From Antedon mediterranea (Eukaryota; Echinodermata; Crinoidea; Comatulida; Antedonidae), in NCBI RefSeq assembly GCF_964355755.1, contig NC_092679.1, positions 21,731,432 to 21,795,431 of the forward strand: a stretch of 64,000 nucleotides of DNA, in the 5' to 3' direction. The position numbers and the translations under genes were made by a program. The first letter of the stretch is position 1; each line of letters starts with the position of its first letter. A model generated the notes under the pieces. The model saw nothing but the letters and a program-made list of their open reading frames with translations, was not told the origin of the DNA and made no database searches. Of this stretch, positions 1 to 64,000 are shown one piece after another.

Positions 1-225
1 GCTCTCTCGCACTATGGTTCTGGTAGTAGAACAGATAAGGACTATCAACTATAGGTCCAGTGTAAGAGCCAGTACATTAGAGATGAGTAGAGGGTTACCC
101 CAGTGTACTACAGTAGCTCACACAGTGGACAGTCAAAATAGTGCCGTAGTTGGCAGCACCGACATGATGTGGTCCTTAGGTAAGAAGCATGTAGTTGAAA
201 AGTGTAACATCTAAGTCCACAGCGC
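1..225 (+). mobile_element. SINE fragment (core of a tRNA-headed SINE family)
   Basis: The stretch carries the core GATAAGGACTATCAACTATAGG preceded by ATGGTTCTGGTAGTAGAAC and followed by GAGTAGAGGGTTACCCCAGT. The same core occurs in the better preserved copies at 42.2 kb (minus) and 47.3 kb (plus), so this is a diverged copy whose tRNA-like head lies outside the window or is lost. Core type and family are seen by internal comparison only. Confidence 0.6.
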
Positions 226-296
226 ATTGAGACGACATTAAATATGCTATATAAATACATTAACCTCTAGGTTTAATGGGGATTTCTTGATTATAA

Positions 297-415
297 TATA
301 CGGCCATACTGCTTTGAAACACCGGTTCTCGTCAGATCACCGAAGTTAAGCAACGTTGGGCCCGGTTGCGTTCTGGATGGGAGACCGTCTAGAAATTGTG
401 GCGGGTGCTGTATAT
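297..415 (+). pseudogene. 5S rRNA-derived sequence (SINE head)
   Basis: About 119 bp aligns end to end with eukaryotic 5S rRNA: CGGCCATACTGC near the start, GATCACCGAAGTTAAGCA in the middle, the nearly intact box C region GGATGGGAGACCG, and GCGGGTGCTGTATAT at the end. It has several changes from a functional 5S gene, including the segment before the final GGGTGCTGT. It is followed within ten bases by a tRNA-like segment and then a SINE body, so it is better read as the head of a retroposon than as a working rRNA gene. Confidence 0.75.
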
Positions 416-640
416 ACTGAAGAGTGATGGTGTAATGGTAATATCGGACTAGCATGTGATAGGCATGGGTTCGAGGTTATCTGTACCATACTAATTGCAT
501 CCTTAGGCAAGATGCTTTACTCTCATTGCCTAATCTGGTAGGCGCTGCACTGCTGGCTGCCGTGGGTCCGTGGAGGGCCTAATCCGAATTTCCTCACTGA
601 GGACAAATATTAATACAAAAAAAATAAAAAATAAAAAAAT
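297..640 (+). mobile_element. Chimeric 5S rRNA-tRNA SINE
   Basis: Directly after the 5S-like head comes a tRNA-like segment (about 423-489) with an A-box match TGGTGTAATGG and a B-box-like GGTTCGAGGTT. A body with the motif CCTTAGGCAAGATGCTTTACT follows, then an A-rich tail near 617-640. A 5S head joined to a tRNA-like unit is the architecture known from AmnSINE1 in the DeuSINE superfamily, but whether this body is a Deu domain cannot be told by eye. The tRNA-like part resembles the one at 11.72-11.79 kb on the minus strand. Confidence 0.6.
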
Positions 641-659
641 TAAACATCCTAAAACATGT

Positions 660-3530
660 TATACAGTATATGGTTTATCTTTATCCTTAAGCCAAACATA
701 CAACTCTCATTTCCTTTCTAGCTGATTTTATTTTGTCACTTAAAATTATCATTTGTAAAAGAAACTTCATTGGTTAGAGCTTTGCGTAAACCGCACACCC
801 TAACTCTATTTCCAGCTGCTTGCATTTTAACATGTTCCAAACTTAGTATGACTTATATGAGATTATTGATACTGGCTTACTACTGTAGATAACCAATTCA
901 GATCTTACTGAATTACATAATAATTTTATGTTAAACTTGTATAAGTATGACATCATTTTAAAGGATGTTCATATTATGTTTCATGGTTAATGTTAGGGTG
1001 TGTGAATAAGTACACATATATATCAATGTTGAATTAATACATTACATGTTTCATATTAATCAGACGAATACAGAAGCATTTATTGATGCTTTTTAGTTTA
1101 TCATGACTTAAAAGATGTTTCTTTTAGCTTGAGTGTGAACGGATTTCTACATATAAAAATATACAGTACATAAGGTATAATACGTAAAATATGTTTTTAA
1201 TATTTTATACAGTGACCATATGAGTGATAATATATAACCTTGTTGACACAAAAAGGCGTAATTTTTTATTGTAGATGTACTGTAAACACAGACTATTATT
1301 AAAAATGGAAATTAACACTTATTCAAGACCAAACCTATTCAAAACAAGAACTTATTTGAAATAATGACATAAAATTGAAATTATCATTTTAAACACAATT
1401 ATTTGGATTAAGAGACTTACTTATTCAAAATAACACTTATTCATAATCACATAATTGAAAATGAGCATTTAATGGGCAATGAAAACAACATATTTAATGC
1501 AATACCTATTCAAATAATCATATAATTGAAAATTAGCATGAAAGTAAATATTTTGATTATAACCACTTACTCAGAATTATCACTTATATAAGACTTATTC
1601 AAAAAAGTACTTAATCAAAATAATAAATGAAAATGAGCATATGAGCACAAATATTTGGATTATTATAAGCACTTATTCAGAATCTGAACTTATTTCAGAC
1701 AATTAAAGACTTAGATTATTCAAAATAAGCACTTATTTGAAATTATCATTTAAATAGAGAATTGGCATAAAACATAGGATTATTTAGCAGTTATTCAGAA
1801 CTTATTACAATGATTCAAAACAAGCACTTACAAATTTGGCATAACAATTTGGCTTATAATTTAATTGTTGTCTAGCATTTGTTTTCAAAATCTGTATATC
1901 TTTTTTTAGAATGAGATAAGCTCTTACTTATTCAAAGTGAGCACTTATTGAAAACAGTCACTTTATTCTTACTTAATGGACACTGTATAATTAATAAGGA
2001 TAACTTAAGGCGCTCTCCTGTTTCCTTACTTTAATTCTCCTTTCAAAATCTTTGATATACAACTGCTGCAGTCCGTCTTGATATGTTACAAGTTAGGCAA
2101 TCATTTTAAGTGCAATTTAAGGTTGGTCCTCATTTATATGATATCATCTCTATACCACCTGTTGGCTATAAATTAGCCTATTTATTTTGTAATTCAGTTC
2201 TCTGCACTGTATTGCATTAGCCTCATTTAGGGTTTTAAGCAAAAAAAACAAATATCTATTACTGTCTAGGCCCACTCCACTGATAGTTCAAATACCCGGC
2301 ATCACAATCTTATGAAATGATATGGAACGTTATTGTGATGATTGGACAGCATGTAAATTAGACATGGGGAATGAGGGTGAGGTTAATCCATAAAAGGCTG
2401 TGAAAAGCACCCACTTGAAGGTTGACTGTTTAGGGTGAGGGGGGGGGGGGGGGTGGTGGGAGTGGGGAGTTAGGGATGTTGAATAAAAAAAGTAAATTCA
2501 ATCCTTATTTGTTTACGGTACACTGTTGGACATAATTTGCTTGTGAACCGTGTTGTGTTACTACATACTTTATCAATAATATCTTATAATAACTATTTTA
2601 TCAGTGTCATCATTCCAAACACTGGTCATTGGTCAAAATTGAACTTGAGAGGGTGACATCACCCCAATATGTTAGGTATCTCATAATATCCCTTCAGCTG
2701 TTATATACTCGGAAAAAAAGAATTTAATTTTAAGGATTTAATTTTTTTTAAGGGAAAGTAAGTGATTTTAACTCAATAGGTTTTGAAGGCCATGACGTCA
2801 AACACAAATACCATATTACAAATTTCCCCGAAATGACCGCATACAAGTTTCAGAGTTCAAAATAAACTCCTTTCATGTACTTTCATGTATCTATGGACAA
2901 TATATAAATCACTTTCATAAAATTCTTTTATGAATTTCATTGTCATTCTTGAACCACCTGTATAAATTAAATATTCAAATTTGAATTTACATATTATATG
3001 CAAGTTTATATTATTTTTTTCTAGATTTTGAACAATAATTTTTGTAAAAACAGGACTTGTACAGAAAATAATTGTTTACTGCAGATATATAAATATACAT
3101 ACATACATACAGTATTATTTATTTGGTAATATGCAAATTTGGAAAGTTTTGGTCAATTATTGGCCCATGTTTGTTTAAATTGTCTTTATTTACTCGGCTG
3201 TTCCTTTACAACGGATTCAATCTATATAATGATTAATGGTGATGTACCCCGTGATGTAAGTAAGTATAACTGCAGTAAACACAGTAGCATTACTTCAGTA
3301 AATTTGACATGTTGACAAATTTGATGACATTAGTGATTGACATGGTTACTATGTATTACTGTGTATTCTCTGGTGGCCAGTCTAGCACAGGAAATCACTA
3401 GTAGTTACCACACTATCTACAATTAAACAAACGTTATAAAAGATATAAAAATATACAAGTAATATTGTACAACAGAAAAGCTATCTCCGAATACATGTGT
3501 TTTTTTTTTTTATCTAGTAAATAAATTACA
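660..3530. other. AT-rich stretch without recognised gene
   Basis: No reading frame with convincing coding character or splice-flanked exon was found. It contains the degenerate array at 1290-1985, a run of about 15 G at 2439-2453 and short ATAC repeats near 3097-3111. Confidence 0.5.
1290..1985 (+). repeat. Degenerate AT-rich tandem array (ACTTATTCAAAA motif)
   Basis: The motif CACTTATTCAAAAT / GAAATTATCATTTAAA recurs many times with irregular spacing, often alternating with ATTTGGATTA. The units are too diverged to fix a period by eye. It looks like an old decayed satellite. Confidence 0.5.
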
Positions 3531-3532
3531 GT

Positions 3533-4045
3533 AGAACCTTGGGACACTTTAGGTGGGGGATGTCCCTATAAAAGTTGACACTTCCCTAAATGAACAGTCA
3601 ACCCCTATCAAGAGGCTACCTCTATAAATGTCAGTTATTTTCTATATTTCAAATTTTCTTATTCAGATTTTTAGTCTTATGTAATTAATTATATTTTTTG
3701 GTTTTTGTTTTTCTTTTACTTTTCTGTTTTTGCTGTATTTTGCATATTGTATCTGTTCTGAGGTTTCCAAATGATCAGCAAATGCTGGATGGATCACCCT
3801 CATTAAATATGGTTAAAATAAAAATAAATAAAATAAAAAATAAAGTGCTGACTATATTATTAAACTTTATGTGATTTGATGTGCCCATCACATATGATGA
3901 TGTCATATCACTACTATATTTGGACATATCACTACTATATTTGGGCACATCACACTTTCTTGTCAAATAGTTTGACGTACATTCAACCCCTATTCAGGGG
4001 ACACCTTTATTAACTCTTTGTTGGATCCTGTAGGTGTCAGTTACA
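3533..4045. repeat. GGGGACACC-family MITE split by a second MITE
   Basis: The segment begins CAGTAGAACCTTGGGACACTT and ends with ACCCCTATTCAGGGGACACC followed by a GTAGGTGTCAG stretch, both typical of a MITE family found at many places in the window. A palindromic MITE of another family lies in its middle (3844-3978), which suggests nested insertion. Confidence 0.45.
3844..3978. mobile_element. Palindromic MITE (GATGTGCCC family), copy 1
   Basis: Contains GATGTGCCCATCACATATGA, GATGTCATATCACTACTATA and GGGCACATCACACTTTCTTG in the order seen in all copies. The consensus arms, TCTGTCTACACTATCAAAC and its complement, are worn here. Copies at 11.5, 12.2, 21.3 and 22.0 kb define the family. Confidence 0.7.
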
Positions 4046-4198
4046 AATGTGTGATATGCTAGTGATATGCCCAAATATAGTAAGTGATATGCCCAAATAT
4101 AGTAGTTATATGCCCAAATATAGTAGTGATATGACATCATCATATGTGATGGGCACATCACATTTTTTGTCACATAAAGAATAGTGTAGACAGAGCTT
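4046..4198. mobile_element. Palindromic MITE (GATGTGCCC family), copy 2
   Basis: Ends with the canonical arm ATAGTGTAGACAGAGCTT. The internal unit GTGATATGCCCAAATATAGTA is repeated three to four times, more than in other copies, so it has expanded internally. Confidence 0.75.
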
Positions 4199-4199
4199 T

Positions 4200-6260
4200 A
4201 GAAGCAATGTCTCTCTATAAGATGTTATCTGCCAATATATTTGTAATGTCATTAACAATATAATGCTTCATGATTCCAGCTAGATAATTATTTGTGACAG
4301 CATCATTCAACATAAAAAGATATTCAATTACATCATTCTTTTTAAACTAAAGTATGCTAGATAAAGATTTTTATTTTCTCTGTTATTAAATCCAGAAAGA
4401 GGTCTTGCCACTAGAGCAAACTCCTTAAAATGGCCGCCATATATCTGTTGAACAATATTATTTAGTAAAATTAATTTATGGCCTAAAATGTTAGGAAAAC
4501 ACCTAAATCAGCACAATCAGTACAGTTTTTGTAAAAATTTTTAATGCCAATAAAATGAATAATTTCTTGGAAATGCCTCAGTTTAAGTATACAAATAAAA
4601 CGAATAATTTCTTGGTCAATTTCTTGGTAAAAGAATACGTTCTTGTGTTGACACAACACAGACATAGTAGAGTGTGACTGAATAGGGAATGTGACTTGAA
4701 AGTAGAATCGCCTCATATGATGCAGCCACATTACGTTGTGGTCCCTCTGCGTGGTGATAGCCATCAGATTACCCCGTGTTTGGGACCAGCTTCACATATC
4801 ATTGACCGATGCTGCAGTCCTAGAAAGCCCATCAGCCTTCATTAGAAAAGTTCACATTCATTTTGATTCACTTTAACTGTATTTTATGTCTTTTATGTGT
4901 AAATTAACTTTGTGGTTGGGTCATCCGGCTCAGCTACAGTGATTAATTTCACTAAGGTTGACCCTGGTCTCCCCAATTTCAGTTTTTTTTTGTGTTATGT
5001 ATATACTGAAATAGACCGAATAATAAATGAAATGAAAATGAAATGAATCAGTTTTGAATTCACTGTGGTTTCATTAAGTTCACTCTCTAGTTGATTATAA
5101 TAAACTCTTTAGAATGGAATTTAGATACATCAACTCATTTATTCAGACTTATTATATAAACATAGCTACTAAACTATACTGGTATCATATCAGCCTTATG
5201 ACGTATATTATTTTAATCTTCTAATAATAATTACATATCCAGATATAAAATCTGAGAAAGAAGATATTTTCATAATTAATATGATATCAGGTGACTGACA
5301 TTATACTAATCTTTGTTTTCAGTGAAACATTTAATATTGCGATATCAGTTAATTCTCTTAGTAATATTTTGATATTACATCTTATATCATCAAAATATCC
5401 CTATTATAGGTTTTGAATTGATATCTTATCAGTTGTATTTATATTAATATCATTTTTTGTTTTGTTTCGTGTTATGTACAGTAAAGAACACCTTCGGGGC
5501 ATCACAACATTTTCCCATAAAATGACGAATTATGTTTTAACACTATGGTCAACCCCTATTCAGTGGACACTTAATTGTTAAGGGTCCCTTAATAGGGTTA
5601 TACTGTATACATTTACAAACATATTTGATAAAGAAATTGGTGTGGATAGCTTATTTACCATTAAGCTTCATTGCTTTTCAGATCCAAAAGGTCATAGTTT
5701 GTCCAAATACACAGGCCTAAAGATCTTATGCTTTGCTGGTAAAATCAATTATTTCAGGCGATGCTTGTACCCTTCATACTCATAGTCCACTTTCAGACCA
5801 TTGTGGGTCTTTCAGATCATATGTGAACATTAAAATTGTATTGCAGAAAAGTTGCAATTTCTAATAGGCCTACACTATAATATAATATGTCATAGATTTC
5901 GAGACAGGATGTTAATAGTATGTTGTTTGTCATGTGCTACATCATTAAACCATGCCAAGGCTGCGTTTATATACTTTAGCTTTTCTCCAGATGTTTTATT
6001 TTATGACTTTATATTAATAATTCATCCACACTAAAATAGAAGTATCCTGGGTAGGATATCAATTGCAGCCTGGTTAAAAACTCAAATGTATGAGCAATAT
6101 ATTTGGTGATTTAAAAAAATCAGTTAAAAATCACTTTGAGGATGACGTCTAGAAGTACGTATACAGTGGAAACCTTCCTATGGGGGACTATTGAGGGAAA
6201 CATGTATTGGGAAGCAGTATGTTTTAATGGACAACCCCTATTCAGGATCATGCAACACTT
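4200..6260. other. Region without recognised gene
   Basis: AT-rich sequence with small GGGGACACC-family remnants near 5540-5615 and 6165-6245. No exon-like segment was recognised. Confidence 0.4.
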
Positions 6261-6263
6261 TTT

Positions 6264-6366
6264 TATCAAACTGTATGTGACAACAAATATGATGTGCCTG
6301 TATATGGACATGATGATGTCATATCACACTACCATATTTGGGCACATCACACTTTTTTTTACAAAT
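6264..6366. mobile_element. Palindromic MITE (GATGTGCCC family), partial copy 3
   Basis: Retains TATATGGACATGATGATGTC and CATATTTGGGCACATCACAC but lacks clear terminal arms. Confidence 0.6.
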
Positions 6367-6677
6367 TAGAGGTGGTACTGTATTGAAAATTACTTACCAT
6401 TTTGTCTTTATTGCGTATATTTTCATAGGAAGTATTCCTAAGATTTTAATCTCTTCTTTTCTAGGTATTGGTCTACTATGTCAAGGATTGAGACATTTTC
6501 CTTGGCAAATTCCCAATTTATTTTTTTATTCCTTATGCTGAATTATGAAAAAAAAAATTTTATTTAGTTCTTGTGTTTACAAAACAGTTTTTTTTTTGGT
6601 TGATTAATTTATCATTATGATAAAGAACAAAAAAAGCAAAAAAATGTTTATAAAAAGAAATATACAGTAATAAAAAT

Positions 6678-6898
6678 CTCAACCTTCCTCCCCTCCTATC
6701 CTCCCCCTCCCACCTTCCTCCTCCCTCCCTTCCTCCCACCCTTCCTCCTACCCTTCCTCCCTTCCATTCCTCTTATCCTCCCTCTCACCCCTCTCACCCT
6801 CCCTCCCTCTCCTCTCATCCTCTCTCCTTCTCACCTCCTCTCATCCTCCCTCCTTCTCATCCCACCCCCTCTCTCTCCCTTCCCCTCTCATCCTCCCA
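6678..6898 (+). repeat. Polypyrimidine tract (CCTCCCTT-rich)
   Basis: About 220 bp of almost pure C and T on the plus strand, built from irregular CCTCC/CTTCC/CTCTC units. Long homopurine-homopyrimidine tracts can adopt triplex structures; no gene is evident here. Confidence 0.85.
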
Positions 6899-6922
6899 CC
6901 CATAGTTGGGCAGACTGTGACT

Positions 6923-7126
6923 GGGTAGTATTGGTAAAACAGCATCATGAGCTAGGCTTACACTAGCACTTGAACCACTGCTCCAGTCATGGGTAGTATT
7001 TGTAAAACAGCATCATGAGCTAGGCTTACACTAGCACTTGAACCACTGCTCCAGTCATGGGTAGTATTGGTAAAACAGCATCATGAGCTAGGCTTACACT
7101 AGCACTTGAACCACTGCTCCAGTCAT
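6923..7126 (+). repeat. 68-bp tandem repeat, exactly three copies
   Basis: Three units starting GGGTAGTATTGGTAAAACAG begin at 6923, 6991 and 7059, nearly identical (one T/G difference in the second). The near identity points to a recent duplication. Confidence 0.9.
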
Positions 7127-8418
7127 CATACTAATATAATGTCAAATTGACTTTAGCACTAATATACTCGGAAGTAATGCTATTCTGTAGCATTCATCAA
7201 CATCCCCTGATCCTACTGAAACAAATTACCCGCGGCACCATTGTTGCTCTCGTCATTTCTTATGGGATGCAAGGCACAAAATGAACAGTAACAGCGATGG
7301 TATTTTATTAGTAAAAGCTAGACACACTGTCTCCACTAACGTTAGTCTTTTAATTTGACTTCATTTCTGCACGATTTTCTCGGCGCAGTTTTGGGACTGA
7401 ATTAAACTTTCTTTTGATGAATAATAATTTGGATCGGCATTCATAATTTGATGAAATGAAATATTTAAATTGAGACTGAGTTAGAATGTTTCTCGGAAGG
7501 GCAAACATTCGAAAATATTTCGTGCAATCAGTATTGATAGACTTTTGTCTCATTTATTTAACATTGCTAATTTAGTCAGCAGTTTGTTTATGTTATCTTA
7601 AGCGAGGTTTATTCCATAATTTGAAACGCCAATTAATTATGAATTTCAATTGAAAAAATGTATTTTATATTAATAGCAATTATTGTCAAGAAGTTTATTC
7701 ACTAAGTTCAAGGATTTTTTAAATATTTTTTTTTATACTACCGTATATTTCGGTGTATAAGTCGCACCTGTGTATAAGACGCACCCCCTAACTGAGAGTA
7801 AAATATCGGAATTTTTTATATCGTCGATGTATAAGACGCACCTTATATTTCATCAAAACAATTTTTTATTAAATTGTAATCAATATATTGTAATAATATA
7901 TTTTGTTATATCTACAACGGCGTCCTTTATTTAGGTTTTTTCTTACCTAGGCTCGGCCGTGCCCAGCCTCAACAAGTTCTTTCTAAACTTGATATTCATG
8001 AGTTTCGTACCCGCAACATCGAGTGCATGACCGTGTGTGTAACACACACGTGTGTGGGCTAGCCTCGCTCGATCATTTCGAGAGGGCGCACGTTTTCACG
8101 GACAATCGTATTCGATTAGTATCTATGTATCCGAGAAGTGTATACGCTAAGTCCATGCTATAATCAACTGGAGAATATCCTAGTCGAATACCGTACACCA
8201 TGTGGCCGCCAAGAAGGGATTGCGCTAGGGGTACGGCGGTCGGCGATCGTGCGTATAACTATAAATAAATACATTCCCATCGTAAACGTTTACAAATGAA
8301 ATTTTATTGGAGCGCCTAAAACAGCTCTATAATGAACAAATCTTTTCATCATATTTAGTATAACATCATGCTAAAATGCCTTAAAAACTAGGCAGAAGCA
8401 GGTTGCCGTTACGTTATT

Positions 8419-11031
8419 ACACTGGGATCAGGTGCCGTTTTCGGCCACCTCGACTTATATGGACTATACCATTATTATGATAGGGGTGTGGTGTATTATG
8501 TTTTATGTAGAGAAGGGTGTCTATTGAATGGGAAGACAATACAATTGTTCTGTTATGTAACCTACAGTACAAACTACAAGGAACAATACAGAACATCAAA
8601 AACTAGCATGTTAAAAAGGCATGTTATTATTAGGTAGGCCTACTGTGTTAGGGAATGCCAAGATTTTGTAACAATATTACTATATTAACTAAAGATATTT
8701 TATATAAAACAAATTGTATAGACAAATTTAATGAAGAACCATCTACTAACTGGATAAAGCCATTTAGGAAAAATAATAAACAAGTTGATCATAACGACTG
8801 GTTTTCAAAGGCCCAAAGCAAAACGAAATTCCATGCAAAACAACGTTAACGGAATATACTATGTATAAACATGGAGTAAATGAATAAAGGAACCAAACTT
8901 TTGAACAATATTTGTTAGATAAAACTAATTTTAAGAGTATCAATTTAATTTAAAGCAAGATCAAACTCTCTAGATCTTGAGGTTCGTAGAAAATCCTGGT
9001 CAAATCATAACACAGGATTATGTAAGATGTGTAGTACAAACGAAAAAGAAACAGTAAACCATTTTTTATTTAAATGTCCTTCATTAAACTCTGTTGTTAG
9101 ACAATAATTAAGTATGTACCGGGATAATTTTAATTGTGGACCTCAGTTAAAACACCACTTTATGCTAGACAATTTATTCACTGAAAATGAAACATTAGGA
9201 AAAATCTTTGATTTTTATTGTAAAACATATTTAATGAAAGCATGGGTTACTAGATCTACGATGTTATCCGCATTACCTCTCTCAACTAATTGATTAATAT
9301 AGTAAACAAGCTACAGACATCTCTATGAGGATGTATCTGTAAGTTTTATTTATTAGGCCTATCCTGTATTTTTGTTCTGTTTTTATTTTTGTAGTTATAT
9401 ATATTGTACAATTTACGTATTATGTATTTTCATACAGATCTAATTAATTACTTTACATTTTGTTTTGATGTTATGTATTAGTATTTAGAACTTTGTGGCT
9501 TATGTTATTTGTAATTTTGTCTGTAAATTGGATGCACCATTAACTGATAAATGTGTGACACCGATATAAAGGTGATTCCTATGAATAAATAAATAAATAA
9601 AAACTATATAAGTAGGTATACTTACTTATTATATATAAAAACTAAACTAAACACTACAGTATAATCAAAATTAAAGCATATTAAATACTAGGCCTATGTT
9701 ATTCCTATCTATTTAAACACTTAAAATTTTAGTACAATCGGATTCGAAATTAGAAAATCTTAAATACTACAATACAATCGGAATTAAAACATCCTAAATA
9801 CTACTTTACAATCGGTTAAATTACCTAAACTCTATAATGTTGTGAAATATGTTAAAGAATGTTGGCAAATGCGTTCTAATCGGCCCAATCCTATCGGTAG
9901 ATAAATCATATTTTTTATTTTCTTGAACTAAACATAAATAAAACGAAAGAAATAAAGATTGATTTTCGAAAACATAATTGGTCTGACAGTATACATTAAT
10001 TAAAGTAAAGGAAGTAGAGATTGTTAACAATTATTGATAAGTATCTGGCAGTAGTGTTTGACTAAAGCTAAATGGGTGGACATGTTGATCGTAGTTAAAA
10101 AGTTAAATACAAGGCTCGGCTGTACTGCTTAAGGAAACTTGGTTCTTTGGGGTAAAGCAGGATATTTGTACTATAGAATGTTTATGTTTTACTAATCAGT
10201 GATGTTCTATTTGGGCATATTGTATATTGGGCTAGGAATATCAGTAAGGGAATAAATGTAAGGGGGATAAAGACCCAATTGAGAAGGTGCTGGGTAGAGC
10301 GTGGAAAGTAATTGGTTTGTCTAGTATGCAAATGCTTGACTCGTTCTACAGCGAACAGCTTGCCGATGTATTCCATGCTATATTGGAAGACACCAATCAT
10401 CCTCTTCATGGCGACATTATCAGCTCCGTTTTACATTCGCTATTATAACGTTTTGATGCAAACGTTGTTCAATTAGAACATGTATTTCTACACAGAAACG
10501 TTTAAAAACGTGTTTAAAACATTTTAGAAAGACCAAACCTAAAAACATGCAATGTCAAACGCTGTGTTTTCTGGGAACAAAATGGTACAGATTCACTGAC
10601 AAAATTATAATGTTTATTTGTTTTACTGATTACCTAATAATCAGTATGTGATAAATGTACTACTGTCATCTTTATTAAATGTACTACTGTGTTATCGTTA
10701 GGTAAATTATATTTTTTATTTGTAACTGGAATAAAAACTTTCTTTATATACTTTCTGTATCTATAAATCTGTAAAAATTATATAGAAAAAAAGAGCCATA
10801 ATATACTGCATTAACTTGAAAACTGAAATTAATTCTACAGCATGCAGGGCGTAGTTGTTTTCCCTTTGTTGCTGAAACAACAAGCAAAACAAAAGAACAA
10901 AAGCAGCAGTATTTTAACACATTAACACACTCAATTAATAAATGGGACACCCCTATTTTTCCATCTTTTTATAATGGTATAGTCCATACAAGTTGAGGTG
11001 GCCGAAAACGGCACTTGATCCTTACACTGTA
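8419..11031. repeat. Inner inverted-repeat pair, about 55 bp per arm
   Basis: The left arm near 8419-8475 contains GTGCCGTTTTCGGCCACCTC and TATGGACTATACCATTAT. The right arm near 10972-11031 carries the same motifs inverted, with only a few mismatches. The arms lie 0.3-0.7 kb inside the outer repeats at 7739 and 11337, so the two pairs are concentric. Confidence 0.65.
8655..9602 (+). pseudogene. Non-LTR retrotransposon 3' remnant
   Basis: One frame, interrupted by several stops, reads MPRFCNNITILTKD at 8655 and later CKMCSTNEKETVNHFLFKC (about 9020-9080). That is the Cys/His knuckle typical of the C-terminus of jockey/CR1-like ORF2 proteins. After a frameshift near 9105 the reading continues as HFMLDNLFTENETLGKIFDF and then WVTRS, ending near 9292. 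A 3' UTR and an ATAA-repeat tail to about 9602 follow. The element is 5'-truncated and dead. Confidence 0.7.
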
Positions 11032-11049
11032 GCTAGCCTAGGCCTAGGC

Positions 11050-11206
11050 CCTAGCCTACTCAGGCCTAGCCTACTCAGGCCTAGCCTACTCAGGCCTAGC
11101 CTACTCAGGCCTAGCCTACTCAGGCCTAGCCTACTCAGGCCTAGCCTACTCAGGCCTAGCCTACTCAGGCCTAGCCTACTCAGGCCTAGCCTACTCAGGC
11201 CTAGCC
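11050..11206 (+). repeat. 15-bp minisatellite (CTAGCCTACTCAGGC), about 10 copies
   Basis: Ten nearly perfect copies of a 15-bp unit containing AGGCCT. Because 15 is a multiple of three, frames on both strands stay open and give artificial repeat peptides. The array sits beside the right end of the 7739-11337 element. Confidence 0.95.
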
Positions 11207-11502
11207 GCGCCAACGAGGTGACAATTATGTACAATCTGTGTGGTGAGGCATTTATGTTCGGTGTATAAGACGCACCCTTAATTTAGAGGTCAAATTTGCG
11301 TGTCAAAAGTGCGACTTATACACCGAAATATACGGTACGTATAATAATCGGTATCCTTTACGAACCCACAGAAGCCAAAGTGTGATAATCACTACCCTTT
11401 TCAAAAACACTGCACACACATGCATTTCATGTACAGTTCATGATACCAACAGCATGTCCCATCCAAAGGACAAGATAATTGCTGTATTAAAGTAATTGCC
11501 TA

Positions 11503-11665
11503 AAGTTCTGTCTACACTATCAGACTTTATATGACTAGAAAATGTGATGTGCCCATATATAGACATGATGACATCATATCACTACCATATTTGGGCATAT
11601 CACTACTATATTTGGGCATATCACACTTTTTTGTCAAACTAGTTTGATAGTGTAGACAGAGCTTA
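11503..11665. mobile_element. Palindromic MITE (GATGTGCCC family), copy 4
   Basis: A near-complete copy. The left arm is TTCTGTCTACACTATCAGAC and the right arm TTTGATAGTGTAGACAGAGC, followed by TTAAG. The centre holds the ATGATGACATCATATCAC palindrome. Length is about 163 bp. Confidence 0.85.
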
Positions 11666-11720
11666 AGAAAGGTAAATTGTTAGTAAAGTATATATCCTTC
11701 AAACAGATGGTTCAACAGAT

Positions 11721-11790
11721 GGTACAGACAGGTATCGAACCCCTGACTTTGCACACGCTACTCCGATTCTTTACCATTACGCCATACCAT
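11721..11790 (-). mobile_element. tRNA-like SINE head
   Basis: On the minus strand it has an A-box TGGCGTAATGG and a B-box GGTTCGATACC about 35 bases apart, with a plausible T arm (CAGGG / ACCTG). The acceptor pairing is poor and no mature tRNA structure is complete. It resembles the tRNA-like part of the 5S-tRNA SINE at 0.42-0.49 kb. Confidence 0.5.
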
Positions 11791-12190
11791 ACGCTCTCTT
11801 TCTACTAACTGCATTATATGCAGCACACACAGCGTTTATCTACATTTTAGTGTTTATAGCCATTGGGTAGAAATATAATGAGGTATTTAAATGCCAGACT
11901 TTGTCTATATATGGTAGGATTAGGTAGTTGATTGATAAAAAACAAGACGGAAGAATTTAGGATGTCGTATTAGTGTTGTTAAAGCTTTACTATTGTCTTG
12001 TCTTGGTCAATCTTGTGTCAAGGCTAGAATTAGATTTTTGTTCTGGCGGTTCCTTTGTGTTTCAGTCCGTCACTTAAATTGTTGATTCTTAAAGAAAAGT
12101 ACTCTACGTGTTCAGATTTCATCATTTTCAATAAAAATGTCACTTTCACATTCTTGACGTTGTATTACAAACTTGCAAAATCATTGTATA

Positions 12191-12355
12191 AAGCGCTGTC
12201 TACACTATCAAACTAGATTGACAAAAAAAAATGTGATGTGCCCAAATATTGTAGTGATATGCTCAAATATGGTACTGATATGACATCATCATGTCCATAT
12301 ATGGGCACATCACATTTTTTTTGTCACATAAAGTTTGATAGTGTAGACAGAGCTT
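12191..12355. mobile_element. Palindromic MITE (GATGTGCCC family), copy 5
   Basis: A complete copy with arms CTGTCTACACTATCAAACTA and AGTTTGATAGTGTAGACAGA. Internal GATGTGCCCAAATATTGTAG and CCATATATGGGCACATCAC are clear. Length is about 165 bp. Confidence 0.88.
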
Positions 12356-12914
12356 GATGCTGTTTGAGTGGTCTTCACAAGGTGTCTAGATAATTCACCT
12401 AGATAATCTATATGCCACCATAAGAGATCTTTTTTCTGCAGTTACTGCATTAACTACAATTTTAACTGCAATAATTAACATATGCATTTAGTTTGTTTCA
12501 ATGTAGATGTTTATCAGTGAGTCAATTTATTTAAACAGTGTGTATGACAACCCCAAACAAAAACAGTAAACAATATTTGGTTACTGCAACAACTGCAGTA
12601 GCATATTTGACAATGAAATGTTCTCTAAGTTTATGAATTTTTTGGATCAAGGTGCAGAAAAAAATAATATGGTAATATGTTACCACTGCAGAATATTGAT
12701 TGACAAAAAAAAGATGAAATCAAATTTTAATATACATAATACATTCATTTTTAATCTTTTTTATAATGCTATAAAATAAGATTAAAAATGATCGTATTAT
12801 ATTAAAATATGATTTCATCTAACATATTTATTTTTCTAATCTTGGTTGTTTTTTTTTCCTTATTCTAGTATCATATCACATTTTTTTTTTATTATGGCTT
12901 AATTATGTGCCTAA

Positions 12915-13737
12915 GGGCCTGTTTCTGCTGTAACTGCTCAAAATACGGTATAAAAATACGGTATAAAATACGGTATTTTTTATACCGTATTTTTTAGTAC
13001 CCCGTTTCTGCTAACAATACTTCTTGGGTGGTCGTGTTAAATTTCATCTTTTATACCCAAATTGCCATTCATTTATTTGATCGATAATTAAAAGTTGTAA
13101 TAAAGGAAATTTTACGTCTCACTTTCAACAGCCTAGCCCTAGTGATAGAGATGTTGTGAGAGCACAGAAAACATCGTAATGGGGACAATTAATTCGTTCC
13201 CTCCCCGAGTTATTGTATTTTGCAATGTTGTACTGCTTTCGCAGGCTCTTCAGCTTTGAGTTTACTTGCTTTGGAGACAAGTTTATTCCATACTCCTGCT
13301 TTATTTTTTTAGAAATGTCTTTATAAATGTGGTTGTCCCTTTTATTACCTTTTAGTTGGTCAGACATTTTAGCTTCCCCACACACATTTATTTAGTAAAA
13401 CTGTGACGTCTTCGCTCCACATTTTCGCCGAATATATCTATACATGTGTGTAAAGCAGCTAACAGCGACAGAAAATAAAAACACGAATGGTGACCTTTTG
13501 TCATGTAAAAAAAAAATATGGTATTTTTTATTGGCAGCAGAAACGGGTACAAAAAATACGGTATAAATTTGTAAATACCGTATTTTATCCACAAATTTTG
13601 TGGGGAAAATACGGTATACAAAATACGGTATATTTTTTATGAGCGCAGTTTCTGCTGCCAAAAATATACCGTATATATACGGTATTAAAAAAATACCGTA
13701 TAATATACGGTATTTAGTTGGCAGCAGAAACAGGGCC
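12915..13737. mobile_element. PIF/Harbinger-like DNA element retaining a Myb-like gene
   Basis: The ends are inverted copies: GGGCCTGTTTCTGCTG on the left and, read inward, GGCCCTGTTTCTGCTG on the right. TAA lies directly outside each end (12912-12914 and 13738-13740), matching the 3-bp target duplication of PIF/Harbinger transposons. Both subterminal regions are packed with TACCGTAT/ATACGGTA motifs (about four left, eight right). The 823-bp element has no transposase but holds a Myb/SANT-like reading frame on the minus strand. Confidence 0.7.
13125..13422 (-). pseudogene. Myb/SANT-like DNA-binding protein of a Harbinger element, frameshifted
   Basis: From an ATG at 13422-13420 the minus strand reads MWSEDVTVLLNKCVWGS and hits a stop. 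Shifting frame by one base near 13385 continues the domain as KMSDQLKGNKRDNHIYKDIS, then SPKQVNSKLKSLRKQYNIAK and INCPHYDVF, ending at 13125. The tryptophan at the start, the second-helix block and the CPxYD ending fit the Myb/SANT-like domain of PIF/Harbinger second proteins (family knowledge). About 100 residues with a single frameshift suggests recent loss. An error in the assembly is possible. Confidence 0.6.
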
Positions 13738-14672
13738 TAATACACAGCTGTATTTCTCTAGTATTAGGATTCTACAAAATTATGTTTTGGTTTTCATTAT
13801 ACATAAATTAACTTGATAGTTTTGTTGTATACCTATTCAAACACATACTCCTGTATTATTGTTTTAATATATTGAGTAGCCATTTTACAACTTCAATACT
13901 CATTTCAAGTAATATCTATTTATTAAAGTTACTGTGCATTATATTAAATGTAAGGAAGTCAAAATTACAATTTTCATTTCTATAGATTTTACGATTACAA
14001 CTTTGTATGTTTTTTTTTTTGTAACGAATGTCTTATACTTTCGATTTTCGAACCAATGACAAACTAATCCAGAAATTAAATTCATCCTTCCAGTCAATTA
14101 CTAGAAAATGTAATCTACGATTTGATTGGTCGACTGAAACGAAAGAAAACTGACATTTCGTTGATTCACTTTGATTTTTTTTTTAAAGAAAAAAGCCATC
14201 ATAATTATCTTAATACTACTACTCAAATGAGAGTTCCAGATTTCACTGCATGTATGTAAAGCTTGTCTGGGAATTACCGTAAATCCTATTTTTCTTATCA
14301 TAACCCTAGTCTGAAATTTGCTGTTTGTCCCTTTTACTTTTTATCATTTGAAATTATCTTTTAGATAAAACATTTTTGCTTTTTATGTATTGGTTAATTT
14401 CTAGAAAAACTGAATTTAGTAATATTCTATTTCTGAGTTTATAACGTTATCACTATTAATACAAATTACAGAATTTATTTAATCAATTTCTTATTTTTTA
14501 TTTTTTTCCTTTTACATTATTCTTCTCAGTTGCACAACGTTATTAGATTTCTGTTTTTATTTCAATAAAATCACAAAATTCTTTATATTAATCAGTTTTA
14601 AAATTTCTGAGAAATGGAATTTTCATACAAAAATCTTTTTCCATAGAATTTCATCAAATTTGATGTAGAATA

Positions 14673-14820
14673 CAGTTGAACCTCTATTGAGGGGACACCT
14701 TTGAGACATAACAAGTGTCAACTTCATAGAGTTGTGGTTGACCCTGGTGTTAAAACATGGATTTCTTCTTCATTGAAAAGTGTCCCCAAAATAGAGGTGT
14801 CCCAAAGGAGAGCTTCTATT
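14673..14820. mobile_element. GGGGACACC-family MITE (pogo/Tigger-like ends)
   Basis: Starts CAGTTGAACCTCTATTGAGG and has GTGTCCCCAAAATAGAGGTG near the far end in inverted orientation. A CAGT(T/A)GAACCTC terminus resembles pogo/Tigger transposon ends; the superfamily assignment is inference. Confidence 0.5.
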
Positions 14821-15086
14821 CTTTATGTTCATGACAATCATACAGTTGTAAATCAACAAACTGAATTATATTTTATCTGACAGACAAAGTGTGAAAATGT
14901 GATAAAAGATTGCTAAAACGGAAGCAATTTAAAATCACTTGAATTGCTCACGTTTCGTTATCAATAAATAGGCAGAAAATTAAATTTTAGCGTACAGGAC
15001 GTGCACGTATTACACACATTGTCGTACTTGTGACAACCTTCAATGTGTGTAGTCTTTTAGAAGCGCTTGCCAATTTATAATTGGAC

Positions 15087-15440
15087 AATATAGTAGAATC
15101 CATCCGTTGGGACACCCCTATTCAGGGACACCTCTATTAAGGGGACACTGTGAAAAGAATAATATATGTTTTTTACACTATGGGCAACCCCTATTCAATA
15201 AACATCTCTGTTGAGGGGACACTGAAAAGAATGAAAGGAAATACAGTATATGCTTTAACACTATTTAGACCAACTCTATTCAGGGGCATCCCTAATAAGG
15301 GGACACTTTTTCTTTTTCGAGTCGCAAAGACTCCTTTTAATTGGGGGGGGGGAGGGGCGTAGGGGGTTCAACTGTATAGATTTAACACTATCATGGCCAA
15401 CCCCTATTCAGTTGACAAACCTAAAGGGGACACTTTTGTC
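15087..15440. repeat. Cluster of GGGGACACC-family repeat units
   Basis: Four successive short units of the type AACCCCTATTCAGGGGACAC, each followed by an A-rich spacer and a TATACAG segment. Either a tandemly expanded MITE arm or several nested copies. A run of nine G lies near 15344. Confidence 0.5.
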
Positions 15441-15520
15441 ACGTGGGTCGTGCAGATGTCCCTTTAATGTTTATTTGTTTAGTTTTGTTAGTTTGAAGGG
15501 AAGAATTATGTTTTTTTATT

Positions 15521-16090
15521 GTCCATACTTGATACAAGTAACAAATAACTTTTTTATAATATTTAATCAATAATCAGCAAGGCTATTATCACTTTTGAAG
15601 CCAAAAAAAAAATAAAATCTTGTAATTTTAATTTTCCAATCTTGATACAAGTAACAAATAATTTTTTTATCAGATGTTTTAATCAATAATCACGAAGGCT
15701 ATTATCACTTTTAAAGCAAAAAAAAATGATCCCTTTTATTAATTAAATTAATCTACATGAATAAAATCTTGTAATTTAAATTTTTCAATCTTGATACAAG
15801 TAATTTTGTTATCAGATGTTTTAATCAATAATCACGAAGGCTATTATCACTTTTAAAGCAAAAAAAAAAATGTTCCCTTTTATTAATTAAATTAATCTAC
15901 ATGAATAAAATCTTGTAATTTAAATTTTTCAATCTTGATACAAGTAACAAATAATTTTTTTATAAGATTTTTTAATCAATAATCAGGAAAGCTATTATCA
16001 CTTTTAAAGCAAAAAAAAAAATGTCCCTTCTTTTATTAATTAGATTAATCTACACGAATTAAAATCTTGTAATTTCACGTTTCAACAATC
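15521..16090 (+). repeat. Tandem array of about 115-146-bp AT-rich units, four copies
   Basis: Each unit has CTTGATACAAGTAACAAATA, TTTAATCAATAATCACGAAG and CTATTATCACTTTTAAAGC followed by an A run. The copies differ by indels and the last is most diverged. Confidence 0.8.
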
Positions 16091-16094
16091 TTGT

Positions 16095-17700
16095 TCTTGC
16101 CAATTTTACTCAACACGTTTGAAATAACTTATGGCCAGTTCTTGAACTTTTTAAAATGTCGGAAACAGCCATAATTAAGTCGTTTTCAAGAAATGATTGT
16201 TTGGTAGTATGCCAGATATATTGTTTGTTTCTTTACAATTTATTTCTTTAATTTATTTTTATACTTCCGTCGAAACAAACAAACATAATGTCTTGTTGTT
16301 GAAATTTAAGACGATAAAATCAGAAATATGACAAACAAGAATGGTAATTTTTTTTTTTGTATAAATTAAATTGATTTATAAATTTCATTAAAAGAGTAAA
16401 AACCGAATAGAGAAAATCGTGATTTACAGTTTTATTTTGAAACCCTATTACAGTAGTATCCCCATTTTCCACTTTCTCTGGGAAAAAATTAGAAACAAAG
16501 TGTTTCTCAACCGATTTGTTTCATATGAGGTCTATATATCCACCAAATAAAAGTTCCAGCTCATCTGGCATGGGGAAAGCTGCCATTTTGGATTTTAAAA
16601 ATGGCGGCTATTGGTAAACAGTTTAATTAAAAACAACCATTCACCAGGGAACTCTATTATTGAACAGTTTCAGTTAAAAACAAGCAAGCACCTAACCTCC
16701 TCCCTTATGATTTTGGAACCGGAAGGAAACATACAATCCACGGGCATTGGGTGCAAATGGTGATGTACACACACTTAACTTTGTTTTTTTATGACTAATG
16801 AATTCTTCCCAATCTTTCACTTTTAATTTCCTACCTATTTTAGGATATGGTAAACTGTATGAAACAAATTAACCTATTAGAAACAGTTAATGTAAACTCT
16901 ACAAGCAGTTGCCCTTTCACTATTTCACTACCGTCATCGATCGAACAATGTTTGGTTCACCAATACAGGCTGTGGTCCCTAAACTAAGAACCAGTCCTTA
17001 AAAACTAGGAACCAATGACTTTTTAACATACAGTAGCTTTAAGTCAATTTAAAGACATGGGTACTTTACGTACAAAGAAAAAATACAAAAAAAAACAATA
17101 ATGAAAGATTGTATTGAAAAAACGGACGAAGACAAGATCCCAAAAGATGAAAATCTTGTGGCAGGATTGCCTTGACAAATTAATAATTTATATATATATG
17201 AGATATTGAGATATATATACAGTAAACTAAACATTGGTTTACTAAGCATTGGTTTGTAGAATATACTGTACATGTACTAGTACAGTATATATATATTCAA
17301 ACAATTATGAAATGTGTTCATTTAATATTTAAACAAGTACAGGATAATACATTGTGGTTAAAAATGTTGATGTAGTATAGTAAATTGGTGAATTGTAAAT
17401 TTGACAGTTTCATGCATTTTCTCAAAATCTGAATCCAAATTAGAATTCTTTTCCTGTTCATCTTGTATATTTCTTCTATATATGTTCTTCTATATATGTT
17501 TGATAAAAATAATACTGGGGTAATAATATGTACAACGCTTAGAGGTTTCACAATATTAGACGCTTTATAAATCCAGGATATTATTATTATTATCATATCA
17601 ATTGCATTTCAGTTGGGTGACAAAAAAAAAAAATTCAATCACAAAATGACAATTACGATTCTATTATGTAATGTTATTGTTGAGTTGACTTTTTGTTTTT
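16095..17700. other. Region upstream of the first recognised TALPID3 exon
   Basis: No exon could be assigned here although TALPID3 should have more 5' exons (the first recognised exon starts in phase 2). AT-rich sequence with TATATA stretches near 17190-17300. Confidence 0.4.
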
Positions 17701-17704
17701 TCAG

Positions 17705-20700
17705 ATCACAAGAAGTACCATTAATAATTCAGCCAAACGTGACAACAGACATGCAAGCCAGGGACATGATTAACGAACTCCACGAACTGAAGACTGAGAT
17801 GCAAACAGCGATACAGGTAGCATCCGTTGCTAGGTTACGATTTTGAGCTGAAAAGCTCTTAATACTAGGGATTTCTTACTTCAGTAACTTATTTAATCGA
17901 ATGTGTAAAAAATGAAGGATAATCACAGTGTGAATGTCAACGACTCTGATGTCTAAGCTTCGTTGCAAGTCGTGCTAAAGTTATTAAACCATACAGTAAT
18001 CTTATGTTAATGTTATGTCTTTGTGGGGGATATTTTATATGAATCAATCATATGTTGCACAGCTTACTAGATTAACAATATGTTTGCCACTCCACAGGAT
18101 ACTAGGAAGATTGAGTTGATTGGGCAGCAGAGATCACATGTCGGTGTGCGCAAATCCCCCGGTGGATCACTCCGAGAGGTACGTGTTCTGGCTACTGTGC
18201 GGCCAGCAATGTTGTTATATATTTCGTCATAATTTACATGTACTATGTTGTAGGCCTAGATTTTGACAACAATAAAACATCTACATATGATTGCTGTGAT
18301 TGGAAAACATAAACACTAGTTATTCGAATTAAGAATTCAAGATTTAACAGGGGTGGTCTCTGGATACTCCTTTCATTTGTAATATCATACAATTTTAGGT
18401 CTCCCAAAAGTATTTAAAAAATTCCCATCTTAAATTCTCAATTAATTTCAATATCTTGATTAAAACAAAACTGATTTTTAAAGACTAGAATCAATAGCGT
18501 TTTTTTAAACTAAATTCAAGATCAAATTTTTTTTAATTTTATTTATTTATTGGCAAAATAATATAGTTCTTTCAAAATATTAAAGCCATATACTTTTACT
18601 GAATAGTTGACCAATTGCAAGCGACAGTTTTGGTGATCCAACGTGTCGTAATACGGCATGCTTGCACTCAAGTGGGAATCAAGCTTTAGTTTCAAATGTT
18701 TTTCTGTCAGTTTAAAACTTTAATTCTTATATTTGTAGTAAGGTATAAGATTTATGAACTACTGATTGATTAAAAAATGTCATACAGTAGGTAATAATTT
18801 CTCAGAATTCAATGATCTGAACTTTACAGAATGTATACCACATCACTCAACCAGCTTATCCATTGTGTTGCTCTTGACACTTGTATAAGGCGTACAGAAG
18901 AGTTTAATTCTTTTTTCAAATGTTACTCCTGTATAACGCAACCAGACCCATCCATCAAAGTACATGTCTATTATTGTGTTACAGGCTGCTCGTAGACAGT
19001 ATGATAGATGGGAGAGGGCGCTAGATGGGCCAGCACCGTTGGAGAAATACTTGGTAGGTTTTGTAGTACTGTAGGTTTTTTTTGTGCATATATTTTTTTT
19101 CTTATATAACTAATAACGCTTACTATTGATATAGATAAGAATTTCATATTTTGAAACCAGTATTTCTTTACACAGCATCTGCACATATTTTTGTCTCAAA
19201 TCATTCATCTACTCGAAGGAGTTGTGTTAGCTGAGTGGTAGACAGTTGTGATACAGAAAGACCCTCACTCAATTCCCAAATAAATACTCCCCGTCCACCC
19301 ATCTGTAAATGAGTAGCTGCTTAAAAATACTAGGGAGGATAAGGCGGCGTAAATAGGAACTGGCCACCCTACCACAAATTTCTGATGCTTAGTACAATGG
19401 GCTCCTAATCACTCATTTCCCTACGTTAATGCTGGACTCACATTTACCCTTTGTCATTCATCTCACCTCCTAATCTACGTAGGAGTCGATTGGATTGTTA
19501 CTTCGTTATGAAGACTGATTTATAACTTAAAATATTTCCTCTTTCTATTTTATTGTTTTATTCACTTGGATATCACGTAGGCCTGTCTGGTTAATGTTTT
19601 GTATACAACATTCTCTATAAATAGCCAAAATGAAGGATGTCGTAAATAACGTTGCTTTATGCTGATCCTATTAAAACACGGAAATGAAACGCAAGAAGCA
19701 ATAAAAAATGTTTTACTTTCTTAAAGTTCGGTACCTTGTAAATGTTTTCTCATGTGTAGGAGAATTTTGGCTCAACTAAACAAGTATACTAATGTGGTAT
19801 TTCAATAACATAAATCCCCTGTTTGTTTATTCGTGTGTAGTAGGTCTTGTTATTAGGAATTGTTATGGTTAACAGTGCCAACTAGCTTTTGCCAAAAAGA
19901 TATTAAAAATGCATAAATCATTGAAATGACTCATGGTGGGCGCAGGCATTCGTTTATGCTGTCTCCAATCTTTATTGACGTTATGCATGATTGAATTTTG
20001 TTTTGCTTGAACCCACAACCCTGAGACAAGCAGGTAATTGTGATAACCACTATGATGTTCATTAAATTAATTGGACACAGAATAGTAAACATGCTTTTCC
20101 TATCATGTCGATATGTTGAACAAGAGCAGGATTGAACCAAAAACCCTGAGTGAGGCAGGCAATCAAGTAACCACCAGGCTACTGTGCCATTATTTTAACT
20201 TTATGTTTTCCAATTCATTTCAAACCATGTTTTTTTCTATCATTTTTTATTACACCTACAAGTTTGGAGCCAAGTCACGATTGAACCAGACTGGTACAAA
20301 GTAACCACCTAGCTACCGTGCCATTATTTTGAATTAATGAATGTTTTCATATTCATTTTAATCAAAACACCTAAAGGTTTATAACCACTAACTAAAGTTA
20401 GGGAACATGGCCAAGAACTTTCTCCAATATGATACAGTGCTGTTATTTTGACTTCATGAATGTTTTCCAATGAGATTCAATGCTGTTATTTTGACTTCGT
20501 GAATGTTTTCCTATTCATTTCATTCAAACCATGTTTGGAGCCAATCCAGGATTGAACCAAAGACCTGAGGCAGGCAGGCACTCAAGTTGAGCTACCTTTG
20601 ACTAGGGTGACTTAGTGACATTTGTCCTTGGATTCACCTTAACAGAGCAATCATGTACATCCTAATGTCATATCACCTATGGGTTAATTCTGTTTAGGTT

Positions 20701-23700
20701 ATTTTCAGAATTTATTGTCACTTTGATATCCTGGGAATGTCTGGTGACATTTAGCTACTTTGATGTGGCATTTCTGTATTTAACTATCATGGGATATGCT
20801 AATGATTTACTCAACATCTGCCAAGTTTACATACCCTGGGGATATGCAAATTACATTGCATGACATACCCACCTTACATTAGTATGTTGGCTGCCCTGGG
20901 AATGTCACATGACAGTTAAAGTTCTCTCTTATACCACTACTGGATTGCTTCCAGTATTTTGCTACCCTGGGGATATGGTAATTAGCTTGCATAGTATACA
21001 CAGCTAACATAGTATGTTGGCTGACCTGGGAATGTCACATGACAGGTTCTTTTTTACCACCACTGGATTGCTTCTAGTAGTTAGCTACCCTGGGGATATG
21101 GTAATTAGCTTTCATAGTATACACAGCTCACATAGTATGTTGGCTGACCTGGGAATGTCACATGACAGGTTCTTTTTTACCACCACTGGATTGCTTCTAG
21201 TATTTAGCTACCCTGGGGATATGGTAATTAGCTCACATAGTATGTTGGCTGACCTGGGAATGTCACATGACAGTTATAGTAGAGAGTGATATAGCGTAAG
21301 GAATGGTATTTGATATCAAGCTCTGTCTAGACTATCAAACTTTATGTGACAAAAAAATGTGATGTGCCCATATATGGATATGATGATGTCATATCACTAC
21401 CATATTTGAGTATATCACTACCATATTTCGGCACATCACACTTTTTTTGTCAAACTAGTTTGATAGTGTAGACAAACCTTCAGACTAGCATGGTTCTGAG
21501 CGGTATGGGTTTGAGAACTCTTTACCATATCACTTTTTTATTTAAACAAGATATTTAAACTCTTATTGTCTCGTCCGTCAGAAGGAACATAAAGCTGTTG
21601 GTACATTGTACAATAAAGAATTGGCATTTGAAAAGAGTAGAGGATCATGATGGTCCTCTTGAAGAAGTCTTGTACTTAAGAGGTCATCTAGTAAAAATAA
21701 GAAATCAATTTAAATATTTGTATTAAACCATCTTAAAATATACATCACGTAGGCCAAACTGCAACTAACCAATTAAATCATTTTTCTTAGTTACTCAGCC
21801 GTGACTAAGATTGGTTGAACGGGCCGAATGACTGATTCCTTGCGTCAAGGGGGCTACCGTTTCCTTATCTCTAACTGAAAATCGTCCCATGAGAGGATCG
21901 GGATCATTGGTAGATGACAAGTTGGTTGAGTTGTGGTTTTGTAGTAATCAATGAAACACACAACTCATGTAGTGGGGTATTAAGTGTATGAGGTTACATA
22001 AATGTGAGAGAAAAAAAACACTAAAGCCCTGTTTACACTATCAAACTAGTTTGACAAAAACAAGCGTGATGTGCTCAAATATGATAGTGATATGCTTAAA
22101 TATGGTAGTGATATGACATCATTGTGTCCATATATGGGCACATAACATTTTTTTGTCACATAAAGTTTGATAATGTAGACAGAGCTTTAAACTATTAGTC
22201 CAGACTTTTTAGATAGGAGATGGGGTGTAGGGATAAAAATTGCTAAAGTGCTGAAACGTAATAACCTAATGTTTTATCTTTTACATTTAAATGTTCGGAA
22301 ATTAGGTGGCCTTTGAATCCTCCAAAATATTCTAAATTCCTTGCATTAGATTTAGCAGGCAGATCTACATATAGTTTAACATTAAATTATGTTACTAACA
22401 TTCATAAATATTTATTTTTTATCCGTAGTAATCTTTGACCTAATAAATCAAGTTATTTTCGCATTTGTCGTACTCAATTATGCATTGTTTTTGCTACCTA
22501 GTTATTGGTTTATGAGAGTATAATAATGTATAAATACAGTACATTTAATATGCATTCAGATAATCTTAACATTTAAATTAACTTTAATCCGGCGTTCTAC
22601 TTTCAGTTTGAAATACTGTTGAGATTCACGTTCTAAAACTGCCAGTATTAGTTAAGCGTGTTTGATTGAAGGGAATCGAGAAATAATCTACAGTCCTAAG
22701 ATGTTTTTGTATTGAGTCAGTCACATAGATAAGAACAATATGTTTTAATACCTCACAGCCAACCTCTATTCAATGGACACCCCTATTAAAAAGACACTTT
22801 ATTAGATCCTCTAGCGCTACCCTCTGGATCTGATTTGATGTGGGTTTGTAAGAGCCTCAAAACTCTCCTCACCACCACCACATTTGTGTTGTACAATTCT
22901 GATAATGTTGACATCCTATCAGCTGAAGTAATTGTAAATAGGCTTAACTATCCTAACATTCCCTTAGTGGAAATCCCACCCCAGGACCCTGTAAAATCCC
23001 AGCTTTGGGCTTTTTCATTCAACAACATTTGTTCCACCAATTTGTTCAACAATAGTTTTTTTTTAATATTAAACTGAGACAACAATAATGTAGGCTTAGG
23101 TTAACTCGATAATCATATTAAGATGTGCCATGGTTCATTCATATTATACAATTTTACACAAACAAAGTTTATTTCTCTAGAGCTTTAAACTCTAAAAATA
23201 GCAGTCAACAGAACACAATGGTTGTGATTTGTATTAATAGAACATATGTTATTAGTAATGTAATGTTTTGGTGATGTCATAGGGTCATTGAATCATGATT
23301 CAGCTTGCAGGTCTGTAATGATGAATTTAATTTTTTTTAAATGGGTTCAAATCATGACCTACGACAATACACAGTCACCCACCTGCAATTGTATGCAAAT
23401 AAATCTATTCGAATACCATGTTGTAGTCTTTAATTCCTAAGCTCTGTCTACATTATCAAACTAGTTTGACAAAAAAGTGTGATGTGCCCAAATATGGTAA
23501 TGATATGACATCATCATGTCCATATATGGGCACATCACATTATTTTGTTGCATAAAGTTTGATTTGATATAGACAAAGATTTAATTATTCATTTATCGTT
23601 TTAGAAACAGAGAGATGAACATAAGAAAACACATGGCCCATCTGCACCAAGTCCAGTGCGGTACAATGATAATGATAATGTTATACCACCTTCGTGTGCT

Positions 23701-26700
23701 CAAGCCCAGGCATTGCTGGAGATGGTGCAAGGTCAAAGGGCAAATCTGGAGGCAAATTTACAGATGGTGCTAAGAGGAAGACAGGAGGAAGAAGCGTACA
23801 CATTCATAGAAAACCTCTATAAAGATGGGTAATGAATATTCATGTTAGCATTTTGGAAAAGTGATATTTAAAAGTACAATTGCACCTTGATACTGTACTT
23901 ATTTTTGTTATATCAATTTTTTACAGACTATGAGTATTTTATTTTTATGTTACATTTAGAAAATCATGTTTTCTCGCCTGATATCCGCCATCTATCTGTA
24001 CTACTCCATGTTTATTTTGTCTTGTTTATTTTTATGTTTTATGCTAGGTCCATGAAGGAGCAAGCCCATATTAAGAGAGCTGTAGATCAGCGAATAGAAG
24101 CCTTAAATAAAGAAATTCAAGTGAGGATTTTGAAATAAATTAGAACCTCTATTAAGGGGACACCTTCAGGACCCAACAAAGTGTCCCCTTAATAGAAGTG
24201 TATTCAGAAGAGGATTTGGCTTATAGTGTTATAGTGTAAAGAAGGTGTTCTATTGCTATTAGTCTGCTATGATCATGAATTTCTCTGTACCTTGATGTTA
24301 TTAGTCTCTGTGATTTTGATATACTTAAGTTCTGTCTACACTATCAAAGTATGTTACAAAAAAATGTGATGTGCCCATATATGGACATGACGTCATATCA
24401 CTACCATCGTTAGCATATCACTACAATATTTGGATACATCACACTTTTTTTTGTCAAACTCGTTTGATAGTTTACTGACCTAAAAAATGGTTGATAATTA
24501 AAAGCCTTTAGTTATGACAGTCTGTACTCTTGCAATGAAAAATGTAATTGATATAGTCATGTCATAGTATGCACTGAACTTACAAAAACCCTAAGTAATC
24601 TCAATGACACAGAGAAATACACATTATTAGTCAAATCATAACTCACAGTGCCTAGACACGGTGACATATTGCCAGTTACTATATCCTGTCGGGTAGGATT
24701 GCTGAGTAGCAGAAATGATTATGATTTACGTTCAACCCTTCCTTTACCATTCCAGAGGGAGCTGTCTCTAGAGAGGGTGAAAGGCAGTGATTTGGTGACG
24801 AAGGACGTGCATCCATCGCTGTCCAAACGGCCTCCAAAAAGTCTGCACAAGCCCCCTTTGGAGAAGCGGGGTACTACCGGTGCGGCACGACCGAACAAAA
24901 AGAAAGCACGTTCAAAGATTGATTCGGGTCTTAGAAAATCGAGCAAGAAGGATGTGGTGGAGACAAAACAAATAAAGAAAACATCTGCGAAAGAGAAGGA
25001 AAATCGACCAATCGAAAAGAAGGTAGGTTTTACCCATTTCGATGAAGTAGTTCTTTTTCTATTGATTGGTTGATATTGGTTGGTTAATATTAATACAGGT
25101 AGTGTAAATTTGTATTCTTCTGGTTGTGGGGATAGCCTCTTGCCATATTCACCAATCAAACTTAATTGCTGATTATTTTCTTGCCATTTGGTTGGTTAAT
25201 TTCGAATCACTTTCCGTTCAATATTAGTTCTATTGCACAGTGAAAGTTTTATTTATTGGTTCTATATACATTAAAAAAAAGAAATTTTTTTATAATTTTG
25301 TGTCGCATCAGAATGAATGTTTTTTGCACTTGTATGTAATCAGCTTCCGGCTTTGAATATCAACAAGCTACCAGCCTTCCTCCCAGCAAGTGAACCACCA
25401 GTTATACATGAATGGGAAGTTCGTAAGGCTTTGACTAAAGTGAACTGTAATAAATCAAGCCACCCAACAGACTTACCAATTAAAATAATTAAGGAATTTG
25501 CTATTGAACTTGCTAACCCGCTAACTAAATTATTTAATACGTGTCTCAATGAGGGACACTTTCCACGTCAGTGGAAAACTGCTTCTATAGTTCCAGTTCC
25601 AAAACAAAACAAGATCCGCTCTTTTGATGATCTTCGTCCAATATCATTGACGCCGGTCTTTGCTAAGATTTTTGAGGCATTTATTGCCAAATGGATTATT
25701 GAGGATATTGACAATAAATTAGACACTAAGCAGTATGGTAATACAAAAGGTTCATCTACTATACATTATCTTGTGGATATGTTAAATTATGTTTATCAAA
25801 GTCTTGACAAGCCCAAACAATCAGTTGAACTCTGTACAATTGATTTTACTAAGGCATTTGATAGAGTCAATCATACAATTATTATAGATAAATTAATTAA
25901 ACTTGGAGTTAGGTCATCCATTGTTTCCATCGTCTGCAGCTTTCTGTGTGAAAGAACTCATACTACCAAACTTGGCACGCACATTTCTTCCACCAAATCA
26001 ATCTCTTGTGGAGTACCACAGGGAACCAAACTGGGACCTATACTCTTTTTGGTTCTAGTAAATGATGCTGCCATTGAAAGTTGTAGACGTTGGAAATTTG
26101 TGGATGACCTGACTCTAGGGGAAGTAACCAAATGTGGTGCTTCCTCTAACTTACAAAGTGTCCTTAATAGTGTCAGTGAGTGGTGTGCATCTAATGATGT
26201 TCTACCAAAACCAGCTAAATGCCAAGTAATTGAATTTAACTTTTTAAAGCAACGGCAGCTTAATTTAGTTTACACTATTGATAACTTTAATCTTCCAATA
26301 GTTAGTAAGTTAAAACTGCTTGGTGTAATAATCCAAAATGACCTCAAATGGGGTTCAAATGTTAATGATATAACATCAAGAGCCTCACGTAGACTATTTT
26401 CACTATGTATCCTGAAAAGGTCTAGTGCACCAGTCAGTGACCTGGTTACAGTATTTACATCATATATCAGACCTGTGCTGGAATATGCCTGCCAGGTTTG
26501 GCATTCATCATTAACTGTTCAGCAATCTAATTTAATAGAAAAAATTCAAAAACGGGCTTTGCGCATAATTTTGAGCCCACATTATGTTAGCTATGAATTA
26601 GCCTTAGAGCAAGTAGGTTTGCCTTCTTTAAAGTCCCGTAGAGAACAGTTTGGCAAGAGTCTTTTAGAATCTACCAAATTTAGAAATATGTTACCAGCAT

Positions 26701-29700
26701 ATAAATCTGATAGGCATTCAAGATCGTTAAGGAGCAATACTAGTTCAAAGTTGGATTCTTGCAGATGTCGCACTGAAAGATATAGGCGGTCTACTATTCC
26801 ACACTTAGCACGAATCCTTTAAGTTTAATGTTTAGTTTAGATCTTCTTTGATGTATTTTATTTCTCAGTTGATTGTAATCCAACCTTTTCAGCTCTTGCT
26901 GCTGGTTGGAATTTGATGTTTTTATACCTTAATAAATAAATAAATAAATAAATAAAATGTTGTGTATTCGAAAAAACCAATCTGTGGTGTGGCCTTCCTC
27001 CTGTCTAAAATGTGGTTTCCACTAGAGACGCAACACAAGGACGTACGCGCAACACAATTGAGTTGACCAATGACAAGCCACTGTTCGAATAATCCATCGC
27101 TTGTGATTGGTCTAATCACTTATGTTGTGTTACGTCCCTGCGTTGTGTCACTAGTGGGAGACCAAGCTTAACCTTTGACATTCATTATTTATATACCTTT
27201 ATTTAAAATCTCCAGGCTAGGTCTCCCCCTCCACAAATTCCATTCTACAAAGATGAAGATTATCTGACAAGAGTCTATGGTAAAGCTCAACACTCACCAA
27301 AGAGAAGGACATTGAAGTCAGGACCTTATCTTCGTTATAGGTCATCGCCTCCGAGGCCAAAGGTCACGCGACCATCAGCAGTGCAAGACATTCCTAGTAA
27401 GTTAAGATAATAATTGATTGAATTTTATTTAACTGGCAGTGGCATTCACTCATATTTCACAATACAATACTAGATAATTTCACTCATCAGATTTAGCTAA
27501 AGTCAAAATTTAATAAGCAGATACTTTTACATACCATATAAATAAATAAAATAAATATTGATGACAGACTTTTTTTATGTCAATAATTTTGCTTACGATA
27601 AATAAAGCTTATTAAATGCCTCGCTATAGTCATCTTAACAAATAAAGCTTCAGTTTTTCACTTAAGCACTAACTATCATGACTTAAGCAAATGTTCCAAT
27701 TGTTTGAACAAAATATTTACTTTGTACTGGTAATATAGATTTGATAATAATCATAAAGTTGAAACTAATAAATAATCGATATATTACCCACAAATTCCCT
27801 CATCTAAAAACCTAAATTTCATATTTGTCATATAAAAATTAGTACACCAATATTCAGAAGTGTTTCCTTAAATATGCATTGAAATCCTGTACAGAAAGCT
27901 TCTAGCCTAATACCTGTATCGTCATAATACCGCATCCTGATTGAGTGATGAATGACATGTAGTTGCCGTCCTGATTATTTCCTATTTTTGGGCTTAATAT
28001 TAAACTCTGTTGACTGAATGAAGTGTCATCATTTATTACACTGATAGATAAGATAGTAGCAAGTTTGACATACATTTATGAAAAGGAGTGCTTTGCAGAA
28101 TTGAACACATTGTAATTAAGTCTGTGGTTGATCTTTTTGATTGGCTATTTGTTTGTAGAGTTGAATAATCTACTGTATGGTTGTATTTGCCTCATGAATT
28201 ATTCATGAATCTAAAGATTAAACATGCATATTCATTATTTTGTAAAAGGACAATGAAAGTATGTTTACTGGATGTGTCCCTAGTACAAGCCTTGTAGTGC
28301 CTTTTTTTTTTATTTTTAGTGCATGGAGGAGATATTGAGAAAGTTTGGTTTACTGTAGGTGTTTGATGATGGGAAACTGTGGAGTTGTTTATTGAGATAA
28401 AACAAATACAACCAAAGATTTAATATGAGACAATTTCATCATCGCTTTATAACTTTTTGCTCCTATCTTAATCTTGCAGACTTGAGCAAAGACAAAACTG
28501 ATAATGACACACCTACCCCATCCCTCCAGCACACTGGCCTTTTTTCAATGTAAAGTATTGAAATGTCTAGTTTCAACCTGTTAACATTTTCCTTAATTTT
28601 GTTTTATCTTCTTAGGTTCAAGACCAAAAAGTATAAAAACTAAGCAAGAACAACAGAGGGCGCTGTTCCAGAAAACACCTGATCATCAATTCTACTTTGA
28701 CCCAAGTTTTCAGACCGCATTACCCCAACCCGGTACCAGCAATCAGGGCCTAGGCGCGCCCATCCACGGGCAACTAATCCCAATGGCGATACCTTTAATG
28801 CAGCCCCGAACCAGTGGTACGGACGTACCGCTTTCCATATATAGGCGAAGAGATGATGATGATGAGGAGGAAGACGATGACGATAATGAAAATGGACATT
28901 TAGATGGAGGTGTTCATGATTCTAATCCTAATATTTTATATAGTGAATTTGAGTCAGAAAGAAAAACAAAACCACAGCTAAAGATCCAGGTAAGATTTCT
29001 TCAATTTTTTTTCTTTATATATAGAATAAATTTGATATTTATATTTATATTTCAACACTGTTAAAATGTACAGTACATGAAACTTTTTTTTTATTTGTGT
29101 AATCATAAAATTAGTGATCTTTTGTGCTAAATATTGTGGACGTTGCAGGTCTTTTCTTTTATTTGATAGAGATGAAGATGGAAAGTGTTATGAAATGGTC
29201 TAGGGTTCAATCCTGACCTAGTGCCATGGTTGTAACTCGCGACTCTTTCAACCCCACTCCCTAAGCTTCAAATGAGACCTTAAGCAAGATAAGTTATTGT
29301 TATGAAATTTAAAAATGAATAAATACAAAATTATGAATTCTTTATTTTACAGACAATGCCACATATTGATATACAACCAGGAAGAACAACACAAAGAGAA
29401 GAAATCCAAATAACTGAACAACATGAGGACGGAAAGGAGGAAGAACACAGCTTTGAGGTACTATAAATAAGTCTTTTTTTATAAATTACTTTTAAATAAT
29501 TAATTTGTCCATTGTGTCTTTATTTTGAATGTAAATTATAATCTAATAATTTAGCTCTAGAATATTGATAAATAAATGAAAGATTCAAGTTAAAATGTCA
29601 ACATTTTATTTCACACTACAGACTGTTTCATGAAGGAGAAAAAAATATATGTGTTCCGTTACACCCATCTTTGCTATTTTAATATTTTCATTGGTTTATT

Positions 29701-32700
29701 TCACTGTAGAATGAAGGCCATTCAGAACAGTTTCAAAATTACATTGCAGTTGAGGAGATAAGAGAAGTATGTTTATAATAACAAATTTGACATTGTCATT
29801 TAGTTTATTATAAAATTAAATTGTCATTGTATTCTAGGATAAATTGTAATGTAATTAAATCTAATACATCAACATTAACTGCATCTGTGCGTTCTTTTAG
29901 AGATCAAAATGTTTTTAATATATCAGGCTAGTTAGTTAACTAATTGATAATATCCTGACTTGTTGGAACTTCAAGACAGTAGCCACAGCGAGGAAGTCAC
30001 ACTAGCCTTACAATCACATGTTGGACAGAACACAGGAAGCCTAGCCACGAGGCATATAGTATAGTGTTCTGCACTTACGTAGAAGCTAGGCTATGCTATG
30101 AGTAACATATCGCATTTAAGTAAACTACATGCCTAGAAAAACACATGCTCAGGAAGCCCAGTTACGAATACTATATGAATTAGCCCTAAAAAAAACAGGC
30201 TAGGCTGTAAACCAGAGTGCTCAAACAACTTACACACAGGAAGACAAGCTAGGCCTATAATAACATATTTCATCAATCACGCATGATTTTTAATAAACCA
30301 TTAGTTAATCGGAAATATCGTTACATTCAGCGCTATTTACGTGCACGGGGGAATACAACATCTTGCAGATTGATTCAAAAGCTGGAATTGCTAAGTTCCA
30401 CATGAGCGAGCAGGTCGCAAAGCAATCCTGCCGTTAATGAAATCTCCGGTTTGTCCCCATTAGCTTGTATATCCACACCCACACAACTCATTATGTAGTC
30501 TGCTAAGTTTGATTTCACCTATATTCATTATTCAAGACACACTTTGCAGTCCAAACATGATGTTTAGTAGTGCTGTGTACGCGTGGCAAGCAGGATGCTT
30601 CCATCAATACCGCCTCCAAACGTATGACACGCCCTGTCAATCACCTTAGATTAAATCCACTAACAGCTTCGGGATACTAGAAACTATATTGGATATAAAT
30701 AGCTCACTCTGCATAAACAATTAATTATTTAACCTATCGCTTTTTTTAATATAGCCTCAACAACAAATATCCACAGTACTGTAAATGAATTGTTTTATTT
30801 TTCCCTGCGGCATTACTTTAGATTTAATTCATAAATTCATTTCATTGATTTTTGTAGAAATGAATGGTTTAAGCAACTTGCTGTATGTTTTCTTTTATTT
30901 AATACTACTACCTCCAAATCAGATTCCTAAAAATAACCCCCTCAATTAGCGCTAAACAATGGGCCAAATACTGTTCTATTTGATATGCACTGTGTATATA
31001 CAAGTGAGAATAAATCAATCATTTTTATTCTAAAATCAATATAAAAACATACACAAATACAATACAAATAATATGGTACAGCATTATGTCCAGTTATTGG
31101 ACGGTTTGAAAGAAAGAATATCTTCTTGCATATTTAAACATTTCCAAATTTTTTAGTAAAGTTGGTGTAAAATATTCAAACCAATATAATGAACAATCTC
31201 CATTTCTAACAAGCAATCCCATTGGTCGATTCCATTAAAAAATTGCTGTTTCAACTTCTGTCGGTCCTCTGTTGATCACAATACTTCAGTCATTGAACCT
31301 GTGTATATATCTAGGTTATCTTTGTGTTTGATTGACAGTTTGTCTGATGCACACTGAGGATGGATATGTCACTCCTTCAGTCAGCGAGTCTGTTTTATAA
31401 CGTTCTGACGATTAATCTATTTCAAGAGCTGTAAAAATGAGGATTTTTTTAAACCCAAACTATACAGCCATTACTGGTTATTAACTACGATAGATTAAAG
31501 TTTGATTGAAGATAACCCAGATTGCAACGTGCCTTGTGTTACATATGACAAAAGTTTTTAGTTATTTCGTTTTACGTAAAAGCCGCCATTTTGATTTTCG
31601 AAACTAGAATGTGAACCTACTATAGATTTTCGAAACTGAATAAAAAATAATTATTATTATTTATTTGGAAGCTACATTTTTCAAACAGTGGCACAATTCT
31701 TGAATGAAAGTGTGTCCAGAGTAAGTAAAATAAAAGTAAAAGAAAGGCCTATTTACAAGAAAACTTATAAACTAATATGACATGCCACTTGTGCCAAAAT
31801 GTTTTTTTTTTATAAATATTAAGCCAAATCTCTGTCCTAGACTAACCATGGAAATATAGTATCAGAGAGGTTTGCATTCTATGCTAATTGATTTATTTGA
31901 TAAATATCGTTTTTCCCCATTTATCTTCTTACACCACTTCTATATTATTTACTTTATTCAGTAAAAACTTTACAACCAATTCATTATTAGAAATCATCGT
32001 TTAAATTGATATTTCTATTCCTACAGGATGATTCAATTGATGAATTACCAATTCCCCAAATAGCATTTGCTGGTCAACCGCACCCTGAAACACATTACAC
32101 TGGACCACCATTCCCACCAGAACCTCCACCTCAGTTGACAGAAGATCTACCATCCAGTACTATAGCATCTGATATCAAGAGAAGAGAGCTTCTTCATAAC
32201 CAAGCTGTGCAATGGTACGAAATAATGAATCTTATGAGTTGAATGGGGAAACTATTTCATAAAGATTGACGGGTCTATATAATGAGGCAGAACTGAGAAC
32301 AGTCAAACTTTCAATTAATGAGATATTATCTTCATTTAAGCGTTATTTATTTATTACCATCTTTAATGAGGGTGGCCTGTCCAGTTCCAGTAAAGGATCT
32401 TGAAAAAACATACAGGTACAAATATATAAATAAATGTCTTTCACATCTGCTATGCTCTGGCTCTGGCAAATAAAATCGCACCTAAATGTTTCATTTTCAC
32501 GACATTCCATGCGGCTATGCATGTGAAGAGAAAAAAATCAGAACTGGAGCCAGACGTAAGCAATTTAATAAACATCTGTTGTACTTTTTATAGGATCGAA
32601 CAAGAACTTATGGCACGAATGGTGAGTGACATGTACCATAGGCAAGAAGACAATGAACAATCGCAAGAGGAAGAAGACACTGCATCTGACATTTCTTCCC

Positions 32701-35700
32701 AGGATGCAATTGGTGAGTCCGTCTTCTTTATGGTGTACTGCTATGTAAAGAAAGGTTTATTTTCCATCTTCTAATTGGTCAATTATAGTGGGTAATTTGA
32801 TAATGGATTACATAAGGTATATTAAATAGACAAAAAATCTCCCTTGATATGATTTTCTGTATTTGCCAATTAGATGGTTTAAAACAGAGAAAGAGACACC
32901 TAAATCTGTTCTGGCATATCTCTTTTAGTGGATGCAATAAGTGGGGCAGCAGGACTCCAGCTTTTTGTGGATGCTAGACAACCAGTGAATCAAGAGCTAG
33001 TGTTGAACCTCATCAAAGAGGCCATTGCCGAAAGAATAGCTGCCACTCTTAGTCAGCAAGAAGTGGAGAGGTCTTCTGTGAAAGAAGTTATTCAAGTTGA
33101 TGAAGAAAGTGACATAGAACAGGTATCCATTAATCTCCAGAGTTATTTTCTAGCTATTTACTTTTTTGATAACCATTGTATTTTTGCCCATGCAAATCTT
33201 GGAATGTTATAGTCTAAACCTGCATTATATGGAATATATTTTTCAAACTTAATTTTGATATCTTTGAATTCACTGACAGATTTTGTGATTTTAACCATCT
33301 TCATTTACTATTCCTACTTCTGTATACACATATGTTATATAACACCTAAATAAATTCCTGTTATTTGATTGGACGATTGTGGTCACATGGCGTGCAATAG
33401 TACAAACTATTTTATGCATATTTATTATTTGTATATTGCAGTATAATAAAAACAGACTAAACATGTAGTAAAATAGAGCCACTTAAACCTACTCCCATCA
33501 ATTATTCAACGTAAACATTTTTTAAAATATATAATTTTCTTTGTCTGGGATTAAATATGATTTCTGTGATATACCGGTAATACAAAAATATGTTTCCTCT
33601 TTCAAGGAACCTGTAGCAGCACCAATTGCAACTCCTGAAATAACACCAGTGCACACTCCAATAGCATCACCACCAGTAAAGAGATCGTTGCCATCCACCC
33701 CAATAGCAACACCAACTCCTTCAGAAAATGAGAGTATGCAAGAAGAGCTGATAAAATCCTTGCCAAGGCAAATGACACCTTTAGAAGATGGTAGGTTGAC
33801 AGTCTTAAAGGAAAACTTTACCGAGAACCATATTTTTACAATGCATTGGGGATGTACATATAAGTTTAGAACAATTGCGAGATTTACGCTCGCCGTACTG
33901 CTGTCACCGTAATTTGCTATGACATCGAGTGTGCTTAGCAAAATCTACCTCTTAATTTTTCACTGTACCTGTCATTTCAATTGCTAATTTTACCTGCATT
34001 AGGCTTAAATTTGCCAAAATGTTTAGTCTCTTATTTTGAATATCCAGATAGGCAAAAGAAACAATAACAAAATTCAACATTTATATTTTTTACATCTCTA
34101 ATACGTTTTCAAAATTTGGTTCTCATTCAATTTGTCCTTTAACTCTTTGATCTTTATGCATTCATACTCATACATTGAGGGCAGTATTAATTGAATCTCT
34201 CCTGCAAACATGCTATTTGCTGTTTTGAGGGTGAACACATTTTCTTTGCATTCAAGACTGGAAAGAGCCATGAGTAAATGGTAGGACATCTGATAATTGT
34301 ATATACGCAAAGAGCCATGAGTAAATGGTAGGACATCTGATAATTGTATATACGCAAAGAGCCATGAGTAAATGGTAGGACATCTGATAATTGTATATAC
34401 GCAAAGAGCCATGAGTAAATGGTAGGACATCTGATAATTGTATATACGCAAAGAGCCATGAGTAAATGGTAGGACATCTGATAATTGTATATACGCAAAG
34501 AGCCATGAGTAAATGGTAGGACATCTGATAATTGTATATACGCAAAGAGCCATGAGTAAATGGTAGGACATCTGATAATTGTATATACGCAAAGAGCCAT
34601 GAGTAAATGGTAGGACATCTGATAATTGTATATACGCAAAGAGCCATGAGTAAATGGTAGGACATCTGATAATTGTATATACGCAAAGAGCCATGAGTAA
34701 ATGGTAGGACATCTGATAATTGTATATATGCAAAGAGCCATGAGTAAATGGTAGGACATCTGATAATTGTATAATTATACGCAAGTATTTGATTTCACTC
34801 TTACAGAATTATTCATCTTTATTATTATTTATTACAATTTATTATTTCATTATTTTTGCTTGGAAATTTAGAATTTCTGTTAAATTATTGATTTATTATC
34901 TATTTTTTATCGTAGATTTAGAAGTAACTATTGCTGGTCCTTTAAGCCCAGTGACAACACCAGTACAAACACCGCCGCCATCACCACCAGCGTTTCCAGC
35001 AACACCAGAAGTATCCTTACAACCTCTTGAGTCTCCAGAGGCAGAATCACCATTAAAGTCTACCATTCCAATGTCTCTCAAAGAAGCAGCAAGCCCAGAA
35101 CCTTGGACGGATGACCCTCCATTAGCAGAAGAGAAAATGCTGGAACAAATAGGAGGAATAAATCCTGATAAAAGGTATACACATTGAAAAACACATAGAA
35201 ATGTTAAAATATGTAAGAGAAGTACAAAATAAACACTTATTTAAAAACGCACAGAAAAAGTTAAAATATGTAAGAAAAGTATTAAAAAAATATGTTAAGA
35301 AATGTACTGTATATGTAATAAAAGTGGGACGAACCAATGTAAAACCAAAAAAAAAGGTATAACGCCATTTACCATATCACAGGCGTCTTGAAGTGTTTAA
35401 TCCATGCCCTCAATTTTAAGGTGTTTCTTCGGACAACCAAAATACATGTTCAATCTAAAATACTTGAAATTATATTTCAATTGTATTTTGTGCTTACAGT
35501 GCTCAAGAATTTGAAATTAGTCAAGACATCTTAGTCCCCTTAACACCGGTACCAGCAACTCCACTAAAAGAACTTCCAGACACTCCACCGGTCTATCAGT
35601 CACCAGATATGTCAGAAAGTAGCGAGTCTACTCAAGAACATACCAGCACAGAGACAACTGACAGACCCATCTCAGAAGGAGAATGGCTTACTGGTCGCAG

Positions 35701-37704
35701 CCAAGGAGAAGTGATTCCACGTATGTTGATTCATTCCTTGCATTTTAATTCAGTTTTTGTTGATATTGTGTAAAGAAATTTCTGGCAAAATAAATCAAAT
35801 TAGCCTGACCTATGTTTGAATTAAGTTGATTTTGAATCAACTATATATCTAAATTTCTTTGTCTTTTGCAGGTAAAGATCTACCATACACAAGCTCATCT
35901 GAAGACACAATATTGCAGACTGAGGAGATGGAGGATCTTACTATGGTTGGTGGATTATTTTGTCTTTGTTTTTTCTCTTTACTAGCTGATTGATTGAAAG
36001 GGATTGTGTATTATTATCAAGTACTGATTATTACTACCGTTGTTTTGTGTGTATATTTGATTTTTATATGATTAAGTATTTTCCCCAGCCCTACATCTTG
36101 TAACAAGCCATTTTAGCTTCATGATTGTTCCTTTTTTGTCTTTGAAACTTTTATTATTATTTTTTTTTTTTTTTTTGACAAATATATAATCTACATATGT
36201 GTGTATTATAACACACCTGTAAGTGTCATTTGATTGGTTAATTACGCATAACGTGCTGTTCAGTGTTAGGTCTACAAAATGGAAAACTTATATCTAATAG
36301 TGATAATTAATTAATGGTTCTAATGCATGTTCAGCTTTTTTGTACGGAAAACTCATGAAATATTCTCATTTATTTAGTCATCATTATATTATTTTGTTGT
36401 TAAACTTAGGATGAACCACCCAGTGAAGGAGAGGTGTTGTTGAAAAAAGTGCATTTCCAACAAGATCCTGTTCTTGCACTTCTGGCAAAAATAAATCAAC
36501 CAACATCAGAAGCTCACCAGTCTACAATGGATAGTGAACTCAGTATTGGTGAGGTTGCTTTTCGAAAGAGAAATCTTCCATCATCTGTAACTGGTAGGTT
36601 ACCAACGGCAAGACAGCAGTCTGACTCAGAGACTGAAGCTGGAGAAGTGAGGAAGAGGATGAATGATGGCTCTTCTCCTGGTGAGGTCATCCCAACCAGA
36701 AGACCGCTAGAAATAGATGATTTTACAATGAGAATGTCTGATTTAAAGCCTTCTAAATCTAAGGTGCTGCCATCAACTAAGATAACACAGCCAGAAGATG
36801 AACAACCACTTGATCAAGAGTCTGATGTGTCGTCTTTTTCTAAAGAGAAGCCTAGTAAGATTCCAGTAGCCAGACCCAGAGTGATCCAAGTAACCAGCAA
36901 AGCTAAGTCACCAGAACCTCCGATGACAAAAGATCAGAGAAAAAAGTCTTCCAATGTTGAAGAAATTTTTGAGAAGGAACCACCACAGCAAGTGGGTAAG
37001 TAACTAAAGTACTTAGACAATCGGACTCTGCTGTAATCTCAGCCCCTGTCTTTGTGGCAGATAAATACGTGCCGTTTTGTTGCATGGACTGAAAATGGTT
37101 GCATATGTCGTCCACACATGCAATTTAACCCAATTAATCTGCAAGACCAGGTTATTCCCACACATTTAACAAAGAATATTATATTAAATTTACTGAAAAT
37201 TAGTATAGTGTCACTATTGCTGTACTATTAATACTGATTGATGAGAATAGTAACAAATGTCATATGATCATAAATTCACAATAAAATAAAATTCTCAAAC
37301 GTTACAGATTGAAATGATCTTTCTTTTCAGCAAACTTTGGTGGAACGCAAACTTTAAGCGATTTTGGTACAAGAACTTTGACTCCAGATGCTCTAAATAT
37401 GGATGCATATCTTCAATCAGGATACTTATCACAAACTTTCAGCCAATCAGAAGCAGCCACAACTGACTTTGAACAAACAGGTAATTTGATTGGTCAGAAT
37501 ACTTTGAATAATGGAACATTAAACATGTCTATTGATTCATTGGAAATGTCCCGGGATAGATCACAAACGATGGAGAAAGGGACGAGGAAGTTTATGGTAA
37601 CGCTTCCAACTGCGCATGAGCTGGAAGCGAGCATGTCGCAAAGTGATGTAGAGGTTTACAAAGACGATGGGGATGAAATTAGTGATGTTTCTGAGATTTT
37701 TTGA
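17705..37704 (+). CDS. KIAA0586 (TALPID3): TALPID3 centrosome/cilium protein, 19 exons, 5' end missing
   Basis: Exons joined by GT-AG sites with consistent phase: 17705-17816, 18098-18178, 18985-19053, 23605-23828, 24048-24120, 24756-25022, 27216-27396, 28616-28989, 29353-29457, 29710-29766, 32027-32214, 32594-32712, 32929-33122, 33607-33790, 34916-35174, 35500-35720, 35872-35945, 36410-36995, 37331-37704. They encode 1246 residues to the stop. Segments recognisable from vertebrate TALPID3 are a coiled coil (residues 118-190), DEDYLTRVYGK with TLKSGPYLRYRSSPPRPK (about 290-325), HGQLIPMAIPL, YTGPPFPPEPPP, WIEQELMARMVSDMY (577-591), GLQLFVDARQPVNQELV (from 625), proline/threonine-rich repeats, and ISEGE/PPSEGE motifs near the C-terminus. 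The family acts at the distal centriole and is needed for ciliogenesis and Hedgehog signalling. N-terminal exons were not found and small phase-0 exons in the 4.5-kb third intron could be missed. Confidence 0.88.
19205..19440 (+). mobile_element. tRNA-derived SINE in TALPID3 intron 3
   Basis: The head GTTAGCTGAGTGGTAGACAG looks like a tRNA A-box region and CTCACTCAATTCCC sits where a B-box is expected. The body has ATGAGTAGCTGCTTAAAAAT and GATAAGGCGGCG. The boundaries are approximate. Confidence 0.45.
19990..20625 (-). mobile_element. Cluster of decayed tRNA-derived SINE heads
   Basis: On the minus strand four segments carry a B-box-like GGTTCAATCCTG or close variant preceded by TGGCACAGTAGCCTGGTGGT-type A-box sequence (around 20005-20055, 20118-20190, 20270-20325, 20535-20600). 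Spacers share AATGTTTTCCAATTCATTTC-type sequence, so the whole unit of about 150-240 bp was duplicated in tandem and then diverged. Confidence 0.5.
20690..21275 (+). repeat. Tandem repeat, unit about 123 bp, in TALPID3 intron 3
   Basis: Copies of CATAGTATGTTGGCTGACCT begin near 20876, 21008, 21131 and 21236, each followed by GGGAATGTCACATGACAG, ACTGGATTGCTTC and CCTGGGGATATGGTAATTAG. Periods are about 132, 123 and 105 bp; the last unit lacks 18 bp. An older diverged unit precedes 20876. Confidence 0.85.
21318..21480. mobile_element. Palindromic MITE (GATGTGCCC family), copy 6, intron 3
   Basis: Complete copy: AAGCTCTGTCTAGACTATCA at the left and AGTTTGATAGTGTAGACAAA at the right, with two TATTTGAG/CGGCA-type internal units. 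Confidence 0.87.
22023..22187. mobile_element. Palindromic MITE (GATGTGCCC family), copy 7, intron 3
   Basis: Complete copy in the orientation of copy 5: CCCTGTTTACACTATCAAAC on the left, AAGTTTGATAATGTAGACAG on the right. ATGGGCACATAACATTTTT shows one base change from the family. Confidence 0.87.
22745..22803 (+). repeat. GGGGACACC-family fragment
   Basis: Reads AACCTCTATTCAATGGACAC and CCCTATTAAAAAGACACTTT, a single short unit of the interspersed family in TALPID3 intron 3. Confidence 0.4.
23439..23581. mobile_element. Palindromic MITE (GATGTGCCC family), copy 8, intron 3
   Basis: Left arm AAGCTCTGTCTACATTATCA. The right arm is worn (ATATAGACAAAGA). It ends about 23 bp before TALPID3 exon 4, close enough to overlap the acceptor/branch-point region. 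Confidence 0.85.
23605..24120 (+). other. TALPID3 exons 4-5: conserved coiled coil
   Basis: Exon 4 (23605-23828) ends in phase 2 and exon 5 (24048-24120) completes the glycine codon. Together, and into exon 6 (RELSLERV), they read ALLEMVQGQRANLEANLQMV, then EEEAYTFIENL, then HIKRAVDQRIEALNKEIQ, with heptad-like leucine spacing. In vertebrate TALPID3 the corresponding coiled coil is the segment known to be essential for centrosome localisation and function. It is the strongest anchor for the gene identification. Confidence 0.8.
24140..24205 (+). mobile_element. Short GGGGACACC-family palindrome, intron 5
   Basis: AACCTCTATTAAGGGGACAC is followed after about 16 bp by its inverted copy GTGTCCCCTTAATAGAAGTG, forming a compact hairpin just downstream of TALPID3 exon 5. 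Confidence 0.65.
24327..24473. mobile_element. Palindromic MITE (GATGTGCCC family), copy 9, intron 5
   Basis: Left arm AGTTCTGTCTACACTATCAA, right arm AAACTCGTTTGATAGT truncated before the GTAGACAGAGC end. Confidence 0.82.
25300..26957 (+). mobile_element. 5'-truncated LINE in TALPID3 intron 6
   Basis: Includes the RT frame, a short 3' UTR and an AATA-repeat tail. The 5' limit is uncertain; no clean target-site duplication was found by eye. Confidence 0.75.
25317..26822 (+). CDS. Non-LTR retrotransposon reverse transcriptase (ORF2 fragment, open)
   Basis: A 501-codon open frame inside TALPID3 intron 6. Reverse transcriptase blocks in order: SFDDLRPISLTPVFAKIFEA (about 102-121), IDFTKAFDRVNH with the motif-A aspartate near residue 175, GVPQGTKLGPILFL near 232, and FVDDLTL near 263 as the catalytic box, followed by PKPAKCQVIEF. 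The C-terminal half has RPVLEYACQVWHSSL and IEKIQKRALRII, typical of the jockey/CR1-like group. No endonuclease domain precedes it, so the copy is 5'-truncated although the RT itself has no stop. The first Met is not necessarily a real start. An AATA-repeat tail follows at 26930-26955. It lies in the same orientation as the host gene. Confidence 0.88.
   Translation: MFFALVCNQLPALNINKLPAFLPASEPPVIHEWEVRKALTKVNCNKSSHPTDLPIKIIKEFAIELANPLTKLFNTCLNEGHFPRQWKTASIVPVPKQNKIRSFDDLRPISLTPVFAKIFEAFIAKWIIEDIDNKLDTKQYGNTKGSSTIHYLVDMLNYVYQSLDKPKQSVELCTIDFTKAFDRVNHTIIIDKLIKLGVRSSIVSIVCSFLCERTHTTKLGTHISSTKSISCGVPQGTKLGPILFLVLVNDAAIESCRRWKFVDDLTLGEVTKCGASSNLQSVLNSVSEWCASNDVLPKPAKCQVIEFNFLKQRQLNLVYTIDNFNLPIVSKLKLLGVIIQNDLKWGSNVNDITSRASRRLFSLCILKRSSAPVSDLVTVFTSYIRPVLEYACQVWHSSLTVQQSNLIEKIQKRALRIILSPHYVSYELALEQVGLPSLKSRREQFGKSLLESTKFRNMLPAYKSDRHSRSLRSNTSSKLDSCRCRTERYRRSTIPHLARIL
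27012..27169. mobile_element. MITE with GGTTTCCACTAG ends, copy 1
   Basis: Left end GGTTTCCACTAGAGACGCAA and right end, inverted, ending CACTAGTGGGAGACCAAGCT. The interior has GTTGACCAATGACAAGCC and TGATTGGTCTAATCAC. It lies directly behind the LINE tail and ends about 46 bp before TALPID3 exon 7. Confidence 0.7.
29195..29290 (+). mobile_element. tRNA-derived SINE fragment, intron 8
   Basis: Starts near the B-box GGGTTCAATCCTGACCTAG and continues CCATGGTTGTAACTCGCGAC, CCACTCCCTAAGCTTCAAAT. The same series occurs inverted at 59.74-59.86 kb with its head intact, so the copies belong to one family and this one is 5'-truncated. Confidence 0.55.
29770..32020. other. TALPID3 intron 10 (2.26 kb), no embedded gene seen
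   Basis: Apart from an irregular AGGAAGCCTAG/AGGCTAGGC-rich stretch at about 29.99-30.26 kb, nothing recognisable was found. Confidence 0.4.
34265..34784 (+). repeat. 47-bp minisatellite, about 11 copies, TALPID3 intron 14
   Basis: Unit GAGCCATGAGTAAATGGTAG continuing GACATCTGATAATTGTATAT and ACGCAAA, repeated with almost no differences until the last two units. 47 is not a multiple of three and the minus strand has no stop in any phase, so all three minus frames stay open across the array. These frames are repeat artefacts, not genes. Confidence 0.95.
36181..36405. other. TALPID3 intron 17
   Basis: Intron sequence preceded by a T run near 36155-36175. It ends at the acceptor AACTTAG before exon 18. 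No embedded feature. Confidence 0.4.
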
Positions 37705-37858
37705 AAGGTGATACAACTTTGCTCTTCAGCTCAAAAGACAAAACTGGAAAGTTACAATTTTCCTACAGTTCTTTGCAACAACTTCATTTACAAGCAAAAG
37801 TTTTTGGAAAAATTGTTTAACCTTATACTGTAATATCTATGCATAACTGGGCCTACTA

Positions 37859-38011
37859 AAGCTTGATTTTCACTAGGATGCAAAGCAACAACATAAGCAC
37901 ATTGTAAGCGAATTTAACACAGACAATCTGATGGTTTGAATTGATTGATCACTTGTGTTTTGTACTTTTGTTGTTCTTGCGTTACGTCCTAGTACTGTAG
38001 TAACCAATCTT
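37859..38011. mobile_element. MITE with GGTTTCCACTAG-type ends, copy 2, TALPID3 3' UTR
   Basis: Left AAGCTTGATTTTCACTAGGA and right, inverted, TACGTCCTAGTACTGTAG with CCAATCTT. More worn than the copy at 27.0 kb, but the order of motifs (GATTGATCACTTGTGTT, TTGCGTTACGTCCTAG) is kept. It lies between the stop codon and the poly(A) signal. Confidence 0.55.
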
Positions 38012-38082
38012 AAAAGACATTTTCTTTTTTGAGAAGCTATGGCATTATTGGTATGAAGTACTGTATTTTATTTTCTTATAAT

Positions 38083-38088
38083 AATAAA
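38083..38088 (+). terminator. Poly(A) signal AATAAA, probable TALPID3 3' end
   Basis: First AATAAA downstream of the TALPID3 stop, about 380 bp after it and about 75 bp before the palindromic array. Confidence 0.5.
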
Positions 38089-38159
38089 TGCAGGAAAAAT
38101 GTAGGATATGTATTTCACACATTATGTAACACGCTTTTGCACGACTAAGCTTATATAAA

Positions 38160-40392
38160 AAATCCCTTTTCAAAAATGGCCAAAATATTGACTTTTTAAA
38201 ATTCAATTATTATACATTGGCATATATACACATATATTGCGTTATCAACATCTTAGAGACACATAGTAACCAGTTATATAAAAAAATAAAAAGGTCGAAA
38301 TTTAGGTATTTTTTGAAAAAATCCCTGTACTATAGTACAGGGAAATTTTCGAAAAATGGCCGATTTTCGACCCTTTTATTTTTTGTCATAAGTGGTTACT
38401 ATTGCATAATAAACATGCGCAGAGGCGAATAATGGGTTATGCGCATGTCAATCGTGCTATAGTAACCAGTTTTGACATAAATGGTTACTATAGCATAATA
38501 AACATGCGCAGAGTCGACTAATGGGTTCTGTGCATGTTAATTGTGCTATAGTAACCAGTTTTATCGAAAAATAAAAAGGTCGAAAATTGGCCATTTTTTT
38601 GAAAAAATCCCTGTACTATAGTAAAGGGAAATTTTCGAAAAATTGCCGATTTTCGACCCTTTTATTTGTTGACATAAATGGTTACTATTGCATAATAACA
38701 TGCGCAGAGACAAATAATGGGTTATGCGCATGTCAGTTGTGCTATAGTAACCAGTTTTGACATAAATGGTTACTATAGCATAATAAACATGCGCAGAGTC
38801 GACTAATGTCGGCAATTTTTCGAAAATTTCCCTGTACTATAGTACAGGGATTTTTTCAAAAAAATGGCCAATTTTCGACCTTTTTATTTTTCGATAAAAC
38901 TGGTTACTATAGCACAATTAACATGCACAGAGACAAATAATGGGTTCTGCGCATGTCAGTTGTGCTATAGTAACCAGTTTTGACATAAATGGTTACTATA
39001 GCATAGTAAACATGCGCAGAGTCGACTAATGGGTTCTGCGCATGTCAAATGTGCTATAGTAAGCAGTTTTATCGAAAAATAAAAAGGTCGAAAAATGGCC
39101 GATTTTCAACCCTTTTATTTTTTGACATAAATGGTTACTATTGCATAATAAACATGCGCAGAGACAAATAATGGGTTCTGCGCATGTCAGTTGGTCTATA
39201 GTAACCAGTTTTGACATAAATGGTTACTATAGCATAGTAAACATGCGCAGAGTCGACTAATGGGTTCTGCGCATGTCAAATGTGCTATAGTAACCAGTTT
39301 TATTGAAAAATAAAAAGGTCGAAAATTGGCCCTTTTTTTTTAAAATCCCTGTACTATAGTACAGGGAAATTTTCGAAAAATGACCGATTTTCGACCCTTT
39401 TATTTTTTGACATAAATGGTTACTATTGCATAATAAACATACGCAGAGACGACTAATGGGTTCTGCGCATGTTAATTGTGCTATAGTAACCAGTTTTATT
39501 GAAAAATAAAAAGGTCGAAAATTGGCCATTTTAAAAAAAAAATCCCTGTACTATAGTACAGGGAAATTTTCGAAAAATGACCGATTTTCGCCCCTTTTAT
39601 TTTTTGACATAAATGGTTACTATTGCATAATAAACATACGCAGAGACGACTAATGGGTTCTGCGCATGTTAATTGTGCTATAGTAACTAGTTTTATAGAA
39701 CTATAGTACAGGGAAATTTTCGAAAAATGGCCGATTTCCGACCCTTTTTTTTTTTACATAAATGGTTACTATTGCATAACAAACATGCGCAGAGTCGACT
39801 AATAGGTTCTGCGCATGTAAATTGTGCTATAGTAACCAGTTTTATCGAAAATAAAAAGGTCGAAAATTTGCCATTTTTTTGAAAAATGGCCGATTTTCGA
39901 CCCTTTTATTTTTTGACATAAGTGGTTACTATTGCATAATAAACATGCGCAGAGGCAAATAATGGGTTATGCGCATGTTAATTGTGCAATATTAACCAGT
40001 TTTATCGAAAAATAAAAAGGTAGAAAATTGGCAATTTTTTGAAAAAATCCCTGTACTATAGTACAGGGAAATTTTCGAAAAATGGCCGATTTTCGACCCT
40101 TTTATTTTTGGACATAAATGGTTACTATAGCATAATAAACATGCGCAGAGTCGACTAATGGGTTCTGCGCATGTTATTGTGCTATAGTAACCAGTTTTAT
40201 CGAAAAAATAAAAAGGTCAGGGATTTTTTTTAAATGGCAAGAATATCGACTTTTTAAAATTCAATTATTATGCAATAATATTGGCATATATGCACATATA
40301 TTGCGTTATCAACATCTTAGAGACACATAGTAACCAGTTATATCAAAAAATAAAAGGTCGAAATTTGGGTATTTTTCGAAAACAAATCCCCG
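38160..40392. repeat. 2.2-kb array of alternating palindromes flanked by direct repeats
   Basis: Two symmetric centres alternate: the perfect 20-bp palindrome CCCTGTACTATAGTACAGGG (about six copies) and a stem pair around GTCGACTAATGGG built from CATGCGCAGA and TCTGCGCATG (about 13 GCGCAGAG boxes). They are joined by ATAAAAAGGTCGAAAATTGG and TGGTTACTATAGCATAATAA in both orientations. The outer parts (38160-38325 and 40218-40392) are direct repeats of each other with GCGTTATCAACATCTTAGAG. No protein frame is credible; the frames seen here are short and on both strands. Confidence 0.9.
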
Positions 40393-41496
40393 TTTTCATG
40401 TTAAATTCAATCAACCTAACAAGCACCACGCAGTGGCTGCACGAAGCCTACATCACTAGCATTGTCCAGCCTAGTTCATGCCCCAACTATCACAACAATC
40501 AATACTTTGCATCTGGCTACTAAAATAAGCGCAAAATTATTGATATACTATAACAGCATATAATAGTTTTGCCACTTTGATTGTAATATCAAAATCAAAA
40601 GAATGTAATGGGTGAAATGATAACAGAAAAAAAGAACAAAAACGATATAACTGTATATAGCACAATCGTGATGACGGCTTATTATAAGTTAAATAGAGTT
40701 ATAAATAATATGTTATAGTAAAATTAGATTATATAATCAGAAAAAGATTGTAGAGCGTGAAATGATAATAGAAAAAGCGAAAAATACAACGATATAATTT
40801 AGATATAGTGAGAAGTTATTATAGACCTTTTAATTAAAGTTTAATAGTTATAAATGATATAATAAGTGAAAAAATCAAATTAGTTTAGGAAAAGTTAATT
40901 ATTAAACGAATGTAAGGTGAAAAAAAAGAAAAAACACCAAAGTGATAAAATATTAAACCGTAGTGAATATTATAAGCATATTAGTAAAGGGTTAATAAAA
41001 GTATAGGTCTGAATAACAAAACAATGAAAAAACGTAAAGGCTTATGCCTACCGGAGTTCAAAATATTAACAATAGGATGAAATTGAAATATACATTCTTT
41101 AAAAAATATAATTAATTCATAACTTTAAAATTAATAATTTGTAATCTTTGAAATTATCTATAGTAGGCCTATTATATCACACTGAATAACGAGACTTTTT
41201 TATAATAAAAAGTACAAAATAGACCTACAAAATACATTTTCTCAATTTTGTGAACGATAAATATTCTTTTGCTCTCATGTAGACAAACAAACAACTGTTT
41301 TATCACATAATTATGTAGGCCTAGTATTCCCAGTAGCATTATCTAAACTGTCAAGTGATTAGGCCTATTGGGCCGTTCAATAGACGAACAAAATCCTGGT
41401 TATACGTGGGTTTTGGACACTTTGTTCTTCACATCACGTATAGTAAGGAATATTAATCAGAAACGGATTTAAGTAAACGTTTTTAATAGTGTTAAA

Positions 41497-41576
41497 GATA
41501 GTGCAATAGTGCCAAAGATAGTGCAATAGTGCCAAAGATAGTGCAATAGTGCCAAAAATAGTGCGTCTACACTATC
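41497..41576 (+). repeat. 20-bp tandem repeat (AGATAGTGCAATAGTGCCAA), about 3.5 copies
   Basis: Perfect units in a row, then GTGCGTCTACACTATCTTTA, which is partly the inverse of the unit, so the block can fold back. Confidence 0.85.
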
Positions 41577-42202
41577 TTTAGTGCTAATATTGTACTAACT
41601 CCACCATATTATGAGGAAATCCAGAATAAAGGGGTCGTAACCTAATAATTTTAAAAGAACTATTTCAAGAGAATTTTAACATTCCGGATGGATAATAAAA
41701 TACAAAGGAATTATTGTGTCAATAAAAATTAATGAATTACTGTACAGAAAGGGTCTTTATTACCCGCCTACAAGTAGTTGAAATGAATAGGCCAGCGGGT
41801 TTCTCACATCAGAGTTGGCTATTGGAACAACCGAGTAAATAGGCCTAAGTACAATATACAGAGAGGAGAGAAAATTATAAAGTTTTATACACCAGATCCC
41901 AACATAACCATGACATAACATAGCATTATATTTCCAATATCATGGGCAAATTGTGTAATACAGTATTACGTGTAAGGTTAAACGTATAACCTATAATACA
42001 GACGACACATGTGATACATGTGACACTGTATTACAGAATGAGCGTATGATACTATACAAGACAAGTATATACAGTAACTAGAATGCTGTTAATCGTTTTT
42101 GTGGGGGATATGTACAGTACAGTATAACCGTTAATCCACGCGTGGTTAAAAGACGGACTGGATTATATCCGGGAAATAAACGTGATTGCCCAATTTACCT
42201 AT

Positions 42203-42530
42203 GTTTTTTTTTTTTTTTTTTTTTTTATCTTTATACTGGGTAACCTCTTCAGTCAAAGACTGATCTCCCAGAGGGCCCAGTTGGTGATCAGTGGCTGTGA
42301 TGTACTAATACACCGGGGTAACCCCCTACTCATCTCGAAAGATGTACTAGGTTCTTTAAAGTGCACACGAGCAAGTTGTGTACACTGGACCTACGGTTTA
42401 TAGTCCTTATCCGAGAAGACTCGTTCTACCACCAGAACCATGGAGTGAGTGAGCCTCGAATTCCTGCCGATGTTATGGCTACGTGATTACAGTTCCACTG
42501 TCTTAACCGCTCGGCCACTCACTCACTCTA
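42203..42530 (-). mobile_element. Full-length tRNA-headed SINE
   Basis: On the minus strand the head reads GTGGCCGAGCGGTTAAGACA, like a class II tRNA (Leu/Ser type) A-box region, with a B-box-like GGAATTCGAGGCTC. The core GATAAGGACTATAAACCGTAGG is followed by GTACACAACTTGCTCGTG, GGGGGTTACCCCGGTG and CCCTCTGGGAGATCAG. The element ends in a poly(A) run of about 22 (T run at 42205-42226). It is the reference copy for the fragments at 1-225 and 47.3 kb. Confidence 0.75.
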
Positions 42531-43435
42531 ATCAAACAAAAAGAAACAAACATAGTAGGCCTATGGAGTGGGAAACAATCATAAATGTCACAGTGTGCGT
42601 AGGTCGGCTAATTGTTACTCAGTGGTCTTCCCATGTTAAACATATTTATATTTTTCTTCCTTTCTCAAAGAGGGAATTGGGGAGAGAGGGGGTGTGCGCG
42701 AATCATTCATTGCTATCAAAGGTCTATAAAATTATACAGTTGCAACTCCATGTTTAACAGATGATCCCAGCTATAATTAAACAGTAACCTATAAATACAA
42801 ATTCTTTCAAAACATTCCGTCAGGAGGATCTCGGACCTGAACCGGCTGGAATGGGCTACATCATTTATCATTGGGTTACGTTTTGAAAATTCATAACAAA
42901 AAGAAAACATGCATTACAATTAAAAAGTACAGTATACAAAGTTAAAAAAAAGACATTTAAATGTTATACTCAAAAGTTATATTTTTAATTACTATCCATT
43001 TCAAAATATACACAATCTTAGTCAAACCTGTTCCAAACAGAAGTTACAATGATTAGAATAAAGAATGATAAACTTGAGCGTAGAGAAAATACCGTCCTGA
43101 ATAAACTATATATATTTTCTATTTGTACGAAAGACTATACTTGTATATATTAAAACAAAAGTTATTTTAGACTATAAGATGGTTGTTTTAAAACATGATA
43201 ATACTAAGTATTGAAAAGAAGATTTATTAATTATTGTACTACTTTATGTTTCTAAAAAGTCATAATAAAACTACTATAAGTTGAAATAAACAATCTGCAA
43301 GCCTGGTATCGAGTAATAAGGACTTTGAAAACACACAACCGTATGGGAGTTAGCATATTAACCATCAGCACTGTGAATAGTCACAGAAGCTATATCAATT
43401 CAGTTTGGTTTTAAGCACGCACAGATGATAATTAC

Positions 43436-43757
43436 GATATGTTGCTTTATATCGCGCATTGCATGCAACATCTTTGATATCGCATCGTTCAAATTATTTT
43501 ATATCACATTATGTAAAGTTTTAATATCGCACCATACAACATCTTGACATCGCATTGTGCTTAGTAATTGATATCACATCGTGCAAAATCTTGATATCGC
43601 ATCGTGCGAAATCTAGATATCGTATCATGCGAAATCTAGATATCGTATCGTGCGAAATCTTAATAACGCATCATGCAACATTTTTTGACATCGCATGCTG
43701 TGCAAAGTATTTGATATCGCATCAAGATGCAGTTATTTATATCGCATCGTTTTTAGT
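43436..43757 (+). repeat. Degenerate array of ATATCGCATCGTGC units, period about 25 bp
   Basis: About a dozen units with GATATCGCATCGTGCAAAAT-type sequence, each with a few changes. Three adjacent units with GCGAAATCTAGATATCGTAT are the most alike. Confidence 0.75.
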
Positions 43758-44096
43758 CCATATTACACAAATATCAAATGAATTGCTGATACATTGTATA
43801 ACAAATGTTTAAAATATGCTAGTTTGAAAAACAACAGCGGTTCAACTGTTGAAAGGAATACAGACGATAGTATTGAAATAATCATAATTATATTGCTATT
43901 ATGCAGGCAAGTAATTTGAATATATGTTAATGAATACAATACACCTGTATTACAGTAGTTATGTTATCAAAGGAATATTTTTATATCTGATCAGTAATCT
44001 GTGAATTATTATTATTAATATATTATGATTTTAGTTTAGGACAAAAATAATTTAAATATTAATTTAAATTAATTTATTATACTGAACAAGTCAAGG

Positions 44097-44290
44097 CGCC
44101 ATGTTATACATACTGTAAAGTATGTGACACTGTATTACAGAAGTTGCCTATGATACAGGTGGCACATGTGATACATATGTGAAACTGCATTACATAATTC
44201 GCCTACAGTATGATACTGGTGTCGCATGTGATACATATGTGACACTGTATTACATAACTTGCCTATGATACTGGTGACACTGTATTGGTA
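44097..44290 (+). repeat. Tandem repeat, unit about 65 bp, 2.5-3 copies
   Basis: Units contain GTGACACTGTATTACA, GCCTATGATACTGGTG and CATGTGATACATATGTG. A further related single unit lies near 41.99-42.05 kb, so this block moved or was duplicated locally. Confidence 0.75.
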
Positions 44291-45969
44291 TTGGTAAAAA
44301 TTGGTAAAATTCAGTTACTGCAGTAACTGCAGTAGAGGAATCTTGACCTGGTCCAAAGCGCACCTTTGAAACATCTAATATTATAACCGACAATATATAT
44401 ATATATATATATACCAAAAATACAGTTATAGAAACACTGTTATGGGTGGAAGACATCTAAAAGCACTGTTACCAATAACTTTTAATAAAATATCACATTC
44501 ATTACTTGTTAATTTACTGTATATAAACATTAAAATCATACGCTACCCCAATGGAATGTTACATATAGAGAATGGTTTACGACACCGATTTGGAAATGCA
44601 CCTATTTGGATGGAGTTTTCAAGAATCAGTTACACAACATTTGTAAAATTAATTTACAAATTACAAGGTTAGCTTGGAAGAAATTTCTTTTTACAGATGA
44701 AATATTTCTCTCTTTTTCCAAATTATTATCAAATCATAACCATAACATTATATTAATTTATTAAATATGTTTCTTCAGCCCATAAATATTATTTATTAGC
44801 AGTTTGTTCTAGTCAATGGTTCTGACGTGATTAGCATTACAAATGTATTATAGAAGAAATTATTGAAGGGTTAGTGCAGACATGTTCATGTAAAAGCTTC
44901 ACACAAATATTAATCAACCTCAATAAAATATTTTAATTTCGTTTAAATAGATAATGAGTAGGTAATCAACTATGAATTTTTTAACGAGGAAATCAATAAT
45001 TCCTAATTTCATCAGATGATTCAACTTTGACATGTTTATACTGTGTGGACACACCCTTATACCGTGTGGACACACCCTTTCTTCCTTCCTGGAATTCCTA
45101 GCCTTAATTACATTATTACACACAACATTATTACACATTCATCTACAAAAACATTATCGGGGACCCCCCCCCCCTCCCCCCGAAGTAGTTAATAAACATT
45201 TTTTTTAAACATTATTTATTATTATTATAATATTATTTACAATTCATGATTTTGAACCTTCACACCAGACTAACTCTAATTTTCCTAGTAACTTTCCTGT
45301 ATTCAGATTATTTTAGATTTATAGAGTAAATAATTTTCCATAAATACCTTTAGGACTGATAGTTTGAGGAAGTATAATATTGCTACGGTTTGAAATTGAT
45401 ATCATTTTTATCCTTACTACAAAATGTCAGCATCTTTTTTCGTTTTTTTTTGGTATAAGTAAAATTAATTAGAATAATAAATTTTAATTTTAAGTAGAAA
45501 AAAATCATGCCCAGCAATTTTGATATGAATAAGATGAACTTTTTTTAGCGTTTGAGAATCTAAAGTTAAATTACTGAAGTATGTTTTCATGTTTACTGCA
45601 GTAACATAACTGATAATTCTGCGTATATTACTAAATCAAACCTGATATAGTAATTACTTTTTTGATTAGCATCAGCAGTGAATTTCAGTATCCCAGTACA
45701 AGTTGCCATGGTGATGTCAATCATACACGTAGTCACATCGATTTTCTGCAACATGAACTTGAATCAATGTGATTGCGTAATTCATGAAAACTAATTTCCA
45801 TGGTAACTAATTAAGCAATCAGGTTTTCGGAGAAGATACTTATTCATAAAACCAATAAACTGCATATTGCTACCTATCCCAGGTGGTAATGATATAGTGT
45901 ACTGTATTCCAATTATATGTACAAGTTCAGTTTGTGTCATTTGCATAAACACATGTATATTAGCATAAT

Positions 45970-54838
<8,869 letters not shown>

Positions 54839-56256
54839 GTTTGCTATTTATTCCAATTCCAATGTCAGAAACTAGTATTTTTCCTTGGTTTTTAAGCAGG
54901 CGACTAAGTTCAAATACGCACCTCTCTACACCGCGACTGTGTTTATGAGACGGCAACTGACCTGTTATTAAAGAGTTTGTGCTTCCTGGTCTAGTCTTCC
55001 ACATTCCAGACGTCGATCATCACGTTTCGTTTGAGAAAAATGTTTTTTTTTTTGTTGAATTGAAAGTTTCTTTATTTTTTTTAAATTTTATTCCACATTT
55101 ATTTAGTCATCAATTACAGTACATCATAATTACAGTACAACTGAGAACAGGGATCCTGCATAAAAGAGCTGTAGCTTCGTTTTTTTGTAGGACGCTTTTA
55201 CATAAGAACAAGTATATAGAACTTAAATAAACAAAGGTGTTGTTTCAACGGAATTTATCATTAATAAAAATACATAAATACGTAATATAACGGGCGCGCA
55301 ATGTGTATAAGATTCTTTCAATGTATGTAATAAATAAACTGAAACAAGTTTTGAAACTCAAGGAATAATACTTTATCATCATTAATAATAGTGGGGTTTT
55401 TAAATGTGACGTCATAAGATAACTTGGGCCTTTCTTTAGCCTGTTTCTAAGATAGATTTTGTATTTTTTCCTAGAACTGACTTTTCAAGGACCATTCACT
55501 TAAAGAGAAGAACATTGCTCACAGACACCCCTGAGCTTGATAGTTCAGAAGAGAAAAAGATACATAATTTAAAACAAATTTTATAGGAGATGCATTTTTT
55601 TAAAACGTGAAAATGAAAGTTCTGAAACGCCTACGCACGAGGCCTACTAAAACCGCGTGTTAAATAATGTCATTATAAATCATAAAATAACGTGACGTCA
55701 TAATAAATTTCAACATTCGACTATCTCGGACATTCTCTATTCATTTGGATCAAGGATTTTCCAGGTTTGCTACGATTTATTTTGTAATTTTGTTTCTTAG
55801 TTTTTGAAAAATGATTTCTCAAACTCTTTTGGATTTTTTTTTGGCATTTCTGTAAAGGAACATTTAATTATGGCGTTCTTGTTGGGAGGAGAATTGATTT
55901 TGAAAGATTAAACTTATAAAGACCTCTACTCCGATTGAGTTACGAAATGACAAGTGTGACCCCGGTTGTGACATTTATGTCACAATTCAATGTGCATGAC
56001 GTCACTTTCACGGCATATTGTTTATTGCACTGTTTCGGTTTTATTTGACCACAAATAAAACGTATCTGCACGTAGGCCTACCTGGTGACCATGACTAGTT
56101 CAATTTAATTGTGTTCTTTTTTAAAAAGATAATTTTGTACGTGTGTTTGTCGTCCATTTGTGAAGCGGATTGGATATATGGAGCGTCAAAAAAACGCCAA
56201 AAACAAATGCAAGAAAAGGTGGTTGACGCTCCATACCTTTTTGCAAACGCAAAGTT

Positions 56257-56338
56257 AAGCTTGGTTCCCACGCAAGGAAGTAAACGCAACGCAAGCGTGT
56301 TGACCATTGACAAGCGAAGTTCAAATAATCCATCGTAT
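56257..56338. mobile_element. MITE with GGTTTCCACT-type ends, fragment
   Basis: AAGCTTGGTTCCCACGCAAG, GTTGACCATTGACAAGC and AATAATCCATCG correspond in order to the left half of the copy at 27.0 kb. Confidence 0.55.
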
Positions 56339-56935
56339 TAAATGTTTGTTTGTACTGTATTTGCGCCACGGCACCAAAGGTGAAGCGCCTATGAATTACG
56401 TCACACTTACGAACCTTTCTTGGAAAAAATTCGCGGGTCGTTAGATAGACCAACAACCTTGTTTTGTACTTTCGATTTTCTCGAGCAATTAAGGAACCTT
56501 ATGTGATTATATTTAAGTACATGTTCAAAAACTTTCCCGTCTCAGGAAATTACACTTTTTTGGGGAACTTGTCTTATCGCGATTGCAAGGAAGTGACACA
56601 CATTAATATTCCTCGTAACGATTTGTTTGAATTGATTGATCGTTACAAAAACAATTAAATGAAAGAGAAGGCCAAATGTGACTTTTTATTGCTTTTAAAT
56701 ACTGCAAATAGGAAACTCTTGATCAAAAAAAGTATGCGATTGTGTTTTTCACGCTTCACTGACTTTCAAACGAGTACGCGTCATACTCCAACAATAGAGG
56801 GCTCACTTCTACAAATTTCTATCTTATAATTAATATCATGGAAATTCTAAAAAGTCTGGGAGGGGAGGGGATAGTAAGAAGCTACTTTGTAAGGTATTTG
56901 AACGAAAAGGAAAACATTTTCAGTCACAAAAAGTT

Positions 56936-56955
56936 GGATAGTGTAGACAGAGCTT
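56936..56955 (-). mobile_element. Solo arm of the GATGTGCCC-family MITE
   Basis: GGATAGTGTAGACAGAGCTT is the terminal arm alone; no internal sequence follows. Confidence 0.55.
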
Positions 56956-57078
56956 TGCACATTTCATATACAGTCCTAACATTCATCCTCCCAGTGCCAC
57001 CCCGCATTTTTTTTATACAAAACAAATTTTAGTTATAAAACAAATTTGTAAGTTTTACAAAAAATTCATAAATACATC

Positions 57079-57084
57079 TTTATT
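57079..57084 (-). terminator. Poly(A) signal AATAAA, possible TAF6L 3' end
   Basis: TTTATT on the plus strand (AATAAA on the minus) about 255 bp beyond the TAF6L stop codon. Confidence 0.35.
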
Positions 57085-57338
57085 CACTTTTTCAATGAAA
57101 ATGAATGGTAGATTCACATTTGTTTTTGTATCATGATTTTGTTATAAAACAAAATTTTACAAAATCCTTTAAGTACAAAATAAATAAAATGGTCTATTAG
57201 ACCTATTCATGATTACATTCTGTTATTTTTTACAGGTCTTTGTGGAAAATGAAATATTAAGAGACTTCATAAAAGCATTGCCAAATAATAGAGGGCGATA
57301 TGAAACAAAAGCCATTACAAAAACCGAAATATAAAATG

Positions 57339-60300
57339 TCACCAGATATCACCAACCCATACATTCGGAATATCAAGTGGGTTTTTATAAGACGACAAAC
57401 CGCGTCGCTTTCCAAACACTTTCATCTGCTTATTCAAAATCGCAAATTTCGACGACTCCAAAGTATACGCCATTAAGTTCTTTGAAACGTTTCTTTTCTT
57501 GAGTAAAAACGGCAAACGCGGTTTGAAACCATCCACGCAAAATTCTATCGAAAGATTAATATTCATATTTCTAACTTTTATATTCCTGTTGACGATAAAA
57601 CTATCTTCTATACATCGTTTGTGGTTATATCTATTTTGTTTCCTTGTTGAATTATGTTTTTTATCCTCCGAAACCTTTAAGCGCAATTTATTTTTAAGTT
57701 TGTACATTTCCATCGGTGCGATTTGCTTTTCTTCTTGTCTTAACCAATGTTGAACGCCGACCGACGCATTCATCGTGTTTGAAAAACTGTCTCCAAAATA
57801 TTCAGAAAATGTCCTATATAAATTAGCGTGTTTGTTACCGCTTGACCCTTGACCTATTAAAGGGTCAGTTTGTTTGTCTACGTCGGGACTAGAACTGGAG
57901 CAAGGTGACAATAGTGGACTCGATGGTTCAAGAAAAACATCTGTCGTCAGTTTTGAGTGCAACAGTAAATCTGCAGCTACCTTTAAATTTTAAATGAGAA
58001 AAAAGACATTCATTCGAGGTAGTGGTGCATGACCAATTAGGGGGCGTGGCTTTAAACTGACATATCTGATTGGCTGCTTGAATGCAGCTATGGGAGTATT
58101 GCCATAATGGATCATTCAAAAAAACATTTATTTGTTCAACAATGGCATATTTTTTAACAGTATAATATATAGGTCACTGGTGTGTACATTATTTAAATGA
58201 AAACATGGTAATAAGCCATCATTTGGGGTCTTCTCTAGAAGAAATCAAGTTTCTTGTCTCGAGAAAGACCCCAGAAACATATATCTTAGATTTCAATTGA
58301 GTCAGGTGTCATTAACCCTTATAAATTCTGGAAGATTTCAATACGGCTGACTTATTAGTTATAGTAATCTTGTTTTATTTAGCAGCCCCTGACCAATTCT
58401 CTTTTTGTTTGTTTTAAATTATTGTTTGTTGTTCAAATAAATAAAATAATAACAATATTTTTTATTGGCTTTATAGGTTTAATGTATGGAGAACCAATAG
58501 AAAATACTAATTTACATGCATGGTCAATCATGGCTGTAGAAAAATGTACACATGGATGACCATGCTAACATCATCTTCCTTTATTTATACTGTACTCTTG
58601 GCTCTTGGGTGGGAGAGGGGTGGGGGGGGGGGGGGGGGAAGACAAAAACATAGTCTAAGCGATAAGCCTAAGAAAACATAATTGTATCATCATGATGTTG
58701 TTGTAACATTACCTGTAGAGCGCCAAGTACTTTTCTTGCGTCGTTCTGATTTGAATAATTTGAGACAGACGTGTCTTGTAGAAACATGAATAAACTTGGC
58801 ATGTAAGGTGCCATGTTTGGCAGTAGAATTGATTCAAGTGCCTAGTGATATACAAATATTAACACGTTTTAATTTCCCAGCAGGCAGACTTTATTTGTAT
58901 ATAGGCCACTATAAGATTTGTAGCTCTTTAGGCCTTCCACAGGTAAAATAAATATTTTATAATTGACTAAAGTAAAATAACTTAAGCCTTAATTGACTAA
59001 TCGTTTTATCACATCAACAAATAATCAACAAGAATAACATTAAAACATGACTAAAGATTAGCTTTTTTTCTACAGAAGTGATTTAACTTTATTAAAACTA
59101 CAAAATGACCTATTCAAAATCATCTGATTTTTATTTTTCATGTTTTTGTGGGAAATACATCTTTAAGTCATATAAATAAATACATTTTAACAAACCTGTG
59201 GCCCTAAGACTGTCAAGCCCATGATAGCACCGTATTGTGAACATAGTGATCTGAGTGGGTCTGTGAAAACCTGCTCAAACATCGCTCCTAACTGTTGGTG
59301 AATACTTTCTGCATGCAACTCCAAAGATCTATAAACAAATATTTTAATAGCCTCCATTTTAAATACAATAACTTTTTATATTTTAAATATCAACCATTCT
59401 TACAGATGAAAATTAATATTTAAGTATAATTAATTTACATTACTAACCTCAAAGTCTTGGCCAGGATTAACGAGGCGTAGTCACGCAGTAGCCAATGATC
59501 ATTGAGAGGGTTGAGTGACGCAGTCAGTGGTTCCAACATACAGTGTACCAATGAAGTCACCAAAACATTTAACTTTATTGTAAAAAAATTCAAAAACTGG
59601 ATTTTAAAAGGCATTCACACATCCAACAACAGCAAACAAATTAATCATAAAAAATTATAACATTATATAATTATTATATAAATTACAAAACGGATAAACT
59701 ACATCATTATATCATGCTTATAGTCTTATTTGAAGCTTAGGGAGTGGAGCATTTTTATAGTTTAAACTGTACGCGAGTTATAACCATAGAACTAGGTCAG
59801 GATTGAACCTTAAACCTTGGGTTTGGAAGGCAACCACATTAACCCACCAAACTACAGTTGCACAATGATTAGATGACCTCAATATGTACACTTACATTAC
59901 TTTTTTTTACACCTCTGTTCATGGGACACCTCTATTAAGAGTAAATAAAATAAGGGGCAATATATGTTTACTACTTCAAACTACTACAGCAAACCCCTAT
60001 TCAAGGGACACTGCTATTAAGTGGACATTTTTCTGTTAAAAAAAATTAGGTGCAATATATGTATAACACTAAGGCAAACCCCTATTCAGGGGACACCCCT
60101 ATTAAAGGGACATTTTTATTAGGGACCTAAAAATGTATCCTTATTATTGGTTCTATTGTACTTACATATGGACCAAGAAAAAGACTTTGGTTGTTCACCA
60201 ATGACTGCAAAATGTGAAGCATTTTATTAATCTGTGTTAAACTGTGGCTGACTTTACTTAAGTTGCTGGAGACAAAGTTGAGAAGGAATGGCAGTAGGCT

Positions 60301-62269
60301 TCCAATCTTGCTGTTGCTACGAAGATCTGCAAGTGCAACCTGAAACCAAAAAGATGATGAAAGAGTGATGATAATTTATATGAAAAGTGATGATAAAGAT
60401 GTTGAAAAAGTGATGATATAATTGTAACGATGATGAAAATGATAATGAAAAAAAGTGATAATGTCATGATTAAAAAGATGGAAAGTGTTGAAAGGTGATG
60501 ATAATGATGATGAAAAAGTGATGAGAATTACAAAAAGGTGTTAATGATGATGAAAAAGTGATGGTAATGATGATGGAAAATTGAGTTAATGATAGAAAAT
60601 TGAAGATGATGAAAAGGTGAAAATAATGATGATAAAAAAGTGATGCTATTGTCATGATGAAAACTGATGATAATAATTTTGAAAAAGTTGGTGAAAAGGC
60701 ATTAATTATTATGAAAAGTGATGATAATGTCATGATAGCAAGACAAAAATTTACTTTACCTTCATAGCCTCCTCATCTTTGCCTAAGCATGCCTGGGTAA
60801 TGTGTACATAATACTCACTCAATGGATCTGTGAGTGTCGGACCTAATGTAACTAAAAAGGAAAAAAATCTTCATTTTCTTTAAATACAATTGTAGTACTG
60901 TATGACTCCATAGAGACCTGTACAAAGCATTTATTTTAACCAATCAGATTGAATAATTTTACCTGATGATGTTTTTGATAGACTATTCACTTTGTTGACT
61001 CCTTCAAAAGCTATCCATTGCGCTATAGAGGAATTAATAAAAGAATATAATGTCAGAATAATCTAATCCTAAAACTAAATAAGCTCAATCTCTGATCCTT
61101 CATTAACATTAATGATCACCAAATTCAATCGCCTTCTAGTAAGCCTAGAAGTTATTGTGCTGGCCACCAATTATGGAATGCTTCTATTTACATGACACAT
61201 TGTACTTGACCTTGTCTTTTGGGTTAGGCCGTCATTACTCACCATTGCCTAGACGGATGTTTTTTTAGGGGTATCTTCTTTGGCCAGTGATTCAACTTGG
61301 TCTAAGCCAAATAAATTTGATAAATATTTGGTCTTGGCAGCGCACCATAAAGTTGGCCGTTCCATACGTGGTGACCTAAGTGACCATTTATATAATACTG
61401 TACCTTGAACAGAAGCCTCGCCATTGTTCTGAGGATGCTTAATGTCCAATGATACATCAGCCAGGCTAATTTCTCTGTCATCAATAAAGTAAACATCTGC
61501 ATCCTTGTTGTGTCGAAATGCTCGAATATCCTTTAAATTGCCTCCACAAATTGGCTTAAAAGTAAACACAAAATAATTAGTTAATATGAACAATTTGTTA
61601 TCGGAATAAACTATTGAATATGCATACAGCTTACAGTAGTTCGGTATATGTTATTTCTTTTGTTGTGTCAATTTTTTTACAAATGTATTTATTTTTTCGG
61701 TTATCAGTCAATCGGGACTACAGATCGGGTTCCAGGCAATTAAATTAGGCTCATAATTTTAAAAAACTCTTCCACCACTTGATGTATCCATACCTCTACA
61801 TCGCTCCAACGTAAAGCTCTATTGAAATCTTCATGTGTAAGTTTCTTTCGTCGGCCATGCTTCATAAACTGTACGCTTGACTAAAAAAGAAAGTTTTAAA
61901 ATTAAAAGATAAACAATATCAATTTAAATTGTTAATTAAAAATGTTTAAATTAAGTTAATAATAATTATTAATATTATTGTTGGAAATCTTGAATCATTC
62001 CATACGGTAGTATTAAACTAGTAAGCCTCCTTGTGGCCCCATGTGCTATACGACTGATACTGTATTACCGATATATCTACTTTTGGGTTTTCCTAGGCTA
62101 GGCCGAAGTAATCGATCATACTTACTTGAGCCGCTTCTCTAAGCCGGTAGGTCACATCTTCGGCAAGAGCCGCGGCGATGTCCTCCGGTAGACCATTGAA
62201 GCCTGCAGATTCAGCAATCAGTTTAATGGATTCTGTTGATAAAACAGCATATTTTCTTTCTTCTGACAT
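57339..62269 (-). CDS. TAF6L: TAF6L, SAGA histone-fold/HEAT subunit, complete, ten exons
   Basis: Minus-strand exons: 62269-62126 (ATG), 61880-61794, 61554-61404, 61022-60963, 60851-60760, 60339-60166, 59572-59448, 59328-59196, 58841-58713, 57980-57339 (stop), all phase-consistent; 578 residues. Residues 1-77 form the TAF6-type histone fold (ESIKLIAESAGF, LAEDVTYRLREAAQ, KHGRRKKLTHEDFNRALRWS). DVYFIDDREISLADV follows near 97-111. The HEAT region (about 150-365) includes DLRSNSKIGSLLPF, LGPY, EPLTASLNPLNDHWLLRDYA, DPLRSLCSQYGAIMGLTVLG and VSNYSNQNDARKVLGALQ. LGPY, SLNPLNDHW and the C-terminal YRTFSEYFGDSF favour TAF6L over TAF6. TAF6L pairs with TAF9 in the SAGA coactivator. The last exon (213 residues) is basic and divergent. 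The acceptor of exon 7 (AATAAAG) has a weak pyrimidine tract but is fixed by phase and homology. Confidence 0.93.
59735..59860 (-). mobile_element. tRNA-derived SINE in TAF6L intron 6
   Basis: On the minus strand it has a head TAGTTTGGTGGGTTAATGTG, a B-box GGTTCAATCCTGACCTAG, then TATGGTTATAACTCGCG and CCACTCCCTAAGCTTCAAA. Same family as the fragment in TALPID3 intron 8. Confidence 0.6.
59905..60135. repeat. GGGGACACC-family cluster, TAF6L intron 6
   Basis: Three successive units of the CCCTATTCAGGGGACACCCC type with ATATATGT spacers, ending about 30 bp before exon 6 (in plus coordinates). Confidence 0.6.
60352..60735 (+). repeat. GATGATGAAAAAGTGATGATAAT-type imperfect repeat, TAF6L intron 5
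   Basis: Nearly 400 bp of imperfect GATGAT and AAAAAGTGATGATAA units filling most of intron 5 between exons 6 and 5. Confidence 0.85.
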
Positions 62270-62630
62270 GATTCATGTGAATTATAGATAGTACATCTTA
62301 CCAAATAAGATTAGCATGTAGGCTAGCAATATCAAAACATGATTTATTTTTACCCCTCTTCGTTTCTTTAGTCTTCGCGAGAGGTGGTGGTGGTGGTGAC
62401 GGTGTGTGGTTAAAAATACAGAAAGAGCGCCCCCTACAAGTGTGAATTGCGGTAACTATAAATACATTTTTTTAGCGCGCGATTACATCAGTAGGCCTAC
62501 TTTTATACCTCCATGCTTTGATCATATAAATATTATAATTCACGATATCTCTATGCTTTGATAATTCACAAGTTTTTAAATCATATATCCATTATGATCA
62601 TTATAATCATATAAATGCCGTTTTAAGAAA
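62270..62630. promoter_or_regulatory. TAF6L upstream region with a CTCF-like motif
   Basis: The minus strand at 62443-62424 reads CACTTGTAGGGGGCGCTCTT, close to the CTCF core (AGGGGGCGC), about 160 bp before the start codon. Motif resemblance only. A GGTGGTGGTGGTGAC run lies at about 62385-62400. No TATA box was seen. Confidence 0.3.
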
Positions 62631-62635
62631 ATTTT

Positions 62636-62708
62636 CGACCACGATGGGACTCGAACCCACAATCTTCCGATTCGAAGTCGGACGCCTTATCCATTAGGCC
62701 ACGCGGCC
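62636..62708 (-). tRNA. tRNA-Arg (anticodon TCG)
   Basis: A 73-base cloverleaf: acceptor GGCCGCG pairs with CGTGGTC, the D arm carries GGATA, the anticodon loop CTTCGAA gives TCG, and the T arm GTGGGTTCGAATCCCAT has a perfect B-box. Discriminator base G. CCA is not encoded. Confidence 0.95.
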
Positions 62709-62860
62709 GTTTTACAGCCAAAACATTTAATAATTGTTTATGTAAACCTAAGTACAATTATGTTATGGTAAAAGTTTGTTTTCATAGAGTACCATTGAAT
62801 AAATCTTTCTTTGAATAGACCCTACAAAAAAACGTTGCTACGCCAAAATGTATCGACCAA

Positions 62861-62933
62861 CGACCACGATGGGACTCGAACCCACAATCTTCCGATTCGA
62901 AGTCGGACGCCTTATCCATTAGGCCACGCGGCC
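62861..62933 (-). tRNA. tRNA-Arg (anticodon TCG), second copy
   Basis: Identical in sequence to the copy at 62636-62708 and in the same orientation, 152 bp away. Confidence 0.95.
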
Positions 62934-63018
62934 ATCACATAGTTGTTGAAGCTTGATCATATTATTGTCTAGGACTCACCACAAGGCAATGGTAAGCGCA
63001 ATTTAAACAATTATGACA

Positions 63019-63068
63019 TGACACGATGGATCATCCGAACTTGCGCGTACGTCTTTGCGTTGCGCGCG
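63019..63068. mobile_element. Fragment resembling the GGTTTCCACT-type MITE
   Basis: GATGGATCATCCGAACTTGC and GTACGTCTTTGCGTTGCG resemble the interior of the MITE at 27.0 kb in inverted orientation. Confidence 0.35.
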
Positions 63069-63444
63069 CCGAGTGAGAAAAACTTTTCATTGTACCTTTT
63101 TCTCAAACATGTATTGTCCCCCAAAAACATGAAAAATGAAGATTAATAAAATCAGACTTTGAATAGGCCATTTTGTAGTTTTAACAAAGTTAATCACTTC
63201 CGTAGAAAAGAGAAAACCCCAAAATAATGTTTTCACTTATAAAATGACAAAATAAATGGTTAAATTACAGTTTTTTTTAGATAAATAACATTTTTTTTCG
63301 ATCAAATTTTTGGTCAAAGTGAATAACTATTATGTGATATTAAAATTACATATCCAATAAAAAAAATGTTTAAAAAAATGTCAGGGGGACTATATATATA
63401 CACTATATACACCTTTAACTTTATCTAATAAAATTCTGTATAAC

Positions 63445-63517
63445 GGCCGCGTGGCCTAATGGATAAGGCGTCCGACTTCGAATCGGAAGATTGTGGGTTC
63501 GAATCCCATCGTGGTCG
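63445..63517 (+). tRNA. tRNA-Arg (anticodon TCG), third copy, opposite orientation
   Basis: The same 73-base sequence as the two minus-strand copies, on the plus strand 511 bp from the second. All three can fold normally and carry intact A and B boxes. Confidence 0.95.
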
Positions 63518-64000
63518 ATATCTTTTTGCATAGCGTCTCCAAACAAGCTATTTTGGCACTAAATGATGCCTGTATACAGCCTAGCCAAAGTGTGTTTCGA
63601 TTTCCATAAATAACACACACTATAATCATCAATCTGACATGATGATATATCCAACAAAATAATTGATGACCGAAATAAAAATAATTCAATCGCAAATGTC
63701 AACATAGAATTGCACCGATCTGAGATATAGAGTGTATATAACCCATAATCCGTGACACTTCAAAAGAAATGCTCAAATAGAATTTATTGCTAGTTGTTTT
63801 AGTGGAACGTTCACGATGGTAATAAAAACGGCTCTCACGATGCTTATGCTGACCACATATATCTATATATAATATGAACCACAAGACTCAGTCTACGTAA
63901 ATGACTTGGTATGAAACGCCTTTGTTGATCATGTAGACAATGATGTTATGGTAAAAGTTTGACCATTATTCATTCAATCTTTATTTAAAAGACAGAGACG
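63518..64000. other. Spacer of the tRNA cluster
   Basis: No gene. The last 60 bases (TGTTATGGTAAAAGTTTG and a following TTCAATCTTTAT) match the spacer at 62.76-62.82 kb, so the repeat unit of the tRNA cluster probably continues beyond the window. Confidence 0.5.

Follow-up and report, generated by a model that had tools for sequence, protein, structure and literature searches.

Layout of the palindrome array beside the TALPID3-like gene

The array lies in a window of 64,000 nucleotides (the whole stretch of DNA that was analysed) on contig C10, one of the 18 contigs that make up a genome of 354 Mb. It occurs next to a TALPID3-like gene, recognised by exons at 31991 and 32904 that match Pfam PF15324, whose last open frame (37318..37704, + strand) is outside the array and is given for context only. 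The array begins ca. 456 bp past the stop codon, with an AATAAA motif upstream of it near 38083, in agreement with the sequence-only reading that had placed it at the 3' end of TALPID3.

Mapping of all copies indicated that the array is real and consists of 13 dyads (A) and 6 palindromes (B) between two direct repeats (L), together occupying 38160-40394, which bears out the earlier description of two kinds of dyad between ca. 165-bp direct repeats over 2.2 kb. The left L unit (38160..38327, +), a unit of an older satellite (see below), has its edge in unique DNA at ca. 38160, and the right L unit (40220..40394, +) has the same orientation. The two are identical at 148 of 160 aligned bases (38167-38327 versus 40225-40394), with short indels in addition. 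The A/B core that they frame (38343..40219, +) carries 13 A dyads (CATGCGCAGA...TCTGCGCATG), all in one orientation, at 38414, 38503, 38699, 38788 (half-deleted, left arm only), 38922, 39011, 39153, 39242, 39438, 39635, 39784, 39944 and 40140; the locus can be written L> A> (12-13) L>. In a representative copy (40120..40193, +), arms of ca. 31 bp enclose an asymmetric loop of 14 bp, GTCGACTAATGGGT. The B palindrome, CCCTGTACTATAGTACAGGG, which has no strand of its own, is perfect at the left L-A junction (38323..38342), has one mismatch at 38609..38628, and is found again at 38830..38849, 39347..39366, 39544..39563 and 40049..40068. The A-L junction on the right is without half of the B hairpin.

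Both kinds of centre are present, as first described, but they do not strictly alternate: successive A dyads are 89 bp apart if no B hairpin separates them and 196 or 197 bp apart if one does, a shortened hairpin giving 134-160 bp. Elsewhere in the genome, 172 of the 472 A-A distances in the loci read fall at 87-91 bp and 136 at 192-200 bp, a pattern that fits deletion of the hairpin at its tip or base. The expectation that the array would fold into many hairpins agrees with computed folding as single-stranded DNA for A (-28.9 kcal/mol, z -11.1) and for B (-35.1 kcal/mol, z -8.9), whereas the L core is unstructured in the same calculation (z -0.55). Over the loci, the two A arms differ by stable changes in their consensus (GCATAATAAACATG versus GCACAATTGACATG), which indicates that perfect pairing is not being maintained.

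Other repeats were detected in the window. A 47-bp repeat in 10.9 copies (99% matches, 34262-34773) is located inside the TALPID3-like gene and seems to be intronic, and a 15-bp repeat, CCTAGCCTACTCAGG, occurs in 10.5 perfect copies at 11050-11206. A short repeat that recurs in dispersed positions, its motifs resembling CATATCACTACCATATTTGGG, is found in both orientations at ca. 3841, 4054, 6264, 11500, 12184, 21318, 22022, 23431 and 24324, and also in three of the loci read elsewhere (L007, L017 and L018).

A scattered family of A, B, L and V units

The array is not private to the TALPID3 locus but one of hundreds of dispersed copies. The 20-bp B palindrome occurs in 627 exact copies genome-wide, in scattered arrays, and exact dyads of the A type or of the related V type (see below) number 3301, while the reversed control patterns gave none in either case, which excludes chance. 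Reading of ca. 60 loci on contigs C1-C11 further indicated that the A/B family is made of tandem non-coding units forming many short arrays on many chromosomes, the reading frames inside an array being those of the array repeats only. Complete 196-bp units are more alike within a locus (0.933) than between loci (0.885-0.907). In Crassostrea gigas, satellite DNAs likewise form many arrays scattered over the genome (PMC8268682); the A/B sequence and its carrier were matched to no named family in the sources used.

The L unit (ca. 165-185 bp, with ends ATAGTACAGGG...CCCTGTACTAT) gave at least 200 genome matches with a query of 171 bp, and pure L arrays are found elsewhere, for instance at C2:37290905-37294210 and at L066-L072. 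A third type of unit, V, joins an L arm to the CATGCGCAGA dyad, and all three types have the B end and one arm in common. At mixed loci the A units lie inside and the L and V units outside, L mostly having the same orientation on both flanks and A either orientation relative to L. In one locus of C11 (L050:2156-2440), a variant of the B palindrome, CCCTATACTATAGTACAGGT, occurs alone in 13 tandem copies at 22-bp spacing.

A transposon with fixed outer ends was considered for the array as a whole and rejected, since its outer limits vary widely in their position within the unit. For a single L or A unit taken as a MITE, array edges were likewise located at many unit positions, some of them at a B half, and the loci read contained no solo L or A unit flanked by a target duplication. 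The sequence-only reading had recognised no known family, and searches of Rfam and of the literature using the palindrome letters (Repbase and Dfam lying outside their scope) likewise gave no named family, with nothing relevant among the papers listed; the dispersed single copies of a named transposon, proposed as an alternative identity, were not what was encountered, the copies being arrays.

Transposon T and the arrays that it carries

The carrier, T, is a non-coding transposon with inverted ends CTGCCC...GGGCAG, the terminal repeats reading CTGCCC(T/C)GTCATGAAAGAACGACTCAACTG at both ends, and a 4-bp target duplication. A solo copy of 1.33 kb (L049) is inserted in an unrelated satellite as CACAAAAA|T|AAAACATC, with duplication of AAAA, and the corresponding empty site is found nearby as an undisturbed satellite unit, CACAAAAACATC. 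Flanks were read for 40 T ends (23 left, 17 right), and ca. 32 of these (ca. 80%; ca. 19 left and ca. 13 right) are in array DNA; as some of the ends belong to the same copy, the number of T copies is nearer 33, with ca. 27 in arrays. Within arrays, nearly all ends occur at ...CCCTGTACTATA|CTGCCC or a close variant of it, which places them at the TATA in the centre of the B palindrome, and they adjoin an L unit in either orientation but hardly ever an A unit. Ends departing from this pattern were found at L077, L091, L108, L112 and L049, and at L090/L111 with L104/L105, which represent one duplicated site. In four copies (L113-L116), TATA is present on both sides of T and removal of the element restores an empty B palindrome; T has one orientation relative to L in L113 and L116 and the other in L114 and L115.

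Several further observations concern individual T copies. One end (L110, C2:5588243-5588373) adjoins a different perfect palindrome, CCAGGGAGTTGTAAATTTTACAACTCCCTGG, a position of possible relevance to the targeting of palindromes as such. On C11 (L045/L047, 4055-4058 kb), a tandem L-T-L-T block contains two full 1.3-kb T copies that are 93% alike, and at L053 (C2:2475300-2477700) a T copy is interrupted by a stretch that resembles a tRNA and a SINE (gcgtgtggcgcagtgtgttggacgtt...). A 24-bp variant of B was examined as a possible T excision footprint and rejected, seven of its eight occurrences having A-type arms on both sides instead of lying at an L junction.

At ca. 20 other loci, an A/B array is found inside T or joined to part of it, in support of the earlier suggestion of a transposon-derived satellite. 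Five T elements were read end to end and carry from 2 to ca. 40 A units each. Four of them, of 3.4 kb (L113), 4.6 kb (L114), 5.8 kb (L115) and 0.94 kb (L116), show the order T end, A array, T end and are set in array DNA. The fifth, a 6.5-kb T-T interval on C11 (L117) that is the longest such copy read, was considered as an autonomous T and rejected, its interior being likewise an A array only; no transposase was found in the T copies read. On one side, the T-A junction occurs at an identical T position (1217) in 8 loci, which points to a single origin; on the other side, two main classes occur, near 517-573 and near 711-733. At nearly all loci A has a single orientation with respect to T, L008 and L113 being mixed, and four loci (L021, L031, L033 and L063) have one T end only.

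T interiors are 95.6% alike between loci, whereas the L units touching T are only 78-84% alike, which argues that T moved among old L units and that the L-T-L block was not simply copied. L is thus an older dispersed satellite (ca. 81% alike between loci), and the A/B units (ca. 90%) are younger. That T ends adjoin L and hardly ever A, with L046 as an exception, would fit a spread of A subsequent to the entry of T into L arrays.

Origin of the array at the window locus

We favour, with moderate confidence, the view that the window array is a nested repeat in which T brought an A/B array into an old L satellite and the T ends were later lost. An old dispersed L satellite would already have been present at the locus, and a non-autonomous T of cut-and-paste type, its interior turned into an A/B array and its transposase presumably supplied in trans, would have entered the palindrome at the junction of two neighbouring L units, at its central TATA. 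Having passed through this putative T stage, the locus may have lost the T ends by exchange between the L arms and homologous A/B arms, leaving L-A...A-L. Within the array, copy number and spacing would change through unequal exchange and through deletion of whole or partial hairpins. Entry of T between neighbouring L units is favoured by the relationships of the window units. Of the four complete 196-bp A/B units, which are on average 92.7% alike among themselves, each has T-borne units of L117 as its best or equal best match (95.2-95.7%), although L117 supplies 20 of the 173 units compared and so weights the test, and one window unit is equally close to a T-less locus. Each of the two L units at the window locus has its closest relative in the other (see above), the best L unit elsewhere being 85% alike. 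Against this route, the window locus holds no T sequence, T ends included, and the lack of a transposase in the T copies read also has to be counted. Only 5 of 20 loci picked on contig 1 retain T sequence, so that loss of T would have to be common; A units show slightly greater diversity at T-less loci than when borne by T (0.885 versus 0.907), as if A were older than T; and V, an old type of unit, already has the CATGCGCAGA dyad.

These same points lend weight to a different history, possible though in our judgement doubtful, in which A, L and V are one old satellite family with ends in the same frame, A having been amplified in place within L arrays and T having captured an A array elsewhere at a later time. 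The end and arm common to the three units, the majority of T-less A arrays with their slightly greater diversity, and the left L-A junction of the window, a clean B palindrome without T remnant, all argue for this history. In contrast, A occurs in either orientation relative to L, as inserted blocks would, its divergence between loci is far smaller than that of L (90% versus ca. 81% alike), and T ends lie beside L far more often than beside A. It is very improbable that L-T-L is instead one composite-like element of the KolobokP type, with L as long terminal direct repeats bearing short inverted ends and T as the internal region. KolobokP elements have direct repeats of ca. 450 or 660 bp, with their own short inverted ends, around an internal part that is in fixed orientation and, in one described family, bordered by TATA; they form multimers and are characterised by a DDD/E transposase and a His-Me finger nuclease (PMC9587614). 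The direct L units with inverted ends on both sides, the TATA borders of T and the L-T-L-T multimer recall this organisation, but the L unit is of ca. 185 bp, and T is independently mobile, has inverted ends that belong to it alone and occurs as a solo insertion flanked by a target duplication. Neither a transposase nor a nuclease was seen in the copies read. KolobokP membership was rejected on the variable orientation of T relative to L and on the younger age of T.

Tandem arrays are prone to collapse, yet an assembly artefact or a collapsed longer array is extremely unlikely here, since dozens of independent loci, each in its own flanking DNA, have the same architecture; moreover, the window units differ from one another and both array ends join unique DNA. 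A function at this locus, as a replication-fork barrier, a source of hairpin RNA or a regulatory element of TALPID3, would draw on the strong computed hairpins and on the position just past the 3' end of the gene. We give it hardly any credence, given the many similar arrays with unrelated flanks, the hairpins that are often shortened or lost and the imperfect pairing of the A arms. Replication pausing or production of double-stranded RNA would be compatible with the predicted A and B hairpins, but no observation indicates a function, there is no sign of a role for TALPID3, and the array is probably of no matter to this gene.

Together with KolobokP, the closest known kind is Tetris/TIR-220 of Drosophila virilis, a non-autonomous DNA transposon whose internal tandem repeats gave rise to a satellite and also occur as free, satellite-like arrays (PMC4079207), as do those of T. 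Both inverted ends of Tetris consist of such repeats, as in foldback elements, whereas T has one array between two short unrelated ends; this A array is single, internal and mostly in one orientation, with a switch in L046 and L113. Unlike in Tetris, the A/B units are themselves palindromic and T sits in the palindrome of another satellite. A more speculative and rather improbable extension is that T targets the centre of the B palindrome, by its sequence or as a cruciform, while the array that it carries holds the same palindrome, in a self-seeding cycle of transposon and satellite; were this true, T would spread its own landing sites along with itself.

Overall, the array is an unusual example of a well-known type of junk DNA, apparently undescribed in the sense of being absent from the sources used. 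Many loci in one genome, found at different stages, show how T can carry a satellite array, place it at an exact palindromic position within an older satellite and then apparently lose its own ends, so that the satellite alone remains. The spread of scattered satellites through chromosomes is a matter of continuing debate, and the A/B family would allow this to be tested at orthologous sites in related species.
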